64,000 bases of DNA from Bradyrhizobium algeriense (GTDB taxonomy: Bacteria > Pseudomonadota > Alphaproteobacteria > Rhizobiales > Xanthobacteraceae): assembly GCF_036924595.1 (NCBI RefSeq), contig NZ_JAZHRV010000001.1:2914001-2978000 (forward strand). Reading direction: 5' to 3'. Made by a program: the position numbers and the translations under genes. This document shows positions 1-64,000 of the stretch, in pieces (the first letter of the stretch is position 1; every line of letters begins with the position of its first letter). A model generated the notes under the pieces. The model was not told where the DNA came from. It did no database searches and was given only the letters and a program-made list of their open reading frames with translations.

Positions 1-1037
1 CCACCACGTTCCAGAAGGAATTGAAGGCGGCCGGCGTGATCTTCATGCCGATCTCGGAGGCGATCCGCGAACATCCCGAACTGGTGCAGAAGTATCTCGG
101 TTCGGTCGTGCCGACCTCGGACAATTACTTCGCGACGCTGAACTCGGCGGTGTTTTCTGACGGCTCGTTCGTCTACGTGCCGCCGGGCGTACGCTGCCCG
201 ATGGAGCTTTCGACCTATTTCCGCATCAACGAGCGCAACACCGGCCAGTTCGAGCGCACGCTGATCATCGCCGACAAGGGCGCTTACGTCAGCTACCTCG
301 AAGGCTGCACCGCACCGCAGCGCGACGAGAACCAGCTGCATGCCGCAGTCGTCGAACTCGTCACGCTCGACGACGCCGAGATCAAATATTCGACGGTGCA
401 GAACTGGTATCCCGGCAATTCCGAAGGAAAAGGCGGCATCTACAATTTCGTCACCAAGCGTGGCGACTGCCGCGGCAACAATTCAAAAATCTCCTGGACC
501 CAGGTCGAAACCGGTTCGGCGATCACCTGGAAATATCCGAGCTGCATCCTGCGCGGCGACAATTCACGCGGCGAGTTCTACTCGATCGCGATCTCGAACG
601 GTCACCAGCAGGTCGATAGCGGCACCAAGATGATCCATCTCGGCAAGAACACGACCTCCAGGATCATCTCCAAGGGTATCGCCGCCGGCGTCTCGCAGAA
701 CACCTATCGCGGCCTCGTCACCGCGCATCGGAAAGCCACCGGCGCGCGCAACTTCACCGCCTGCGACTCGCTCCTGATCGGCGACAAATGCGGCGCCCAC
801 ACCGTGCCCTATGTCGAGGCGAAGAACTCGTCGGCGACCTTCGAGCACGAAGCGACGACGTCGAAGATCTCCGAGGACGTGCTGTTCTATTGCATCCAGC
901 GCGGCCTCAGCCAGGAAGAAGCGGTTGGCCTCGTCGTCAACGGCTTTGTGAAGGACGTGCTGCAGCAACTGCCGATGGAATTCGCGGTTGAGGCGCAGAA
1001 GCTGATCTCGATCTCGCTCGAAGGTTCGGTTGGGTAG
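1..1037 (+). CDS. sufB: SufB, Fe-S cluster scaffold subunit (5' end outside window)
   Basis: SufB is the core of the SufBC2D scaffold on which cytosolic Fe-S clusters are built. The reading frame is already open at base 3, so the start lies upstream of the window; about 345 residues of a protein that usually has about 490 are present. The C-terminal beta-helix region carries the family landmarks [10 protein letters not shown] (the Cys implicated in persulfide/cluster handling), [11 protein letters not shown] and [10 protein letters not shown] with its Glu-His-Glu triad. It is the first visible gene of the suf run, followed by sufC after a 126-base spacer that holds a dispersed repeat. The leftmost in-frame TTG at base 21 is not a real start. 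Confidence 0.97.
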
Positions 1038-1039
1038 GG

Positions 1040-1143
1040 CCTCATCCTGAGGAGGCCGCGCAGCGGCCGTCTCGAAGGATGGGAGGAAAGATTGTGGGCC
1101 ACGTCCTTCGAGACGCGCCTATCGGCGTTCCTCAGGACGAGGG
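1040..1143. repeat. Dispersed palindromic repeat between sufB and sufC
   Basis: Imperfect inverted repeat. The left arm CCTCATCCTGAGG (1040-1052) pairs with the right arm CCTCAGGACGAGG (1130-1142), and an inner pair GTCTCGAAGGA / TCCTTCGAGAC nests inside. This CATCCTTCGAGAC...CTCAGGATGAGG family is, from memory, common in intergenic regions of Bradyrhizobium and Rhodopseudomonas. It lies inside an operon, so it is probably transcribed and could fold between sufB and sufC. Confidence 0.75.
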
Positions 1144-1163
1144 TAAAAAAATGGAAAGACAAG

Positions 1164-1916
1164 ATGTCATTGCTTGAAGTCAAAGATCTGAAGGTCCGTG
1201 TCGAGGATAACGAAATCCTCCATGGGTTGTCGCTCACGGTGAATCCGGGCGAGGTGCACGCGATCATGGGGCCGAACGGCTCCGGCAAATCGACGCTGTC
1301 GCATGTGATCGCCGGCAAGCCGGGCTATGAAGTCACCGGCGGCGAAATCCTGTTCAGGGGCGAAGACCTGCTGGAAATGTCGCCGGACGAGCGCGCCGCC
1401 AAGGGCGTGTTCCTGGCGTTCCAGTATCCGGTCGAAATTCCCGGTGTTGCGACCATGACGTTCCTGCGCACCGCGCTGAATGCCCAGCGTAAGGCGCGCG
1501 GCGAGAGCGAATATTCAACGCCGGACTTCCTGAAGAAGGTGCGCGAGGTAGCAAAGTCGCTGAACATTCCGCAGGACATGCTTCGCCGCGGTGTCAACGT
1601 CGGTTTCTCCGGCGGCGAGAAGAAGCGCAACGAGATTTTGCAGATGGCGCTGTTCGAGCCTGCCGTCTGCATCCTCGACGAAATGGATTCCGGCCTCGAT
1701 ATCGACGCGCTTCGTGTGGCGGCCGACGGCGTCAACGCGCTGCGTTCGCCGGATCGCGCGATGGTCGTCATTACGCATTACCAGCGGCTGCTCAACTATA
1801 TCGTGCCTGACTTCGTGCACGTGATGTCGAAGGGCCGGGTCGTCAAAAGCGGCGGCAAGGATCTGGCGCTGGAGCTCGAGGCTTCCGGCTACACCCAGTT
1901 CGAAGACGCAGCCTGA
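1164..1916 (+). CDS. sufC: SufC, ABC-type ATPase of the Suf scaffold
   Basis: The ATPase of the SufBC2D complex; soluble, not a transporter. The 250-residue length is typical. Walker A GPNGSGKST is at residues 36-44, the signature motif reads FSGGEKKR, Walker B ends in CILDEMDSGLD, and the switch His is in VVITHYQR. The ATG at 1164 was chosen because GGAAAG lies six bases upstream and MSLLEVKDLKV matches the family N terminus; an earlier in-frame TTG (1092) would add residues translated from the upstream repeat. sufD follows after 14-17 bases, so the two are almost certainly co-transcribed. Confidence 0.98.
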   Translation: MSLLEVKDLKVRVEDNEILHGLSLTVNPGEVHAIMGPNGSGKSTLSHVIAGKPGYEVTGGEILFRGEDLLEMSPDERAAKGVFLAFQYPVEIPGVATMTFLRTALNAQRKARGESEYSTPDFLKKVREVAKSLNIPQDMLRRGVNVGFSGGEKKRNEILQMALFEPAVCILDEMDSGLDIDALRVAADGVNALRSPDRAMVVITHYQRLLNYIVPDFVHVMSKGRVVKSGGKDLALELEASGYTQFEDAA

Positions 1917-1933
1917 CGCAAAGCGGATTTGTG

Positions 1934-3259
1934 ATGAACCTAGTTTTGGCAAAGAACGAGACCGGACGCGCGCTGAGCGACAGCTTCGCCATCGCGCGCG
2001 ACCGGCTGCCGGGTACAGGCAGCGTGGCCGAGGCGCGAAGCGCCGCCTTCGAGGCCTATGACCGTGTGGGCCTTCCGCACCGGCGGATCGAGGATTGGAA
2101 ATACACCGATCTGCGCGCGCTGATGCGCGAAGTGCTGCCGCTGGCGCCCGTGCCGGATGCCGCAGCCCTGGCACGGGCCGCAACGGCCGCGAAGCTGCAA
2201 GCGATCAAGGGCGTGCGCCGGCTGGTGCTGGTGGACGGCGTGTTCGCGCCAAAACTCTCCGAACTGGCCGGGCTCGAAAAGGGGCTCGCCGTCCGCACCC
2301 TGCGCGACGTGCTGGAGGCCGGCGACGCTGCACTGCAGGCGCAGCTATTCACGCCAGATATCGCCAATCCGATGGTGGCGCTCAACAGCGCGATGATGAC
2401 AGATGGCGTGGTGATCGAGATCGCCAATGGCCTCGTGCTGAAGGAGCCGCTGCAAGTTATCCATGTTGCGAGCGGCGCCACGCCCGCGGCGATGTTCACC
2501 CGCTCGCTGTTGCGCCTTGGCAAGGACGCCGGCGCGACGCTGGTCGAGAGCTACATCGCGGCCGATGGCGCGACGGCCTATCAGGTCCACGACTCGCTGA
2601 TCGTTACGATCGGCGACAATTCGCGGCTCGACCAGATTCGCCTGATCGAGGATGGCCGCGAGGCCGTCAATATTTCCTCCGCCGTGATTGCGCTGGGCGC
2701 GCATGCGCACTTCAACACCTTCGGCATGACCTCCGGCGCTGCCGTCAGCCGCTATCAGGCGGCGATTGCGTTCGCAGGGGAGGGCTCCCGGGTCGAGACC
2801 AACGGCGTAAATCTGCTCAATGGCCGCCAGCACGCCGACACCACGCTGTTCATGGACCACGCGGTGCCGCATTGCGCCAGCCGCGAAGTGTTCCGCGCCG
2901 TCGCCGACGACCGCGGCCATTCGGTGTTCCAGGGCCGCATCATCGTGCGCCCGGATGCGCAGAAGACCGACGCCAAGATGATGACGCGGGCGCTGTTGCT
3001 GTCCGACGAGGCCGAGGCCGACAACAAGCCGGAGCTCGAAATCTTCGCCGACGACGTCACCTGCGGCCATGGCGCCACCACCGGCGCGCTCGACGAGAGC
3101 CTGCTGTTCTACCTGCGCGCCCGCGGCCTTTCGGAGAAGGAAGCCCAGGCGCTGCTGATCCAGGCGTTCGTGGGCGAAGCCATTGAATCGATCGTCAACG
3201 ACGATCTGCGCGAACTCGCAATTGCAGCCGCGCAGCGCTGGCTGGAGGCAAGGGGATGA
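1934..3259 (+). CDS. sufD: SufD, Fe-S scaffold subunit
   Basis: SufB paralogue that completes the SufBC2D complex and helps bring iron to the nascent cluster. The 441-residue protein has the SufD features YDRVGLPHRRIEDWKYTDLR near residue 50 and, near the C terminus, DVTCGHGATTGALDE, whose Cys and His correspond to the functional Cys/His pair of E. coli SufD. The start may be GTG 1931 or ATG 1934 (adjacent codons in the same frame); the ATG is preferred. The stop overlaps the sufS start as ATGA. Confidence 0.97.
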   Translation: MNLVLAKNETGRALSDSFAIARDRLPGTGSVAEARSAAFEAYDRVGLPHRRIEDWKYTDLRALMREVLPLAPVPDAAALARAATAAKLQAIKGVRRLVLVDGVFAPKLSELAGLEKGLAVRTLRDVLEAGDAALQAQLFTPDIANPMVALNSAMMTDGVVIEIANGLVLKEPLQVIHVASGATPAAMFTRSLLRLGKDAGATLVESYIAADGATAYQVHDSLIVTIGDNSRLDQIRLIEDGREAVNISSAVIALGAHAHFNTFGMTSGAAVSRYQAAIAFAGEGSRVETNGVNLLNGRQHADTTLFMDHAVPHCASREVFRAVADDRGHSVFQGRIIVRPDAQKTDAKMMTRALLLSDEAEADNKPELEIFADDVTCGHGATTGALDESLLFYLRARGLSEKEAQALLIQAFVGEAIESIVNDDLRELAIAAAQRWLEARG

Positions 3260-4503
3260 CAATGCATCCGGCGGTTTCCAACGGTGCATATGACGTCGCC
3301 CGCGTGCGGGAGGATTTCCCCGCGCTGGCGATGAAGGTCTATGGCAAGCCGCTGGTCTATCTCGATAACGCCGCCTCCGCGCAGAAGCCGACCGCTGTGC
3401 TCGATCGCATGACGGAAGCTTACAAGAGCGAATACGCCAACGTGCATCGCGGCCTGCATTACCTCGCCAATGCCGCGACCGAGGCTTACGAGGGCGCGCG
3501 CGGCAAGGTAGCAAAATTCATCAATGCGGCGCGTAGTGAAGAAATCATCTTCACCCGCAATGTCACCGAGGCCATCAACCTCGTGGCATCGTCCTGGGGC
3601 GAGCCCAACATCAAACCGGGCGACGAGATCGTGCTCTCGATCATGGAGCACCACTCCAACATCGTGCCCTGGCATTTCCTGCGCGAGCGCCATGGCGCCG
3701 TGATCAAATGGGCGCCGGTCGACGACGACGGCAATTTCCTGATCGAGGAATTTGAGAAGCTGCTGACGCCGCGCACCAAGCTCGTCGCCATCACCCAGAT
3801 GTCGAACGCGCTCGGCACCTTCGTCCCGGTCAAGGAGGTCGTGAAGCTCGCCCATGACCGCGGCATTCCGGTGCTGGTCGACGGTGCGCAAGGCGCGGTG
3901 CATTTGCCGATCGACGTGCAGGATCTCGATTGCGATTTCTATGCCTTCACCGGCCACAAGATCTATGGTCCGACCGGGATTGGCGCGCTCTATGCCAAGC
4001 ATGAGCACCTGGTGGCGATGCGGCCCTATAACGGCGGCGGCGAGATGATCCGCGAGGTGGCAAGGGATTGGGTCACCTATGGCGACCCACCGCACAAGTT
4101 CGAGGCCGGGACGCCGCCAATCGTCGAGGCGATCGGGCTGGGCGCTGCGATCGACTACGTTAATTCGATCGGCAAGGAGCGCATCGCCGCCCACGAGCAC
4201 GATCTCTTGAACTATGCCCAGGATCGCCTGCGCGAAATCAATTCGCTGCGCCTGATCGGCACCGCGCGCGGCAAGGGACCGGTGATTTCCTTCGAGATGA
4301 AGGGGGCTCATGCCCATGACGTCGCGACCGTGATCGACCGGCAGGGCATTGCGGTGCGCGCCGGCACCCATTGCGTGATGCCGCTTTTAGAGCGGTTCAA
4401 CGTCACAGCCACCTGCCGGGCATCGTTTGGGATGTATAATACCCGGGAAGAAGTCGACCATCTGGCACAGGCGCTGATCAAGGCGCGGGAATTGTTCTCA
4501 TGA
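3256..4503 (+). CDS. sufS: SufS, group II cysteine desulfurase
   Basis: PLP enzyme that removes sulfur from cysteine and supplies it to the SufBCD scaffold. The 415-residue protein has the PLP lysine in TGHKIYG (Lys235), the PLP-stacking His region EHHSN (131-135) and the catalytic Cys373 in RAGTHCVMPL, the group II (SufS/CsdA) position. The start overlaps the sufD stop by four bases and the stop overlaps the next start by four bases, indicating translational coupling. No separate sufE gene is visible in the window. Confidence 0.97.
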   Translation: MTMHPAVSNGAYDVARVREDFPALAMKVYGKPLVYLDNAASAQKPTAVLDRMTEAYKSEYANVHRGLHYLANAATEAYEGARGKVAKFINAARSEEIIFTRNVTEAINLVASSWGEPNIKPGDEIVLSIMEHHSNIVPWHFLRERHGAVIKWAPVDDDGNFLIEEFEKLLTPRTKLVAITQMSNALGTFVPVKEVVKLAHDRGIPVLVDGAQGAVHLPIDVQDLDCDFYAFTGHKIYGPTGIGALYAKHEHLVAMRPYNGGGEMIREVARDWVTYGDPPHKFEAGTPPIVEAIGLGAAIDYVNSIGKERIAAHEHDLLNYAQDRLREINSLRLIGTARGKGPVISFEMKGAHAHDVATVIDRQGIAVRAGTHCVMPLLERFNVTATCRASFGMYNTREEVDHLAQALIKARELFS

Positions 4504-4871
4504 GTGACGCAGCCGAAGTCAAATCAGCCAATATGGAAACCATCTCGGCGCTGCCGCCCGAGGAGACCGAGCGGCTGGGAAGTGAAATCGTCGCCGCGCT
4601 GAAGACGGTATTCGATCCGGAAATCCCGGCCGACATCTATGAGCTCGGGCTGATCTACAAGGTCGACCTCAAGGACGACCGTGGTGTCGACGTGATGATG
4701 ACGCTGACCACGCCGAACTGTCCGGCGGCCGGCGAATTGCCGACCATGGTGGAGAACGCGATCGCCAGCGTTCCCGGCGTCGGCGTCGTCAATGTGAACC
4801 TGGTCTGGGATCCGGCCTGGACGCCGGATCGTATGTCCGACGAGGCACGCCTCGTCCTCAATATGTGGTGA
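4500..4871 (+). CDS. SufT-like DUF59/MIP18-family Fe-S assembly protein
   Basis: The 123-residue protein is a DUF59 (MIP18) domain. It contains FDPEIPADIYELGLIYKV near residue 40 and TLTTPNCPAAGELP with the conserved Cys. In suf operons this family (often annotated SufT) assists Fe-S protein maturation. The N-terminal 25 residues are a short Glu-rich lead-in. The start overlaps the sufS stop (ATGA). The role is assigned from family and context; the biochemical step is not well defined for this group. Confidence 0.9.
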   Translation: MSDAAEVKSANMETISALPPEETERLGSEIVAALKTVFDPEIPADIYELGLIYKVDLKDDRGVDVMMTLTTPNCPAAGELPTMVENAIASVPGVGVVNVNLVWDPAWTPDRMSDEARLVLNMW

Positions 4872-4880
4872 AGGGATCCG

Positions 4881-5294
4881 TTGCCTAAATTATCCGGTGT
4901 CATCGAGACCGCGCTTTACGTTGATGACCTCGATCGCGCTCGCGCATTTTATGAGAAGGTGCTCGGGCTTGTGCCGCTGACGGCCGACTCGCGATTTCTT
5001 GCCTATGATGTTGGCGGCCGCAGCGTGTTGCTGCTCTTTCTCCGCGGTTCGACGCCCGAGCCGATCCAACTACCCGGCGGGACCATTCCGCCGCATGACG
5101 GCAGTGGCCCTATTCACATGGCCTTTGCCATTGCGGCGACTGAGCTGCCAGTATGGGAAAAGTCGCTTGGTGAGCACAATGTCGCAATCGAAGGCAGGAC
5201 GGACTGGCCGCGCGGCGGAAAAAGCATCTATTTTCGCGATCCGGACAATCACCTGCTGGAATTGGCGACACCGGGAATTTGGGCGATTTACTAG
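4881..5294 (+). CDS. VOC (glyoxalase/bleomycin-resistance fold) family protein
   Basis: A 137-residue single VOC domain: ETALYVDDLDRARAFYEKVLGL at the N terminus and RDPDNHLLELATPG at the C terminus, the two halves of the beta-alpha-beta-beta-beta repeat. Metal ligands are plausible at His (PIHMAF) and Glu (LLELA), but the substrate cannot be told from sequence. The start is TTG 4881, ten bases downstream of AAGGGA; no ATG fits the domain start. It sits 9 bases after the sufT-like gene and is followed by the A-type carrier, so it is embedded in the suf operon, perhaps as a passenger. Confidence 0.85.
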   Translation: MPKLSGVIETALYVDDLDRARAFYEKVLGLVPLTADSRFLAYDVGGRSVLLLFLRGSTPEPIQLPGGTIPPHDGSGPIHMAFAIAATELPVWEKSLGEHNVAIEGRTDWPRGGKSIYFRDPDNHLLELATPGIWAIY

Positions 5295-5423
5295 GAGGCT
5301 TGCAGCTGGTTTCGACGGGTTCTGATCGAGTTCATGACGAGAGACCTTCACAGCGGGAATTTCGTTGTTATTTTAATGGCAAGATAGTTCGTCGCCATGA
5401 TGCGACGCGGGAGATCGACTGCA

Positions 5424-5813
5424 ATGGATACCACCGTCCAGTCTTCCAAGCCGAAGCCGCGGCCGCGCCCGCAGGTCATGAAACTGACCGAGGCAGCCGC
5501 GCAGCGGATTACGGAACTGACCAAGCGCGCCGATTCCGAGATCGTCGGGCTTCGCGTCGGGATCAAGAACGGCGGCTGCGCCGGCCAGTCCTACACGGTG
5601 GAATATGCCCATGAGGTCCGCCCGACTGACGAGGTGGTCGAGGACCGCGGCGTGAAGATCCTGGTCGATCCCAAGGCGGTGTTGTTCCTGCTCGGCACCG
5701 AGATGGACTACAAGGCCGACAAGATGCAGGCCCAGTTCATCTTCAACAATCCGAACCAGGTCTCCGCCTGCGGTTGCGGCGAGTCGGTGCAACTGACGGC
5801 CGCGAAGGTCTAA
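5424..5813 (+). CDS. sufA: SufA/IscA-type iron-sulfur carrier
   Basis: A-type carrier that takes Fe-S clusters from the SufBCD scaffold to apo-proteins. 129 residues with the three cluster ligands Cys52 (NGGCAGQSY), Cys116 and Cys118 (SACGCGES). A Lys/Pro-rich N-terminal tail of about 18 residues precedes the fold. The start at ATG 5424 is favoured by GGGAGA about nine bases upstream; an upstream in-frame ATG at 5397 would add nine residues without a better ribosome site. The 129-base gap after the VOC gene could hold its own promoter. Confidence 0.93.
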   Translation: MDTTVQSSKPKPRPRPQVMKLTEAAAQRITELTKRADSEIVGLRVGIKNGGCAGQSYTVEYAHEVRPTDEVVEDRGVKILVDPKAVLFLLGTEMDYKADKMQAQFIFNNPNQVSACGCGESVQLTAAKV

Positions 5814-5839
5814 CGACCGCATCGCCGGGGCGGTGAGCG

Positions 5840-6289
5840 ATGGACCGCGATTTCCTGATCGACCTGTTTGCCGATTTCGGCCCCGTCACCATCCGCAAGA
5901 TGTTCTCCGGATTCGGCATCTCCGTCGACGGCACCAACTTCGCGCTCGCGCTTCGCGCCGGTGTCTATTTCCGCGCCGATGACCAGACCATTCCGCAATT
6001 CGAGGCGGAGGGGTCGCAGCCGTTTCAGTATCAAACGCGCGCCAAGACCGTCACTGTGAACTCATACTGGCAGTTGCCGGCGCGCCTGTTCGACGATTCC
6101 GAGGAATTGGCCGATTGGGCGAGGGCGGCGCTGGCCGCTGCGCAACGCGCGGCGTTACGCAAGCGGCCGAAGGCGCGCAAGGTGGCGAAGCCGAAGGTTT
6201 CGAGCAAGGCTGCGAGCAAGCCGGCTGTTGGCCGTAAGCTGGCGGCGAAGCGGCCGGCAGCGAAGGCGAAGAAGGCGACGCGCCGGTAG
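5840..6289 (+). CDS. TfoX N-terminal-domain protein with a basic Lys/Ala-rich tail
   Basis: Residues 1-95 fit the TfoX_N domain (FADFGPVTIRKMFSGFGI, LRAGVYFRADD, YWQLPARLFDD). From about residue 105 the protein turns into a low-complexity basic tail ending AKRPAAKAKKATRR, like histone-H1-type tails. TfoX/Sxy proteins act on competence regulation in gammaproteobacteria; here the basic tail suggests nucleic-acid contact, which is inference. 149 residues. The start ATG 5840 is 26 bases after sufA. The competence role should not be assumed. Confidence 0.82.
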   Translation: MDRDFLIDLFADFGPVTIRKMFSGFGISVDGTNFALALRAGVYFRADDQTIPQFEAEGSQPFQYQTRAKTVTVNSYWQLPARLFDDSEELADWARAALAAAQRAALRKRPKARKVAKPKVSSKAASKPAVGRKLAAKRPAAKAKKATRR

Positions 6290-6296
6290 TTGGCGC

Positions 6297-7364
6297 TCAG
6301 GCGACCTGGCCGCGAGTCTCGGCGGCGTATTCGGGGTCGACTTCGCAGATCACGCGGTTGCGGCCGTTACGCTTGGCGGCGTAGAGGCAGGCGTCGGCGC
6401 GCTCGATCAGCGAATCCGTATCATCGTCCGGTTTCAGCATGGAGACGCCGACGGAGATGGTGACGCGGCCTAGGATTTCGCCAGTGGATTTCTTCTTCAA
6501 TTCCTTCGCCATCACGGCGCGGCGAATGTGGTCGGCGACCGTCAGCGCCTGGCGCAGCGCCGTGTTGGGCAGCACCACCGCAAATTCCTCGCCGCCATAG
6601 CGGGCGGTGATGTCCTGGCCCTTGATGGTCTGTTTCAGCGACATCGCAACCAGCCGCAGCACCTGATCGCCGGTGAGATGGCCGTAGGAATCGTTGAACG
6701 ATTTGAAGTGGTCGATGTCGAACATCATCATCGACAGCGGCTCGCCGCTCGCCAGCGCCGCCCGCACCGCCATCTCGATCGAGCGGTCGAAATATTTGCG
6801 GTTGCCCAGTCCGGTCAGCGGATCGGTCAGGCTCTCGGCGCGGATCGCCTCGAGGCTGTGCTGAAGATTGCTGATCTCGGTTTTCGACAGCGCTAGCCGG
6901 CTTTCCAGCGCCTTGTTGGTCTCGCGCATCTCGCGGGTCGATTTCACGAGGCCGTCGACGACCGCCTTGATCTGTTCGCGGGTCTTTGCAGTCCTGAGTT
7001 GATCGTTCGCGCCGTTCAGCTTGGCGTCGTAGCTCTCGGACATCCCGAGCGCCTCGGTGATCAGGTTCATCACGTCGTCGATTTCGCCGATCACGCGCGC
7101 GCCGACCTTGTCGATGCGGTCGGAGGTCTTGATGTGGGAGAGATAGGTTTCGTAGATCTGTTCGAGATCGGACTCGCTCAGTCGGCCATTGCGCGCCAGC
7201 GTCTCGTTGATGATCTTGTTGAGGGGGGCATTGTATCCGGTCGCGTAGACGTACCAGATTTCGTAATTGCGGGGGACGGCGGTTTGCCGGAGGGATTTGA
7301 TCTGGCCCAACGCGACTTCGGCAAACGCCAAAGTGCGTTCGTGTTCGTCCAGCAGCTTGACCAC
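6297..7364 (-). CDS. Diguanylate cyclase (GGDEF domain), soluble
   Basis: Probable c-di-GMP synthase. Residues 178-340 form a GGDEF domain: DPLTGLGNRKYFD, FDIDHFKSFND and the active-site motif GGEEF (257-261). The I-site position holds Lys-Gly-Gln-Asp (248-251) rather than RxxD, so product inhibition may be weakened. The N-terminal 170 residues are helical with no membrane segment and read like a sensory or coiled-coil module (EIWYVYATGYNAPLNK), which I recall from other rhizobial GGDEF proteins but cannot name. Start GTG 7364, preceded by GGGGACGGA. Seven bases separate its stop from the stop of the convergent TfoX-like gene. Confidence 0.93.
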   Translation of the reverse strand: MVKLLDEHERTLAFAEVALGQIKSLRQTAVPRNYEIWYVYATGYNAPLNKIINETLARNGRLSESDLEQIYETYLSHIKTSDRIDKVGARVIGEIDDVMNLITEALGMSESYDAKLNGANDQLRTAKTREQIKAVVDGLVKSTREMRETNKALESRLALSKTEISNLQHSLEAIRAESLTDPLTGLGNRKYFDRSIEMAVRAALASGEPLSMMMFDIDHFKSFNDSYGHLTGDQVLRLVAMSLKQTIKGQDITARYGGEEFAVVLPNTALRQALTVADHIRRAVMAKELKKKSTGEILGRVTISVGVSMLKPDDDTDSLIERADACLYAAKRNGRNRVICEVDPEYAAETRGQVA

Positions 7365-7491
7365 TGATCCGTCCCCAATATCGAGCCGCGCTCGTTGCCG
7401 TGCCGCAATGATTAAATTATCGGCGGCAGGTTAATGGAGGAGAATGAACGGCCGGTAAACGGTTCCGGCCGTTGGGTCGTGCCGAGTTCGT

Positions 7492-9015
7492 TCAGACGCG
7501 GGCGCGAACCGGCCGCAGCAGGAACGCCGGAAGATGCGAGTGATCGGCGGGCTCCGATTCAACATCGCGCTGGGCGCGCCGCGGTTCCGGACGACCGATC
7601 GAGGGCACGCGCGAAGGCTGCGCAGGGGCGGGCGGCGTGAAGGAAGCGGCCGCTGCCTGCGGCTGCGGGCCGGCACTGCGGCCTGCGCCCCTGGCATGCC
7701 GCGGTTCGCGCTCGCCGCTCTTGTCGGAATCCCTGGCGGGACGCGGCTCGCGTTCGCTGCCATCGCTACCCTTGGCAGCACGCGGCTCGCGTTCACGTCG
7801 CGGCTTGCGGCCGCCGCGTGAACCTTCCCGAGATCCCTCGCGTGAGCGGCGGGGCTGGTCGGTCTCGTCGGAGGCGACCGACTGCACGGCATAATCGCCT
7901 TCGGCGGCAGGAATGGTCTGGCCGATCAGCCGTTCGATCGCAGCAATCGATTTGCTGTCGAGCGGGCTGACGATCGAGATCGCGGTGCCGGCGCGACCGG
8001 CGCGTCCGGTACGGCCGATGCGATGCACGTAATCGTCGGCATGATGCGGCACGTCGAAATTGAAGACGTGGCTGACGGCGGGAATATCGAGGCCGCGGGC
8101 CGCGACGTCGGAGGCCACCAGCAACGGTATCTCACCCTTGCGGAACTGATCGAGCGCTGCGGTGCGCGCCGACTGGTCCATGTCGCCATGCAGGGCGCCG
8201 ACGCTGAAGCCGTGCTTCTGCAGCGATTTGTAAACGACGGCGACTTCGCGCTTGCGGTTGCAGAAGATGATCGCGTTCTGAAGATCCTTGGCGTCGCGCA
8301 GCAGGCGGCGCAGAATCTCGCGCTTCTCGTGCACCTCGCGACCGCCGCGAACCTGGAACTGCGATACGCCTGTCGCGGTGGTGGCGGGTTTCGAGACTTC
8401 GATCCGCTCGGGATTGTGCAGGAAGTCTTGGCTGATGCGGCTGATTTCCGGCGGCATCGTTGCGGTGAAGAACAGGGTTTGCCGCGTGAACGGCACCAGC
8501 TTGCAGACGCGTTCGATGTCGGGGATGAAGCCCATGTCCAGCATGCGGTCGGCTTCGTCGATGACCAAGAGTTCGACACCGGTGAGCAGCAGACCGCCGC
8601 GTTCGGTGTGGTCGAGCAGGCGGCCGGGGGTCGCGATCAGGACGTCGACGCCGCGGGTCAGTTTGGAATCCTGGTCGCCGAACGAGACGCCGCCGATCAG
8701 GAGCGCAACGTTGAGTTTCTGGCCGACGCCGTATTTGTCGAAATTCTCTTTGACCTGGGCGGCGAGTTCGCGGGTCGGTTCGAGGATCAGGGTGCGCGGC
8801 ATTCGTGCCCGGGCGCGGCCCTTTTCCAGCAAGGTGAGCATGGGCAGGACGAAGGCGGCGGTCTTGCCGGTGCCAGTCTGGGCGATGCCGAGAACATCGC
8901 GGCGTGCCAGAACGTGCGGAATTGCCTGTTCCTGGATGGGGGTAGGGGTGGTGTAGCCGGTGGCCGCAACCGCGGCGAGGACCTTATCGGAAAGGCCGAG
9001 ATGGGAAAAAGACAT
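7492..9015 (-). CDS. DEAD-box ATP-dependent RNA helicase, RhlE-like
   Basis: RNA helicase probably involved in ribosome assembly or RNA decay. All motifs are present: Q motif near PTPIQEQA, motif I AQTGTGKT (45-52), DEAD (153-156), TAT in place of the usual SAT (184-186), ARGLD and HRIGRTGRAGR. After about residue 385 the protein becomes a long low-complexity tail of RS/RE/RG units with repeated EREPR blocks, typical RNA-binding tails of RhlE relatives. 507 residues from ATG 9015; the further upstream start at 9033 would only add six residues. Confidence 0.95.
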   Translation of the reverse strand: MSFSHLGLSDKVLAAVAATGYTTPTPIQEQAIPHVLARRDVLGIAQTGTGKTAAFVLPMLTLLEKGRARARMPRTLILEPTRELAAQVKENFDKYGVGQKLNVALLIGGVSFGDQDSKLTRGVDVLIATPGRLLDHTERGGLLLTGVELLVIDEADRMLDMGFIPDIERVCKLVPFTRQTLFFTATMPPEISRISQDFLHNPERIEVSKPATTATGVSQFQVRGGREVHEKREILRRLLRDAKDLQNAIIFCNRKREVAVVYKSLQKHGFSVGALHGDMDQSARTAALDQFRKGEIPLLVASDVAARGLDIPAVSHVFNFDVPHHADDYVHRIGRTGRAGRAGTAISIVSPLDSKSIAAIERLIGQTIPAAEGDYAVQSVASDETDQPRRSREGSREGSRGGRKPRREREPRAAKGSDGSEREPRPARDSDKSGEREPRHARGAGRSAGPQPQAAAASFTPPAPAQPSRVPSIGRPEPRRAQRDVESEPADHSHLPAFLLRPVRARV

Positions 9016-9400
9016 TGAGCCTCTAGTCGACACCGCCGTTCGGAATCGAGGGTAAAAAGGCTGTCGCGTTTTGCCCCGAAACGGCGCGCTTTTGAAAAGC
9101 TGGGGGCTCTGACTTACGCAGACGAGCGGCTAACCTAGGGAATCGCGTTTCGATCCAAGGCCGCGTTGAGCCGGAACATAGGGGCGAAATGGCCAAAGTC
9201 AATCTGGGAACGGCCATATCGCCGAAAAAGCTTAATGTTCTCGCACAAATAACGGCCAAAACCGTCATTTGGGCGTCAAATCGGGCCGCTGTATTCCTAA
9301 CAGCGGTGGCCGTTGAACCGTGGGCATTGGGATGCCGACTATGGCATGAAGTGGCTTCGCACGGCTCAAACCAGGACCATTCGTGCGCTGGGGGAATTCG
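9016..9400. other. Divergent intergenic region, helicase / caspase-like gene
   Basis: 385 bases between two divergent genes, so it should contain promoters for both. The only structure I see is a small inverted repeat CCGCTGT / ACAGCGG around 9285-9305. A 71-codon ORF (9189-9404) crosses it but has no family resemblance and no convincing ribosome site, so it is not called. Confidence 0.5.
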
Positions 9401-10903
9401 ATGAAGGCTTGGCTTTCCAGATTGCTCGCGGTGACGAGCCTTGCAGGTTGCATCGCGGCGTTTGCCGCGCCCGCGCATGCGGAAAAGCGCGTCGCGCTCG
9501 TGGTCGGCAACAACGACTACCGGAACGTGCCCAAGCTGCAGAAGGCGGTCAACGACGCCCGCACCATGGGCGATACGCTGAAGCAGCTCGGCTTCACGGT
9601 GATGGTGGCGGAAAACCAGAACCGGCAGGCGTTCAGCCAGACCCTGCTCGCGTTCGACAAGGCGGTCGATGCCGGCGACACCGCGTTCTTCTTTTTTGCC
9701 GGCCACGGCTTCGAAATCGCCGGCCAGAATTTCCTGCTGCCGACCGACGTGCCGGCGGCGACCGAAGGCCAGGAAGAGCTGGTACGCGACGCCTCGGTCC
9801 TCGCCGACCGCATCATCGAGCGGCTGCAGAACCGCAACGTGCGCACCGCCATCCTGGTGTTCGACGCTTGCCGCAACAATCCGTTCGAGCGTGCCGGCAC
9901 GCGCGCGATTGCCGGCCGGGGCGGCCTTGCGCCGATGACGCAATTGCCGGAAGGCGTGTTCTCGATCTTCTCGGCCGGGCCGCGGCAGACCGCGCTCGAC
10001 CGGCTCTCCAATGACGATGCCAATCCCAATTCGGTGTTCACCCGCACCTTCGCCAAGGAGTTGACGCAGCCCGGCGCGAACCTCGTTCAGGTCGCGCAGC
10101 GGACGCGGCGGGCGGTCAGCGAACTGGCGGAGACGGTTCGCCACAAGCAGATCCCGGTCTATTTCGACCAGATGGTCGACGACGTGTTCCTGAACGGTCT
10201 GGCGAGCAAGGCGCAGCCGGAAGCGGCCGCGAAGCCTGCCGAACAGCTGCCAAAGCTGGCAGCGTTGCCGCCGGTGCAGCAACTCAAGCCGCAGAACGAT
10301 TCCGTCAACGCGCCGATCGCGATGTTCTCGCGCCACAATGGCGGCTGGACCGTGGTGTTCTCGATCGCCGACCCGACGCTCGGCATTTCCTGGCGGCTGG
10401 GGGACAGCGGCAATTTCCGCGAAACCGGCTTCATGGATACGCTCGACCCGCGGACCCGCAAGCGGATGCCCAATCCGTCGGTCGAATTGCCGGCCGATGC
10501 GCCGGCGGCCATCATCCAGGTGCGCTATGTCGACACCAATGGCGAGTTGCAGGGCCCGTTCCCGATCCGCTTCGACCCCGAGGCCGCCCTGATCCGCGAC
10601 CAGCGCAAGATCCTCGACATGACCGCGACGAGCTGGCTGTCGTTCCGCGAATTCAACGGCCTCTTGGTCTACTACACGCATCTGATGTCGTATCGCTGCG
10701 CGATCCGCGAAGTGCGCGTCGGCATCGACTCTACGGTGCCCGACAAGGTCCTGAAAATGCCGCCATGCGATCCCCGGGATCCCAGCGTCATTCCGCACGA
10801 AGCGACGCCGTACCTGAAGCTCGCGCCGCAGACCAAATCGGTTTCGGTGGAGCTGACTTATCGCGACGGCAGCGTCTCGGAGATCAAGAGTTTCAGGCGC
10901 TGA
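9401..10903 (+). CDS. Secreted caspase-like (peptidase C14) protein
   Basis: Exported metacaspase-type protein. A Sec signal peptide (residues 1-27, cleavage likely after AHA) is followed by a p20-like caspase domain: VALVVGNNDY at 30-40, catalytic His102 in FFAGHG and Cys157 in FDACRNNP. The remaining 250 residues form a second region (GGWTVVFSIADPTLGISWRLGD) that looks like a beta-rich domain of unknown role. 500 residues from ATG 9401 with GGGGGA upstream. Such proteins are frequent in rhizobia; substrates are unknown. A GTG six codons upstream is a weaker start. Confidence 0.92.
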   Translation: MKAWLSRLLAVTSLAGCIAAFAAPAHAEKRVALVVGNNDYRNVPKLQKAVNDARTMGDTLKQLGFTVMVAENQNRQAFSQTLLAFDKAVDAGDTAFFFFAGHGFEIAGQNFLLPTDVPAATEGQEELVRDASVLADRIIERLQNRNVRTAILVFDACRNNPFERAGTRAIAGRGGLAPMTQLPEGVFSIFSAGPRQTALDRLSNDDANPNSVFTRTFAKELTQPGANLVQVAQRTRRAVSELAETVRHKQIPVYFDQMVDDVFLNGLASKAQPEAAAKPAEQLPKLAALPPVQQLKPQNDSVNAPIAMFSRHNGGWTVVFSIADPTLGISWRLGDSGNFRETGFMDTLDPRTRKRMPNPSVELPADAPAAIIQVRYVDTNGELQGPFPIRFDPEAALIRDQRKILDMTATSWLSFREFNGLLVYYTHLMSYRCAIREVRVGIDSTVPDKVLKMPPCDPRDPSVIPHEATPYLKLAPQTKSVSVELTYRDGSVSEIKSFRR

Positions 10904-11011
10904 TGGCCGCATCGGGACCTTATGGTTCGAGACGCGCGAAGGCGTGCTCCTCACCATGAGGGTCGTCATACTCCGCGAAGGCAGTGTATCCAGCACGCCG
11001 CGGCCTATCCA

Positions 11012-11156
11012 CGTCATTGCGAGCCAACGGGTCGCGCGAATGCGCGCCCGATGACAGGCTCCGCGAAGCAATCCATTGCGCCGCTTGCGGAGACGTGGAT
11101 TGCTTCGTCGTTTCGCTCCCTTGCGCAAACGCTTCGCGTTTGTCGCAGGCAATGAC
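11012..11156. repeat. Dispersed repeat, CGTCATTGCGAG...GCAATGACG family
   Basis: Starts at CGTCATTGCGAGCCAACGGG and ends at CGCAGGCAATGACG, with internal GCAATCCATTGCGCCGC and GTGGATTGCTTCGTCG that pair with each other. From memory this is a very common non-coding repeat in Bradyrhizobium chromosomes. No transposase is associated. Confidence 0.7.
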
Positions 11157-11170
11157 GTTGATACAGTTTC

Positions 11171-11350
11171 GCATTCCCGCGACGCATTGCGCCCGAGGCT
11201 TGCATGAACCTTCCCTCCAACGAGAGGGAGCAGGGAATGCCGGGTGCTTGCTGCACCCGCGGTCTCGTGTGCAATGGTGTAAAGAGTTGCGCACACGAGC
11301 ATACAGGTACAGCCGGAGCACTTCGGCATCCCCTGCGCAATGGTTTGACG
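11171..11350. repeat. Dispersed repeat containing GCAGGGAATGCCGGGTG
   Basis: The segment with GCATTCCCGCGACGCATTGCG, ACGAGAGGGAGCAGGGAATG, CCCGCGGTCTCGTGTGC and GGCATCCCCTGCGCAATGG matches my recollection of another Bradyrhizobium intergenic repeat. CTCGTGTGCAA and GCGCACACGAG can pair around a central loop. Exact ends are uncertain. Confidence 0.55.
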
Positions 11351-11361
11351 GCTTATGCCGC

Positions 11362-11425
11362 GCTGATTTGGGTCGGATGGAAAGCGGAATATTTTTGCTC
11401 AGGAGGCTGGATGACCCAAATCAGC
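11362..11425. repeat. Perfect 13-base inverted repeat (possible hairpin)
   Basis: GCTGATTTGGGTC at 11362-11374 is exactly complementary to GACCCAAATCAGC at 11413-11425, with a 38-base loop. It lies just downstream of the dispersed repeat block and is either its outer end or an independent hairpin. Confidence 0.6.
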
Positions 11426-11653
11426 CTGAAATTATTCAACAAACCGCCGTTTGCGCGCAGCGATATTAGGAGCCTTTCGAGGGCGGGGCGTGCCGCAAGG
11501 CGATGTCGCGCGGGGAGGTAGTATTTGTTGAGTATGCGTATGTATACGGGTATTTCAGATGACCTTTCGAAAGCCGAGCCGATCGCGCTGGGACCGCGTC
11601 CGCCAGCATCGCCGTTTCTTCCTTGCAGATCATGATCGAGTGGCAGGTGTGCG

Positions 11654-12922
11654 ATGTCAGAGCTGACCGCTCCCGTCGTACGGCCGGGATTTTCTGAACT
11701 CATCGGCGCGTGGCCGCAATCCCGGCTCTGGCTTCTCAGCGTCGATCTTTACCCGGCACTGGCCGGCGCTTCGCTTCCATGGTCCACAACGGCGGTTTCC
11801 ATTTTCATGGTGCTGTGGATGCTCGTGGTTCTTCCCACGATCCATTGGCCGGCATTTTTCGAGTCGTTGCGTGCACCAGCCAGCTTGCTGCCGCTGGCCT
11901 TCCTCGCACTGGCGTTTGCGGGCCTGTTCTGGACTGAGGACAGCTGGGCGACAGGAATTCAAGGCGTCGTGCCCGTAACAAAGCTGCTGGCGGTGCCGCT
12001 TCTCCTCTACCACTACGAACGCTCCCAGCGCGGGCATTGGGTGCTGTTCGCGTTCCTGGCTTCCTGTGTCTTGCTGATGGGATTGTCATGGGTGACATAT
12101 TTCGCCGACTGGAAAGCCTCCTCGCCGGGGGCGCTGGCTGGAGTCCCCGTCAGAAACTACATCGATCAAAGCCACGAATTCGCGCTGTGCCTGTTTGTCA
12201 TGGCGCCGCTGATCTTGTGGTTCGCGGCGAACGGTCATCGCGCGTGGACCTTGGCTTTCGCAGCTGTCATGTTGGGCTTCTACCTCGACATGCGGTTTGT
12301 CGCGACATCGCGAACGGCATTCGCCTACTTCCCTGTCCTGTTGATCCTCTTTGCTGTCAAATATCTGAATCGCAGACATGCGATTTATTTTCTGATGCTT
12401 GCGGCAGTTGTCGAGTTCGGAGTTCTACTCTCATCACCCTATTTGCGTGACCGGATCGGGCGCACGGTGCAGGACTACAAGGTGGATCGCGACACCAGTG
12501 CCGCGACGTCGAATGGCCTGCGACTGGCGTATTGGCGCGTTTCCATCAGGTCGATTTCCGAGGCGCCGGTTTTCGGGCACGGCACCGGATCAACCCAGCA
12601 GCTTTTCAGCCGTGAAGCTGAAGGCAAGAGCGGCGAATGGGGCAACATCATCCGCAACCCTCATAACCAGACACTTTACGTCGCAATCCAGTGGGGCGTG
12701 CTCGGTTGCCTCGTGCTCTATGCGATGTGGTACTTCCATCTGCAGCTGTTTCGGGAATCCCTTTTTGCATCGTGGATCGGCCTGGTGATCGTGGTTCAGA
12801 ACTTCATCAGTTCGCTGCTCAATTCCCACCTGTTCGATTTTCACGAAGGGTGGCTATACGTGCTGGGCGTTGGCGTCGCGGGCGGTATCGTCGCTCGCGC
12901 GCAACGCCCGGGTACAGGTTGA
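11654..12922 (+). CDS. O-antigen ligase / Wzy-like polymerase, multi-pass membrane protein
   Basis: A 422-residue inner-membrane protein with about ten hydrophobic segments and a large periplasmic loop between residues 270 and 340, the layout of the Wzy_C (O-antigen ligase) superfamily. The loop contains LRLAYWRVSIRSISEAPVFGHGTGS and IIRNPHNQTLYVAIQWG, the Arg/His-bearing motifs typical of WaaL/RfaL-type proteins. It probably transfers or polymerises a surface polysaccharide in the periplasm. It stands alone: no glycosyltransferases are nearby, although a sulfatase-fold membrane enzyme lies 2.4 kb downstream on the other strand. Start ATG 11654. Confidence 0.87.
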   Translation: MSELTAPVVRPGFSELIGAWPQSRLWLLSVDLYPALAGASLPWSTTAVSIFMVLWMLVVLPTIHWPAFFESLRAPASLLPLAFLALAFAGLFWTEDSWATGIQGVVPVTKLLAVPLLLYHYERSQRGHWVLFAFLASCVLLMGLSWVTYFADWKASSPGALAGVPVRNYIDQSHEFALCLFVMAPLILWFAANGHRAWTLAFAAVMLGFYLDMRFVATSRTAFAYFPVLLILFAVKYLNRRHAIYFLMLAAVVEFGVLLSSPYLRDRIGRTVQDYKVDRDTSAATSNGLRLAYWRVSIRSISEAPVFGHGTGSTQQLFSREAEGKSGEWGNIIRNPHNQTLYVAIQWGVLGCLVLYAMWYFHLQLFRESLFASWIGLVIVVQNFISSLLNSHLFDFHEGWLYVLGVGVAGGIVARAQRPGTG

Positions 12923-13012
12923 AGCCGTCATGGAGATGCTGGACCCGTTCTCGACGGCCTCCGCTCGACGTCGATGTTGCTATGAGCCGTTCAATCTCGC
13001 CGCAATCGCAGA

Positions 13013-13243
13013 TCAGCCGCAGACGCGCACCCGGCGGACCCGCCAGCCACGGCCGTCCCAGAAACGCTGTGTCACCCATTCGCAACTGCCAAAATCGTCG
13101 TATGGCCCGCGACCTGCTCCGTAAGGGGCGGGCTCATAATAGCGGCCCGGAGCGGAGACGCCCCGCTGTGCGCTTGCGGGCGTCGCGACGAGCGAACCGG
13201 CAATTGTTGCGACCGCGACAAAGGCAGCAAATGTCTTCTTCAT
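13013..13243 (-). CDS. Small secreted protein, function unknown
   Basis: A 76-residue protein with a clear Sec signal peptide (MKKTFAAFVAVATIAGSLVATPASA) followed by a Gly/Tyr/Pro-rich mature region of about 50 residues ending CEWVTQRFWDGRGWRVRRVRVCG. The two Cys residues, 20 apart, could form a disulfide. I recall similar short exported proteins in Bradyrhizobium, all of unknown function. The start at ATG 13243 is supported by AGAGGG eight bases upstream; a longer start in the same frame lacks a ribosome site. Confidence 0.75.
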   Translation of the reverse strand: MKKTFAAFVAVATIAGSLVATPASAQRGVSAPGRYYEPAPYGAGRGPYDDFGSCEWVTQRFWDGRGWRVRRVRVCG

Positions 13244-13407
13244 TCTAGGCCCTCTTGTGCGTGCATAGCATGCGGCCACGCGACAGCCGCACCACCAAAG
13301 AAGCTAAGAAATTCCGGCCGTTACCTGTCAACCCTCAGCGGGCCAATGTATCAGGTCAACTGAGTGCATTGATAGGGGCTGGCTTCGAGTTGCTTGTCGC
13401 AAAGCCT

Positions 13408-13450
13408 GATGTCCATTGTGGGTCAATCGCGCCATTTTGACCGTCGGCCG
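13408..13450. repeat. Fragment of a GATGTCCATTGTGGGTCA dispersed repeat
   Basis: TGATGTCCATTGTGGGTCAA followed by CGCGCCATTTTGACC and GACATTACGC resembles the end of an intergenic repeat family found in Bradyrhizobium and relatives, often carrying GGACATC/GATGTCC motifs. Only a partial copy is present; recalled from memory, ends approximate. Confidence 0.4.
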
Positions 13451-13453
13451 ACA

Positions 13454-13750
13454 TTACGCATCAGATTCCATATTCACCAAGACTTCCCCGGCGATGATTT
13501 CCGGGTCTCCAAGATCAAGGTCATGCAGGCTTGCTTGAACAAACTCCCGGACTTTATCGTTCGCCGCATTGGCGCTTTCGCGGTCCTCGAATATCATCAC
13601 AGCGACACCGACGCCCGCGCCCCCATCCATTACATAATACGATCTGAATCCGTGCGATTCCCTTAGGATCTGACCAACGCCGCTTTTGGCGCGGCGGGCA
13701 GCATCCGCAACCGAATGAACCTTGGTGTACTTTCGAATGAACATGTACAT
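13454..13750 (-). CDS. Conserved hypothetical protein, possible ABM/dimeric-barrel-like fold
   Basis: About 98 residues starting MYMFIRKYTKVHSVADAARRAKSGVGQIL, then FRSYYVMDGGAGVGVAVMIFEDRESANAANDKVREFV. The pattern (two beta-alpha-beta halves, a central GxGVAVMIFED strand, then an amphipathic helix) resembles ABM-type dimeric ferredoxin-like barrels; no catalytic residues can be assigned. The start may be ATG 13750 or ATG 13762 (preceded by GGGAACTGAG). It has no operon partner. Confidence 0.7.
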   Translation of the reverse strand: MYMFIRKYTKVHSVADAARRAKSGVGQILRESHGFRSYYVMDGGAGVGVAVMIFEDRESANAANDKVREFVQASLHDLDLGDPEIIAGEVLVNMESDA

Positions 13751-13868
13751 GAGGCCACCCATGCGTCTCAGTTCCCGCCCCACGGCATCAAACCATATCG
13801 GGCCGTTGCTGGACTAGGGCCGACTTCCGTGATGCGTCAACAGGCGACACCGATGACATCGACAAATG

Positions 13869-13895
13869 AAAGAGGCCAACTAAGGCGGCCTCTTT
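13869..13895. terminator. Rho-independent terminator-like hairpin
   Basis: AAAGAGGCC (13869-13877) pairs perfectly with GGCCTCTTT (13887-13895) around a nine-base loop, with T/A-rich flanks on both sides. It lies 21 bases past the stop of the minus-strand gene at 13916 and probably ends that transcript. Confidence 0.7.
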
Positions 13896-13915
13896 GGAAA
13901 GATCATTTCCCGATT

Positions 13916-14227
13916 TTACTGCCTCGTCATGCCAGAAAAAGTCGCGCCTTTGGGGCCGACAAAAACGCCTGTCGCCATACAGTTTGAATAAGACGTTTGG
14001 CAAGCGGGCGAGTTGGCATTGTTCCTCCGGCATATCTTTGCATAAGAACTACATGTCCTTTCCCCGGCTGCGTTCTTTTTTAATTTTCCGAATGCTTTGT
14101 CTCTCGCACGCTCCCCGCGAAAGGAGCCTGGAGACCCCTTTCCGTCCATTACTGAGGCAATAGCTGGGGCTGTCAAAAAGTCCATGGCGCAAATCGACAG
14201 CGAAAGCACAATAGCGACCGCTCTCAT
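13916..14227 (-). CDS. Small secreted cysteine-containing protein
   Basis: A 103-residue protein with a Sec signal peptide (MRAVAIVLSLSICAMDFLTAPAIAS) and a mature part containing four Cys in the pattern CSSYAKICRRN...CQTSYSNCMATG, which suggests two disulfides in the periplasm. Function unknown. ATG 14227 has a perfect AAGGAGG site six bases upstream, so the start is secure. The sequence here is visibly less GC-rich than core genes. A terminator hairpin lies just downstream. Confidence 0.78.
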   Translation of the reverse strand: MRAVAIVLSLSICAMDFLTAPAIASVMDGKGSPGSFRGERARDKAFGKLKKNAAGERTCSSYAKICRRNNANSPACQTSYSNCMATGVFVGPKGATFSGMTRQ

Positions 14228-14388
14228 TTTCGCCTCCTTAAACAAAGACAGTAGCTAATCACGACAACGTCCGCGCTTCAATGCCGGTTGGTTTGTCGGA
14301 CTTAATGAGGGAATAGCCTGCGTAGAGCAAAGCTGGCCTTGCAACTTTCAAGCAGGGCTACTGAGGATCGGCCAGTATCCTCCGCCTG

Positions 14389-14712
14389 TCAGGGAACGGA
14401 CCGGGGCGGGTCGGATGTCGGCGTGCGGGCAAGTTTGCGCGCCGCCGCGCAGGCGGAAAGCGGTGTGATCACGGCAAAGAGCAGCCAAACTGGAGCGACG
14501 ATGAAAATTGCAACGGCTCCTTGGCCGCAGTTTGACCAGTCACACCCCCACCAAAACATGGCCGGGAAAAGGAGGACAAGTACGGAAACGGCCGCGCAAC
14601 AGACTAGCCAGGCTCCGCGCGGCCTTTTGGCGAACCACGGCGCCAGCGGAAAGAGGAACGGTGCGAAGAAGAGGAGGTACATGACGCCTCCGAATACATC
14701 GAGCGGGGTCAT
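14389..14712 (-). CDS. Small membrane protein, three predicted helices
   Basis: A 107-residue protein with hydrophobic segments at roughly residues 8-27, 37-55 and 68-90 (GVMYLLFFAPFLFPLAPWF; GAWLVCCAAVSVLVLLFPAMF; GAVAIFIVAPVWLLFAVITPL). No family recognised. Start ATG 14712 with TAGGAGC nine bases upstream; the longer in-frame start at 14766 is not supported. It stands alone between the secreted Cys protein and a gene-free stretch. Confidence 0.65.
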   Translation of the reverse strand: MTPLDVFGGVMYLLFFAPFLFPLAPWFAKRPRGAWLVCCAAVSVLVLLFPAMFWWGCDWSNCGQGAVAIFIVAPVWLLFAVITPLSACAAARKLARTPTSDPPRSVP

Positions 14713-15293
14713 CGGCGTGCTCCTAATGTGACGCGAAAATGGGCTGCGGCAGCCGGCACGACCCACGCCGCGCCCTTGCTGCGTTAGCAGGATACCCGGG
14801 CCGGGCAGCCACTCCTACCCCAGCGCTCGCCGCGCGCATGGGCGGCCTTCTGCGGCCCGCTAACATGGCGCACGCGACGATACCAGTCACAGTTACTGGT
14901 GCCGACCCCGCCCTGCTTCGGCAGGGGTCGATGTCCGCCGGCAGCGGCAAATCTAGGCATTCTCGGAAGGGGCGAGCCGGAGCCGGCATATCGGCAAATG
15001 AGAGACAAGAACGACGCCGAGATTGATCGACGGTTGATAACCAAGGTCTCTGACACCATGCACGCGCTCATTACCGCGCAGCGATTTAGTGCAATATATC
15101 TTTCGCGACGTTGAGCATTTTGCGACGCAAAATTCGGCCGCCTAGCGGCAACGTCGACTTCCGAGATGGTCAAAAGCGACATCCGATCGAAAGGGGACTT
15201 GGTCTGCTTTACCCCCACAAGAACGGACATCAGCTTTGGCTGTTACGGTGTCCGCTTATGGTCGCCTACGGCGGACATAGCGGGCCCATTCGA
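14713..15293. other. 581-base region without a confident gene
   Basis: The only coding candidate is a 38-codon ORF on the plus strand (14998-15114, MRDKNDAEIDRRLITKVSD onward), with no good ribosome site. At 14904-14930, CCGACCCCGCC / GGCAGGGGTCG forms a GC-rich hairpin. From about 15165 to 15290 the sequence (GGTCAAAAGCGACATCC, GGTCTGCTTTACCCC, ACGGACATCAGC, GTGTCCGC) looks like a degraded copy of the GGACATC dispersed repeat family. Confidence 0.45.
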
Positions 15294-16988
15294 TCACTTC
15301 GTCGGCGTGGGCGAGTAGCGACCGTTTGGAACGCTCGGCCCCGTGTCTATCATGCCCAGATCCACCAGCGTGCGATGGAATCGGCGCTTCTGTTCGGAAG
15401 GTGACGCAAAGTAGGTTTCCCGGCAATGGTCGAGCAAGCTGGCGCGGGTGGCAAATATCGGATCAAGCGGCAGACCTGCTTGCTGCAGGGCGACGGTCCC
15501 AAGAAAAGCAATATCGAGGTCCGCACCCGGTCCGGAAGCAAGGCGATCAGGTACGATGTTTAGCGCCTCCATTGCATAAAATGTGCGGAACGCGCGCCGC
15601 GCATCGTTGGGGAGTTTGAGTTGCCGATCGATCCGCTTCGCCACGACGGGCTGATGATCCCCGTAGTGCACAATGAGAACAGGACGTTTTGGAAAATTCG
15701 TTGTCAGCTCAAACTTGAGCCTGTTCCAGGTTGAGGCTGTTTCCGCGAGCCTTGCGTAGTATTCGGCATATTGAGCATCGGGAAGGCTTGATGCGGCAAA
15801 GGCACGTTCCCTCTCAAACTGTCCGGGTGCTGCCAGCCTTCGGTTGTGGGGGCCGTGATTGAAGTTAGTCAGTGCATATAGAAAGCGGGGCGCTGGGTCG
15901 TCAGCAATACCCTTCCTATGGGCCGCGAACGCCGCTTCCAGGAAAATTGCATCGGAATTTGTCGTCTCGAACTGGCTGATGTCGAACGGTGGAGGGAAAT
16001 CGTCCGTAAAGATGCGTTCGCCAATGCCAATCGAACGATAAAATTCATCGTAGCTGAGAAAGCTGCGACGACAGCTCGACGCGAGCATGGTCCTGTACCC
16101 AAGCGCAGCCAACGCATGGGGAAGACTGTTGTGAAATCGGCCCGCGCCCTGCTTGAAAAGGTAATAGGCATTTGAACCGAAGCTTGCACTTGAAAGACCG
16201 GTCAACAAACTAAATTCGGATTGCCACGAACCTCCGCCGAAAATGTCGACGTTAAGGATTCCATGGAGGCCATTCGTTGGGGACAGAAACGCTTCGACAG
16301 TCGGCTCAATCGGAAGTCCAAAAATGCGAGGATCGAAAATTGATTCATGCTGGATGACGATAATGTCGGGGTATTCGGTGGTGCGCGCTGGTACGGCCGC
16401 CATTAGCGGCAACGGGTCATTTGCAATATCGCTCAGAGCCAATCCGCCGACTTGCCGCCAGGAATGTGGATCGATGAGCGAAGCCATGAAGGTCGAGTAA
16501 AAGCACCGACGCTGGGCCATGATCCGCTGGAAGGAAATGCCGCCGCCGCTCATCCTGAAGGCCGTTACAACGCAAACAAGCGCAACGCTGAATAAAGAAA
16601 CTCTGACATCCAGGGGAATTGATGGCCCGGTTCCGTAGATCAGAGTAGCGATTACAGCCAGGACGAGTGCGGCAGTTCCAGTCAGAACGGCCAATACGGC
16701 GCGCGGGTACTGCGATGCGAAAAAGGGAACTGTGCCTGCAAACATCAGTGGCAAGTCGGTTACAATCAGCTTAAGCGCGCTGTAATTATGTTTGATGGTC
16801 GATGCGGCGGTGATTGCTGCGGCCAGCACACTGGCCAGCAGTATCGCTCTGTCGAAGTCGCCAACGATGAATGAGATTACGGCCGCGCTAAGGAAGAGCA
16901 TCGAGATTGCGAATGGCAGGTGCTCGGCGCTGCGTTCTGCCAGCACAATGACACCGATAGCTGCCAGCAATATCAGGGTCAGGATCAT
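15294..16988 (-). CDS. Membrane-anchored sulfatase-fold phosphotransferase (LTA synthase/MdoB-like)
   Basis: A 564-residue protein. About five membrane helices occupy residues 1-150, followed by an alkaline-phosphatase-superfamily domain: PDIIVIQHESIFDPR supplies the metal-binding Glu and the region of the nucleophile, GGGSWQSEFSLLTGLSS follows, and VLIVHYGDHQP carries the Asp-His pair near the C terminus. LTA synthase and MdoB/OpgB relatives transfer phosphoglycerol or phosphoethanolamine to glycans at the outer face of the membrane; this one may modify a periplasmic glucan or surface polysaccharide. No clear ribosome site precedes ATG 16988. Confidence 0.85.
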   Translation of the reverse strand: MILTLILLAAIGVIVLAERSAEHLPFAISMLFLSAAVISFIVGDFDRAILLASVLAAAITAASTIKHNYSALKLIVTDLPLMFAGTVPFFASQYPRAVLAVLTGTAALVLAVIATLIYGTGPSIPLDVRVSLFSVALVCVVTAFRMSGGGISFQRIMAQRRCFYSTFMASLIDPHSWRQVGGLALSDIANDPLPLMAAVPARTTEYPDIIVIQHESIFDPRIFGLPIEPTVEAFLSPTNGLHGILNVDIFGGGSWQSEFSLLTGLSSASFGSNAYYLFKQGAGRFHNSLPHALAALGYRTMLASSCRRSFLSYDEFYRSIGIGERIFTDDFPPPFDISQFETTNSDAIFLEAAFAAHRKGIADDPAPRFLYALTNFNHGPHNRRLAAPGQFERERAFAASSLPDAQYAEYYARLAETASTWNRLKFELTTNFPKRPVLIVHYGDHQPVVAKRIDRQLKLPNDARRAFRTFYAMEALNIVPDRLASGPGADLDIAFLGTVALQQAGLPLDPIFATRASLLDHCRETYFASPSEQKRRFHRTLVDLGMIDTGPSVPNGRYSPTPTK

Positions 16989-17183
16989 GTGAGTATGGTA
17001 GCTGGAGGTGAGCGGAACTCAACAATTGCCGCGTCGTTGAGGCAAGTAAAGATAACGTTCGTGTCGGGAAGCACGAGTCTGGCGCGAGCCGCTGGGATGC
17101 CGGCTCTGGCGGTGAGGCACGCGACAAGCGGCATGCGGGCAAGCTTCTATCTCGCTTGAAGGTCAGACATCAGGCGATCCGCG

Positions 17184-17354
17184 TCACCTGCTGGCAGCTT
17201 GCGATTTGATCGAGACGCCGAGTCGCATGGCCCGTTTCCGTATCCGTTCCGGTGATCGATCCATCGCCTTTGCTATCTGCTCATGCGTCTTTTTAGATTT
17301 GGCTAATTCCAGCAAGCGACGATCGTCCTTGAATGACCAGGATTTCCGAACCAT
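17184..17354 (-). CDS. Small helix-turn-helix protein
   Basis: A 56-residue basic protein, MVRKSWSFKDDRRLLELAK followed by THEQIAKAMDRSPERIRKRAMRLGVSI. It has the three-helix layout of a Myb/SANT- or sigma-region-4-like HTH, with THEQIAKAMDRSPERIRKRA as the turn and recognition helix. Bradyrhizobium genomes carry many such short proteins. The start ATG 17354 is supported by GAGGAAG ten bases upstream; a GTG/TTG further upstream would add nine residues. Probably a DNA-binding regulator; target unknown. Confidence 0.7.
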   Translation of the reverse strand: MVRKSWSFKDDRRLLELAKSKKTHEQIAKAMDRSPERIRKRAMRLGVSIKSQAASR

Positions 17355-17574
17355 CGCCAAAAGCTTCCTCAGCAGACCCAAGCAGTGAGTAGGTCGCCGA
17401 AAGCTCTTAAAGGTTCATTGAAGAGGGCGTCTCCGGCCTTAGGGACCAAGCCTTACTCAGGCTCTTGTGTAGAGCGCGCCGCTCGCCATTAGGCATTTTG
17501 TAAGCCGCAGCCCTGTATCGTCGTGGCAATCGCGGATCGCCCCCAAGGCCCCGCGGGATTTAGTAACCGCGTAG

Positions 17575-17606
17575 GAAGCCCGCCAACTCAACCTGGCGGG
17601 CTTCTT
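17575..17606 (+). terminator. Strong hairpin with T tail (terminator-like)
   Basis: GAAGCCCGCCA pairs perfectly with TGGCGGGCTTC around a short ACTCAACC-type loop and is followed by TTTGGTT. It looks like a rho-independent terminator for plus-strand transcription, but no plus-strand gene ends here, so it might end an unannotated small RNA. Confidence 0.55.
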
Positions 17607-17690
17607 TGGTTACGGGGAACGTGTTGACTGGTTCGCGATCGTCTTAGCGGCGACGGAATCTTGCGAGGAGCGGGACAGTCCCGGCATCAG

Positions 17691-17718
17691 GCCACGCGAT
17701 GTAACGGCCGCGTGGCCT
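17691..17718. terminator. Hairpin GGCCACGCG / CGCGTGGCC
   Basis: A nine-base perfect stem with a ten-base loop followed by TTTGTATTGG. Second of three hairpins in the gene-free region; terminator-like on the plus strand. Confidence 0.45.
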
Positions 17719-17732
17719 TTGTATTGGGGGCG

Positions 17733-17762
17733 GGGCCGCCTCTAGGGCACGAGGCGGCCCCT
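17733..17762. repeat. Hairpin GGGGCCGCCTC / GAGGCGGCCCC
   Basis: An eleven-base GC-rich perfect stem around an eight-base loop, without a T run, closing the series of three hairpins. Confidence 0.45.
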
Positions 17763-17907
17763 GATCGCGCAGTACGCAGGCTAAACGTGGGGACTGGCCA
17801 ATCTGCGCGACTGCAGCCACGCTAGACTTGTTTAGATCGGCCGCAACGAAACTCGCATGTTAAGCTTGATGTTCGTCGCGCAGGTTAATTCTGGAACTCG
17901 TACAGCA

Positions 17908-18195
17908 TCAGGCGAACAGGTCCGCGCCGGTTTGCGTGAGCTTCACGAACGTGCCGCTCTCGTGCAATTCCAGCCAGCCTCGTGATGTGGCGAACTCCCG
18001 ACCGGTACCGTATTTCCGCGGGCGGGATGGATTTGGCCGCGCCGCTTCGATCTGGCGGCGTCCCGCGCCAGTGTGGGAGCTGGCCCACCAAATCAGACAT
18101 TGGCCCAAGCGCTCCAATATGTTTTGATCATCGGAAGCGAGTTCGGGCGGAGACCTGAGTAGCAGGCCGCGCAAAAACGGCCGGTGGCGGTGCAT
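17908..18195 (-). CDS. Hypothetical protein, possible winged-helix-like C-terminal half
   Basis: A 95-residue ORF beginning MHRHRPFLRGLLLR. From ELASDDQNILERLGQCLIWWASS to ATSRGWLELHESGTFVKLTQTGADLF the composition looks like real protein: amphipathic helix, then a beta-hairpin-like GWLELHESGTFVKLT ending typical of a winged helix. The frame stays open for another 1.5 kb antisense to leuC, which is treated as an artefact. It is divergent from leuC with 39 bases between the two starts. Family not recognised; the start is uncertain. Confidence 0.5.
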   Translation of the reverse strand: MHRHRPFLRGLLLRSPPELASDDQNILERLGQCLIWWASSHTGAGRRQIEAARPNPSRPRKYGTGREFATSRGWLELHESGTFVKLTQTGADLFA

Positions 18196-18234
18196 CAACC
18201 TGCCATAGAACAAGAAAAACGGGAGGATACGGCA

Positions 18235-19644
18235 GTGCAAACCCCCGGCCGAACCTTGCTGGCCAAGATATGGGACCAGCACGTCATCGCTCGCGTCAGC
18301 GACGACACTGATCTGCTTCACGTCGACCGTCATCTGCTGCACGATCTGGGCGGCTCGCGTGGCCTGCTCGATCTCAGGAATCGCAACCTGCCGGTGCACA
18401 GTCCGGAACTGACGTTCGCAACGCCGGATCATGCGATTTCGACGGCGCGCGGACGGGCCGGCACCAGCAAGGTCGGACAGGAGCTTCTGGCGGGCCTGCG
18501 AACCGAGACGTCGGCGACCGGCATCCGGATGTTCGATGTCGATGAGCCCGGGCAGGGCATCGTCCACGTGATTGGGCCCGAGCTTGGCCTCAGCCTTCCG
18601 GGCTGCCTGATCGTCTGCGGCGACAGCCATACCTGCACCCATGGCGGGCTGGGCGCGCTGGCGTTCGGCATTGGCTCCAGCGAGTTGACCCATGTGCTCG
18701 CGACGCAAGCGCTGATTCAGCGGCGGCCGAAAACCATGCGCGTGCGGTTCGAAGGCCGGCTGCTGGCCGGTGTCACGGCCAAGGATCTCATCCTCGCACT
18801 GATCGGCCATATCGGCGCTGCGGCCGGCACCGGCTACGCGGTCGAGTATGCCGGCAGCGCCATTCGCGATCTGCCGGTCGAGGGCCGGCTCACCATCTGC
18901 AATCTGTCGATTGAACTCGGCGCCAAAATGGGCCTGATCGCGCCGGACGAGAAGACTTTCGAATATCTGCGCGGGCGTACCTATGCGCCGCAGGGGGAGA
19001 TGTGGGAGCAGGCGGTTGCGGCGTGGCGAAGACTGCCCAGCGATCCCGATGCGGTGTTCGACCGCGAAGTCGTCATCGATGTCGAGAAGATCATTCCGCA
19101 GGTGACCTGGGGCATCAGTCCGGAGCACGTCATCGGCGTCGATGGCCGCGTGCCTGATCCCGGCGAGGTCGCAGATCCCGCGCGCCGCCAAGCGATCGAA
19201 ACGGCGCTTGACTATATGGGTCTGGTAGCCGGCGCACCGATCGCCGGCACACCGGTCGATTGGGTCTTCATCGGGTCGTGCACCAACAGCCGACTGAGCG
19301 ACTTGCGGGCCGCCGCCGAGATCGCGCGCGGCCGCAAGGTTGCGTCGGGCGTCCGTGCCTGGGTCGTGCCGGGTTCGGAGACCGTCAAGCGCGATGCGGT
19401 CGCCGAAGGACTGGACAAGGTCTTTACCGATGCCGGGTTTGAATGGCGCGAGCCGGGATGTTCCATGTGTCTTGCCGCCAACGGTGAAACCGTCGCTCCC
19501 GGTCAGCGCTCGGTCTCGACCTCCAACCGCAATTTCGTCGGCCGCCAGGGCCCGCGGGCGCGTACCCATCTGGCCAGCCCGGCCAGTGCGGCCGCAGCCG
19601 CCATCGCCGGCGCCATTGCCGACGTGCGAACGATGGGGCGCTGA
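18235..19644 (+). CDS. LeuC-type isopropylmalate isomerase large subunit (second copy)
   Basis: Aconitase-superfamily hydratase subunit of 469 residues. The three 4Fe-4S ligands are visible in VFIGSCTNSRLSDL and EPGCSMCLAAN, and substrate-side motifs DSHTCTHGGLGALAFGIG and STSNRNFVGRQG are intact. It pairs with the small subunit that follows. Start GTG 18235 is chosen for GGGAGG eight bases upstream; the longer start at 18184 would overlap the divergent gene. Because the operon also encodes an ABC transporter, the substrate may be an imported or related 2-alkylmalate rather than the leucine-pathway 2-isopropylmalate. That is inference. Confidence 0.93.
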   Translation: MQTPGRTLLAKIWDQHVIARVSDDTDLLHVDRHLLHDLGGSRGLLDLRNRNLPVHSPELTFATPDHAISTARGRAGTSKVGQELLAGLRTETSATGIRMFDVDEPGQGIVHVIGPELGLSLPGCLIVCGDSHTCTHGGLGALAFGIGSSELTHVLATQALIQRRPKTMRVRFEGRLLAGVTAKDLILALIGHIGAAAGTGYAVEYAGSAIRDLPVEGRLTICNLSIELGAKMGLIAPDEKTFEYLRGRTYAPQGEMWEQAVAAWRRLPSDPDAVFDREVVIDVEKIIPQVTWGISPEHVIGVDGRVPDPGEVADPARRQAIETALDYMGLVAGAPIAGTPVDWVFIGSCTNSRLSDLRAAAEIARGRKVASGVRAWVVPGSETVKRDAVAEGLDKVFTDAGFEWREPGCSMCLAANGETVAPGQRSVSTSNRNFVGRQGPRARTHLASPASAAAAAIAGAIADVRTMGR

Positions 19645-19645
19645 C

Positions 19646-20293
19646 ATGCCGAAACCGTTCACCACCCTGACGGCGATTGCCGCTCCCATCATGCGCGGCA
19701 ACATCGATACCGACGTCATCATCCGCATCGAGCGGCTGGTCGGAAACTCCGTTCACGGAACGCTCGGCAAATGGGCTTTCGGCGCACTTCGCTATCTGCC
19801 CGACGGTTCGGAAAACCCCGAATTCATCCTGAACCGTGAGCCTTACCGGCAGGCGGAAATTCTCATTACCGGTCCGAATTTCGGCTGCGGGTCCTCGCGT
19901 GAAGGCGCGGTCTGGTCGCTGCAGGAAATGGGCATCCGCGCCGTCATCGGCTCAAGCTTTGGCGACATCTTCTTTGCCAATTGCTTCCAAAACGGCATCC
20001 TGCCTGTTGTCGTCGACAAGGCGATCGCCGATGGCCTTGCTGCGGAGGTGCAGCAAACGCAAGGAGCGGGGCGCATCAGCATCGACCTGCAGCAGCAGAC
20101 GATCACCTCGCCTTCGGGACAGCGACACGATTTTGCGATCGACCCGCGCCGGCGCGCCGGGCTTTTGGAAGGTCTCGATGAAGTTGCGCTGACATTGCAG
20201 CGCGATGACGAAATCCGTGCCTTTCAGGCGGCCGACCGGGCGGAGCGGCCCTGGATCCACTTCGCAGGGAAAACGTCAGGGAATGCGGCATGA
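19646..20293 (+). CDS. LeuD-type isopropylmalate isomerase small subunit (second copy)
   Basis: The 215-residue swivel-domain subunit, with GNIDTDVIIRIERLVG near the N terminus and GPNFGCGSSREGAVWSLQEMGIRAVIGSSFGDIF, the substrate-recognition loop of LeuD. ATG 19646 begins two bases after the leuC stop, and the stop overlaps the next start (ATGA), so expression is coupled. RIERLVGNSVHGTLG around residue 30 replaces the more usual IIPKQFL region of LeuD, which lines the substrate pocket. This supports a variant substrate but does not prove it. Confidence 0.92.
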   Translation: MPKPFTTLTAIAAPIMRGNIDTDVIIRIERLVGNSVHGTLGKWAFGALRYLPDGSENPEFILNREPYRQAEILITGPNFGCGSSREGAVWSLQEMGIRAVIGSSFGDIFFANCFQNGILPVVVDKAIADGLAAEVQQTQGAGRISIDLQQQTITSPSGQRHDFAIDPRRRAGLLEGLDEVALTLQRDDEIRAFQAADRAERPWIHFAGKTSGNAA

Positions 20294-21441
20294 ATGATCG
20301 GTCCAATATGATCAAGGTCGCCGTGGTCGGCGGCGAGGGCATCGGCCCCGAAGTGACCGCGCAGTCGCAGCGCGTGCTCAACTGGTTTGCCGCAAAACGC
20401 GGCGTTCCCATGGCCTTGCGCGAAGCGCAATACGGCATCATTCCTTATCTTGCGACCGGCAAGGTGATGCCGCCTGACACCGTCGAGGCGATGGAGGAGG
20501 CCGACGCGATCCTGTGGGGTGCGACCGGCGGCCCGGAGACGAAGGAAGTTCCCGCGGCGGCGCGCAAGGCGGGGAGCCTGCTGGGCCTGCGCAGCAAATA
20601 CGATCTTTACGCCAATCTCAGGCCGATCGTCGCCCATCCGGCGCTGGCGGACTCGACGCCGCTCAAGGCCAGCGTGCTGAGGGACGTCGACTTCGTCATC
20701 ATCCGCGAACTGACCAGCGGCATTTATTTCGGCGAGCCGCGCGGCATCGAGACGCTCGCCGACGGGCAACGCCGTGGCTTCAACACCGAGCAATACACCA
20801 CCGATCAAGTTCGCCGCGTCGCGCGTTCCGCCTTTGAGCTGGCGCGGACGCGAAGGAACAAGGTTTGTTCGGTCGACAAGGCCAACGTGTTAGAGACCAG
20901 CGTGGTGTGGCGCGAGGAAGTCATTGCCTTGCACGCCGCGGAATTTTCCGATGTCGAGCTCACGCATATGTATGTCGATAACGCCGCGATGCAGATCGTG
21001 CGGGAGCCGGCGCAATTCGATGTGATGGTCACCGGCAATATCTTCGGCGACATCCTGTCCGATTGCGCGGCGATGGCGTCCGGCTCGCTCGGCATGCTGC
21101 CGTCGGCCTCACTGGGCCCGGTCGACAAGTTCGGCAGACGCAAGGCGCTTTACGAGCCGGTGCATGGCAGCGCACCCGACATCGCGGGCAGGGGCATTGC
21201 CAACCCGCTTGGCTCCATCCTCAGCGTCGCGATGATGCTGCGTATGACGATGAACCGGCCCGAGGACGCGGACCTGCTGGAAAAGGCCGTGGCGGGTGCC
21301 TTGTCGGGCGGCGCGCGAACCGCCGACATTGCCGAGGCGGGAGCAAAGCGACTTTCAACGCAGGAAATGGGCGACGCGGTGCTGAACGCGCTGGAGAAGG
21401 TCGCTGGCAAAGAAAAAGACAGGGAAAGGGAGCGCGCGTGA
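20290..21441 (+). CDS. LeuB-type beta-decarboxylating dehydrogenase (second copy)
   Basis: A 383-residue member of the isocitrate/isopropylmalate dehydrogenase family, which oxidises and decarboxylates a 2-R-3-hydroxy-dicarboxylate with NAD. Family motifs: GGEGIGPEVT, GLRSKYDLYANLRPI, RELTSGIYFGEPRG (the IPMDH-type signature), DKANVLETSVVWR, and NIFGDILSDCAAMASGSLGMLPSASLG. The C-terminal tail KEKDRERERA is Lys/Glu/Arg-rich. It overlaps leuD by four bases and the binding-protein gene by one base (TGATG). Together LeuCDB would convert a 2-alkylmalate to a 2-oxoacid. Confidence 0.92.
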   Translation: MNDRSNMIKVAVVGGEGIGPEVTAQSQRVLNWFAAKRGVPMALREAQYGIIPYLATGKVMPPDTVEAMEEADAILWGATGGPETKEVPAAARKAGSLLGLRSKYDLYANLRPIVAHPALADSTPLKASVLRDVDFVIIRELTSGIYFGEPRGIETLADGQRRGFNTEQYTTDQVRRVARSAFELARTRRNKVCSVDKANVLETSVVWREEVIALHAAEFSDVELTHMYVDNAAMQIVREPAQFDVMVTGNIFGDILSDCAAMASGSLGMLPSASLGPVDKFGRRKALYEPVHGSAPDIAGRGIANPLGSILSVAMMLRMTMNRPEDADLLEKAVAGALSGGARTADIAEAGAKRLSTQEMGDAVLNALEKVAGKEKDRERERA

Positions 21442-22487
21442 TGGCACATTTCACCAGACGTTCGGCGCTGACGGTCATCGCGGCCGGCGGCGCCTCGATC
21501 GCTTCAGGCAAAGTGTGCGCCGAGGACAAGCCCGGCCGCGTGATCTATCCGGTCGCGGTGCCGGTCTATCAGACGCAATTCGTCGCCGACAGATTGGGAT
21601 ACTTCAAGGAGGCCGGCCTCGACTGCAAGCTGATCCAGGGTGGCAGCGGCGTCAAGACGCGCGAAATCATTGCCTCCGCGCAGGGCGACATCGGCATCGG
21701 CGACATCACGCATCCGATGCAGCTCTCTAATCGCGGCCGCCATGGACGCGTGCTGATGCCGGTCGATACCCGTTCCTCTTCGGTGATGTTCATCATCCGC
21801 AAGGATCTCTGGGACCAGGGCATCACCTCGCTCGAGAGGTTGACGGAATGGAAACGGCCCGACGGGCGCAAGCCGATCGTCTCGGTGTCGTCGCTGGGCG
21901 GCACCAACCACGTCTGGTCGTCCTAGTACATGGAGACGATGGGGCTCGACCAGAAGGTGACCTGGATCGGCACCGGCAATGTCGACACCATGATGGGTTC
22001 CCTGAAGACCAGGCAGGTCGATGTCCTCGTCAGTTCGCTGTCGCTGCTCAACGATTCGAAGGAGCAAGGCTGGGGCACGCTGCTGTTCGACGGCACCGAT
22101 GAGACGATTTGGAACAAGTATATCGGCGGCAAGGTCCCGGTGACGGCGCATTTCACGCTGCAGGCGACCATCGACAAGGACCCGCCCAAGATGCAGGCCT
22201 TCGTCACCGCGATCTGGCGGGCGACGCAATGGATCAGGAAACATTCGCCCGACGAAATTCACGACACGATCGAGCAATATGTCGGCAGCACCTCGCGCGC
22301 CGCCAACATTCTCGAGATCACGGCATTGCAAAAGGTGGTCGACTACGATGCGTCGATCGATGCTGCGGCTTTCGCCCGCGGCGAGAAGGTCTGGTTCCGG
22401 GAAATGACCGGCATCAAGCCGCTGACGCCGGCCGATCTGGTCAGCCCGACCTTCATCGAGGCAGCCCGAAAGGCGTATCCGGCTTGA
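21441..22487 (+). pseudogene. ABC transporter substrate-binding protein (NMT1/SsuA-like) interrupted by an in-frame TAG
   Basis: The frame encodes a 348-codon periplasmic binding protein. A twin-Arg-like signal (TRRSALTVIAAGGASIASG) is followed by PVYQTQFVADRLGYFKEAGLDCKLIQGGSGVKTREIIAS, typical of the nitrate/sulfonate/thiamine-precursor group. At 21924-21926 a TAG replaces one codon between HVWSS and YMETMGLDQKV; the frame then continues without shift to 22487 with good family sequence. A single-base change from a sense codon such as TAC, TGG or CAG would explain it. The gene is therefore inactivated, read through at a low level, or carries a sequence error. Neighbouring transporter genes are intact. 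Confidence 0.88.
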
Positions 22488-23317
22488 ACGTCCAGAACCT
22501 TTCCACGCCGCTGCCGGATGGACAATCAAATCTCCAGCGCATTGACGTCAGGGGATTGAGCAAATCGTTTCAGCTCGCCGGCACCGCGATCGAGGCGGTG
22601 CGGGATGTTTCCTTCGGTGTCCGCCGCGGCGAGTTCGTAGCACTTCTGGGGCCGTCCGGCTCCGGCAAGAGCACCGTTCTCAACATGATCGCGACCTTGA
22701 TAAAGCCGACCAGTGGTCAAATCCTGATTGACGGCGTGCCGGTCATTGCGGGCAAGGCGACGCCCAATGTCGGTTACATCTTTCAGCGCGACACGCTGTT
22801 TCCCTGGCGGACCGTCGCCGACAATATCGGTTACGGCCTGGAGCTGGCGGGCGTTGCGGAAGCGGCGCGCAAGGAACGCATCGCGGCCTGCGTGGCGCAG
22901 GCAGGCCTCCAGGGTTTTGAACACGCTTATCCCTCGGCGCTGTCGGGCGGCATGCGTCAGCGCGCGGCGCTGATGCGAACGCTGGTGGTGGAGCCGCAGA
23001 TCCTGCTGATGGACGAGCCGTTCGGCGCGCTCGATACCCACACCAAAATCGACATGCATGACGTGCTGCTCAGGATCTGGGAGCGCGAGCAGCAAACCGT
23101 TCTGTTCGTGACCCATGACCTCGGCGAAGCCCTGACGTTGGCCGACCGCATCATCCTGTTCTCGGCGCGCCCCGGGCGGATCAAGGATATGTTCGAGGTC
23201 GACTTTGCGCGGCCGCGCGATGCGGTCAAGGTGCGCGAGACGCCGCGCTATGCCGAGCTGTTCCAGCACATCTGGCACTCGCTCGGCGAGGAGTTCGTCA
23301 AGGGACGCAAGCCATGA
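22484..23317 (+). CDS. ABC transporter ATPase (SsuB/TauB/NrtD-like)
   Basis: The 277-residue ATPase of the importer. Walker A GPSGSGKST, Q-loop FQRDTLFPWRTV, signature LSGGMRQR, Walker B LLMDEPFGALD and switch VTHD are all present. A TTG start at 22484 overlaps the binding-protein stop (TTGA); no in-frame ATG lies before the conserved N-terminal strand, so a TTG/GTG start is likely. The N-terminal 25 residues are not conserved in the family. It should energise the permease downstream. Confidence 0.93.
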   Translation: MNVQNLSTPLPDGQSNLQRIDVRGLSKSFQLAGTAIEAVRDVSFGVRRGEFVALLGPSGSGKSTVLNMIATLIKPTSGQILIDGVPVIAGKATPNVGYIFQRDTLFPWRTVADNIGYGLELAGVAEAARKERIAACVAQAGLQGFEHAYPSALSGGMRQRAALMRTLVVEPQILLMDEPFGALDTHTKIDMHDVLLRIWEREQQTVLFVTHDLGEALTLADRIILFSARPGRIKDMFEVDFARPRDAVKVRETPRYAELFQHIWHSLGEEFVKGRKP

Positions 23318-23330
23318 GGACACGTCACCC

Positions 23331-24203
23331 ATGAGGAATCGTCGCATCGGCAATACGCTGGCCTGGCAGATCTTTATCTGCGTCGCCGTGCTGTCGATCT
23401 GGCAATGGGGATATGACTTCCATGCCAAAGTCCCTTGGCTGGTCCCCGATCTGCTCGATCCCTATTTCGTGTCAAAGCCCTCGCAGATCTTCGAGCACTT
23501 CCTGATCCTGAGCTGCCTCAAATCCAAGCTCGGCGCCTTCAACGGCTGGTTCAATGGCGACTTTGCCAAGTGCATGGTGCGCAACGAGAACAACCTCTGG
23601 ATCGCGACCGCGATCACGCTGAAGAACACCTTCTTCGGTTTCGTCACGGGCGTGTCGAGCGGCTTTGTCGCGGGGCTTATTCTGGGACGTTCGGACCGGC
23701 TCAGCGCGATCTTTCAGCCTTTCATTACGGCGGTGAATTCCATACCCCGGATCGCGCTGGCGCCGATCATCGTGCTGGCATTCGGGATTGGCGACACCTC
23801 GAAAATCGTGACCTCGTGGATCGTGGTGGTGTTCCTGGTGTTCTTCAACACCTTCGAGGGCGCCCGGTCGATCGACGAAGGCTTTATCAATGCCGCGCGG
23901 CTGCTGGGAGCGAGCGAATGGCAGATCACCCGCACCGTCGTGATCCCCTCGACCATGGCCTGGGTGTTTGCCTCGCTCTCGCCGGCGATCTCCTTTGCGC
24001 TGATCGGCGTCATCGTCGGCGAATTCATCGGCGCAGAGCGTGGTATCGGCCGCCTGATCATCGAGTCCGAGGCACGGGCGGAAGCCTCGGGGATGATGGT
24101 CGCGGTGATCGTGCTGATGCTGGTGGGCGTGGCGCTTTCGGCCGTGATCTGGCGGTTACAGGCCCATCTGCTGCGCTGGCAGCAACACAATATGGTTGAA
24201 TAG
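23331..24203 (+). CDS. ABC transporter permease (SsuC/TauC-like) with a periplasmic insertion
   Basis: A 290-residue permease of the BPD_transp_1 family. TM1 is at residues 10-26, and the cytoplasmic EAA loop reads INAARLLGASEWQITRTVVIP. Between TM1 and the usual core there is a hydrophilic stretch (about residues 60-85, SCLKSKLGAFNGWFNG then DFAKCMVRNENN) with two Cys residues that is longer than I expect for SsuC/TauC. ATG 23331 follows the ATPase stop by 13 bases. The substrate is unknown; the family carries sulfonates, nitrate, taurine, pyrimidines or aromatic acids. Confidence 0.92.
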   Translation: MRNRRIGNTLAWQIFICVAVLSIWQWGYDFHAKVPWLVPDLLDPYFVSKPSQIFEHFLILSCLKSKLGAFNGWFNGDFAKCMVRNENNLWIATAITLKNTFFGFVTGVSSGFVAGLILGRSDRLSAIFQPFITAVNSIPRIALAPIIVLAFGIGDTSKIVTSWIVVVFLVFFNTFEGARSIDEGFINAARLLGASEWQITRTVVIPSTMAWVFASLSPAISFALIGVIVGEFIGAERGIGRLIIESEARAEASGMMVAVIVLMLVGVALSAVIWRLQAHLLRWQQHNMVE

Positions 24204-24251
24204 GCTTGATGGTAGCATAGGCTCGGCTCTACCGAAGCGAGGGAGCGAGCG

Positions 24252-25466
24252 ATGAAAACACGTTGCTGCATCGTCGGCGGCGGCCCAGCCGGCATGATGC
24301 TCGGTTACCTGCTCGGGCGTGCCGGTGTCGACGTCGTGGTGCTGGAAAAGCACGCGGATTTCTTCCGCGATTTTCGTGGCGACACCGTGCACCCCTCCAC
24401 GCTGCAGGTGATGGACGAACTCGGGCTGATCGACGGCTTCCTGAAACTGCCGCATCAGCGCCTGCAGAAGATGGAGGGGATGTTCGGCGGCGAGACGGTG
24501 CGGATCGCCGATCTCGGCCGGCTCAACGTCAAATATCCCTTCATCGCCTTCATGCCGCAGTGGGACTTTCTCAATTTCCTGCGCGAGAGCGGCAAACGGT
24601 TTGCCTCGCTGAAAGTGATGATGTCGACGGAGGCGGTCGATCTCGTTCGTGACGGCGAGCGCGTCACGGGCGTGAGGGCCAAGACGCCGGAGGGCGTGGT
24701 CGATATCGAGGCGGACCTGACCATTGCCTGCGACGGCCGCCATTCGCTGGTGCGTGAACGCGCGGGCCTCGAGGTCGAGGAAATCGGCGCGCCGATGGAT
24801 GTGCTGTGGTTTCGCGCCGGCAGGCGGGAGGGCGAAAACGAAAACCTGTTTGCGCGGGTCGATCCTGGCAAGATGATGGTGACCTTCGATCGCGGCGATT
24901 ACTGGCAATGCGCGTACGTGATTCCGAAGGGGCAGCACGACGCGGTGAAGGCGAGGGGGCTGGCGGCGCTGCTCGACGACATCGCGCGGATGGCGCCGAT
25001 CCTGAAATCGGGGCTATCAGAGGTGAAGAGCTGGGATGAGGTGAAGCTGTTGACGGTTGCGGTCAACCGGCTGCGGCGCTGGACGCGGCCGGGGTTGTTG
25101 TGCATCGGCGACGCCGCGCATGCGATGTCGCCGATCGGCGGCGTCGGCGTCAACCTCGCGGTGCAGGATGCGGTCGCGACCGCGAACCTGCTGGCAGCGA
25201 AGCTGGCGCATGGATGTCCGTCGGAGGACGAGCTCGACGCCGTCCGCCGGCGCCGCGAATTCCCGGTGAAGATGACGCAGCGGATGCAGGTCGTGGTGCA
25301 GAACAATATCATCAACGCTGCGCTCAAGCCCGGCAATCAGCCGCTGAAGGTCCCGCTCGTGATGCGGCTCGTCACCGCCGTGCCCTGGCTGCAGGGCATC
25401 ACGGCGCGGTTTGTAGGTCTTGGCGTACGGCCTGAGCATGTGCAGTCGCCTGTCCACTCCGAATAG
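24252..25466 (+). CDS. FAD-dependent monooxygenase, UbiH/PHBH-like
   Basis: A 404-residue class A flavin hydroxylase. The Rossmann FAD motif CIVGGGPAGMMLGYLLGRAG is at the N terminus, the DG motif in ACDGRHSLVRERAG near residue 160, and the FAD-ribityl motif GDAAHAMSPIGGVGVNLAVQDA near residue 285. It inserts oxygen into an aromatic or related ring using NAD(P)H. It starts 48 bases after the permease on the same strand with GAGGGAGCG upstream, so it may belong to the leuCDB-transporter operon. The C-terminal region (LKVPLVMRLVTAVPWLQGITARF) is hydrophobic and may touch the membrane. Confidence 0.92.
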   Translation: MKTRCCIVGGGPAGMMLGYLLGRAGVDVVVLEKHADFFRDFRGDTVHPSTLQVMDELGLIDGFLKLPHQRLQKMEGMFGGETVRIADLGRLNVKYPFIAFMPQWDFLNFLRESGKRFASLKVMMSTEAVDLVRDGERVTGVRAKTPEGVVDIEADLTIACDGRHSLVRERAGLEVEEIGAPMDVLWFRAGRREGENENLFARVDPGKMMVTFDRGDYWQCAYVIPKGQHDAVKARGLAALLDDIARMAPILKSGLSEVKSWDEVKLLTVAVNRLRRWTRPGLLCIGDAAHAMSPIGGVGVNLAVQDAVATANLLAAKLAHGCPSEDELDAVRRRREFPVKMTQRMQVVVQNNIINAALKPGNQPLKVPLVMRLVTAVPWLQGITARFVGLGVRPEHVQSPVHSE

Positions 25467-25513
25467 GCGATGCTTGCGGCGCAGGACGAACACCCGTGTG
25501 TCGGGCGCAACAA

Positions 25514-25539
25514 AAAGCCCCGGACGACGCCGGGGCTTT
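25514..25539. terminator. Bidirectional terminator AAAGCCCCGG / CCGGGGCTTT
   Basis: A perfect ten-base stem with a six-base loop, with an A run on one side and T-rich sequence on the other. It lies between the convergent ends of the FAD monooxygenase and the outer-membrane protein gene and is almost the same sequence as the terminator at 28501-28528. Confidence 0.85.
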
Positions 25540-25562
25540 GAGTTGGTGAGGGTTGGCTGAGA

Positions 25563-26372
25563 TCAGTACTTCGCGACGACCGCGCCCGCGCCACCGAAGC
25601 GATAGTTGATGCCGACACGGGCAATATGGCCCTTATTCTCGAACGTCGTCGACGTTGAGAACGCCGGAAATGCCGCGGAAAGCCCGGTCACCGTGGTGTC
25701 GCCGAGGTCATAGTAAAGGTATTCGGCCTTGAAGCTCCAGTTCGGCACGAAGCCATACTCGAAGCCAGCACCGGCCGTCCAGCCGAAGCGAGTGTCGTCG
25801 CTGGTGCCCGTGAACACGCCACCGCCGGTCGCGGCGAATGACGTCGTCACCGAGTGGCGGACATCAGCATAAGCGAGACCGCCGGTTCCGTAGAACATCC
25901 AGTTGTTCACGGCAAAGCCCAGCCGGCCGCGCACGGTGCCGAACCAGTTCATGTCAGTTGCAGCCGCCTGGAACGAACCCGGAATCGGGGCGCCGCCCGC
26001 GAAGAAGTTAAGCGGCCCCACGAGGTAAGCGCGATCCCAGTCGACCCACGAAATGTCCGCCTCGACGCCCCACACCAGGCTGTTAACCTGATAGTTGAAG
26101 CCGATTTGCCCACCGGCCATTCCGCCATCCTGGCGGTGGCTTACGCCGAACGGCGCCGCGCCGAAAGCCGCCGGTGACGGAAGGAAATTGGTGAAGGTGT
26201 CGCCTTCATTCCAGCCCCAGCCGGCATGCGCACCGATATAAAAGCCGGTCCAGTTGTAGACGGCCGCAACGGGCGCGGGAGCCTTGGTGTAAGGCCGGGC
26301 GGCCAAGTCTGCAGCGGATGCGCTGACGGTGCCGATAGTCAGGGCAGCAGCGGCCAGAACGATCTTCTTCAT
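25563..26372 (-). CDS. Outer-membrane beta-barrel protein, Omp25/Omp31-like (paralogue A)
   Basis: A 269-residue eight-stranded porin-like barrel. Signal peptide MKKIVLAAAALTIGTVSASA; the mature N terminus ADLAARPYTKAPAPVAAVYNWTGFYI is the rhizobial Omp25/Omp31 hallmark. Alternating amphipathic strands end in ARVGINYRFGG. An extra C-terminal tail AGAVVAKY follows the last strand. Such proteins are abundant structural outer-membrane components. A second member with the same N-terminal motif and the same terminator lies at 28550. Start ATG 26372 with GGGGGAAAATC upstream. Confidence 0.93.
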   Translation of the reverse strand: MKKIVLAAAALTIGTVSASAADLAARPYTKAPAPVAAVYNWTGFYIGAHAGWGWNEGDTFTNFLPSPAAFGAAPFGVSHRQDGGMAGGQIGFNYQVNSLVWGVEADISWVDWDRAYLVGPLNFFAGGAPIPGSFQAAATDMNWFGTVRGRLGFAVNNWMFYGTGGLAYADVRHSVTTSFAATGGGVFTGTSDDTRFGWTAGAGFEYGFVPNWSFKAEYLYYDLGDTTVTGLSAAFPAFSTSTTFENKGHIARVGINYRFGGAGAVVAKY

Positions 26373-26633
26373 GATTTTCCCCCACTAAAAAGTGACGCGA
26401 GCAATTGCTTCTGGCTATGTTGATAATCAGGAATTGTCGGAAAAGCTGTAACCTGCACGCCACAGTGGCAAAGCTTTGCCACTTCCACACCACGACACCG
26501 CCAGTCCGCCGCCGCTTTTCGGCTCATAAGCGGCAAAAACATCGGGATTTCGCGGGCTCGGGGTGACGTTTGGAGCCGGCTTCCGGCGGGATGCATTTGC
26601 GTGGAGCGGAAGGGAGCTCTAGGAAGGAATCGC

Positions 26634-27404
26634 CTATCCCATAACGGAATACCCGCCATCGACGGGAATCGCGGTGCCGGTGACGAAGTCGGACGCCGGC
26701 GAGGCGAGAAACACGGCGATACCTGCAAAGTCGTCAATGCCGCCCCAGCGCGCGGCGGGCGTGCGCGCCAGCACCCGGTCGTGCAGGCCGTCGATCTCCT
26801 GGCGGGCGCGCTTGGTGAGGTCGGTATCGATCCAGCCCGGCAGCACGGCGTTGGCCTGGATGTTGTCGGCGGCCCATGCGCAGGCGCAGGAACGGGTGAA
26901 CTGCACGATGCCGCCCTTGCTGGCGGCATAGGCCGGCGTAAAACTGGCGCCGAAGATCGACATCATCGAGCCGATATTGATGATCTTGCCGCCGCCGGCC
27001 GCCTTCATGGCGGGATAGACCGCCTGCGAGCACAGGAAGGCGCTGGTGAGGTTGGTCTGGATCACGCTGTTCCACTCGGCGATATCGAGCGCATGCGGCG
27101 GCTTGCGGATATTGATGCCGGCATTGTTGACGAGGATATCGATTCGGCCGAGCTCGCCGGCGACGCGGTTGGCCATGGCGGCGACCGCTTTCTTGTCGGT
27201 GACGTCGGCCGCGACCGCAATCGCCTTGGCGCCGGCTTTCGCAAGCTCCGCGACCGCAGCCGCCGACTTGGCTTCGTTGCGGCCCACCACCGCGATTGCC
27301 GCGCCGGCCTGTGCAAGGCCCCGGGCCATGCCGAGCCCGATGCCGCCATTGCCGCCGGTGACGATGGCCACCTTGCCTGAGAGATCGAATAGTTTTGTGT
27401 TCAT
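26634..27404 (-). CDS. Short-chain dehydrogenase/reductase
   Basis: A 256-residue classical SDR: NAD(P) motif TGGNGGIGLG (residues 17-26), NNAG strand ILVNNAGIN, catalytic Ser in INIGSMMS, and YAASKGG supplying Tyr and Lys. The GGGKIINIGSMMSIFG and VLPGWIDTDLT segments resemble gluconate 5-dehydrogenase and 2-deoxygluconate dehydrogenase relatives, but the substrate is not certain. Start ATG 27404 with AAAAGGACAACC upstream; the frame is open further upstream through a repeat hairpin, which is not part of the protein. Confidence 0.92.
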   Translation of the reverse strand: MNTKLFDLSGKVAIVTGGNGGIGLGMARGLAQAGAAIAVVGRNEAKSAAAVAELAKAGAKAIAVAADVTDKKAVAAMANRVAGELGRIDILVNNAGINIRKPPHALDIAEWNSVIQTNLTSAFLCSQAVYPAMKAAGGGKIINIGSMMSIFGASFTPAYAASKGGIVQFTRSCACAWAADNIQANAVLPGWIDTDLTKRARQEIDGLHDRVLARTPAARWGGIDDFAGIAVFLASPASDFVTGTAIPVDGGYSVMG

Positions 27405-27422
27405 GGTGGTTGTCCTTTTCTT

Positions 27423-27453
27423 CGTCATGGCCGGGACAAGCCCGGCCATGACG
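27423..27453. repeat. Palindrome CGTCATGGCCGGG / CCCGGCCATGACG
   Basis: A perfect 13-base stem with a five-base loop between the SDR gene and the small membrane protein gene. This GTCATGGCCGGG unit is, from memory, a frequent REP-like hairpin in Bradyrhizobium. It may also terminate transcription coming from the minus-strand gene upstream. Confidence 0.7.
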
Positions 27454-27460
27454 GCGACAG

Positions 27461-27646
27461 CTAGCGATTGCCTTGCCAGATCAGGATCAGGCCGACGGCG
27501 GCGAGCACGGCGCCATATCCGGCCCATTGCAGTTGATTGATCATGAAGCTCGATGGCGGCCAAGGAATCACGCCGGTGCCTTGACCGATCCACAACAGGC
27601 CGATCGCAAGCGCCAGAAAGCCGATGATCGAAAGCGATCTGGCCAT
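27461..27646 (-). CDS. Small two-helix membrane protein
   Basis: 61 residues: MARSLSIIGFLALAIGLLWI is the first helix, then a short PWPPSSFMINQLQ loop, then a second helix ending LIWQGNR. Small proteins of this type (GTGVIPWPPSSFM motif) recur in rhizobia. The function is unknown. ATG 27646 has GGGAGAA seven bases upstream, which supports a real gene. It may be read together with the SDR downstream on the same strand. Confidence 0.75.
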   Translation of the reverse strand: MARSLSIIGFLALAIGLLWIGQGTGVIPWPPSSFMINQLQWAGYGAVLAAVGLILIWQGNR

Positions 27647-27810
27647 GGATTTCTCCCTGTTGCCGTCTCGGACCTGGTCGCGGCCGCGGCTTTGTTATGC
27701 GTCGCTGCGAGGAAACCGTTGCCCGCGGCGGCCGTAGCTTCCGATCGAATACAAAGCCGGCCGGCTTCGCAAGGCCGGAAGTCGTTGCACCGCGATTCCC
27801 AGGGGCCATC

Positions 27811-28464
27811 ATGAGCCGCCGGACGCTCATTCTCGCGCTCGTGCTTGTCCCAGCCTTTGTCTTGGGCGCCATCGGCGCTTACGCGGCGTGGCCGCGGCAT
27901 GCGGATTTGCGCCGCTTCGAGCCGGCTGACATCGCACGGCTGGAGGCGGCGATGTGGCGCGACTATTACGAGAAGCGCTATGTCGCGCTGTTCGGCCATC
28001 TCTACGAACTGTCGCGGACGCAGTTCGGCTTCTCGCCGCTGGATAGTTTTCGGATCGCGCTGGCGGCTGCTCAGGCCGCGAAAGCCTTTCAGCCGACGCG
28101 CTCCCGCGAGGCGGCCAACGCCGCGCTGCCGGCGCTCGTGAGCTACTACCGCCTGCTCGCATCCGCCACGCCCGGCGGCTTCGATGCCGGGGAGGCGGCG
28201 CGGCTTGAGCTCGATTGGTGGCAGGCGAGGCGCGAAGCCGTAAGGCCAGGGCAATACGGCGTGACGGTCGCCCGCGTCGCTGCGATCACCTACGGCAAGC
28301 CGGCGGATGGCCCGTCGCTCCTGATATCAGGCATCGGCCGCGCCGGGGCGATGGCCTATCGCGACGCGCGCGGGCAGGCGATGACGGATCCGGACTGGTC
28401 CGAGATCGAGTGCCGGTTGCGCCGCGCGTACCGGTCGCTGAAGACGGCGGTGGCGGGGAATTGA
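27811..28464 (+). CDS. Hypothetical exported or membrane-anchored protein
   Basis: 217 residues. An N-terminal hydrophobic segment (TLILALVLVPAFVLGAIGAYAAW, residues 5-27) acts as signal or anchor. The rest is an all-alpha domain (ARLEAAMWRDYYEKRYVALFGHLYELSRTQFGFSP) continuing to a C-terminal CRLRRAYRSLKTAV. No family name recognised; codon use matches core genes, so it is probably real and conserved. Start ATG 27811 with AGGGGCC upstream. It faces the outer-membrane gene convergently, sharing the terminator at 28501. Confidence 0.78.
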   Translation: MSRRTLILALVLVPAFVLGAIGAYAAWPRHADLRRFEPADIARLEAAMWRDYYEKRYVALFGHLYELSRTQFGFSPLDSFRIALAAAQAAKAFQPTRSREAANAALPALVSYYRLLASATPGGFDAGEAARLELDWWQARREAVRPGQYGVTVARVAAITYGKPADGPSLLISGIGRAGAMAYRDARGQAMTDPDWSEIECRLRRAYRSLKTAVAGN

Positions 28465-28500
28465 CGCGGTCCGAAAGCGGACTCGTATTCCAGGCAACAA

Positions 28501-28528
28501 AAAAGCCCCGGACGATGCCGGGGCTTTT
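28501..28528. terminator. Bidirectional terminator AAAAGCCCCGG / CCGGGGCTTTT
   Basis: A perfect eleven-base stem and six-base loop between convergent genes. It differs from the terminator at 25514 by a single loop base, in line with the shared origin of the two flanking outer-membrane protein genes. Confidence 0.85.
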
Positions 28529-28549
28529 GAGCTGCTGATTTAGCAGAGA

Positions 28550-29362
28550 TCAGTACTTGGCGGCGACCGGAGCGCCACCCCAGTTGAAGCGGTAGACCAG
28601 CGAAGTGCTGATGGTCTGCACCCAAGGCTTGAAGGTGACGGCCGTACCCGTCAGGCCCGCGAAGCCACTAGCCGGAGCAAAAGTCTCGGGCAGGGAGATG
28701 CGGTCATAGAATGCCGACCGATATTCGGTCTTCATGAACCAGCCGGGTGCCGAGATGCCAAAGAAGTCGAGGTTGTTCTCGACGCCGCCGCCGATGAACC
28801 AGCCATCACGACGGAAAGAAGGCGTGGTCGCAATGGTCGGACCGCCGGCGGCACCCAAGTCCGAGAGGCTCGAGCCCGACCATTCCGAACCGGAGTAGCC
28901 GGCGTTAACATAGGACAGAACTTGGGGGGCAACGAGATAGCCAATCCGCGCGCCAGCGGCGTAGCTGGTACGGAGCTTCACACTGCCTTCGAGGAAAAAG
29001 AAGGGGTCGCTCATCGAGCCCTTTAGTTCGCCGAACTGGCCGTCAGCGAAGACGCCGGCCACCCAACGGTTGAACTGCCAATCGTATCCGATGCCCACCG
29101 TCCCGAACCAGCCATCGCCGCCAACGCGCTGATCGCGCGTGAGCGCAACTCCAGCGGGAACGGTGGGGAAGGAGGTCTGAACGTTGCTGTCCGCGTTCCA
29201 CAATCCGCCGCCGGCGCCGCCGAAGATGTAGAAGCCGGTCCAGTTATACACCGGGGCAACCGGCGCGGGGGCTTTGGTATAGGGGCGAGCCCCGAGGTCA
29301 GCCGCAACGGCCGATCCAGTGAAAGCCGCCAGCGCGGTCAGAGCGAGCAGTGCCTTTTTCAT
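28550..29362 (-). CDS. Outer-membrane beta-barrel protein, Omp25/Omp31-like (paralogue B)
   Basis: 270 residues: signal peptide MKKALLALTALAAFTGSAVAA, then ADLGARPYTKAPAPVAPVYNWTGFYIFGGAGGG. Like paralogue A it is an amphipathic barrel ending in an aromatic-rich last strand (TISTSLVYRFNWGG) plus the tail APVAAKY. The loops differ strongly from A, so the proteins probably expose different surfaces. The second of two close ATGs (29362) is preferred because GAGGGA lies seven bases upstream of it and only two from the first. Confidence 0.92.
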   Translation of the reverse strand: MKKALLALTALAAFTGSAVAADLGARPYTKAPAPVAPVYNWTGFYIFGGAGGGLWNADSNVQTSFPTVPAGVALTRDQRVGGDGWFGTVGIGYDWQFNRWVAGVFADGQFGELKGSMSDPFFFLEGSVKLRTSYAAGARIGYLVAPQVLSYVNAGYSGSEWSGSSLSDLGAAGGPTIATTPSFRRDGWFIGGGVENNLDFFGISAPGWFMKTEYRSAFYDRISLPETFAPASGFAGLTGTAVTFKPWVQTISTSLVYRFNWGGAPVAAKY

Positions 29363-29595
29363 ATTCATTCCCTCAGTCCAGAAGCGTCAAATCTGATCGC
29401 TCTAACGATGCGCGAGCACCCGATTCCCAAAACCCAGTGTCGTGACTATACGCAGTTCAGCCCAAAAAGCTGTTGCGGGAGGAACACAGCCACCGGAAAA
29501 CGAATGACCGGAAAATGCCCCGAAAACGCGCAAATTCGGGCGCTAGCCGGCCAAAAGTCCCGGAAATCGTCCGAAAGTCGTCTCTCAGGGTAAAA

Positions 29596-31653
29596 TCACA
29601 CGTCCAGCAGGTCGTCGCTGGCGAATTCCGCCTTGTCGGAGATGAAGGCGAACCGGGCCTCGGCCTTGGTTCCCATCAGCCGTTCGACCGAATCGGCGGT
29701 GCCGTCGCGATCGTCGGCCAGCAGCACCACGCGGAGCAGCGTGCGCTTGGCCGGGTCCATGGTGGTTTCCTTGAGTTGGGCCGACATCATCTCGCCAAGC
29801 CCTTTGAACCGGCTGACGTCGACCTTGGCATTGGCGTTGAACTCGCTCTTTAGAAGCGCGTCCTTGTGGGCGTCGTTGCGGGCGTAGATCGTCTTGCTGC
29901 CGTGGGTCAGCTTGTAGAGCGGCGGCACCGCCAGGTAGAGGTGCCCCTCGTCGATCAACCGCGGCGTGAGCCGGTAGAAGAACGTGATCAACAGCGACGC
30001 GATATGCGCGCCGTCGACGTCGGCGTCGGTCATGATGATGATGCGCGAATAGCGCAAATCCTCTTCGCGATAATGCGCAAGCGTGCCACAGCCGATCGCC
30101 TGCATCAGGTCGGAGAGCTGGGCGTTGGCGGTGAGCTTGTCCTTGCCGGCGGATGCAACGTTGAGGATTTTTCCGCGCAAGGGGAGTATCGCTTGCGTCT
30201 TGCGGTCGCGCGCGTGCTTGGCGGTGCCGCCGGCCGAATCGCCCTCGACGATGAACAGTTCCGAGCCTTCCGCGGCCGTATTGGTGCAGTCCGTAAGCTT
30301 GCCCGGCAGGCGCAGTTTCTTTACCGCGGTCTTGCGCGAGATTTCCTTCTCGGCGCGGCGGCGCAGCCGCTCGTCGGCGCGCTCGATGACGAAATCGAGG
30401 AGCTTGTTGGCCTGCAGCGGATTGCCCGACAGCCAGTGATCGAACGGATCCTTGATCGCCTGCTCGACGATCTTCTGGGCCTCCGCCGTGGCCAGTCGGT
30501 CCTTGGTCTGGCCCTGGAATTCCGGCTCGCGCACGAACACCGAGAGCATGACGGCAGCTCCCACCATGACGTCTTCTGACGTGATCGGGGCGGCGCGCTT
30601 GCCCTGGCCGATGCGCTCGGCATGGTCCTTCAGGCCGCGCAGCATCGCGCTGCGCATGCCGGATTCGTGGGTGCCGCCATCGGGCGTCGGCACTGTGTTG
30701 CAGTAGGAGGAGAGGAAGCCGTCGGCGTCTGCCGTCCAGGCGACCGCCCATTCGCAGGCGCCATGCGCGCCGTTGCGTCCCGATTTGCCGGAGAAGATAT
30801 CCGGATGCACCAGCGTGTCGGCGTGAATGGCGGCGCCGAGATAGTCTTTCAGGCCACCGGGGAAGTGGAAGCTATCCTCGGCCGGCACATCCTCGATGCC
30901 CTTCAACAGCGCGGGATCGCAGCGCCAGCGGATCTCGACGCCGCCGAACAGATAGGCTTTCGAGCGCGTCATCTTGAACAGGCGCTGCGGCTTGAAGGCG
31001 GCCTTGGCGCCGAAGATGTCGGTGTCGGGCTTGAAGCGGATGCGGGTGCCGCGGCGGTTGTTGATCTTGCCGAGGTCTTCGAGCTTGCCCTTGGGATGGC
31101 CGCGCTCGAAACTCATCCGATAGAGCTTTTGGCTGCGCGCGACTTCGACCTCGAGACGCGAGGACAGCGCGTTGACCACGGAGACGCCGACGCCGTGCAG
31201 GCCGCCCGAGGTCTCATAGACCTTGGAGTCGAACTTGCCGCCGGAATGCAGCGTGCACATGATGACTTCGAGCGCGGACTTCTTCGGAAATTTCGGATGC
31301 GGATCGACCGGGATGCCGCGGCCGTTATCGGTGACGGTCAGAAATCCGTCGGCGCTCAATTCCACCTCGATGAACGAGGCATGCCCGGCCAGGGCTTCGT
31401 CCATGGCGTTGTCGATGACTTCGGCGAACAAATGATGCAGCGCCTTTTCGTCGGTGCCGCCGATATACATGCCGGGGCGCCGGCGTACCGGCTCCAATCC
31501 TTCCAGCACCTCGATGTCGGCCGCGGTATAGCCGGCCTCGGCGCTGGTCGCCCGCGAGGCGGCGGCGCGGGCCGGGGCCCGGCCCTTTGGTTCCGCTCCA
31601 AACAGGTCGTTGGCAGATTTGGTTTTCGCAGCTGATTTCAATGGTTTGGACAT
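29596..31653 (-). CDS. parE: DNA topoisomerase IV subunit B
   Basis: GHKL ATPase subunit of topoisomerase IV, which decatenates daughter chromosomes. 685 residues with GLEPVRRRPGMYIGGTDE, the ATP-site EVIDNAMDEAL and DNGRGIPVD, the Toprim motifs FIVEGDSAGGTAK and TDADVDGAHIASL, and a C-terminal PAKRTLLRV segment. The start at ATG 31653 (MSKPLKSAAKTK) gives a 50-residue basic N-terminal extension before the GHKL domain; the frame is open further upstream but no better start exists. Confidence 0.97.
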   Translation of the reverse strand: MSKPLKSAAKTKSANDLFGAEPKGRAPARAAASRATSAEAGYTAADIEVLEGLEPVRRRPGMYIGGTDEKALHHLFAEVIDNAMDEALAGHASFIEVELSADGFLTVTDNGRGIPVDPHPKFPKKSALEVIMCTLHSGGKFDSKVYETSGGLHGVGVSVVNALSSRLEVEVARSQKLYRMSFERGHPKGKLEDLGKINNRRGTRIRFKPDTDIFGAKAAFKPQRLFKMTRSKAYLFGGVEIRWRCDPALLKGIEDVPAEDSFHFPGGLKDYLGAAIHADTLVHPDIFSGKSGRNGAHGACEWAVAWTADADGFLSSYCNTVPTPDGGTHESGMRSAMLRGLKDHAERIGQGKRAAPITSEDVMVGAAVMLSVFVREPEFQGQTKDRLATAEAQKIVEQAIKDPFDHWLSGNPLQANKLLDFVIERADERLRRRAEKEISRKTAVKKLRLPGKLTDCTNTAAEGSELFIVEGDSAGGTAKHARDRKTQAILPLRGKILNVASAGKDKLTANAQLSDLMQAIGCGTLAHYREEDLRYSRIIIMTDADVDGAHIASLLITFFYRLTPRLIDEGHLYLAVPPLYKLTHGSKTIYARNDAHKDALLKSEFNANAKVDVSRFKGLGEMMSAQLKETTMDPAKRTLLRVVLLADDRDGTADSVERLMGTKAEARFAFISDKAEFASDDLLDV

Positions 31654-31867
31654 GGCTCTTTGTGTGTTGCACGCGGCGCGGCGTGCCGAATCGGTTACGC
31701 TGACTATGCCATGGATGGGCTCAAAAAGTGACGGCCGGGCTGGAAAGCCCGGGGCCGGGAGGTTCACGGCCGGACCAGGCGGTTAACAATATCTCAATGC
31801 CCGCGAGGGTCCCCCCTTGCGTTCGCGTTAGGGTTGCCCGAATGTTTTGGCGGGTGGGGGGCTGTAA

Positions 31868-32311
31868 ATGATCATCAGAGTATTGCTGGCTGCTGCAATC
31901 GCGGCGCCGTGTGTCGGCTGCGCGTCCGTGACGCGGGGAACGACCGAGAATATCTCCATTTCGAGCACACCGGCGGGCGCGACGGCTGAGATTACCGGGC
32001 TAGAGATTCCAACAACTTGCGTTACTCCGTGCGTGGTTCAGGCAAAGCGCAACGCCGACATCACCGTCACTGTGAACAAGGAAGGATATGAGCCCCAGAT
32101 CATTCCGCTGACCAAGGAAATCCCCGGTACTGGTGCAGCCGGTTTCGCGGGCAATGTTCTTCTCGGCGGCCTGGTCGGGATGGGCGTCGACGCCGCCACC
32201 GGCGCCGCAATGGATCACAAGCCGAATCCGGTCATCGTGACCCTGCAACCGGTCGCGCCGCAGGCCCGCCGGCCACGGCCGCCAAGACGGACGCCGCCGC
32301 CCCAGAGCTGA
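31868..32311 (+). CDS. PEGA-like lipoprotein
   Basis: A 147-residue lipoprotein: hydrophobic signal then lipobox AAPCVGC|A (Cys near residue 18), then NISISSTPAGATAEITG, a PEGA-like beta-domain, with VTVNKEGYEPQIIPL as its second half. A Gly-rich hydrophobic stretch (GAAGFAGNVLLGGLVGMGVD) and a Pro/Arg-rich C-terminus follow. Related to small translation-initiation-inhibitor-type (YidB/YceK-like) lipoproteins only by general look. Probably anchored at the outer membrane. Start ATG 31868. Confidence 0.8.
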   Translation: MIIRVLLAAAIAAPCVGCASVTRGTTENISISSTPAGATAEITGLEIPTTCVTPCVVQAKRNADITVTVNKEGYEPQIIPLTKEIPGTGAAGFAGNVLLGGLVGMGVDAATGAAMDHKPNPVIVTLQPVAPQARRPRPPRRTPPPQS

Positions 32312-32532
32312 CCGGATTCGAGGTGCCGGGGGCAGGGTCCAAAGGCCTTGGCACGGGGTCTTGCCGGGATATGGAGCGCGGTGCCGTCCGGGGCTGGGGG
32401 CAGGCCGCCTGTAATCACATCCCGTGCCCGCCTTTGTGACTTGATGTCGCGGAAGGGGCTGGCTTACCTGTTCTTCCCGGCGGAACCGGTAGAAGGGTTC
32501 AAAGACAGGAATCGGGGCGGAAAGGGCTCGGA

Positions 32533-33063
32533 ATGGATGATTATGTGCGTGCTCTGGCTGATTTCGTGCGCGACAATCAGGCCTGGGCCGTCCCAATCGT
32601 CCTGTTGCTGGCGTTCGGCGAATCGCTCGCCTTCATCTCGCTGCTGGTGCCGGCGTGGGGCGCGCTGGTCGCGATCGGCGCGCTGATCGGCGTCAGCGGC
32701 ATCAGCTTCTGGCCGGTCTGGGTGGCCGGCGGCCTCGGCGCGGCGCTGGGCGACTGGGTCTCCTACTGGTTCGGCTACCGCTACAAGGAGCACGTCGCCG
32801 AGATGTGGCCGCTGTCGCGCTATCCCGAGATCCTGCCGCGCGGTGAGGCGTTCGTGAAAAAATGGGGCGTGCCCTCGATCTTCATCGGCCGGTTCTTCGG
32901 GCCGTTGCGCGCCTCGGTGCCGCTCGCCGCCGGCATTTTCGAAATGTCCTACTGGCCGTTCCAGATCGCCAATTTCATTTCGGCGCTGATCTGGTCGGCC
33001 GTCCTGCTGCTGGTCGGCGACGTGATGGGGAAACTCGCCGAATGGCTGTGGCGGGTGGCGTAG
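32533..33063 (+). CDS. DedA-family membrane protein
   Basis: 176 residues with the DedA/SNARE-associated core: VPAWGALVAIGALIG, GGLGAALGDWVSYWFGYR, the signature GRFFGPLRASVPLAAG and a C-terminal helix pair. DedA proteins are implicated in undecaprenyl-phosphate and phospholipid recycling across the membrane. ATG 32533 follows AAAGGGCTCGG. The last 120 bases, including the stop codon, recur without any change at 34356-34475 after the next gene. Confidence 0.93.
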   Translation: MDDYVRALADFVRDNQAWAVPIVLLLAFGESLAFISLLVPAWGALVAIGALIGVSGISFWPVWVAGGLGAALGDWVSYWFGYRYKEHVAEMWPLSRYPEILPRGEAFVKKWGVPSIFIGRFFGPLRASVPLAAGIFEMSYWPFQIANFISALIWSAVLLLVGDVMGKLAEWLWRVA

Positions 33064-33259
33064 GACAGGCAGGAATAAGCTGATGACGGGGGTGTTAGCC
33101 CCAACATACGCAGAGCCGACCATCTTCGCATTTCCGTCGCTTGGCCGTCGTCGCGCTATCGCAGAAACGTTTGATAGATTCTGCGGCAACCGAACCAAGG
33201 GCACGCATCGGCGGGGATCCCGCCGCCTCACTCATCGTCTCAACTGAAAGAACATCTCC

Positions 33260-34249
33260 ATGGAATTGACACGTCGTCACGCACTCGCCGGCGCCGCAGC
33301 GCTCGCCGCCACGCCGCTCTTGCCGCAAGCGCCCGCCAGGGCGGTTGCCCCTGTGGCGGACAAGCAGGCGCCGAGCTTCTACCGCTACAAGGTGGGCGAT
33401 GCTCAGGTGACGGCGATTTCGGATGGCGTCAACAACTTTGCGCTGTCTGACAGCTTCGTGCTCAACGCCAAGAAGGACGAAGTCAACGCGGCGCTCGAAA
33501 AGGCCTTCTTGCCGAAGGGCAGGATGTCGATCCAGTTCGCGCCGCTGGTGATCAACACCGGCGGCAAGCTGGTCGTGGTCGATACCGGCAACGGCGCTGC
33601 CGCCTTTGCATCGAGCAAGGGTAATGTCGGGCAGTTCGGCGCCAACATGGTTGCCGCGGGCTTCGACCCCAAGGCGGTCGACATCGTCGTGATCTCGCAC
33701 TTCCACGGCGACCACATCAACGGCCTTTTGACCGCCGAGAACACGCCTGCTTTCCCCAATGCCGAAGTGCTGGTGCCGGCGGCGGAATGGAAATACTTCA
33801 TGGATGAGGGCGAGATGAGCCGAGCGCCCGAGGGGCGGATGCAGAACAATTTCAAGAACGCCCGCCGCGTGTTCGAGGCCGGGCTCAAGAACAAGGTGAC
33901 GGCCTATGAGTGGGGCAAGGAAATCGCTCCCGGACTGACGGCGGTGGAAACCATCGGCCACACGCCCGGCCACACCTCCCACATTCTCGCATCCGGCTCG
34001 GACAAGGTGTTCATCCAGTCCGACGTCACCAACGTCCCGGCGCTGTTTGTCACCAATCCGGGCTGGCACCAGCAGTTCGACCAGGATCCGGTTTTGGCGG
34101 AAAAGACCCGCCGCCGGGTCTACGACATGCTGGTCGCCGACAAGATGCGGGTCCAGGGCTTCCACTATCCGTTCCCGGCCAATGGCTTTGTCGAGAAGGA
34201 CGGCAACGGTTACCGGCTGATCCCCGCGCCGTGGAGTCCGATGATCTGA
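33260..34249 (+). CDS. Exported metallo-beta-lactamase-fold hydrolase (copy 1)
   Basis: 329 residues with a twin-arginine signal (MELTRRHALAGAAALAATP). The MBL core shows VVVDTGNG, the zinc motif SHFHGDHING, IGHTPGHTSH and the later ligand region IQSDVTNVP. The substrate is unknown; the group is often annotated as a quorum-quenching or methyl-parathion-hydrolase-like enzyme. Its stop is followed after four bases by a second copy of the dedA 3' end, and another MBL gene of similar sequence lies on the opposite strand at 34528. Confidence 0.93.
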   Translation: MELTRRHALAGAAALAATPLLPQAPARAVAPVADKQAPSFYRYKVGDAQVTAISDGVNNFALSDSFVLNAKKDEVNAALEKAFLPKGRMSIQFAPLVINTGGKLVVVDTGNGAAAFASSKGNVGQFGANMVAAGFDPKAVDIVVISHFHGDHINGLLTAENTPAFPNAEVLVPAAEWKYFMDEGEMSRAPEGRMQNNFKNARRVFEAGLKNKVTAYEWGKEIAPGLTAVETIGHTPGHTSHILASGSDKVFIQSDVTNVPALFVTNPGWHQQFDQDPVLAEKTRRRVYDMLVADKMRVQGFHYPFPANGFVEKDGNGYRLIPAPWSPMI

Positions 34250-34253
34250 CACC

Positions 34254-34475
34254 CGGCGAGGCGTTCGTGAAAAAGGGGGCGTGCGCTCGATCTTCATCGG
34301 CCGGTTCTTCGGGCCGCTGCGGGCTTCGGTGCCGCTCGCGGCCGGCATTTTCGAGATGTCCTACTGGCCGTTCCAGATCGCCAATTTCATTTCGGCGCTG
34401 ATCTGGTCGGCCGTCCTGCTGCTGGTCGGCGACGTGATGGGGAAACTCGCCGAATGGCTGTGGCGGGTGGCGTAG
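34254..34475 (+). pseudogene. 3' fragment of a dedA-like gene
   Basis: These 222 bases match 32840-33063, the last third of the intact dedA gene. Matching begins five bases after the MBL stop codon and ends exactly at the stop TAG. There is one deletion near the start (the AAAAAATGGGG tract reads AAAAAGGGGG), which breaks the frame, then a few differences, most of them third-position changes, then 120 bases that are identical. The fragment has no start codon or ribosome site of its own, so it is not expected to be functional. Confidence 0.92.
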
Positions 34476-34527
34476 GTTTTGACCCTATCCATTGGTATTG
34501 GAAAGGGTCAGCACCGTCGCGATTGAT

Positions 34528-35523
34528 TTACAGCGATGGATTCCAAAGCGCTGGAACCCAACGATAGCCGTTCCCGTCCTTCTCCACCCGCACGAGCCCG
34601 GGGAAACCGGCGTGGAACGCCTGGATCGGCATCTTTTCCGCAATCGCCATATCGTAAAGCTTGCGCCGTGTTTCGACAGCGAGTGGCTTATCGACATCAA
34701 ACAGCAACTGCCACTGGGGATTCTTCACGAATAGGAAGGCGGCTCCGGCAGTGATATCGACCTGCACGAGCAACTTTTCCGAGCCGGACGCAACGATGAA
34801 GGAGGTATGGCCCGGCGTATGACCGGGACTGGCGACGGACGTGATGCCAGGAGCAATCTCCTTGCCGGCATCATACTGCGTCACCTTGCGGCCGAGAGCA
34901 TCGAATACCCGCCGTGAATTCTTGAAGTTGTTTTCGAGAATTGGATTTCCTGCGCCCTTGCTCAGCTCGCCGTCGTCCATCCAGAATTTCCACTCGGCTG
35001 ATGGCACCATGATCTCGGCATTCGGATATGCGGCCTTGTTGTCGGCGGCCAGGAGCCCATTGATGTGGTCTCCGTGAAAATGCGAGATGATCACCGTATC
35101 GACGCTGTTGCGGTCGATGCCTGCTGCCGCGAGATTGGTCTGAAACTGTCCGACCTTCCCCTTGCTCTGCTCATAGGTGGCGGGGCCGAGGCCGGTGTCC
35201 ACGACTACAAGCTTGGACCCGGTGTTGATGACGATTGGGCTGTAGCTGTGGGTCGCCTTGTCCGGAGGCATATAGTTGTCCGCAAAAGCCTTGCTGACCT
35301 CGTCCTTCGATGCATTGGCGACATAATTGTCGGGTCGGGGGGTAACGGTGACTCCATCGGAAACGACCGTGATCTGGTGCGTGCCGATGTTGTAACGGTA
35401 AAAACCCGGGGCTTGTTTATCCGCTAACGGCGCGTTGGCGCGGGCCGATGTTGCGCCAGCGAGCGGGGCAACGGTGGTTGCAGCTACGCCGACCAGGGCC
35501 GCGCGGCGGGTGAGTTCTATCAT
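34528..35523 (-). CDS. Exported metallo-beta-lactamase-fold hydrolase (copy 2)
   Basis: 331 residues, clearly paralogous to the protein at 33260. Same layout: twin-Arg signal (MIELTRRAALVGVAATTVAP), ADKQAPGFYRYNIG, VVVDTGLGPA, the zinc motif SHFHGDHINGLL, SPGHTPGHTSF and C-terminal EKDGNGYRWVPALW. The sequence here is less GC-rich and less biased in codon use than in copy 1, which suggests a separate origin. Start ATG 35523 with GAGGACATC upstream. It is convergent with the dedA fragment. Confidence 0.92.
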   Translation of the reverse strand: MIELTRRAALVGVAATTVAPLAGATSARANAPLADKQAPGFYRYNIGTHQITVVSDGVTVTPRPDNYVANASKDEVSKAFADNYMPPDKATHSYSPIVINTGSKLVVVDTGLGPATYEQSKGKVGQFQTNLAAAGIDRNSVDTVIISHFHGDHINGLLAADNKAAYPNAEIMVPSAEWKFWMDDGELSKGAGNPILENNFKNSRRVFDALGRKVTQYDAGKEIAPGITSVASPGHTPGHTSFIVASGSEKLLVQVDITAGAAFLFVKNPQWQLLFDVDKPLAVETRRKLYDMAIAEKMPIQAFHAGFPGLVRVEKDGNGYRWVPALWNPSL

Positions 35524-35935
35524 TTGCGATGTCCTCGTGTTGGTGGCGACATGAAAGCGAAGAGATAGCCCGTCTGGTGAAATTTCAATCGTTCCTGGGC
35601 TTAAACCCCCGGTCCGTTAGAAAATTCCCGTTCTTCTTTAAGGACTTTTAAGACGGAGCACGACGGGGCACGATCACGTTCGCTGACATTGAACTCCAAG
35701 ACTGTGCGCGCAATGTTACGTTTGGCTTGACCCCGGAACCAAGCGGCCTTATAGCCGCGCCCATGACTATCGCCGCGACCATGACCATCGCTCGCCGCCG
35801 CCGCATTATCGCGGTATGGGCGGACGTCTGCGTTTGAGATCGTCGCCCCTGCCGCCGGATCGGGTCCCGCGGCTTCTTCCTTTTCCAGAAAACGCGGTCT
35901 GAACTGGCGGCTCCTACGTCAAGCAGGAGTTTGAG
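35524..35935. other. 412-base intergenic region, possibly with a decayed coding remnant
   Basis: Bounded by the divergent starts of the MBL gene and paiB. One plus-strand frame from about 35750 reads SRAHDYRRDHDHRSPPPHY and on to a stop near 35895; its His/Arg/Pro composition resembles tails of small exported rhizobial proteins. No start or ribosome site is seen, so I treat it as a possible remnant. The rest holds promoters I cannot place. Confidence 0.35.
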
Positions 35936-36622
35936 ATGTATACGCCTCCACCGTTCAAGTCCGACCGCACCGCGAGCCTCGCGTTCGCGGAAGCGCGCGG
36001 CTTTGGCCTGGCTTGTGCGTGGGACGGCAACAAGCCCGTCGCTTCGTCGCTGCCGTTCTATCTGACCTCGGCCAATGACGGCACGCCGCGCGCGTTGTTT
36101 CACGTCGCGCGTCACAATCCGCTGGTAAAGCTGGCGGACGGGAAGGCGTCGTGGCTGCTGGCCGTGACGGGCGCGGACGCCTATGTGTCGCCGGACTGGT
36201 ACCTCTCGCCGGACCAGGTGCCGACGTGGCTCTATCAGGCGGTGCACCTGACCGGCCCGGTGCGTGTCTTGTCCGACGACGAACTCGCCGTGCAGATCGA
36301 CACGCTGAGCGCCAAGTTCGAACAGCGGCTGCTGCCGAAAAAGCCGTGGCTGTCGTCGAAGATGACCGCCGGGCGGCTGGAAGCGATGAAGAAAGCGATC
36401 GTGGGCATGGAGATGACGGTTGAAGAAGTGGAGGGCAGCTTCAAGCTGAACCAGCACAAATCCGAGACCGACTATGCAGCGGTAGCAGGGTCGCTGGCCG
36501 CGCAGGCCGATGCCGGCGCGCAGCAGATCGCGCATTTGATGAAAGAGGCGCGGCCCAACGCGTTTGCAAACCAAGGGGCCTTTGCCGACGAAACGAACCA
36601 GCTCGAAAGGAGCGTGCCATGA
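35936..36622 (+). CDS. PaiB-family FMN-binding protein
   Basis: 228 residues of the PaiB (FMN-binding negative transcriptional regulator) family: MYTPPPFKSDRTASLAFAEARGFG at the N terminus, ASSLPFYL, ALFHVARHNP, YVSPDWY and VPTWLYQAVHLTG, with the C-terminal KPWLSSKMTAGRLEAMKKAIVGMEM and FKLNQHKSETD. These are split-barrel flavoproteins; in Bacillus PaiB affects sporulation and degradative enzymes, a role that need not apply here. The stop overlaps the argC start (ATGA), tying it to arginine-pathway genes. Confidence 0.92.
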   Translation: MYTPPPFKSDRTASLAFAEARGFGLACAWDGNKPVASSLPFYLTSANDGTPRALFHVARHNPLVKLADGKASWLLAVTGADAYVSPDWYLSPDQVPTWLYQAVHLTGPVRVLSDDELAVQIDTLSAKFEQRLLPKKPWLSSKMTAGRLEAMKKAIVGMEMTVEEVEGSFKLNQHKSETDYAAVAGSLAAQADAGAQQIAHLMKEARPNAFANQGAFADETNQLERSVP

Positions 36623-37611
36623 CCCTCACCGACAGCCAGCAGCCCAAGGTCACCGGCAAGACCGCCGGCGCCGCGACCAAGCCCGCCGTGTTCGTTGACG
36701 GCGCATCCGGAACGACGGGGCTCGGCATTCAGGAGCGCCTTCGGCTGCACAACGACGTCGTCGTAAAAAGCATCGCCGAGGAGAAGCGCAAGGATGCGGG
36801 CGCCAAGCGGGCGCTGATGGAGGAGGTGGATCTCGTCATCCTCTGTCTGCCTGACGATGCCGCCAAGGAAACCGTTGCTTTGATCGACAGCATGGGCGCC
36901 TCGGCGCCCAAGGTGCTCGACGCGTCGACGGCGTTTCGGGTAGCCAGCGACTGGGCTTACGGCTTTCCCGAACTCACGCCTGACCAGGCCGACAAAATCC
37001 GGGCCGCGCGCAAGGTCTCCAATCCCGGTTGCTATCCGACCGGCGGCATTGCGCTGCTGCGGCCGCTGGTCGATGCGGGGCTCGTGCCTGCAGACTATCC
37101 CGTCACCATCAACGCGGTGAGCGGCTATTCGGGCGGCGGCAAGTCGATGATCGCAAGTTTCGAGGATGGCAGTGCGCCGTCCTTCGAATTGTATGGCCTC
37201 GGCTTCGAGCACAAGCATCTGCCGGAGACGCAGCTCTACTCAAAACTGACGCGGCGGCCGATCTTCGTGCCATCGGTCGGCAATTTTCGGCAGGGCATGC
37301 TGGTCTCGGTGCCGCTGCATCTCGACACGCTTCCCGGCAAGCCCAGCGGAGCCGACCTGCATGCCGCGCTGGCCAAGCGCTACGCCGGCAGCACCTATGT
37401 CTCGGCGATGCCGCTCGAGAACGCGGCGACCAAGGGCGGCCGGATCGAGCCCGAGGCACTCAACGAGACCAACAGACTGGAGCTTTACGTCTTTGCCAAC
37501 GAGAAACATCGTCAGGCAGTGCTGGTCGCGCGGCTCGACAATCTGGGCAAGGGCGCGTCGGGCGCAGCCGTGCAAAACATGCGGCTGATGCTGGGACTTG
37601 CCGGTAAGTAG
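36619..37611 (+). CDS. argC: N-acetyl-gamma-glutamyl-phosphate reductase, type 2 (short form)
   Basis: Converts N-acetyl-glutamyl-5-phosphate to the semialdehyde in arginine synthesis. 330 residues of the short ArgC type: VFVDGASGTTGLGIQERL for NADP binding, the catalytic Cys in VSNPGCYPTGG, and the substrate segment NAVSGYSGGGKSMI. It overlaps paiB by four bases. A second argC of the long type starts 123 bases downstream; the two proteins are only distantly related to each other. Confidence 0.95.
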   Translation: MTLTDSQQPKVTGKTAGAATKPAVFVDGASGTTGLGIQERLRLHNDVVVKSIAEEKRKDAGAKRALMEEVDLVILCLPDDAAKETVALIDSMGASAPKVLDASTAFRVASDWAYGFPELTPDQADKIRAARKVSNPGCYPTGGIALLRPLVDAGLVPADYPVTINAVSGYSGGGKSMIASFEDGSAPSFELYGLGFEHKHLPETQLYSKLTRRPIFVPSVGNFRQGMLVSVPLHLDTLPGKPSGADLHAALAKRYAGSTYVSAMPLENAATKGGRIEPEALNETNRLELYVFANEKHRQAVLVARLDNLGKGASGAAVQNMRLMLGLAGK

Positions 37612-37641
37612 CTGATCGGGCGTTGCTGCGAGGCGAGCCCG

Positions 37642-37680
37642 GTGGACGAAGCGACGCTGCAATCCTTCCGCGGCAAGACG
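37642..37680 (+). pseudogene. Short copy of the 5' end of the downstream methyltransferase gene
   Basis: GTGGACGAAGCGACGCTGC here is identical to 38799-38817, the start of the methyltransferase gene, and the similarity continues with several changes through CCGCGGCAA. The reading frame runs on for 26 codons to a TGA before the type-1 argC. It looks like a leftover 5' end of that gene, now separated from its intact copy by argC. Confidence 0.75.
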
Positions 37681-37734
37681 ATCAAAAGACGCTTGCAAAT
37701 GATGCCTGCAAATGACGCCTGAAAGGAACGCGTG

Positions 37735-38784
37735 ATGAGCTCGAAGAAGAAGGTCGGCATTCTCGGTGCATCCGGCTACACCGGAGCCGACGCGGTGCGC
37801 CTGCTGGCGCGGCATCCGAATGCCGAGATCACAGCTCTGACAGCCAATACCCACGCCGGCAAGGCCATGGGCGACGTGTTTCCGCACTTCTTCATGCTGG
37901 ATCTGCCGAAGCTGGTCGAATGGGAGAAAGTCGACTGGACCAGCCTCGACGCAGTGTTCTGCGGGTTGCCGCACGGCACCACGCAGGAGATCATCGCCGC
38001 CGTCCTCAAGGACAACCCGAAGATCAAGGTTCTCGACATGTCGGCCGACTTCCGGCTGCGCAACAAGGACACCTATGCGCAATGGTACGGCCACGAGCAC
38101 CGGGCGCTCGAACTGCAGGGCGAAGCCGTGTACGGCCTCACCGAGCTTTACCGGGAGAAGATCACTTCCGCACGGCTGGTCGCTTGTCCCGGCTGCTATC
38201 CGACGGCTGCGCTGCTCGCGCTGGTGCCGCTGGCAAAGGCAAAACTGATCGACGTCGACGACATCGTCATCGACGCAAAATCGGGTGTTACCGGCGCCGG
38301 GCGCGGATTGAAGCAGAACACGCTGTTCAGCGAGGCGGGCGAGGGGCTGTCGCCCTATTCGGTCGGCACCCATCGGCACGCGCCTGAGATCGAGCAGGAG
38401 ATCGGCGTCGCCGCAGGCTCGGCGGTGACGATCAACTTCACGCCGCATCTGATCCCGATGGCGCGCGGCGAACTCTGCACGTCCTACGTCAAGCTCAACG
38501 GCGCGACGCCGGACGATCTGCGGACCGCGCTGGAGAAGGCTTACGCCAACGAACCCTTCGTGCATGTGGCCAGGAAGGGCGTGCTGCCGCAGACCCAGAA
38601 CGTGCGCGGCTCGAACTATGTGCAGATCGGCGTCATCGCCGACCGCATCAAGAACCGGGCGATCGTGATTTCCACGCTCGACAATCTGGTGAAGGGTTCG
38701 GCCGGACAGGCGATCCAGAACATGAACCTGATGTTCGGGCTGCCCGAGACCGCGGGGCTGGAACAGATCGCGCTGTTCCCGTGA
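37735..38784 (+). CDS. argC: N-acetyl-gamma-glutamyl-phosphate reductase, type 1 (long form)
   Basis: 349 residues of the long ArgC type: KKVGILGASGYTGADAVRLLARHP, LPHGTTQE, the catalytic Cys in ACPGCYPTAAL, KSGVTGAGRG, and HRHAPEIEQE. The same reaction as the type-2 gene just upstream is expected, so the pair may be redundant, differently regulated, or split between arginine synthesis and another use. Start ATG 37735 with AAAGGAA upstream; an adjacent GTG is also possible. The stop is 14 bases before the methyltransferase start. Confidence 0.95.
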   Translation: MSSKKKVGILGASGYTGADAVRLLARHPNAEITALTANTHAGKAMGDVFPHFFMLDLPKLVEWEKVDWTSLDAVFCGLPHGTTQEIIAAVLKDNPKIKVLDMSADFRLRNKDTYAQWYGHEHRALELQGEAVYGLTELYREKITSARLVACPGCYPTAALLALVPLAKAKLIDVDDIVIDAKSGVTGAGRGLKQNTLFSEAGEGLSPYSVGTHRHAPEIEQEIGVAAGSAVTINFTPHLIPMARGELCTSYVKLNGATPDDLRTALEKAYANEPFVHVARKGVLPQTQNVRGSNYVQIGVIADRIKNRAIVISTLDNLVKGSAGQAIQNMNLMFGLPETAGLEQIALFP

Positions 38785-38798
38785 CAGGAGGTGCCGCA

Positions 38799-39392
38799 GT
38801 GGACGAAGCGACGCTGCGATTTTACCGCGGCAATGCCGAGGCCTACGCCAAGCGCACGTTCACCTCGCGACAGGCGCGGCTGATGGCGTTTCTGGCGCAG
38901 CTTCCGCCCGGTGCTTGCATCCTCGAACTTGGATGTGGCGCCGGCGGCGACACGGCGGAAATGCTGGCGCGCGGGTTCGATGTGCGCGCGACGGACGGGT
39001 CGCCGGAAATGGCTGCCGTCGCGTCAAAGCATCTCGGCCGCCCCGTCGAGACGCTGCTGTTTCATGAACTCGACGAGATCGAGGCCTATGACGCCGTCTG
39101 GGCCAATGCCTGCCTGCTTCATGTTCCGAGGACGGAGCTCGCGGATGTTCTGGCGAGAATCTGGCGCGCGCTGAAGGCCGAGGGCGTCTTCTACGCCAGT
39201 TACAAGGAAGGCGATGGCGACGGCCGCGATACGCTCGATCGCTACTACAATTATCCCTCGCAGGACTGGTTGCGCGCGACTTATGCCGAGGCGGCGAACT
39301 GGAACTCGTTGTCGATCGAAAGCGGCGAAGTCATCGGATTCGACGACAAGATGGCGACGATGCTGTTCGTCGTGGCGCGAAAAGGCGGCTGA
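38799..39392 (+). CDS. Class I SAM-dependent methyltransferase
   Basis: 197 residues. SAM-binding motif I is ILELGCGAGGDTAEML, motif II acidic RATDGSPEM, and ANACLLHVPRTEL and VFYASYKEGDGDGRD follow, as in the Methyltransf_11/25 and TehB-like groups. The substrate is unknown. GTG 38799 has an AGGAGG site seven bases upstream; the alternative GTG 38781 overlaps the argC stop. The coupling to argC may be accidental, given the copied 5' end upstream of argC. Confidence 0.9.
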   Translation: MDEATLRFYRGNAEAYAKRTFTSRQARLMAFLAQLPPGACILELGCGAGGDTAEMLARGFDVRATDGSPEMAAVASKHLGRPVETLLFHELDEIEAYDAVWANACLLHVPRTELADVLARIWRALKAEGVFYASYKEGDGDGRDTLDRYYNYPSQDWLRATYAEAANWNSLSIESGEVIGFDDKMATMLFVVARKGG

Positions 39393-39494
39393 AGAACGGC
39401 CTGCAGGCGTTCTGAAATTGCCCACTGCCAATTGAGCGCGAGAGTTCGCCGGTTGTTGCGAAGTACTGAGCGCTGTTTTCAGAGGCGCCAATGA

Positions 39495-39526
39495 AAAACC
39501 CCGGAGCTCAGCCCCGGGGTTTTTTG
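39495..39526. terminator. Rho-independent terminator
   Basis: AAAAACCCCGG pairs with CCGGGGTTTTT around AGCTCAGC-type loop sequence, with T and A runs on both outer sides. It ends the argC-methyltransferase transcript and may also serve the minus-strand MAPEG gene. Confidence 0.88.
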
Positions 39527-39555
39527 CCTTGGCTTTCGAAGTCCGAAAGGAAGCC

Positions 39556-39954
39556 TCACACCACCTTGAAGATCGCCAGCGCCAGCGCGGCCTGCGCCAG
39601 GAAACCGACGGTGAAGGCCAGCGTGCGGAACACCGGCAGGCCGAGCGTGTAAACGATAAGGTGCGCGACGCGGGACCAGAAATACACGGCGCAGGCCATC
39701 ACGGTCCATTTGTCGGAATAGTCGATGGCGTTGAGGATCAGGACCAGCGGCGCGAAGATAACGAGGTTCTCGACCGCGTTGTCGTGCGCGAACATCAGCC
39801 GGTTGGCCCAGTCGGCGTGCGGCTTGTCGTTGCGCGAGGGGTTGGCCATGGCGCCGGAAAGGCCGCGCACCTGACAGCGATTGATGATGTAGGGGATCCA
39901 CAACAGCCCGGTCAAAATCACGGTCAGAGTGAGCCAGAACAATTCACGCGTCAT
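39556..39954 (-). CDS. MAPEG-family membrane protein
   Basis: 132 residues, four membrane helices: LFWLTLTVILTGLLWIPYII, then the family loop DWANRLMFAHDNAVENLVIFAPL, VMACAVYFWSRVAHLIVYTLGLP with the conserved Arg, and TVGFLAQAALALAIF. MAPEG proteins are glutathione-linked or eicosanoid-type membrane enzymes in eukaryotes; bacterial members are mostly uncharacterised. Start ATG 39954. It is followed, upstream on the same strand, by phaC. Confidence 0.9.
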   Translation of the reverse strand: MTRELFWLTLTVILTGLLWIPYIINRCQVRGLSGAMANPSRNDKPHADWANRLMFAHDNAVENLVIFAPLVLILNAIDYSDKWTVMACAVYFWSRVAHLIVYTLGLPVFRTLAFTVGFLAQAALALAIFKVV

Positions 39955-40024
39955 TGGTTTCCCCTCAAACGATTTCGAATCCCGGCGCGGGACGGCTGAT
40001 TATAGCGAACCGCCTGCCTCGGCG

Positions 40025-41830
40025 CTATGCGCGGACCTTGACGTAGCTGCCGGGCGCGTCCTCGATCGGGGGCAGCTCCTCGGAGCCGACGGGGCGCGCG
40101 GGCACCTGCTCGGCGTCCAGGCTCTCCAGCCATTGCCGCCAGTCGGGCCACCACGAACCCTTGTGTTCGGTCGCGTTCTTCAGCCAGTCGGCGAGGGTGA
40201 CATCCCTGATGTTGTCGTTGGTCCAGTACTGGTACTTGCCAGCCTCCGGCGGGTTAACTACGCCTGCGATGTGGCCTGACCCAGACAGCACGTACTTCAC
40301 CGGGCCGCCGAAGAACTGCGAGCCGTAGAGCACCGAATCCGCCGGCGCGATGTGATCCTCTTTGGTCGCCAGATTGTAGACGGGCACCTTGACCTTCGAC
40401 AGGTCGAGCAGCGTGTTGTCGAGCACCATGCTGCCGGAGGAGAGCCGGTTTTCCAGATAGCAGTTGCGCAGGTAATAGGAATGGTTGGCGGCCGGCATCC
40501 GCGTGGCGTCGGAATTCCAGTGCAGCAGGTCGAACGAGGAGGGCGCCTGTCCCTTCAGATAGTTGCTGACGACATACGACCAGATCAGGTCGTTGGAGCG
40601 CAGCATGTTGAAGGCCATCGCCATCCTGCTGCCTTCGAGCACGCCGGCCGCCTGCATGTCGCGCTCGAGCGCCGAGATCTGGTCTTCATCGACGAACACG
40701 AGGAGATCGCCGGCATGGGTGAAGTCGACCTGTGCCGCAAAGAACGTCGCCGAGGTGACGCGCTGGCGCCGCTTCTCGGCGAGCCAGGCCAGCGTCGAGG
40801 CAAGCAGCGTGCCGCCGACGCAGTAGCCGACGGTATGGACCTTCATCTCGCCCGTCACCTTTTCGATGATGTCCATCGCGGTGAGCGGGCCTTCCTTCAT
40901 GTAGTCGTCGAAGGTTTTCTTGCCGAGTTCCTTGTCGGGGTTGACCCAGGAGATCACGAACACGGTGATGCCCTGGTCGACGCACCATTTGATGTAGGAT
41001 TTTTCCGGCTTGAGATCGAGAATGTAGAACTTGTTGATCCAGGGCGGCACGATCAGGAGCGGCGTGCGCAGCACTGTCTCGGTGGTCGGCGTGTACTGGA
41101 TCAGCTGCATCAGCTCGTTCTGGAAGATCACCTTGCCCGGCGTCGTCGCCATGTTGACGCCGACGACGAGGTTCGACGGGTCGGACTGGCGTATGCGCAG
41201 CGCGCCGCGGCCGGCTTCGATGTCTTCGGCGAGCATCTTCATGCCGCGCACGAGATTGGCGCCGTTCGAGGCCAGTGTCTCACGCAGCACTTCGGGATTG
41301 GTGAGAATGAAATTCGATGGCGCGATCGCGTTGGTGATCTGCTGGACGTAGAACTCGGCCTTCTTGCGCGTGTGCGGATCGACGCCTTCGGCGTTCTTCA
41401 CCAGTTCCTGCGCCCATTGCGCGGTGAGCAGATAGAGCTGCAGCACGAAATCGAAGAACTGGTTCGATTTCCACTCCGGATCCTTGAAGCGCTTGTCGCG
41501 CGGCGACGGCTCGATCGCCGGCTTGGCCGCTTCGCCGGCCATGCGGCGTGCGGCCTGGCCCCAGAGATCGAGATAGGCCTTGCCCATCCGGGTCTGCAGG
41601 TCTTCGGCGCGTTGCGTGTCCGTCAGCCAGTATTCAGCCACCTTGGTGAAGGTCTTGATGACCTCACCGATCTCGCTCGGCGGCTTGTCCTTCGGTTCCC
41701 CGTCCTCGCGCGGCCTGAGATAGGCCGCGAGCGCCTGACCGCTCGTCTCCATCGCCTTGGCGATGTTCATGGCGAAGGCTTCGGCGTTGAAGGTCTTCAA
41801 ACCTTGGGTTTCGGTGTTGACGTCGCTCAT
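40025..41830 (-). CDS. phaC: Class I poly(3-hydroxyalkanoate) synthase
   Basis: Polymerises 3-hydroxyacyl-CoA into PHB granules. 601 residues, with the N-terminal PhaC_N domain and an alpha/beta-hydrolase domain whose lipase-like box GYCVGG holds the catalytic Cys337. Asp in [11 protein letters not shown] and His in [13 protein letters not shown] complete the triad. [31 protein letters not shown] is the class I signature. No phaA, phaB or phaZ is nearby. The upstream region has a repeated TGTTGCAC motif. Confidence 0.97.
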
Positions 41831-42123
41831 ATCAAGGACACTATAACTTCATTTCGCGTTCGTCACCGCGTCGATTGACGGCGAGAGGGTTGGGGTTAAC
41901 CCTGTTGCACTGCGATAAAGTTTGCGTGTTTACACATGTTGCACACATTGCAGCCGCACCGATCACATTTGCTCTTTGGGCTTTAATCGTTTCGGGCGAC
42001 AATGGTTTGAACGGTTCTAGCGAAATCAACGCAGCGGGACGATTCTGCGTTGCAAAGCTCGTACCAGCGCATAGATGCCATCGCGATGCGGGGGTGCGCA
42101 GGTAGTTGGGGATTTCCGGACGG
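41831..42123. other. Divergent promoter region of phaC with repeated TGTTGCAC
   Basis: Between phaC and the divergent lipoprotein gene. TGTTGCAC occurs at 41903-41910 and again at 41937-41944, with ATTGCAG just after the second copy. GC-skewed TGC/GCA sequence of this kind is reminiscent of PhaR binding sites reported upstream of PHA genes in alphaproteobacteria, but no exact consensus is claimed. The sequence from 41945 to 42105 shows no feature. Confidence 0.35.
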
Positions 42124-42417
42124 ATGCCGGCAGATCGAACGATAAGGCTGTGGTCGATTGCCGCGCTGTTTGCGTCGGCATTCGCGCTTGGCGGCTGCTC
42201 GACGCAGATCGCGGATATGCCGGCCCTTGGCGTGCCGGCAGACGCGCCCGAGCGTCCGAAGGAAGCCGGTGGGTATCTACCGGTGCATGACCTGCCGCCG
42301 GACCGTAACGAGGAGGCGATCAAGCCGGCCGAACTGGCTAAAATTCAGTCAGATTTGACAGCCGCCCGCGACCGTCAGGCGACGGCTTCCACCTCGGCAA
42401 AACCAGCCAAGAAGTGA
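42124..42417 (+). CDS. Small lipoprotein
   Basis: 97 residues: basic N terminus, hydrophobic LWSIAALFASAFALGG and lipobox LGGC|S, then a Pro/Lys-rich hydrophilic domain (DAPERPKEAGGYLPVHDLPPDR) with EAIKPAELAKIQSDLTAARDRQ. Conserved short lipoproteins of this kind occur in Bradyrhizobiaceae upstream of the aminotransferase; the function is unknown. The start is ATG 42124; a TTG six codons earlier is less likely. Confidence 0.78.
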   Translation: MPADRTIRLWSIAALFASAFALGGCSTQIADMPALGVPADAPERPKEAGGYLPVHDLPPDRNEEAIKPAELAKIQSDLTAARDRQATASTSAKPAKK

Positions 42418-42706
42418 GGGGCTCGTCGGTTTGACGCGCTATCCTGGCGCATTCTCCTGGCGCGAACCGGCCAAACCCGGACCAGTCCGGGGCTGCTTGA
42501 AAACGCCATAAAAACTGGCGCTGCCGGGCTCCCGTGGTAAAAGAACCCAATTCAACCGCATTGCGGGTCCAGAGCTCAAAGGATCTCGCGCCTGAATTCG
42601 CTCTAAATCATTGATTGAGCGCGACTTCTGACCGAAGCCCGATCGGTTTCGATAGCCGCGAAGGTTCCCCCGATTCTGTCCTGCCGGTTGTCGGAGCAAG
42701 GGTCCC

Positions 42707-43927
42707 ATGGAAGATTTTTATCGCATCCGCCGTCTGCCGCCTTACGTGTTCGAGAAGGTCAACCAGGCCAAGGCGGCTGCGCGCAATGCCGGGGCCGACA
42801 TCATCGACATGGGCATGGGCAATCCGGACCTGCCCACGCCGCCCCATGTGCTGGAGAAACTGAAGGAGACGCTCGGCAAGCCGCGGACCGACCGCTACTC
42901 GGCCTCACGCGGCATCAACGGCCTGCGCAAGGCGCAAGCCGCCTATTACGGGCGGCGGTTCGGTGTAAAACTCAATCCGGACACCCAGGTCGTGGCAACC
43001 CTCGGCTCGAAGGAAGGCTTTGCCAACGTGGCGCAGGCGATCACCGCGCCCGGCGACGTCGTGCTGTGCCCCAATCCGAGCTATCCTATACATGCCTTCG
43101 GCTTCCTGATGGCGGGTGGCGTGATCCGCTCGGTGCCCTCGGAACCGACGCCGCAATTCTTCGAGGCGGTGGAACGCGCGATCATCCACTCGATCCCGAA
43201 GCCGATCGCGCTGATCGTCTGCTATCCCTCCAATCCGACCGCCTATGTCGCCGACCTCGATTTCTACAGGGATCTGGTGGCGTTCGCGAAGAAGCACGAG
43301 ATCTTCATCCTGTCGGATCTGGCCTATGCCGAAGTCTATTTCGACGACGACAATCCGCCGCCCTCGGTGTTGCAGGTTCCCGGCGCGATGGACGTCACCG
43401 TCGAGTTCACGTCGATGTCGAAGACGTTCTCTATGGCGGGCTGGCGCATGGGCTTTGCCGTCGGCAACGAGCGGATCATCGCGGCGCTGGCGCGGGTGAA
43501 ATCCTATCTCGACTACGGCGCGTTCACCCCCATTCAAGTCGCCGCCACCGCCGCGCTGAACGGGCCGGACGATTGCATCAAGGAAATGCGCGACACCTAC
43601 CGCAAGCGCCGCGACGCGCTGGTCGAATCGTTTGGCCGGGCGGGCTGGGAGATTCCGCCGCCGCAGGCCTCGATGTTCGCCTGGGCGCCGCTGCCCAAGA
43701 CCTTCGAGGGCGTCGGCAGCATGCAGTTCGCGACCCTGATGGTGGAGAAATCCGGCGTGGTGGTTTCGCCCGGCGTCGCCTTCGGCGAGCATGGCGAGGG
43801 CTATGTCCGCATCGCCATGGTGGAAAACGAGCAACGTATCCGCCAGGCGGCCCGCGGGGTGCGCCGCTTCCTTGAAAGCGGCATTGAAACGTTGCACAAC
43901 GTGGTTCCTCTCGCCAACCGGCGCTAA
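42707..43927 (+). CDS. PLP aminotransferase, AlaC/LL-DAP-aminotransferase-like
   Basis: A 406-residue class I/II aminotransferase: RRLPPYVFEKVNQAKAAAR at the N terminus, IDMGMGNPDLPTPPHV, CYPSNPTA, SDLAYAEVYFDD and the PLP lysine in TSMSKTFSMAGWRMG. In proteobacteria this subgroup (AlaC) makes alanine from pyruvate with glutamate. Its position 27 bases ahead of homoserine dehydrogenase suggests a shared transcript for aspartate/threonine-family amino acids. Start ATG 42707. Confidence 0.93.
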   Translation: MEDFYRIRRLPPYVFEKVNQAKAAARNAGADIIDMGMGNPDLPTPPHVLEKLKETLGKPRTDRYSASRGINGLRKAQAAYYGRRFGVKLNPDTQVVATLGSKEGFANVAQAITAPGDVVLCPNPSYPIHAFGFLMAGGVIRSVPSEPTPQFFEAVERAIIHSIPKPIALIVCYPSNPTAYVADLDFYRDLVAFAKKHEIFILSDLAYAEVYFDDDNPPPSVLQVPGAMDVTVEFTSMSKTFSMAGWRMGFAVGNERIIAALARVKSYLDYGAFTPIQVAATAALNGPDDCIKEMRDTYRKRRDALVESFGRAGWEIPPPQASMFAWAPLPKTFEGVGSMQFATLMVEKSGVVVSPGVAFGEHGEGYVRIAMVENEQRIRQAARGVRRFLESGIETLHNVVPLANRR

Positions 43928-43954
43928 TTCCTTTTATTGCAGGTTCTCTCATTC

Positions 43955-45274
43955 ATGGTCGCACCCCTGAAAGTGGGTATCGCGGGGCTCGGCACTGTTG
44001 GCGCCGAAGTCGTCCGCCTTATCGAAGAGCAGTCGCGGACGCTGTCCGAGCGCAGCGGACGCGGCGTGCGCGTCGTTGCCGTCACGGCGCGCTCGAAGGC
44101 GAAGAAGCGCGCGCTGGACCTGCGCGGCGTCGACTGGGCCAAAAGCCCGCTGGCGCTGGCCTCTGACCCCAACATCGATTGCTTTGTCGAACTGATGGGC
44201 GGCTCCGGCGAGCCGGCGCTGTCGGCGATCGAGGCCGCGCTGAAGTCCGGCAAGTCGGTGGTGACCGCCAACAAGGCGCTGATCGCCAAACACGGAATTC
44301 GGCTGGCCAAGGCTGCGGAGAAGCATGGCGGCGCGCTCAACTACGAGGCCGCCGTTGGCGCGGCCATTCCCGTCATCAAGACCCTTCGCGAGGGGCTTGC
44401 CGGTACCGGCGTCAACCGCGTCTACGGCATCCTCAACGGCACCTGCAATTACATCCTGACCCGGATGGAGCAGGAGGGTCTGTCATTTGCCGAATGCCTG
44501 AAGGACGCGCAGCGGCTCGGCTATGCCGAAGCCAATCCGTCCTTCGACGTCGACGGCCACGACACCGCGCAGAAGCTTGCGATCCTGGCGAGCCTCGCCT
44601 TCGGCACCAAGGTGGCGCAGAGCGCGGTCTATGTCGAAGGCATCTCCTCGATCGCGCCGGAAGATTTGCGCGCGGCTGAGGAACTGGGCTACCGCGTCAA
44701 ACTGCTTGGCGTGGCGGTGCGGACCGCCAAGGGCATCGAGCAGCGCGTGCATCCGACCATGGTGCCTAAATCATCCTCGATTGCGCAGGTGATGGGTGTT
44801 ACAAACGCGGTGACTATCGACGGCGAGGGTATCCCGCCGATCACGCTGGTGGGGCCTGGCGCCGGAGGCAGTGCCACCGCTTCCGCCGTCGTTGCCGACA
44901 TCGCCGATGTGGCGCGCGGTATTCGCGCAAGGCCGTTCGGACGTCCCGTGGAGCGGTTGCGCGACACCACTAAGGCGCCGATGGAGCGCCATGAGGGCGG
45001 CTATTACATCCGCCTGATGGCGCGCGATCTCGCCGGCACCGCCGCCACCATCGCCACCCGCCTCGCCGAACAGAAGATTTCACTGGAATCGATCGTGCAG
45101 CGTCATCCCGAAGGTGTAGACCTGAATGGCGCCACGAAAAAAAAGTCACCGGTTCCGGTCATCCTGATTACCTACGCAACCTCCGAGGATGCGGTGTACC
45201 GCGCGCTAGAGGCGGTACAGCGCGATAAGGTGATCAGCGGCCGGCCGCAGGTGATACGAATCGAGAAAAACTAG
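43955..45274 (+). CDS. hom: Homoserine dehydrogenase
   Basis: Reduces aspartate semialdehyde to homoserine for threonine and methionine synthesis. 439 residues: Rossmann motif VGIAGLGTVGAEVVRL, ELMGGSGEPA, TANKALIAKHG, the catalytic loop GILNGTCNYILTRME and GYAEANPSFDVDGHDTAQK, then a C-terminal ACT domain (YYIRLMARDLAGTAATIATRLAEQ) for feedback control by threonine. ATG 43955 is preferred; an upstream TTG at 43937 would add six residues. Confidence 0.97.
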   Translation: MVAPLKVGIAGLGTVGAEVVRLIEEQSRTLSERSGRGVRVVAVTARSKAKKRALDLRGVDWAKSPLALASDPNIDCFVELMGGSGEPALSAIEAALKSGKSVVTANKALIAKHGIRLAKAAEKHGGALNYEAAVGAAIPVIKTLREGLAGTGVNRVYGILNGTCNYILTRMEQEGLSFAECLKDAQRLGYAEANPSFDVDGHDTAQKLAILASLAFGTKVAQSAVYVEGISSIAPEDLRAAEELGYRVKLLGVAVRTAKGIEQRVHPTMVPKSSSIAQVMGVTNAVTIDGEGIPPITLVGPGAGGSATASAVVADIADVARGIRARPFGRPVERLRDTTKAPMERHEGGYYIRLMARDLAGTAATIATRLAEQKISLESIVQRHPEGVDLNGATKKKSPVPVILITYATSEDAVYRALEAVQRDKVISGRPQVIRIEKN

Positions 45275-45349
45275 CGCGCGATTTGCATGAGTTGCGCGTT
45301 GAACGATAGATCGGGCCGGGGCCCCGTGCAGGTTTAAAGGAGTGAGCCG

Positions 45350-46351
45350 ATGTCGACCCATATTTCCGTTCCGCCGCAGCTATTGCTCGAGCGCATCCTC
45401 ACGCTCGAGATCGTGCGCGTGACGGAACGCGCGGCTGTTTCGGCGGCGCGGCTGCGCGGCCATGGCCAGGAGAAGGCCGCCGACCAGGCGGCCGTCGACG
45501 CGATGCGTCGCGAACTCAACAAGCTGCCGATCGAAGGCACTGTCGTGATCGGCGAGGGCGAGCGCGATGAGGCGCCGATGCTGTTCATCGGCGAGAAGGT
45601 CGGGCTCAACGCCGGTCCGCAGGTCGATATCGCCGTCGACCCGCTGGAAGGCACCACGCTCTGTGCCAAGAACATGCCGGGCGCGATCGCGACCATGGCG
45701 ATGGCCGATGGCGGCACGCTGCTGCACGCACCCGACGTCTATATGGAGAAACTCGCGATCGGCCCGGGCTATACCAAGGGCGTGGTCGAGCTCGACGCAT
45801 CGCCTGCCGACAATGTTCGCCGGCTCGCCAAGGCCAAAGGCGTCGAGCCTGGCGCGATCACGGTGCTGGTACTCGACCGCCCGCGCCACGCCGATATCAT
45901 CGCCAGCATCCGCTCGACCGGCGCCGCGGTGCGGCTGATCACCGACGGCGACGTGGCGGGCGTGATCCATTGTGCCGATCCTGATAACACCGGCGTCGAC
46001 ATGTATATCGGCACCGGCGGCGCGCCCGAGGGCGTGCTGGCCGCGGCGGCGCTGCGTTGCATCGGCGGCCAGATGCAGTGCCGGCTGATCCTCGACAGCG
46101 AGGAGAAGCGCGAGCGCGCGCACAAGATGGGCGTGACCGATCCGAAGATGATCTACGGCATCGAGGACATGGTGCGCGGCGACTGTCTGTTCGCGGCAAC
46201 CGGCGTCACCACGGGTTCGCTGCTCACGGGCGTCAAATTCCGCAAGGATAGCGTAATCGAGACCGAAACGGTGGTGATGCGTTCGGTCACCGGCACGGTG
46301 CGCTACATCAAGGCCGAGCACCGGCAGCTGGATAAATTCCATTTGGATTGA
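45350..46351 (+). CDS. glpX: Class II fructose-1,6-bisphosphatase (GlpX)
   Basis: Gluconeogenic phosphatase. 333 residues: ERAAVSAARLRGHGQEKAADQAAVDAMR, GTVVIGEGERDEAPML (metal-binding Glu and Asp), DIAVDPLEGTTLCAKNMPG and GTGGAPEGVLAAAALRC. AGGAGTGAG precedes ATG 45350. It is 75 bases downstream of hom, so it may be read from the same transcript. In some alphaproteobacteria the enzyme also has seduheptulose-1,7-bisphosphatase activity. Confidence 0.96.
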   Translation: MSTHISVPPQLLLERILTLEIVRVTERAAVSAARLRGHGQEKAADQAAVDAMRRELNKLPIEGTVVIGEGERDEAPMLFIGEKVGLNAGPQVDIAVDPLEGTTLCAKNMPGAIATMAMADGGTLLHAPDVYMEKLAIGPGYTKGVVELDASPADNVRRLAKAKGVEPGAITVLVLDRPRHADIIASIRSTGAAVRLITDGDVAGVIHCADPDNTGVDMYIGTGGAPEGVLAAAALRCIGGQMQCRLILDSEEKRERAHKMGVTDPKMIYGIEDMVRGDCLFAATGVTTGSLLTGVKFRKDSVIETETVVMRSVTGTVRYIKAEHRQLDKFHLD

Positions 46352-46359
46352 GGCAGGCC

Positions 46360-46478
46360 GTCATTCCGGGGCGATGTAGCATCGAACTATGGTGCGCAAT
46401 TGCGCACCTGAGAATCTCGAGATTCCCCGATGTGCAATTGCACATCTGAGGTTCGCGCTTTGCGCGCCCCGGAATGAC
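46360..46478. repeat. Dispersed palindromic repeat GTCATTCCGGGGCG / CGCCCCGGAATGAC
   Basis: The outer arms GTCATTCCGGGGCG (46360-46373) and CGCCCCGGAATGAC (46465-46478) are exact complements. The inside contains GGTGCGCAATTGCGCACC and ATGTGCAATTGCACATC palindromes and GAATCTCGAGATTC. I recall this as a common Bradyrhizobium intergenic element. It also lies at the glpX 3' end and could block read-through. Confidence 0.8.
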
Positions 46479-46501
46479 AAGAAGAAACGGGGAGGGCTCG
46501 C

Positions 46502-47221
46502 ATGTCCGATGTTTCGGCGGTAAAAGCGCTGGTGTTCGACGTGTTCGGCACCGTCGTCGACTGGCGCACCAGCCTCATCAATGATTTCACCAAATGGTCG
46601 GAAACCTCGGGCATCGAGGCCGACTGGACCGCTCTCGTCGATGGCTGGCGCGCGGTCTACTCCGCCTCGATGGACGAGGTGCGCAAGCATCCCGAACGCG
46701 GCTATCAGATACTGGATACGCTGCACCGGCAATCGCTGGAAAAACTGGTGGCGCAGTTTTCAATTCAAGGCTTGAGCGACGCCGATCTGCACTACCTGAC
46801 GATGGGCTGGCACCGCCTGCATCCCTGGCCCGACAGCGTGCCGGGGCTGACGCGGCTGAAAAAGAAATACATCATCTCGCCGCTCTCCAACGGCAATGTC
46901 GCGCTGCTGACCAACATGGCCAAGTTCGCCGGCCTCCCGTGGGACCTCATCATGTCCGCGGAATTGTTCGAGCATTACAAGCCCGATCCGGAAACCTATC
47001 TCGGCGCCGCCAAATTGCTGTGCCTGCCGCCGGGTGAGGTGATGATGGTCGCTGCGCACAACAACGATCTGAAGGCCGCGCAGAAGCTCGGCCTCAAGAC
47101 CGCCTTCGTCGCGCGTCCCACCGAATACGGCCCGCATCAGAAATATGATTTCGAGGCGAAAGGCGACTGGGACATCGTTGCCAAAGATTTTGGCGGCATC
47201 GCCGACAGGTTGGGGTGCTGA
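46502..47221 (+). CDS. HAD-superfamily hydrolase, haloacid dehalogenase type II-like
   Basis: 239 residues. The nucleophile Asp13 is in LVFDVFGTVVDWR, motif II Ser is in SPLSNGN, and motif III and IV residues are in ELFEHYKPDPETYLGAA and MVAAHNNDLKAA. The VFDVFGT...W cap pattern and length match L-2-haloacid dehalogenases, though many relatives hydrolyse phosphate esters. Start ATG 46502 with GGGGAGGG upstream. No transporter or halogen-related gene is nearby. Confidence 0.9.
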   Translation: MSDVSAVKALVFDVFGTVVDWRTSLINDFTKWSETSGIEADWTALVDGWRAVYSASMDEVRKHPERGYQILDTLHRQSLEKLVAQFSIQGLSDADLHYLTMGWHRLHPWPDSVPGLTRLKKKYIISPLSNGNVALLTNMAKFAGLPWDLIMSAELFEHYKPDPETYLGAAKLLCLPPGEVMMVAAHNNDLKAAQKLGLKTAFVARPTEYGPHQKYDFEAKGDWDIVAKDFGGIADRLGC

Positions 47222-47228
47222 GGTGGCT

Positions 47229-47275
47229 TGTGTCCCGGGCGCGGCGCAGCGTTTTTCACGACGCACTGCAGAGCG
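47229..47275. repeat. Degraded GTCCCGGGCGCGGCGCAGCG dispersed repeat
   Basis: TGTCCCGGGCGCGGCGCAGCG followed by CACGACGCACTGCAGAGC resembles half of an intergenic repeat that I recall from rhizobia (GTCCCGGACGCGGTGCAGCG...CACTGCAGAGCCGGGAC); only one side is well kept. It separates the HAD gene from the toxin gene. Confidence 0.4.
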
Positions 47276-47281
47276 GGCATG

Positions 47282-47575
47282 TCATGGCGTGCCTGACGCG
47301 GAGCGCGGCCGGCGCGATGCGTGGCGCATACGCTGAATGATAACGTCGCTATCGGTGACGCGATAAAAAATCAGATAGGGATAAGGGCTGAGAGTGAGGC
47401 GCCGCACACCTGGAAGGTCGGTCGCTTGCCCGGCGTAAGGGTGCTGCGCCAGCAAACGGAACAGAGTTTGAATCCGCTCGCGAACATGGTTTGCCCCTTG
47501 GGGCGAATCCGCCTCGATGTAGTCAAGCGCCTTCTCGATCTGCATCGCCGCGCGCCGTGTGACGCGCAGCCTCAC
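47282..47575 (-). CDS. Toxin of a RelE/ParE-type toxin-antitoxin pair
   Basis: 97 residues with the RelE/ParE fold: RVTRRAAMQIEKALDYIEADSPQGANHVRERI, then HPYAGQATDLPGVRRLTLSPYPYLIFYRV, and a C-terminal VIIQRMRHASRRP. It would act as an mRNA interferase or gyrase inhibitor; the RMRHASR ending is usual for ParE toxins. A GTG start at 47575 overlaps the antitoxin stop (GTGA), so the antitoxin is made first. Confidence 0.9.
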   Translation of the reverse strand: MRLRVTRRAAMQIEKALDYIEADSPQGANHVRERIQTLFRLLAQHPYAGQATDLPGVRRLTLSPYPYLIFYRVTDSDVIIQRMRHASRRPRSASGTP

Positions 47576-47799
47576 ACAGTGCGCTTTGTCAGGATCGAAC
47601 GCATCAGTTCGTCCGTGGCGAACTCACCCCGCGCGATCTCCGCATCTGCTTCGGCAAGGTCGGCGCGTTCCTCGGACGTCAACAGAATGACGGGTTGCTC
47701 TTCGCCGGCCACCTGCAAAAGCAGGCGCGCAAGTTCGTCCTGCACCTCAGGGGGGAGGCCGCGTACGCTGTCGACTGCATGTTCAAGCAGTTTGGTCAT
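47572..47799 (-). CDS. Antitoxin of the RelE/ParE-type pair
   Basis: 75 residues, acidic: MTKLLEHAVDSVRGLPPEVQDELARLLLQVAGEEQ then LTSEERADLAEADAEIARGEFATDE and a basic C terminus. The first part forms helices of the type seen in antitoxins that dimerise; the second wraps the toxin. Start ATG 47799; TTTCAACC sits upstream and no strong ribosome site is visible. The pair is probably self-repressed. Confidence 0.82.
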   Translation of the reverse strand: MTKLLEHAVDSVRGLPPEVQDELARLLLQVAGEEQPVILLTSEERADLAEADAEIARGEFATDELMRSILTKRTV

Positions 47800-47919
47800 G
47801 GTTGAAAGATAGGCGTTTCCCCAGCGGGAGGGAAGGATTTCAAGGGAAAATGTATGCGTCTTATTTTGCCTTGACGCTACGATGCATCGCCACCGTAGTT
47901 TCTGTCACAATAGCGCAAC

Positions 47920-49014
47920 CTATCCCACCCCGCCCTGGATCACCCCGAACCAGCCGAGGCCCTTATACGTTTCGTAGCCGGGCGTGGCGTGGAACGCGAC
48001 CAGCGCGCCGGAGCGGTCCTGATGGAAGCCGGAGCGCCGTCCCTCCAGTGGAAGCGAGACGCGCTCGGTGAGCAGGCCCTGGCCGTCGGACGCCGCGATT
48101 ACCCGGAAATTCGAATCGACCAGCAGCACGCGCGCCTTGTCGGCGGCGCCGACGCGCACGCCTTGCACGATGGCGCGGGCTTGCGGCTCCCAGTCGAAGT
48201 GGACCGCCAGCACGCCGGTCGGTTTGCCGTTGGCCTTGCCGCCGGCGCGAACGCTGGCGCAATAGGTCACGACCTGGGCGTTGCCAAGCAGGGGCTGGCA
48301 TTCGACGTCGCCGACGGCGTAATCGTCGCCGGAGCGCAGGTTCCGTGCCGCGCGAAACCATTTTGTGTGCGACACGTTCTGGCTCACGACGCCAAAGCGA
48401 TCGGCGCGGCCGTTGGCGCGCACATTGCCGTCGAGATCGCACAGCCAGAGATCGAGATAGACGGTGTAGGCGCCGAGGATCACGGCCATCCGTTCCGACG
48501 CATGCGCGACGGCGGCAGCCTCCGGCGCCGCCGCGCAATCGACGACGGCGGAATCGGTCGCCCACCAGCGCACGTCGCAGGTGCGCTCATAGAGGTTGCG
48601 ATCGATCAGTTCGATGGCGTTCAGCGACAGATCGACCATGCGCTCGCCGCGCGAGCGGTCGGCCATCTGCGCGATCGAATTCATCAGATTGCCGGTGCGG
48701 TTGGTGAGCTGGCTTTCGAGTTCGCGGGCGATGGTCTCGACTTGCTGGCCGACGTTGCGAACTTCCTGCGCCACCACGGCAAAGCCCGCACCCTGGGCGC
48801 CTGCGCGTGAACTCTCGATCAGCGCGTTCAGCGCCAGCATCTTCATCTGGTTGGTGATCTTCTGGATCGACTTGGTCTTCTCGCAGGCGACCTGATTGAC
48901 CTCGGCGGTCAATCTGGCGATCAGCGCGGAAACGTCGGCCTCGTCCTCGGCGCCCGCTGCATTGGCTGGCTGTTTTGCGATCGTTGCTGTCTGGGAGCGA
49001 AGCGCGACGGACAT
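47920..49014 (-). CDS. Soluble chemoreceptor-like protein, N-terminal signalling helix and C-terminal Cache domain
   Basis: 364 residues without a transmembrane segment. Residues 40-110 carry the methyl-accepting hairpin tip: KSIQKITNQMKMLALNALIESSRAGAQGAGFAVVAQEVRNVGQQ. The C-terminal half (residues 150-355) looks like a PDC/Cache sensor: LYERTCDVRWWATDSAV, CDLDGNVRANG, TKWFRAARNLRSGDDYAVGDV, LAVHFDWEPQA. The order (signalling first, sensor last) is reversed compared with classical chemoreceptors. The start at ATG 49014 is followed by a Ala/Asp/Glu-rich lead of 25 residues. Confidence 0.85.
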   Translation of the reverse strand: MSVALRSQTATIAKQPANAAGAEDEADVSALIARLTAEVNQVACEKTKSIQKITNQMKMLALNALIESSRAGAQGAGFAVVAQEVRNVGQQVETIARELESQLTNRTGNLMNSIAQMADRSRGERMVDLSLNAIELIDRNLYERTCDVRWWATDSAVVDCAAAPEAAAVAHASERMAVILGAYTVYLDLWLCDLDGNVRANGRADRFGVVSQNVSHTKWFRAARNLRSGDDYAVGDVECQPLLGNAQVVTYCASVRAGGKANGKPTGVLAVHFDWEPQARAIVQGVRVGAADKARVLLVDSNFRVIAASDGQGLLTERVSLPLEGRRSGFHQDRSGALVAFHATPGYETYKGLGWFGVIQGGVG

Positions 49015-49319
49015 TGGCGGGGAATTCCTCAGTCTTTGTGCGGATGTCGATCTTCTGCGGATCGGCGGGACTCAACGAGTGCGTATTGACTCCTTTGTCG
49101 GGGATCATGGCTAACGATTGGTTTAATTTCTGCCTCGCGCGGGTAGTATTGCGGGGACAAGTTGCATCTTCTTTGTGCAAGTCGTTTTTATCGGCATAGA
49201 CTCAAAGCTGGTGCGGCCGGGATTGTGTCGGCTTGGCCGCAGCGATTCGCGCGGATCCGTACCACGCCATGGTCCGAGTTTGCCGATCGGCGGCTTTGTC
49301 CCTATCACTCGAAGGAATC
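49015..49319. other. Divergent intergenic region, chemoreceptor-like gene / recJ
   Basis: 305 bases expected to hold both promoters. No repeat or operator-like palindrome was seen; the AT-rich stretch near 49110-49130 (GATTGGTTTAATTTCTG) may be part of a promoter. Short ORFs across it have no family resemblance. Confidence 0.4.
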
Positions 49320-51161
49320 ATGACGCTCCCCGTATCCGCACTGCCCGTTGAACTGCCGCCGGCGTTTCTCGGCGTCTTGCGTTCGGCGACCGGCAAATTG
49401 TGGCGCGACCGGCTCGATGCCAGGGGGGCGGCGCGGGCGCTGGCGATCACGCAGCGCTACCAATTGCCGGAGATGCTGGCGCGCGTGCTGGCGGGGCGCG
49501 ATGTCGGGATCGACGAGGTCGAGGATTTTCTCGATCCGACCATCCGCAAACTGATGCCCGATCCCCACACCGTGACGGCGATGGAGACGGCGGCGAGGCG
49601 CATTGCCGACGCAGCCGCGCGCGCCGAGAAGGTCGCGATCTTCGGCGATTACGACGTCGATGGCGCGACCTCGGCGGCGCTGCTGGCCTGGCATCTGCGC
49701 CATTGCGGGCTCGATCCGCTGATCCACATCCCCGACCGCATCTTCGAGGGCTATGGCCCCAATGTCGACGCGGTGCGGGGGCTCGCCGGCAAAGGCGCGA
49801 CGCTGCTCGTCACCGTCGATTGCGGCACCACCAGCCTCGAGCCGCTGGCGGAAGCACGGAAGCTCGGCATGTCCGTGGTCGTCATCGACCACCACCAGAC
49901 CGGCGACGAATTGCCGGAGGTCGATGCGCTGGTGAACCCGAACCGGCCTGACGATCTCTCAGGCCTCGGTCATCTCGCTGCCGTCGGCCTGGTGCTGATC
50001 ACGCTGGTGGCGGTGAACCGGGAATTGCGTAGCCGCGGCTTCTGGAATGCCGAGCGGCCGGAGCCGGATCTGCTCGGCATGCTGCACCATGTGGCGCTCG
50101 GCACCGTGGCCGACGTCGCGCCCCTGACCGGGCTCAACCGCGCCTTCGTCGCCAAGGGCCTGATCGCGATGCGCCGCCGCGACCATATCGGCCATACCGC
50201 GCTGATGGACGTGGCGCGGCTGAACGGACCGCCGGAAGCCTGGCACCTCGGATTCATGCTGGGGCCGCGCATCAATGCCGGCGGTCGCATCGGCCGCGCC
50301 GATCTCGGGGTGCGGCTGCTGCTGGAAGGCGACATCTCGGAGGCCGCGCGGATCGCAGCCGAGCTCGACCGGCTCAACAGCGAGCGCCGCATCATCGAGC
50401 AGGCGGCGGAGGCGCAAGCCGAGGCCGAAGCGCTGGCTTCGCTCGGGCTCGAAGACAAGGGCGCGGTGATCGTGACCGCCGCCGAGGGCTGGCATCCCGG
50501 CATCGTCGGTCTGGTCGCCTCGCGGCTGAAGGAGAAATTTGCACGTCCCGCCTTTGCGATTGCGCTGGAGCCGGGCGGCATCGGCACCGGCTCGGGCCGC
50601 TCGATCTCGGGCGTCGATCTCGGCAAGGCGGTGCGGCAGGCGGTGAAGGAGCGGCTCTTGATGAAGGGCGGCGGCCACGCCATGGCCGCGGGCGTGACGC
50701 TGCGCAAGGAGAAGCTTGCGGAATTTCGTGCCTTCATGGAAAGCGCGCTGGCCGAGGACGTCGCCAACTCCCGTCACGAGCACGAGCTGTTCATCGACGG
50801 TGCGGTGAGCGCGCGCAGCGTAACCGTGGAATTCGCGACGATGCTGAACCGCGCCGGGCCGTTCGGGGCGGCCAATCCAGAGCCCGTGATCGCGCTGCCG
50901 GCGCATCAGCTGGTCTATGCCGACGAAGTGGGGCAAGCGCATCTGCGCCTGCGCTTCAAGTCGGGCGACGGCGCCATCGTCAACGGCATCGCGTTTCGCT
51001 CGGTCGGGCAGAAGCTCGGCCACGCGCTGACGCAGAACCGCGGCCAGCCGCTGCATGTGGCAGGCTCGCTCGCGGTCGATCGCTTTCAGGGCTCGGAACG
51101 CGTGCAGTTGCGCGTGACCGACGTCGCAGTGCCGGATCCGGGACCGGCCTTGATCAGGTAA
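49320..51161 (+). CDS. recJ: Single-stranded-DNA-specific 5'-3' exonuclease RecJ
   Basis: Acts in recombination and mismatch repair. 613 residues with the DHH-family motifs: AIFGDYDVDGATSAALLAWHL (motif I), LLVTVDCGTT (II), VVVIDHHQTGDELP (III), HLAAVGLVLITLVAVNREL, then the DHHA1 domain with GVDLGKAVRQA and KGGGHAMAAGVT, and an OB-fold C terminus. ATG 49320 follows CGAAGGAATC; the frame is open upstream but without a ribosome site. Length fits the family. Confidence 0.97.
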   Translation: MTLPVSALPVELPPAFLGVLRSATGKLWRDRLDARGAARALAITQRYQLPEMLARVLAGRDVGIDEVEDFLDPTIRKLMPDPHTVTAMETAARRIADAAARAEKVAIFGDYDVDGATSAALLAWHLRHCGLDPLIHIPDRIFEGYGPNVDAVRGLAGKGATLLVTVDCGTTSLEPLAEARKLGMSVVVIDHHQTGDELPEVDALVNPNRPDDLSGLGHLAAVGLVLITLVAVNRELRSRGFWNAERPEPDLLGMLHHVALGTVADVAPLTGLNRAFVAKGLIAMRRRDHIGHTALMDVARLNGPPEAWHLGFMLGPRINAGGRIGRADLGVRLLLEGDISEAARIAAELDRLNSERRIIEQAAEAQAEAEALASLGLEDKGAVIVTAAEGWHPGIVGLVASRLKEKFARPAFAIALEPGGIGTGSGRSISGVDLGKAVRQAVKERLLMKGGGHAMAAGVTLRKEKLAEFRAFMESALAEDVANSRHEHELFIDGAVSARSVTVEFATMLNRAGPFGAANPEPVIALPAHQLVYADEVGQAHLRLRFKSGDGAIVNGIAFRSVGQKLGHALTQNRGQPLHVAGSLAVDRFQGSERVQLRVTDVAVPDPGPALIR

Positions 51162-51194
51162 TTCGACAACCAAGAACAACAAACGGGAGAAGAA

Positions 51195-52004
51195 ATGACA
51201 GGACAGGTTCAGGGCAAGGTCGCGCTGGTGACGGGTGGTGCGTCCGGCATCGGGGAGGCGGTTTGCGAATTGCTGGCGCGCGAAGGCGCCTCAATTGCCG
51301 TAACCGACGTCGACGATTTGAAAGGTCCCGAGGTCGTCGCGCGGATCAAGAAGGCGGGTGGAGAGGCGAGCTTTTGGCATCACGACGTCACCAGCGAGGA
51401 ACGCTGGATCGAGGTCGTGGCTGACGTGATGAAGCGCTACGGGCGGCTGGACGTGCTGGTCTCGAACGCCGGCATCGGAATCTCCGTTCCGACGATCACC
51501 GAGATGTCGCTGGCGGATTGGCGGCGGCAGAACGCGGTCAATCTCGACGGCGTATTTTTATCCGTGAAGCATTGCCTGCCGGCGATGCGCAAGACCGGCG
51601 GCGGCTCCGTCATCATGATGTCGTCGCTGGCGGGGTTGCGCGGTGCGGCCGGTCTTTCCGGTTACTCCGCGACCAAGGGCGGTGTCCGGCTGTTCGCCAA
51701 GTCGATCGCGATGGAGTGCGCCACGTTTGGCGACGGCATCCGCGTCAACTCGGTGCATCCCGGAATCATCGACACGCCGATCTGGGGCAAGATTCCGGCT
51801 GGAGCCACAGGCAGCGGGCAGAACGCGCCGATCGATCCTGAGGAACGGGCCAAAATGGTGACGCCGCTCGGGCGTGCCGGCGAGGCTGAGGAGATCGCGC
51901 AGGGCGTGTTGTATCTGGCGTCGGATGCCTCGCGTTACGTGACGGGAACGGAGCTCGTCATCGATGGCGGGATGAATGCGGGCGGGGTGGCGCGGAGGGC
52001 GTGA
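51195..52004 (+). CDS. Short-chain dehydrogenase/reductase
   Basis: 269 residues: cofactor motif TGGASGIGEAV (14-24), a DVD at the end of the second strand (NAD preference likely), SNAGIG, catalytic Ser in MMSSLAGLRG, YSATKGG with Tyr and Lys, and GIIDTPIWGKIP before the C-terminal dimer strand VTGTELVIDGGMNAGG. Related to cyclohexanol/3-hydroxysteroid-type SDRs in general form; substrate unknown. AACGGGAGAAG precedes ATG 51195. It follows recJ by 33 bases. Confidence 0.93.
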   Translation: MTGQVQGKVALVTGGASGIGEAVCELLAREGASIAVTDVDDLKGPEVVARIKKAGGEASFWHHDVTSEERWIEVVADVMKRYGRLDVLVSNAGIGISVPTITEMSLADWRRQNAVNLDGVFLSVKHCLPAMRKTGGGSVIMMSSLAGLRGAAGLSGYSATKGGVRLFAKSIAMECATFGDGIRVNSVHPGIIDTPIWGKIPAGATGSGQNAPIDPEERAKMVTPLGRAGEAEEIAQGVLYLASDASRYVTGTELVIDGGMNAGGVARRA

Positions 52005-52047
52005 GGGTGGCGAAATCCGCTTCTTCGGTGTGACACGCGTCAGAGCA

Positions 52048-52938
52048 CTATTGGGGCGCTGCGGTGAATTGCGCCCGCAACCAAGTCTGCACCGCCTCGA
52101 TCGGTTCGCTCAGTGGTCTGTCGCGGCCGCGGACCAGGTGCAAGGAGAAGCCTTCAAGCTCCGGTCCGAACGGGACCTCCAACGTGCCCTGCGCCAGTTC
52201 GTCGGAGACAAGCAGCAGGCTATGCAGCGCGATCCCGGCGCCGGCGACCGTCGCCTGGATCGCATGGGTCTCATCGCTGAAGCGCAGGCCCGCCCGTGCA
52301 TCGATGCCATCAACGCCGGCAATTTTCAGCCAGCGACGCCAGGTCGGATTGCGGGGATCGCGACGATACCAGTCGAAATGCAGCAGGGTTGCTGACCGCA
52401 GGTCGCTCGTTTTCTTGATACCGAGGCGCGGACTTACGACCGGCGCAAAGCGATCGACGGTAAGGGTCTCAGCGACCAGATCGGGGTAGGGTCCGGGGCC
52501 GTAGCGCAGGGCGAGATCAGCGACGCCCGAACCGAGGTCGACGGCTTCCAGCGTCGCGAGCAACGTGAGATCGATGTCCGGTCGCGCCTTGCGAAATGCC
52601 GCGATGCGCGGCACTAACCACTTGGCCGCGAAAGCAGGTGTCGCGGACAGCGTCACCACGGTGCGCCGCCGCGTGCGGCTCAAGCCATCGATAACGCGCG
52701 CAAAGGAATCGAAGCCGTCGCGCAGAATCGGCAACAGTACTTGCCCTTCCGCCGTAAGCAGCACCTGGCGCGTGCGCCGTTCGAACAATCTCACGCCGAT
52801 CGCTTCCTCGAGCTGCCGCACCTGATGACTGATCGCCGTCGGCGTGACGTGCAGTTCGTGCGCTGCGCGCTTGAAGCTCAGATGTCGCGCGGCGGCCTCG
52901 AACGCGCGCAGGCCAATCAATGGAGGCAGACGTCGCAT
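52048..52938 (-). CDS. LysR-family transcriptional regulator, GcvA-like
   Basis: 296 residues: N-terminal HTH (LRAFEAAARHLSFKRAAHELHVTPTAISHQVRQLEEAIG, residues 9-47) and a substrate-binding domain. The RLPPLIGLRAFEAAARHLSF opening marks the GcvA subgroup. It is divergent from the azoreductase gene, with a near-perfect dyad between the two starts, so it most likely controls that gene and itself. Start ATG 52938. Confidence 0.94.
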   Translation of the reverse strand: MRRLPPLIGLRAFEAAARHLSFKRAAHELHVTPTAISHQVRQLEEAIGVRLFERRTRQVLLTAEGQVLLPILRDGFDSFARVIDGLSRTRRRTVVTLSATPAFAAKWLVPRIAAFRKARPDIDLTLLATLEAVDLGSGVADLALRYGPGPYPDLVAETLTVDRFAPVVSPRLGIKKTSDLRSATLLHFDWYRRDPRNPTWRRWLKIAGVDGIDARAGLRFSDETHAIQATVAGAGIALHSLLLVSDELAQGTLEVPFGPELEGFSLHLVRGRDRPLSEPIEAVQTWLRAQFTAAPQ

Positions 52939-52946
52939 TGCTATGG

Positions 52947-52975
52947 CCTATAGATGAGTTTAGCTCATCCATAGG
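52947..52975. promoter_or_regulatory. Candidate LysR operator, CCTATAGATGAG-N5-CTCATCCATAGG
   Basis: The arms 52947-52958 and 52964-52975 match in 11 of 12 paired positions. The site starts nine bases upstream of the lysR start codon and lies about 75 bases upstream of the azoreductase start, the usual place for a LysR autoregulatory site. Confidence 0.75.
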
Positions 52976-53048
52976 CTGAGTAATTTGCGTTTGTCAATGC
53001 GGCTCGCTGCACCGATCTAAGCCGCTAACAGATGAACGGAGATATGCC

Positions 53049-53771
53049 ATGAAGCTATTGCGAATTGATTCCAGCGCGCGTTCCCAAGCCTCAGACCGAA
53101 GTTCGCGCGGGTCGCATACGCGCAGGCTCACCGAGCGGTTTACTCGCCGCTGGCTGCAACAGCGGCCGAATGATGTTCTGATCAGTCGCGATGTCGGCCA
53201 ATCACCGCCGCATCCGGTCGCCGAAAAATGGATCGGCGCCGCCTTCACCAAGCCCGATCAACGTGAGCCCTGGATGAAGGAGGCGCTGGCCGAAAGCGAT
53301 GCGCTCATCAACGAGCTGATCGCAGCCGATTTGGTCGTGGCCGGCGTGCCGATGTACAATTTCGGGATGCCCGCGCAGTTCAAGGCTTATATCGACAACG
53401 TCGTGCGGGTCGGCCGCACGTTCGGTTTTGACCGTTCGAGGCCTGACGATCCCTATACGCCACTGCTGGCGGGGATGGACAAGCGTCTCATCTTGCTCGG
53501 TTCCCGCGGCGATTACGGGTACGATCCGGGCGGCCGCATCGCTCATATCAATCATGTGGAGGGTGCTATCCGCGATGTCTTCGCCTTTCTCGGCGTCACC
53601 GCGTTCCACAGCGTCGCAATCGAGTATGACGAGTTCGGCGGCGATCGATTGCAGGCGTCGATTGCGGCGGCGGAAGGCGCCGTCGATGAACTGGTCGATC
53701 GGCTAGCGGGGGCGCGGCAAGCGGTTTACCCACCCTGTCTCAACCGCGCCAGCACCTTCAGCCCGCCGTAA
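53049..53771 (+). CDS. azoR: FMN-dependent NADH azoreductase-like protein
   Basis: Flavodoxin-fold NAD(P)H quinone/azo reductase. 240 residues, against about 200 for the family. Core motifs: KLLRIDSSAR, VVAGVPMYNFGMPAQFKAYIDNVVRVGRTF and LGSRGDYGYDPGG for FMN binding, then INHVEGAIRDVFAFLGV. The extra length comes from a segment RSQASDRSSRGSHTRRLTERF at the N terminus and a tail (GARQAVYPPCLNRASTFSPP) read from the antisense strand of the lytic transglycosylase gene, which overlaps this gene by 46 bases. Start ATG 53049 with AACGGAGATATGCC. Confidence 0.92.
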   Translation: MKLLRIDSSARSQASDRSSRGSHTRRLTERFTRRWLQQRPNDVLISRDVGQSPPHPVAEKWIGAAFTKPDQREPWMKEALAESDALINELIAADLVVAGVPMYNFGMPAQFKAYIDNVVRVGRTFGFDRSRPDDPYTPLLAGMDKRLILLGSRGDYGYDPGGRIAHINHVEGAIRDVFAFLGVTAFHSVAIEYDEFGGDRLQASIAAAEGAVDELVDRLAGARQAVYPPCLNRASTFSPP

Positions 53772-54952
53772 CCGTCGGCGGGCAGCAATCCCATCTTGGT
53801 CTGATAATCCCTCACCGCCTTCATGGTGTCGTTGCCAACGCGGCCGTCGGTGCCGCCGGTGTCGAAGCCGGCCTTTGTCAGCCGCGTCTGCACTTCCTGC
53901 ACCTCGGCGAGCGTCAGCGCACGCTCGGAGCCGGGGAAGGGCTGGATGAAAGGCGGCGCGCCCAGAATGCGGTCGCCGAGATGGCAGATCGCCAGCGCGT
54001 AGTTCATCGACGGATTGTAGCTCTTCACCGAATAGAAATTCGGCCCCAACAGGAACGAAGGACCGCCGGCGACCGGCACCCACATCTGCGCGGATGCGTT
54101 CGGCTGCGGGAACGGCTTGCCGTCGGCGCGCGTGACGCCGGCGCTGGCCCATGCCGCGTAGGTCCGGCTGCCGCTCGAAGACCCTCCGCGGACCTCATAG
54201 CCCCAATGCTCGCCGCGATGATACTTGCCGCGGTTGAGCAGATAGCGTGCGCTGGAGCCGAGTGCATCGTCCGGCTTGCCGAACGGCGAGACGCGGCCGT
54301 CCTTGTCGTAGTCCATGCCGACATTGAGCCAGACTTCGGGCATCCACTGCGTATGACCCATCGCGCCGGCCCAGGAGCCGCGCATTTCCTCCGGCGTGCC
54401 CCAGCCGCGATCGACGATCTTCAGGGCGTTGATCAACTCGGTTTCCCAATAGGCGCGGCGGCGCGGCTCGTTCCAGGCAAGTGCGGCCAGCGCTGGAAAA
54501 ATGGGACGCATATGGTTCTGCTGCACCAGTGGATCGCCATAGGCTGATTCAACGCCCCACAGCGCCAGCAGCGTGCCGCGTTCGACGCCAAAATCCTGCT
54601 CGATCCGGGCGAACAGGGCCTCGTTCTTCTTCAGGGCTTCACGGCCGTTGATGATGCGCCAGTCCGAGGCGCGGCGATTGATGTATTGCCAGATCTGCTC
54701 GTGGAATTCCGGCTGCTTCTGCATCTGCCGGAACACGCTCATGTCGGGCTCGATGCGGCCCATCACCCGCGTCCAGGTCGCGTCCGAAATGCCTTTTGCA
54801 ATTACGCGCGCGCGAAAATTGTCGCGCCACTGGTCGAAGCCGGGTGGGGCTGCAAACGCGGCAAGCGGTGTGGCGAGCAGGGTGCCTGCGCCGATGCCGG
54901 CCTTCAGCACGGCGCGGCGGGTCGGGGCATCAGGGGAATCGGGCTGTTTCAT
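53726..54952 (-). CDS. Lytic murein transglycosylase, MltB-like
   Basis: 408 residues that cut peptidoglycan glycan strands. A signal peptide of twin-Arg look (TRRAVLKAGIGAGTLLATPLAAFA) precedes the SLT_2 catalytic domain with the catalytic Glu in LLALWGVESAYGDP, then AGAMGHTQWMPE. A C-terminal peptidoglycan-binding domain (LAEVQEVQTRLTKAGFDTGG and the matching helix) follows. Start ATG 54952. It is convergent and overlapping with azoR at its 3' end. Confidence 0.94.
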   Translation of the reverse strand: MKQPDSPDAPTRRAVLKAGIGAGTLLATPLAAFAAPPGFDQWRDNFRARVIAKGISDATWTRVMGRIEPDMSVFRQMQKQPEFHEQIWQYINRRASDWRIINGREALKKNEALFARIEQDFGVERGTLLALWGVESAYGDPLVQQNHMRPIFPALAALAWNEPRRRAYWETELINALKIVDRGWGTPEEMRGSWAGAMGHTQWMPEVWLNVGMDYDKDGRVSPFGKPDDALGSSARYLLNRGKYHRGEHWGYEVRGGSSSGSRTYAAWASAGVTRADGKPFPQPNASAQMWVPVAGGPSFLLGPNFYSVKSYNPSMNYALAICHLGDRILGAPPFIQPFPGSERALTLAEVQEVQTRLTKAGFDTGGTDGRVGNDTMKAVRDYQTKMGLLPADGYGGLKVLARLRQGG

Positions 54953-55019
54953 GCCGTCAGTCTAGCGGCGCGGCGGGCCGGTGCCAAAAGCCAAGACGCC
55001 GCGGGAACCAGCGATTCCC

Positions 55020-55610
55020 TCACAAATCCGCGGCGATTTTGGCGAGCCAGCGGCGGATCATGGCCTGGTCCCTGGCAGACAGCCCGGCCGTCAGCCGTTG
55101 CTCGATCACTTGCGCGTGTCGCTTGCACCTGTCGAGCAAAGCAGCACCCCGCCGCGTCACCGTCCACTGCAGCACCCGGCCATGAACGGGGTGCGGGGTC
55201 TTCTTGATGGCGTCGTCGCGCTCGAGATTGCGGATGATGACGCCGACCGTCTGCGGCGTCAGCATTGCCACCCGCGCAAGCTCGGCGCCGGACAGGCCGG
55301 GATAGGCCCTGAGCATGGTCAGTACGACGAATTGCGGCGGGGTCACGCCGAGGTCGGCCAGCGACCGCTCCATTGCGAGCCGCGTCGCGGCCTGGGCCTG
55401 GCGCAGCAGGTAGGCGAGGTAGCCTTGCTCGCCGCGTTTGCCTTCGCCGGGCGGCGGCGGACGAAGCATCAACGGGGCGGGGTTGCCGGCGGATGTTTGC
55501 CGCGACCGTCGGCCGGCGCTCCCGGCTACCGGTTTTGGCGCCCGCTGTGGATTTTTCGCCGGAGCATTTTGCGATCGCGCCGCGGTGTCCCGTGGTGCCT
55601 TGCGCAGCAT
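55020..55610 (-). CDS. MarR-family transcriptional regulator
   Basis: 196 residues. An unusually long basic, Pro/Ala-rich N-terminal tail (about 60 residues) precedes a MarR winged helix: QAATRLAMERSLADLGVTPPQFVVLTMLRAYPGLSGAELARVAMLTPQTVGVIIRNLERDD, with the wing PHPVHGRVLQWTVT. It is divergent from the AhpD-like gene. A near-perfect inverted repeat covers its own start codon, so it is probably a repressor of both genes. Start ATG 55610; a longer start at 55667 would run through the operator. Confidence 0.92.
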   Translation of the reverse strand: MLRKAPRDTAARSQNAPAKNPQRAPKPVAGSAGRRSRQTSAGNPAPLMLRPPPPGEGKRGEQGYLAYLLRQAQAATRLAMERSLADLGVTPPQFVVLTMLRAYPGLSGAELARVAMLTPQTVGVIIRNLERDDAIKKTPHPVHGRVLQWTVTRRGAALLDRCKRHAQVIEQRLTAGLSARDQAMIRRWLAKIAADL

Positions 55611-55644
55611 ATCAGTGCTCTTATAATTAATCAGAGCCCTGATA
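55610..55644. promoter_or_regulatory. Candidate MarR operator, TATCAGTGCTCT-N11-AGAGCCCTGATA
   Basis: The arms 55610-55621 and 55633-55644 are complementary in 11 of 12 positions. The left arm touches the marR start codon and the right arm ends 16 bases before the AhpD-like gene, with AT-rich TTATAATTAATC between them that could be a -10 element. Confidence 0.78.
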
Positions 55645-55660
55645 ACATGAGGCACAAGAG

Positions 55661-56140
55661 ATGTCACACGCCCGCAAAGAATACAGAGACTTCATGTCGC
55701 TGACGCCGGACGCCTACGAGGCCGTGCTGGCGCTGAGCCAGGTCGCGGGCAAGGCGGGCATGGACAAGCAACTGCTCGAACTGATCAAGCTGCGTGCCTC
55801 ACAGATCAATGGCTGCGCCTTCTGCGTGCAGTATCACATCCTGGAGAGCGAGAAGCTCGGCGTGCCCACCGATAAACTCAATCTCGTGGTGGTCTGGCGC
55901 GAGGCGCCGCAGTTCTCGCAGCGCGAGCGTGCGGCACTGGCATGGACCGAGGCGCTGACATCGCTCAGCGAGGGCGTCAGCGACGAGGTCTATGCAGAGG
56001 CGAGCGCCGAGTTCTCGGAGAAGGAACTCGCCTATCTCACGTCGGCGGTGGCGTCGATCAATGTCTGGAACAGGTTCGGCGCCGCCTTTCGTTGGACACC
56101 CCCGGCGCGGAAGCAGGCCGTGGACGCGGCAGCGTCATAG
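55661..56140 (+). CDS. AhpD/CMD-family alkylhydroperoxidase-like protein
   Basis: 159 residues of the carboxymuconolactone decarboxylase fold with the peroxidase motif: redox Cys52 and Cys55 in INGCAFCVQYH with His59. Length and sequence match the AhpD-related group that reduces organic hydroperoxides. The divergent MarR gene and shared operator suggest induction by an organic hydroperoxide or similar stress (inference). The last 143 bases recur, diverged, at 57072-57214. Confidence 0.93.
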   Translation: MSHARKEYRDFMSLTPDAYEAVLALSQVAGKAGMDKQLLELIKLRASQINGCAFCVQYHILESEKLGVPTDKLNLVVVWREAPQFSQRERAALAWTEALTSLSEGVSDEVYAEASAEFSEKELAYLTSAVASINVWNRFGAAFRWTPPARKQAVDAAAS

Positions 56141-56154
56141 AATTCAGGGGCGCG

Positions 56155-56230
56155 GACTCACTAGCGCCGCCGAACAGGATGCTGATGGGTGTAAGTTTGA
56201 TGAAGGCCAGATAGTTGGCCAACAGCGCGT
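56155..56230 (-). mobile_element. Remnant of an IS5-like transposase C terminus
   Basis: On the minus strand a frame reads ALLANYLAFIKLTPISILF, resembling the LANYLAFIKLASIRIWLR end of IS5-family transposases. Only about 25 codons are left, with a stop just upstream. It lies right after the AhpD-like gene and before the C13 protease gene. Confidence 0.55.
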
Positions 56231-56282
56231 GTCACGGACTGGGCTGCCATGCTATGGTAGCCATGACGAGACAAGGTTCGCA

Positions 56283-57029
56283 ATGACGTCCAACTCCTGG
56301 ATCAGCCGGCTCGGCGCACCGCTCATCGCGCTCGTCCTGACGGTCGTGCCGTCGGTTTCGCCGACGCACGCGGTTGAGGACGCTCCCAGGGTGAGCGTGG
56401 TGTCCTTTGGCCTTTTCGGCGATCAAGGCGTGTTTAGACGCGAGGCGACCGGCGCAGCACAGGTCGTGGCGGGCCGTTTCGGGAGCGGCCCAGTCAACGT
56501 GCAATACAATTCGAAGAAAGGCGGAGGCGCAACGATCGAGGCCCTGGCCATGTCGTTGCAAGTGGCAGCCAATGGGATGGACGCCGAGAACGACGTTCTG
56601 TTCTTGATTCTGACCTCGCATGGCTCCCGCGACGGTCTTGCAGTCAAAGCGGGGCGACTCACGCAAACGCTCACGCCGGCCAATCTCGCCGATATGTTGG
56701 CGCGGACGAGCGTGCGACACAAGGTGGTGGTCATCTCGGCCTGCTATTCCGGCGTCTTTATCCCTCGTCTTGCTAACCCCGATGTCCTGGTCATCACCGC
56801 GGCCGATGCCGACCATCCATCGTTCGGCTGCCAGGACAAGGCCAAGTGGACCTATTTCGGCGATGCCTTTTTCAACGTTGCGCTCCGGCGAGCTAGAAGC
56901 CTGAAGGAAGCCTTTGTTGTTGCGCGCGCGCTCGTCCGGAAGCGTGAACTGCGCGAGCAGTTCGAGCCATCGAATCCCCTGATGGCAGGCGGCGCAAACG
57001 TGCAGCCATTGCTCATCGCGAGTCCTTGA
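56283..57029 (+). CDS. Secreted peptidase C13 (legumain-like) family protein
   Basis: 248 residues. Signal peptide (residues 1-30, ending SPTHA) and a clan CD cysteine-protease core: VLFLILTSHGSRDGLAV with catalytic His113 and KVVVISACYSGVFIPRL with Cys154, the spacing of the legumain/caspase fold. ITAADADHPSFGCQDK follows, as in bacterial C13 members. It sits between the IS5 remnant and a diverged copy of the ahpD 3' end, and might be an insertion in that locus. Substrate unknown. Start ATG 56283. Confidence 0.87.
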   Translation: MTSNSWISRLGAPLIALVLTVVPSVSPTHAVEDAPRVSVVSFGLFGDQGVFRREATGAAQVVAGRFGSGPVNVQYNSKKGGGATIEALAMSLQVAANGMDAENDVLFLILTSHGSRDGLAVKAGRLTQTLTPANLADMLARTSVRHKVVVISACYSGVFIPRLANPDVLVITAADADHPSFGCQDKAKWTYFGDAFFNVALRRARSLKEAFVVARALVRKRELREQFEPSNPLMAGGANVQPLLIASP

Positions 57030-57377
57030 ACAATCGGCCGCCTTGCATCCATGAGCACTGGCGTGCTGTGCAGGCGAGCGCCGAGTTTTCGGAAAAGGAG
57101 CTGGCCTATCTCACGTCAGCGGTGGCCGCGATCAACGTCTGGAACAGGTTGGGCGCGGCGTTTCGCTGGACGCCGCCGATGCGCAAGCCAGCCGCGGGTG
57201 CGGCGGCTTCGTAACGATGAAAATTAGTTAGCAGCTGGACAGGCCTCCCTGGCTTGCGGGGCGACGGAGAACGCCTAGCCCGTGCAACAAGCAATCCCAA
57301 TAACTGCGGTTGGGTGATGCACATCTATGGTTGCAGGGCGCCTCGCCAAGACCTACTACTGTCGCGGGGAGTCCGGG
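57030..57377. other. 348-base spacer holding the ahpD fragment and the upstream region of the nuclease-helicase pair
   Basis: Apart from the ahpD-like 3' fragment (57072-57214) no gene is seen. The 160 bases after it should contain the promoter of the downstream two-gene unit; I see no clear operator or terminator. I looked for a tRNA or attachment-site-like direct repeat and found none. Confidence 0.5.
57072..57214 (+). pseudogene. Diverged 3' fragment of the AhpD-like gene
   Basis: 143 bases that align without gaps to 55998-56140, ending at the stop codon. The encoded 47 residues (ASAEFSEKELAYLTSAVAAI onward) differ from the intact gene at about seven positions, while many third-codon bases differ. 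The fragment has no start codon or ribosome site. The mostly silent differences suggest it came from a functioning homologous gene rather than drifting as a pseudogene. Confidence 0.9.
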
Positions 57378-58169
57378 ATGCCTATTACATTTAGTGTTAT
57401 TGGGAGCAAAGACGATTGGGCCGGTAGCAGTTGGACCATCACCAACGACAACGAATTGGCAGAGTTGGTGGCCAAGGTTGCTCTTGGTCAAAGCCGATAT
57501 GTGCGTCGCGTGCTTAAAGAAACCGGCTTCGCTGTTCCAGACGCGAAGGAAACGGAACTTGCCGGAGCGCTAAAACTGCTCACGTCGACAGATCCCAAAC
57601 AGCCGTGGCATCGTGACGGTTGGATGTTTCAGGTCATCTCCTGGATCGCAGCGAACCTTCAAGACCCAAATGGCCTGATTGCACACCCTCATATGATCCA
57701 CGCGCACAAGGGCTTTGACGGTATCCACGTAAAACTCGATCCTAAAACCAAGGAAGTCACATGCGTCGTGATCTGCGAAGAAAAGGCGACGGACAACGCC
57801 CGGAAAATGGTCCGCGACCGCATTTGGAAAGAGTTCGAAGGAATGCAGAAGGGCGAGCGCGACAATGAACTGGCTGCGGAAGTCACGAGACTTTTAGAGA
57901 CGGCAAAGGATATTGACGTGGACTCGGCGGTCGAAACAATTGTGTGGAAGAGCGCCCGTTACTATCGCATATCCATCACCATCGGCGATGAACACAACTA
58001 TGCAGGCGGCCGTCAGAAGCTCTTTGACGGCTACAGCGTGGTGGTGAATGGAGAGGTCACCCGACGTCGCGGCGAGGTACTCTACTTAAAGAACCTGCGG
58101 GCCTGGATGGCAGCGCTTGCTGATTGCGCCGCCAAAAAGGCCAAGGCGATGGTTGCTGCGCATGTATGA
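57378..58169 (+). CDS. Nuclease-like subunit of a nuclease-helicase defence pair (HamA-like, tentative)
   Basis: 263 residues from ATG 57378 (GGGGAG six bases upstream); an in-frame ATG at 57327 is possible. Residues 110-150 read KGFDGIHVKLDPKTKEVTCV then VICEEKATDNARKMVRDRIW: Asp114, Glu134 and Lys136 fit a D-(X)n-ExK nuclease core on a beta-hairpin. The N-terminal 100 residues are mixed alpha/beta. The pairing with a large Ski2-like helicase starting 53 bases later is like HamA-HamB (Hachiman) and AbpA-AbpB. Membership in the HamA family (DUF1837) is my judgement from layout and motif, not a search result. Less GC-rich than neighbours by eye. Confidence 0.65.
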   Translation: MPITFSVIGSKDDWAGSSWTITNDNELAELVAKVALGQSRYVRRVLKETGFAVPDAKETELAGALKLLTSTDPKQPWHRDGWMFQVISWIAANLQDPNGLIAHPHMIHAHKGFDGIHVKLDPKTKEVTCVVICEEKATDNARKMVRDRIWKEFEGMQKGERDNELAAEVTRLLETAKDIDVDSAVETIVWKSARYYRISITIGDEHNYAGGRQKLFDGYSVVVNGEVTRRRGEVLYLKNLRAWMAALADCAAKKAKAMVAAHV

Positions 58170-58222
58170 CCCTGACACTGCCCATCTGATACGCTCGGCT
58201 CCACCGCTTGAGGGATTGGACC

Positions 58223-61200
58223 GTGAGCGACTTCCAGAGGAGCTATCGAAAGGCATTCGCCCGTATTGTCGCCGCTAGGTTTCGCCTGCGAGAAGGTGGA
58301 ATCGACGACGATCAAGAGGTCGTCGGTCTTATTGCTGAGATGCAGCGGCTGGCATTCACAAATGAAGTTTTAGTGGCCGTTTCCCCGGATCGCGATGACC
58401 GCGCGGCCGCGGCGTTCGTCGCGGGGACCGCACATCAACTCTGCTTTAATGCCCGGCAGATAGGGGCAGAGGATGAAGCGAGCGGTACATACATAGATGC
58501 AAATGCTGTTTCATCCGACGTCGCGGCCATGCTGCTCTTCCTCGTTGCTGAGGCAACGGCAGATGCCAGCGAGATCGGCAGCCATTTAAATTCGGATGGC
58601 TTTTCACCGGTTGAGCGCACGCTGATCGAAGCGCTTCGATCGCTGGCACGAGGTGAGCTTGTTGGGATCACATCAGCCACCCTACCTTCGAAGGATGCCG
58701 TTACGGGGGATACCGCAGCTGAGGTTGCTGCACTAGCACTGTACTACAAGATATTGCTCGGGGTGCGCGCGCTAGCGAACCAGCTTTTGCGCGGAGATGA
58801 TGAAGCCAGTCAAGCGACCGAAATTTTCCGGTCGGTATTGCGCTTGAGCTCGGCAGCCCGTCCCGATGGTGGAAGCTGGCTTGGGGGAGAAGTGGGATCG
58901 TTCGCCGGCCCGCATCACTTGGCCTCACTACTACTCGCGGTTTCCGGGGATTTGTCCGGCAGCGCTGTAACTGGTGTTCAGCCTCCATCCGGCCTCGATG
59001 GGAATAAGTGGCTCAACGCAATGCGTCGGATCGCCCGTAAGCGACCTTACCTGTGGAGAAATCATCGCGAGGCCGTTGCAGAGGGTTATCTGGAGGCCGA
59101 GAACTCCGCTGCGGTGAGCTTCCCTACAGGTGCGGGAAAGTCGACGCTATCCGAGTTAAAAATTTACGCTACGCTGCTCCGCGAAAAGAAAGTCGTATTC
59201 CTCGCTCCGACCAATGCTTTGGTGGGCCAGACGACGATAAGTCTCCGGAAGACTTTTAGAAGGACCAAAGTCGAGCAGGAGCGCTTCGATGAAATCGGCT
59301 TCTTAAGTGAGGAGGATAACTTACCGGAAATCTTTGTGATGACACCGGAGTCATGCTTGGCACAAATGAGCATCGAGCCCACGGTGTTTGCAGATGTAGG
59401 CCTGCTTATTTTTGACGAATGTCATTTGTTGCATCCTGAAGAAGGTCGAGGGAGGCGGGCGCTCGACGCAATGCTGTGCTTGCTCAATTTTGCGGGTTTG
59501 GTACCAGGCGCCAGCTTCCTCCTCCTATCCGCAATGATGAAGAATACAGACGAGATTGCGGGTTGGATCCAAGAGATGACAGGGCGTACTTGCCTTTCGC
59601 TCTCGTTTCCGTGGAAACCTACGCGGCAACTGCGCGGAAGCCTTGTGTATCCGCAGAGCGACGTGGACAAACTAAGCGACGGCTTGGTGAAGGCTGGCCG
59701 CACGCGAAAGACCAAAGCACCGTCGACCAAGGATAAAGAGAAACTGAAAAGCGTACCTATGGGCCTGTTCAGCCTTAAGCAGACATGGGCAACTCGCAAT
59801 ACCGAGGACTACACCCTACTTGGTCTGCTCGACGAGGCCGTCAACCTTACAGCTAGCAAGTGGTGGAAGTTAACTCCCAATTCTGGGTTAGTCTCATCTG
59901 AGATCGCGTCAGCGGCGGCGGACGCTGGCGTTAGGACGCTGGTCTTCTTCCAAACGATCCAGAACGCGGTGAGCGCTAAGAACAGGATAACTAAACGCCT
60001 TGGCGAGGTTCAGATCAAGCTCACTGAGGATGAGCGAGGGTGGTGGGCGACAAGCGAGCTGGAAGTTGGCGGCGCAGACCATCTGTTTCTCGACGTCCGC
60101 AAAGGGAGTTTAGTATCGCCGTGCGTCGTTCATCACGGCCTGCTGCTGCCTGAAGAAAGGCAACTGTGTGAGTCCCTCTACCAGCGCGCAAACGGCGCAA
60201 CGATAATGGTGGCGACGTCCACGGTGTCGCAGGGGATGAACTTTCCAAGCGAGGTGGTGATCATCGCTGAGGACAGCCGCTTCGATCAAGCCAAAGATCG
60301 CCGCGAGGTCTTGCAGGCCCAGGAGCTCCTCAACGCAGCGGGGAGGGCCGGCCGGGCCGGGCAGAATGCGAACGGCATCGTGTTAGTTATCCCCGGCAAG
60401 GTGGTCGGCATTGATGTGAAGGATGCTACGATCGGAGCGCATTGGACCGAGTTGCAGAAGGTCTTCAGCCAGTCCGACCAGTGCTTGGAAATAGACGACC
60501 CGTTGACGGCCATTCTCGACCGTGTGCATGCGGCGGTGGGCGACAAGGGGGACGTCGACCGTTACGCGATTGCTCGATTGGCGTCTGTGGGGCTTGAGGA
60601 CGCGGTCAAGAAATCGCTGTCCGGCTTTAGGGCGCGTAAGCGTGGTGATCAGGGGTGGATCGAAACACGACTCGCGGCAGCGGTAGCTTTCCAGCAAAAG
60701 CAAAAACCAGAATCTGACGACGATTTGGTGGACCACCAAGTTGCCTCGACCTTAGGGATCGCAATGCCTGTGATGGAGCGCCTCTCCAAGGATCTCGACG
60801 AAGCGACAGACCACGACACGGTCACTGATTGGCGGAAGTGGTTCTTCAGCTGGATCGGAGCCAATGGCGATCTGTTCGCTCAAATCTTCCGGCCGGAGAC
60901 CATTGACGACTTGTTTGGGAAAGACGTCACGTCGCTTGAGACGAGCGAGGAAAGGTGCGCGTTTGCCTTACCCTACCTGAAGAAGCTTACGAAGCTATGG
61001 GTACGAGGACATCCTTTGACCGACCTCGAGGAAGCGCTCGGTACACCAGCCGGCAAACTGAAGGCCTGTCTTGGCGCGCGGAAATTCGTACTCCGTGTTG
61101 TGCCAGAGTTGGGCTACTTGTTTGGTGTGCCCGCGTTGCTGAAACAGCGTCAGAGCGCAGCGGAGGGCAAGGAAGCCAACTTAGGGCCCGCGCTGACGAA

Positions 61201-61399
61201 GTTGGGCGCGTGCGTCCGATATGGCTATCAAACCTACGAGCAGGCGGCGCTCGGATTCTACCTCAGAGAAAGCAAACTATCGCGCAGGCAGCTTCATGAT
61301 CGCTTTGCTGCCGTTAAGCCGCATCTGCCACCTGCGAAAAAAGGCGAGTCTTGGGATGATGCGGTAAATAGAATCGAGGTGGCGGTGCTCCTTGGATAG
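58223..61399 (+). CDS. Large Ski2-like DEAD/DECH-box helicase (HamB-like, tentative)
   Basis: 1058 residues from GTG 58223 (GAGGGA seven bases upstream). Superfamily 2 motifs in order: FPTGAGKS (300-307, Walker A Lys306), FLAPTNALVGQT, DECH (398-401), LLLSAMMKNTDE (motif III), ATSTVSQGMNF (664-674, motif V) and NAAGRAGRAG (704-713, motif VI). About 290 residues before and 340 after the helicase core have no family I can name and may bind the partner. The whole unit looks like an ATP-dependent nucleic-acid sensor with a nuclease. An IS630-like remnant starts just after its end; base composition differs from the flanking core genes. Confidence 0.8.
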   Translation: MSDFQRSYRKAFARIVAARFRLREGGIDDDQEVVGLIAEMQRLAFTNEVLVAVSPDRDDRAAAAFVAGTAHQLCFNARQIGAEDEASGTYIDANAVSSDVAAMLLFLVAEATADASEIGSHLNSDGFSPVERTLIEALRSLARGELVGITSATLPSKDAVTGDTAAEVAALALYYKILLGVRALANQLLRGDDEASQATEIFRSVLRLSSAARPDGGSWLGGEVGSFAGPHHLASLLLAVSGDLSGSAVTGVQPPSGLDGNKWLNAMRRIARKRPYLWRNHREAVAEGYLEAENSAAVSFPTGAGKSTLSELKIYATLLREKKVVFLAPTNALVGQTTISLRKTFRRTKVEQERFDEIGFLSEEDNLPEIFVMTPESCLAQMSIEPTVFADVGLLIFDECHLLHPEEGRGRRALDAMLCLLNFAGLVPGASFLLLSAMMKNTDEIAGWIQEMTGRTCLSLSFPWKPTRQLRGSLVYPQSDVDKLSDGLVKAGRTRKTKAPSTKDKEKLKSVPMGLFSLKQTWATRNTEDYTLLGLLDEAVNLTASKWWKLTPNSGLVSSEIASAAADAGVRTLVFFQTIQNAVSAKNRITKRLGEVQIKLTEDERGWWATSELEVGGADHLFLDVRKGSLVSPCVVHHGLLLPEERQLCESLYQRANGATIMVATSTVSQGMNFPSEVVIIAEDSRFDQAKDRREVLQAQELLNAAGRAGRAGQNANGIVLVIPGKVVGIDVKDATIGAHWTELQKVFSQSDQCLEIDDPLTAILDRVHAAVGDKGDVDRYAIARLASVGLEDAVKKSLSGFRARKRGDQGWIETRLAAAVAFQQKQKPESDDDLVDHQVASTLGIAMPVMERLSKDLDEATDHDTVTDWRKWFFSWIGANGDLFAQIFRPETIDDLFGKDVTSLETSEERCAFALPYLKKLTKLWVRGHPLTDLEEALGTPAGKLKACLGARKFVLRVVPELGYLFGVPALLKQRQSAAEGKEANLGPALTKLGACVRYGYQTYEQAALGFYLRESKLSRRQLHDRFAAVKPHLPPAKKGESWDDAVNRIEVAVLLG

Positions 61400-61474
61400 T
61401 TGATTGCGCGACATCCCGACCTCGATCGCTGCCACCACACGCCTCCGGAGGTTGAGAGAGTAAGGCTTGCCCAT
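61382..61474 (-). mobile_element. Remnant of an IS630-like transposase N terminus
   Basis: On the minus strand from 61474 the frame reads MGKPYSLNLRRRVVAAIEVG then MSRNQLSKEHR, the usual start of IS630-family transposases (MGKPYSLDLRRRVVAAIEGGMSRNQAAK). It covers only about 30 codons and then runs into the 3' end of the helicase gene on the opposite strand. No inverted repeats were identified. Confidence 0.75.
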
Positions 61475-61537
61475 CCATGCTGGCCTCCTGCTCAGTCAGC
61501 ATGGTCCCAAATAGATTCAACCTAGCTCCATCCCGCT

Positions 61538-63115
61538 TCAGTTCTCGCGGCCTTCTCGCGCGCTGTGGCGAAGGACAGCCTCCGGTAGCGCGTGGGCCAC
61601 GGCGGCGGCGATCGGGGGATCGGTGCCGATCTCGCGGCCGCGGCCGCGGATCAGCCGTTCATAGGATGCGATCAGGGTGGTGTAGGGGTTGACCCAGATC
61701 CAGCCGTCGCGCGTGAACACCTGTATGTCGAAGTGGAGATGGTACGAGGTGCCGTTCGGGAAATCGAGATAGTTGGAGACCACGCCGATCTTTTCGCCCT
61801 CGGCGACCCGGCGCCCGTTGAGAATGCCGTCCGCATCCATGGCTGACGGGTTCATGTGCATGTAGCGGAAACGGATGTGCTCGTTGCGGGTGTTGATCTG
61901 CAGCGTCGCCGCCTGCTGCTTCAGTGAGCGGATCACGATGCCGTCGCGGACGGCCACGACGGCCTGCTTCCTCGGATGGCAACTGCTTTCGCTGTTGCTG
62001 TTCGGCGGGCAGGGCGCGGGACGGATGTCCTGGCCCTGATGCCCGAAGCCGGCGGCGCATTGCCCGACCTGGAAGCTGCGGGATTCGCAAAAATTGTCCC
62101 GCCACGGATAGACGCCGCGGCCCCCCTCGGACTTTTTGCTGCCGAAGGATTGCGAGCGGACGGCGGTCGGGGTTTTCGCGAGCGGAAAACGGATTTGCGA
62201 ATAGGCGGCGAAATCGGCGCGTCCGCCGCGCCGACGCACGCTGCTACGGGCGATGATGTCGCCGCCCGGGTAATAGGTGAAGTCGGGCGAAACCGCCGTC
62301 GGCCGTTCAACGATATCGGACGAAATGTCGTGGCGTGGCTGCGCCGGTTGTCCGCCCGCGATGCGCAAGGCTTTCAGAAAACGCTCGGCAATGGGATAGG
62401 CCTCGCGGCAGGCCAGCCGACGCGCCCGCGGCGTTGAATCGAGACACTGGATCGACACCACATAGGGCACGCCAAAGCGCGTGAAGGCGTAGCGCACATA
62501 GCCTTCACGGATGAAGCGGCGCATGTCGGGGAACTGCGACGCCAGCGCCTTGACCGGCTCGCCCTTGCCGCCGCGCGGATCGGCGAGGTCGTAGACGAGG
62601 ATCGAGCCGGTAATCTGCACTTCGACCGGCCTGGCGAAGATTCGCGACGGCAGACCGCCGCCTGCGCCAGGCTGCAGCGAAAACACCGCGTCGTAGCCGG
62701 AAGGGCCGGCGTGGAACAGGTCGGCGGGGCGGAAATCGGCCTGGTAGCGCGACAGCGGCAGCTGTGTGCCGTTGGCCTCGCCTTCGAGATAGCCTGCGGT
62801 ATCGAACGGCAACAGCACCGGCACCGGACTGCGTCCAATCCCGGCGAACAGGCTTGCGTTGATGGCGTTCAGTTGCACCAGCGCGGGCGTCGAGCGCGGA
62901 TCCCATGCCGGCACGCGCCGCTGGCCGGCGAACGTAAATCGGGAAGCGATCGCCGGTTGGGTGGCGATCTCGGTGCGGAGCCGATCGAGAACCGCGCGCC
63001 ATTCGACGCGGACGGCCGTGATCGACGGCGTCCGGAACTCGGCGGCGGCTGCGGTGAGCCCGGCCGGGAGCAAACAAAGGGCTGCCAGCCAACGCCTGAG
63101 CAAGCGGACAGCCAT
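61538..63115 (-). CDS. Secreted M23-family (LytM) metallopeptidase-like protein
   Basis: 525 residues. Signal peptide MAVRLLRRWLAALCLLPAGLTAAAA. The C-terminal third holds the M23 zinc site: GFGHQGQDIRP (His, Asp) and SYHLHFDIQVF (HxH). The N-terminal 300 residues are a domain with four Cys around TPRARRLACREAYP and NFCESRSFQVGQCAAGFG that I cannot assign. The protein probably cleaves peptidoglycan cross-links or acts as a cell-wall amidase activator. ATG 63115 is taken as the start; a TTG three codons earlier is also open. Confidence 0.88.
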   Translation of the reverse strand: MAVRLLRRWLAALCLLPAGLTAAAAEFRTPSITAVRVEWRAVLDRLRTEIATQPAIASRFTFAGQRRVPAWDPRSTPALVQLNAINASLFAGIGRSPVPVLLPFDTAGYLEGEANGTQLPLSRYQADFRPADLFHAGPSGYDAVFSLQPGAGGGLPSRIFARPVEVQITGSILVYDLADPRGGKGEPVKALASQFPDMRRFIREGYVRYAFTRFGVPYVVSIQCLDSTPRARRLACREAYPIAERFLKALRIAGGQPAQPRHDISSDIVERPTAVSPDFTYYPGGDIIARSSVRRRGGRADFAAYSQIRFPLAKTPTAVRSQSFGSKKSEGGRGVYPWRDNFCESRSFQVGQCAAGFGHQGQDIRPAPCPPNSNSESSCHPRKQAVVAVRDGIVIRSLKQQAATLQINTRNEHIRFRYMHMNPSAMDADGILNGRRVAEGEKIGVVSNYLDFPNGTSYHLHFDIQVFTRDGWIWVNPYTTLIASYERLIRGRGREIGTDPPIAAAVAHALPEAVLRHSAREGREN

Positions 63116-63166
63116 CGTATTCAATGCATCGCCCCCCGGCGTGCCCCTTACTTCCAGTGCGCGGTA

Positions 63167-63733
63167 TTAATCCTTCGCGCGCTCGACGTAAGAGCCATCC
63201 TCGGTCATGACCACGATCCGCGTTCCCGTTCCAATGTGCGGCGGCACTGCGGTGCGAACGCCGTTGGAGAGGATAGCAGGTTTGTAGGAGGAAGACGCGG
63301 TCTGACCCTTGGTGACCGGCTCGGTTTCCACGACTTCCAGCGTCGCGCGCTGCGGGAGCTGGATCGCGACCGGATTCATGTCGTGGAGCGACAGCTTCAC
63401 GGTCATGTTCTCCTGCAGATAGGGCGCGGACGAACCGACGATTTCCTTGGAAACCTGGACCTGGTCGTAAGTCTCGGCATTCATGAAATGGAAGCCGTCG
63501 GCATCTTCGTACAGATAATTGAAATTGTGATCCTCGACGGTCGCCTTCTCGACCTGGTCGGTGGTCTTGTAGCGTTCCGAAATCTTCACGCCGTCGCCAA
63601 TGCGGCGCATTTCGATCTGGCTGACCGGAGTTCCCTTGCCGGGATGGATGTTTTCGGCGGTGAGGACGACGTAAAGCCGGCCGTCCTGCTCGATGATGTT
63701 GCCCTTGCGAATAGAACTGGCGATGACTTTCAA
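63167..63733 (-). CDS. efp: Elongation factor P
   Basis: Rescues ribosomes stalled at polyproline. Exactly 188 residues if TTG 63733 is the start ([20 protein letters not shown]), with AGGA eight bases upstream; the frame is open for 49 more codons without any conserved residue. The three OB-like domains are complete: [10 protein letters not shown] (Lys33, the modified position in EF-P), [27 protein letters not shown], and [19 protein letters not shown] at the C terminus. No epmA or epmB gene is visible within the window. Confidence 0.96.
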
Positions 63734-64000
63734 AGCTGTTTTCCTGAATTTCTGGCCTTCGGCGAATCCGGACATGGGCGTCCGTGGGGCCGATCGGGCG
63801 GTTTCGGGCTGCAACATACTGATTTTGCCCGTCGATGCCAGCCGTTTTACTACCGTTCCGGTGCCCGCCGGAGGCTGCAAGCGGCCCGGTTTCGCCGGGT
63901 TTACGGCTGGCCTGATCGCGCCGTTTGAGGGCCTTCGCGTTGTGGTCGGCGCTCTCTGGAGAGGTGAAGGTCTCTTCCGTCAAGGGCTTGAATTTTCGGT
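63734..64000. other. Region upstream of efp to the window edge
   Basis: 267 bases without a confident gene. Minus-strand frames are open here (one starts [22 protein letters not shown] and continues antisense to efp) but show no family resemblance. The efp promoter should lie in this segment. Confidence 0.4.

Follow-up and report, generated by a model that had tools for sequence, protein, structure and literature searches.

The question raised by this locus is whether two adjacent genes of Bradyrhizobium algeriense, here called A and B, form an anti-phage system of the Hachiman kind, and whether they have diverged enough to count as a lineage of their own. A first-pass annotation of the window (the whole stretch of 64,000 nucleotides that was analysed) had described them as a nuclease-helicase pair resembling Hachiman and AbpAB, and both open reading frames were found as described (Table 1). 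In our view A-B is a divergent Hachiman-type anti-phage system, with a probability of roughly 0.83. The reading is based on the predicted HamA-like fold of A and its conserved active site, on the helicase motifs of B and its affinity to HamB, seen both in model matches and in trees, on the conserved pairing of the two genes and on a patchy, mobile distribution with defence genes as neighbours in relatives. Weighing against it are the failure of sequence models to recognise A, a helicase-family signal in B that sits mainly in its core, the lack of a defence gene among the scanned neighbours of the window copy and the frame break in the B of that copy.

Table 1. Features of the A-B locus, with positions in the window
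Feature	Position	Strand	Basis
Gene A, predicted HamA-like nuclease, 263 aa	57378..58169	+	ORF, alignment, predicted structure, fold match
Gene A residues	D114 57717-57719; E134 57777-57779; K136 57783-57785	+	
Conserved B N-terminus, out of frame with the main B ORF; ATG 58162 overlaps the A stop	58162..58251	+	window translation against family consensus
Gene B main ORF, predicted HamB-like Ski2-type helicase	58208..61399	+	ORF, PADLOC, tree, alignment
Gene B residues	K306 59138-59140; DECH 59414-59425	+	
Inserted stretch absent from near relatives	57036..61540 (approximate; left edge 57036-57054, right edge 61534-61547)		comparison with relatives
End part of the complete CMD (AhpD-like) gene, used as reference for the duplicated copy	55998..56139	+	
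Partial second copy of the CMD tail, 82% identical, left edge of the insertion	57072..57213	+	
Possible transposase N-terminal remnant, right edge	about 61394..61477	-	by eye only

The pair has genes for MarR, CMD, a C13 peptidase, an M23 peptidase and elongation factor P as neighbours and is, as had been noted by eye, lower in GC than its surroundings (53.8% in A and 56.8% in B against 62.2% in the window), third-position GC being 0.61 in A and 0.64 in B compared with 0.83 in CMD and 0.74 in the C13 gene. Of 117 genomes sampled from the genus, 114 have the M23 gene. When the site was compared in six genomes, chosen because their M23 genes are the most similar (89–93% identical), A-B was absent from all five near relatives in which it could be read, which indicates an insertion from about 57036–57054 to about 61540. 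The flanks are ~70, 265 and 5 bases apart in L089, L090 and L092, respectively, two other genes, L,D-transpeptidase-like by eye, lie between CMD and M23 in L091 and L093, and the contig of L094 begins inside an apparent L,D-transpeptidase-like gene with the left flank outside the contig. The interval between CMD and M23 (56140–61540 in the window) is variable in the genus: in near relatives it is either empty, occupied by the C13 gene or occupied by a pair of L,D-transpeptidase-like genes. In the four other carriers of the same genus A is located on a different contig from the M23 gene (three) or ~4.1 Mb away from it (one).

At the left edge the duplicated gene fragment of the first-pass annotation was recovered as a 142-nt repeat of the CMD tail. 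The transposase remnants proposed as boundaries stood in part: at the right edge a reverse-strand peptide, which we take by eye to resemble the start of an IS630-type transposase, gave no match in Pfam, and upstream none was seen by eye. Promoter-like and terminator-like sites were not above shuffled sequences, and neither a tRNA nor an Rfam match at gathering threshold was found within the window. Elsewhere in the window, at 15001–17000, GC falls to 0.54–0.56 and a 564-aa minus-strand ORF is found, with no relation to the A-B pair.

Between the two CMD tail copies lies the gene of the C13 (legumain-type) peptidase (55992–57029), with a signal-peptide-like N-terminus by eye. According to PMC12799240, some Hachiman systems include a nuclease paired with a protease, and a caspase-nuclease arrangement was considered for this upstream gene. 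The idea was rejected, as the C13 gene adjoins M23 in the near relatives L089 and L090, which are without A-B, and is present in 39 of the 117 genomes of the genus against five same-genus genomes for A.

The distance of 53 bases reported between the two genes is misleading, being a by-product of a frame break. The peptide MYDPDTAHLIRSAPPLEGLDRERLPEEL, opening at the ATG that overlaps the stop codon of A, is the conserved B N-terminus of the family (consensus MFDxxTxxLIxxAPxLxGLDxxxLPxxLT) and is out of frame with the main ORF. The latter agrees with the conserved pattern no earlier than about AFARIVAARFRLR; the frame is therefore broken at about 58240–58262. An 8-base overlap between the A stop and the annotated start of B is seen in L065, L067, L068 and L071. 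The main ORF itself encodes 1063 aa if translation begins at TTG 58208 and 1058 aa if it begins at GTG 58223. The break may reflect damage to this copy, translation from an internal start or a mistake in the assembly, and with its conserved B N-terminus out of frame with the rest the window copy of the pair may not work, which matters for any test using this strain's own copy. The odds that this one copy is a decaying Hachiman-type locus, no longer working, are about even, a reading compatible with a Hachiman-type family: the conserved start in another frame, the splitting of B in L040, L042, L066 and L067 and the possible transposase fragment at the edge speak for it, but over its other 1058 codons B is uninterrupted and its motifs are intact, an internal start could serve and the assembly could be in error.

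Turning to the family, A reads E134-E135-K136 together with D114, and D114, E134 and K136, the residues picked out in the first-pass annotation, were invariant in all 21 aligned A sequences (window copy counted). In the predicted structure D114 stands directly before a strand (115–120) and E134 and K136 at the end of another (127–136), followed by a helix (141–157); this modelled order is PD-(D/E)xK-like and fits the nuclease setting suggested earlier. The model is filled by a HamA-like fold, the match to HamA spanning 231 residues and lying ~8 Z units above other nucleases in a comparison that speaks only for the nuclease families included in it. A is accordingly placed, on its predicted structure, as carrying a HamA-type nuclease fold with a conserved D-E(X)K, and not in an unrelated non-nuclease family.

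By sequence A was not recognised as HamA, both Pfam and PADLOC models staying below detection. PF08878 (HamA/DUF1837) gave 14.2 bits against a curated cut-off of 25 and matched only two of the 21 family members at E ≤ 1; since this cut-off, which concerns detection and not mechanism, was missed, the pair is named Hachiman-type without being assigned to the Pfam family. With hmmsearch run in both directions between A and HamA, filters off, the best E values were 0.0084 (L002, Rhizobium rhizophilum) and 0.012 (window). Using hhalign, the A alignment matched a HamA alignment (19 of 22 PF08878 hits, leaving out two near contig ends and one long fusion) at a probability of 4.6% (P 0.0088), with D, E and K in register despite this, and matched the partner proteins of long HamBs at 0.3%. 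PDB sequence searches with A gave nothing or chance-like matches (best E 0.044). Whether A is a HamA is settled by the comparison of predicted folds, sequence alone being insufficient.

For B, a Ski2-like helicase with motifs I, II, III, V and VI had been proposed, and all of these were found (I PTGAGKS with K306, II DECH, III SAM, V and VI), being kept with small variations in 16 of 16 aligned B proteins (L004 and L006, cut by the locus end, and the broken L040, L042, L066 and L067 were left out). PADLOC HamB models match all 16, so that a putative HamB-family Ski2-like helicase adjoins the HamA-like gene; in the 8.1-Mb one-contig genome the single match of B is itself. The profile of B aligns over 938 columns with long HamBs (E 7.7e-48), the helicase core contributing most of the signal, while profile comparison of the separate parts gave P 9.3e-5 for the C-terminal part and a weak likeness (P 0.041 over 61 columns) for the N-terminal part, where HamB has the helical bundle (NAH) that binds HamA. 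Against the PDB it scored 132.7 bits with HamB, 124.1 with SKI2, 117.8 with an archaeal Ski2-type chain and 241.6 with the two-cassette SLH1; HamB is thus hardly ahead of SKI2, and by this measure the lean towards it is slight.

The helicase trees were made without Hel308, without L044, whose HamB is split, and without L048, where no HamB was found; L006 was kept. The B clade had a support of 100 in three trees. Its position among the HamBs had low support with one or two distant outgroups (48 in one tree and 24.4/67 in another); with five eukaryotic Ski2-type cassettes added, B together with HamB, AbpB and PDC-M23B stood apart from them (92.3/98), and B was sister to the other three (81.5/90). 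An independent system, in which a Ski2-like helicase works with a restriction-type nuclease and the likeness to Hachiman is convergent, would agree with an A-HamA sequence similarity below significance, with B flanks that resemble those of HamB weakly and with a tree lacking Hel308, but we consider it unlikely given the extent and margin of the fold match of A, the grouping of B against the eukaryotic cassettes and a gene order and adjacency the same as in Hachiman.

Compared with Hachiman itself (HamA/HamB, PDB 8vx9; PMC12278908), the A-B pair has the same A-then-B gene order, a predicted HamA-type fold with D...ExK, a Ski2-like HamB-type helicase and a mobile, defence-island setting. It differs in the low identity of A to HamA (12%, out of reach of the Pfam and PADLOC models), in the helix motif of A, R-D-G in place of the RSG-x-x-GE of HamA, and in that B is a separate deep clade with an N-terminal part hardly alike in sequence. 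The suggestion of a distinct subtype is borne out to the extent that the pair is divergent enough for its own lineage, as seen in the B clade and in an A beyond the HamA sequence profiles. More tentatively, and with somewhat less than even confidence, we propose that A-B is a separate deep lineage, sister to all of the sampled HamB, AbpB and PDC-M23B systems, having a HamA nuclease beyond sequence recognition with its own R-D-G helix, and that the way the nuclease is held and released may differ.

The other system named at the outset, AbpAB (E. coli K-12 yfjL/yfjK), likewise joins a HamA-related protein to a Ski2-like helicase, AbpA carrying a HamA domain according to the accessible part of PMC10732053 and AbpB falling inside the HamB side of the tree. 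AbpAB proper is nevertheless not supported, and it is very improbable that A-B is such a system, with HamA only as a linker domain and another nuclease doing the cutting. AbpA has a Cap4 nuclease domain, whereas A, at 263 aa with its model filled by the HamA-like fold, has no such extension (none found by Pfam in A or the family members scanned); the HamA site of AbpA is inactive according to the accessible text of PMC12278908, whereas D/E/K are intact in 21 of 21 A proteins; and AbpB is in another branch than B.

The PADLOC candidate PDC-M23 also combines a HamB-like helicase with an upstream partner of ~265 aa, PDC-M23A, which shows G-x-D and G-E-x-K by eye, but its helicase is in another tree branch than B, and none of the 21 A proteins matched PDC-M23A at E ≤ 1 (a true PDC-M23A in L117 scores 6e-98). 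PDC-M23 at L117:3927-7993, with a helicase that groups with HamB, may be a further Hachiman relative. Hachiman type II (PADLOC, hamAB plus hamC with DUF3223) has the same hamA-hamB core, and no HamC/DUF3223 was found by Pfam in five neighbouring proteins of the window. The literature searched, which did not extend to one structural Hachiman paper or to the majority of subscription papers, yielded no paper recognised as describing the A-B branch, and absence from print is not claimed.

The distribution of the pair is patchy, and conservation at the same locus in all relatives, as expected of a housekeeping unit, was not observed. Exact peptide seeds gave at least eight loci in species genomes, a lower bound, and the pair was present in 6 of 197 related genomes and 3 of 385 genomes of the class (own genome counted in both), in 11 of 72,556 plasmid records (six conjugative, two mobilizable and three non-mobilizable; hits H2, H10 and H11 are outside the set of loci read) and in 0 of 50,697 phage records, with one viral-contig locus resembling L009 by eye. 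Members of the A alignment are 78% to 27% identical to the window A, and a B homologue follows A in 20 of the 20 aligned relatives, fragmented into multiple ORFs in three of them (L040, L066 and L067); B is also split at L042, and L105 and L106 carry the pair. A search with the helicase model only found two further family helicases (L119 and L120), both with A adjacent. In the four loci with B split into several ORFs the A ORF is still found, which hints at repeated loss of B. In the plasmid annotations examined A is a "hypothetical protein" and B, where annotated, a "DEAD/DEAH box helicase".

To characterise the surroundings, the nearest longest-ORF gene on either side was compared with PADLOC models at E ≤ 1e-10 for 10 of 17 surveyed loci (20 proteins). 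Six neighbours, spread over six loci, matched: OLD/GajA-like, PDC-S31, DrmC (56 residues only), AbiEi, PDC-M68B and OloB (1e-179), against 0 of 10 in a small control of hand-picked window genes from one genome with the helicase-like gene at ~7492–9033 left out. Six of seven extra neighbours, chosen for promising annotation or position, also matched, that of L120 being without a match. In Rhizobium sp. ZX09 (L071) the pair is adjoined by Septu PtuA and PtuB, on pBIND01 of Beijerinckia indica (L065) by a short pAgo with its REase partner, with ThsB ~3 kb off, and in L064 a Fic protein is near it. The L065 region is dense in defence genes, the pAgo with REase partner, A-B and the ThsB-like TIR protein lying within ~11 kb. 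Among the scanned neighbours of the window's own copy no defence gene was found by Pfam. A chromosomal DNA-repair unit, in line with the general knowledge that Ski2-like helicases and nucleases also serve repair, is hardly credible in view of the few related and class genomes that carry the pair, the plasmid records, its absence from the site in near relatives and the defence-gene neighbours elsewhere in the family.

In characterised Hachiman, according to the accessible text of PMC12278908, HamB restrains HamA, a DNA 3' end is recognised, and the motion of the helicase activates HamA, upon which phage and host DNA are degraded. Because the fold, the conserved active site and a HamB-like motor are shared, this scheme is the best guess for a Hachiman-type A-B. 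By analogy, B would bind A and keep it inactive while surveying DNA; an end, gap or damage in DNA caused by an infecting phage would set off ATP-driven movement of B; this movement would activate A, and A would then cut phage and host DNA and so end the infection. We infer complex formation, trigger, DNA cutting and protection from that comparison.

Hachiman is found in more than 5% of prokaryotic genomes according to the same accessible text. The sequence models tried miss the nuclease A of the present family, and adding the A-B branch widens what counts as Hachiman. The alignments (21 A, 16 B) can be used for finding more members. The branch is also a natural counterpart for asking how the nuclease is kept in check by its helicase, and it hints that HamB-like helicases may work with several nuclease families.
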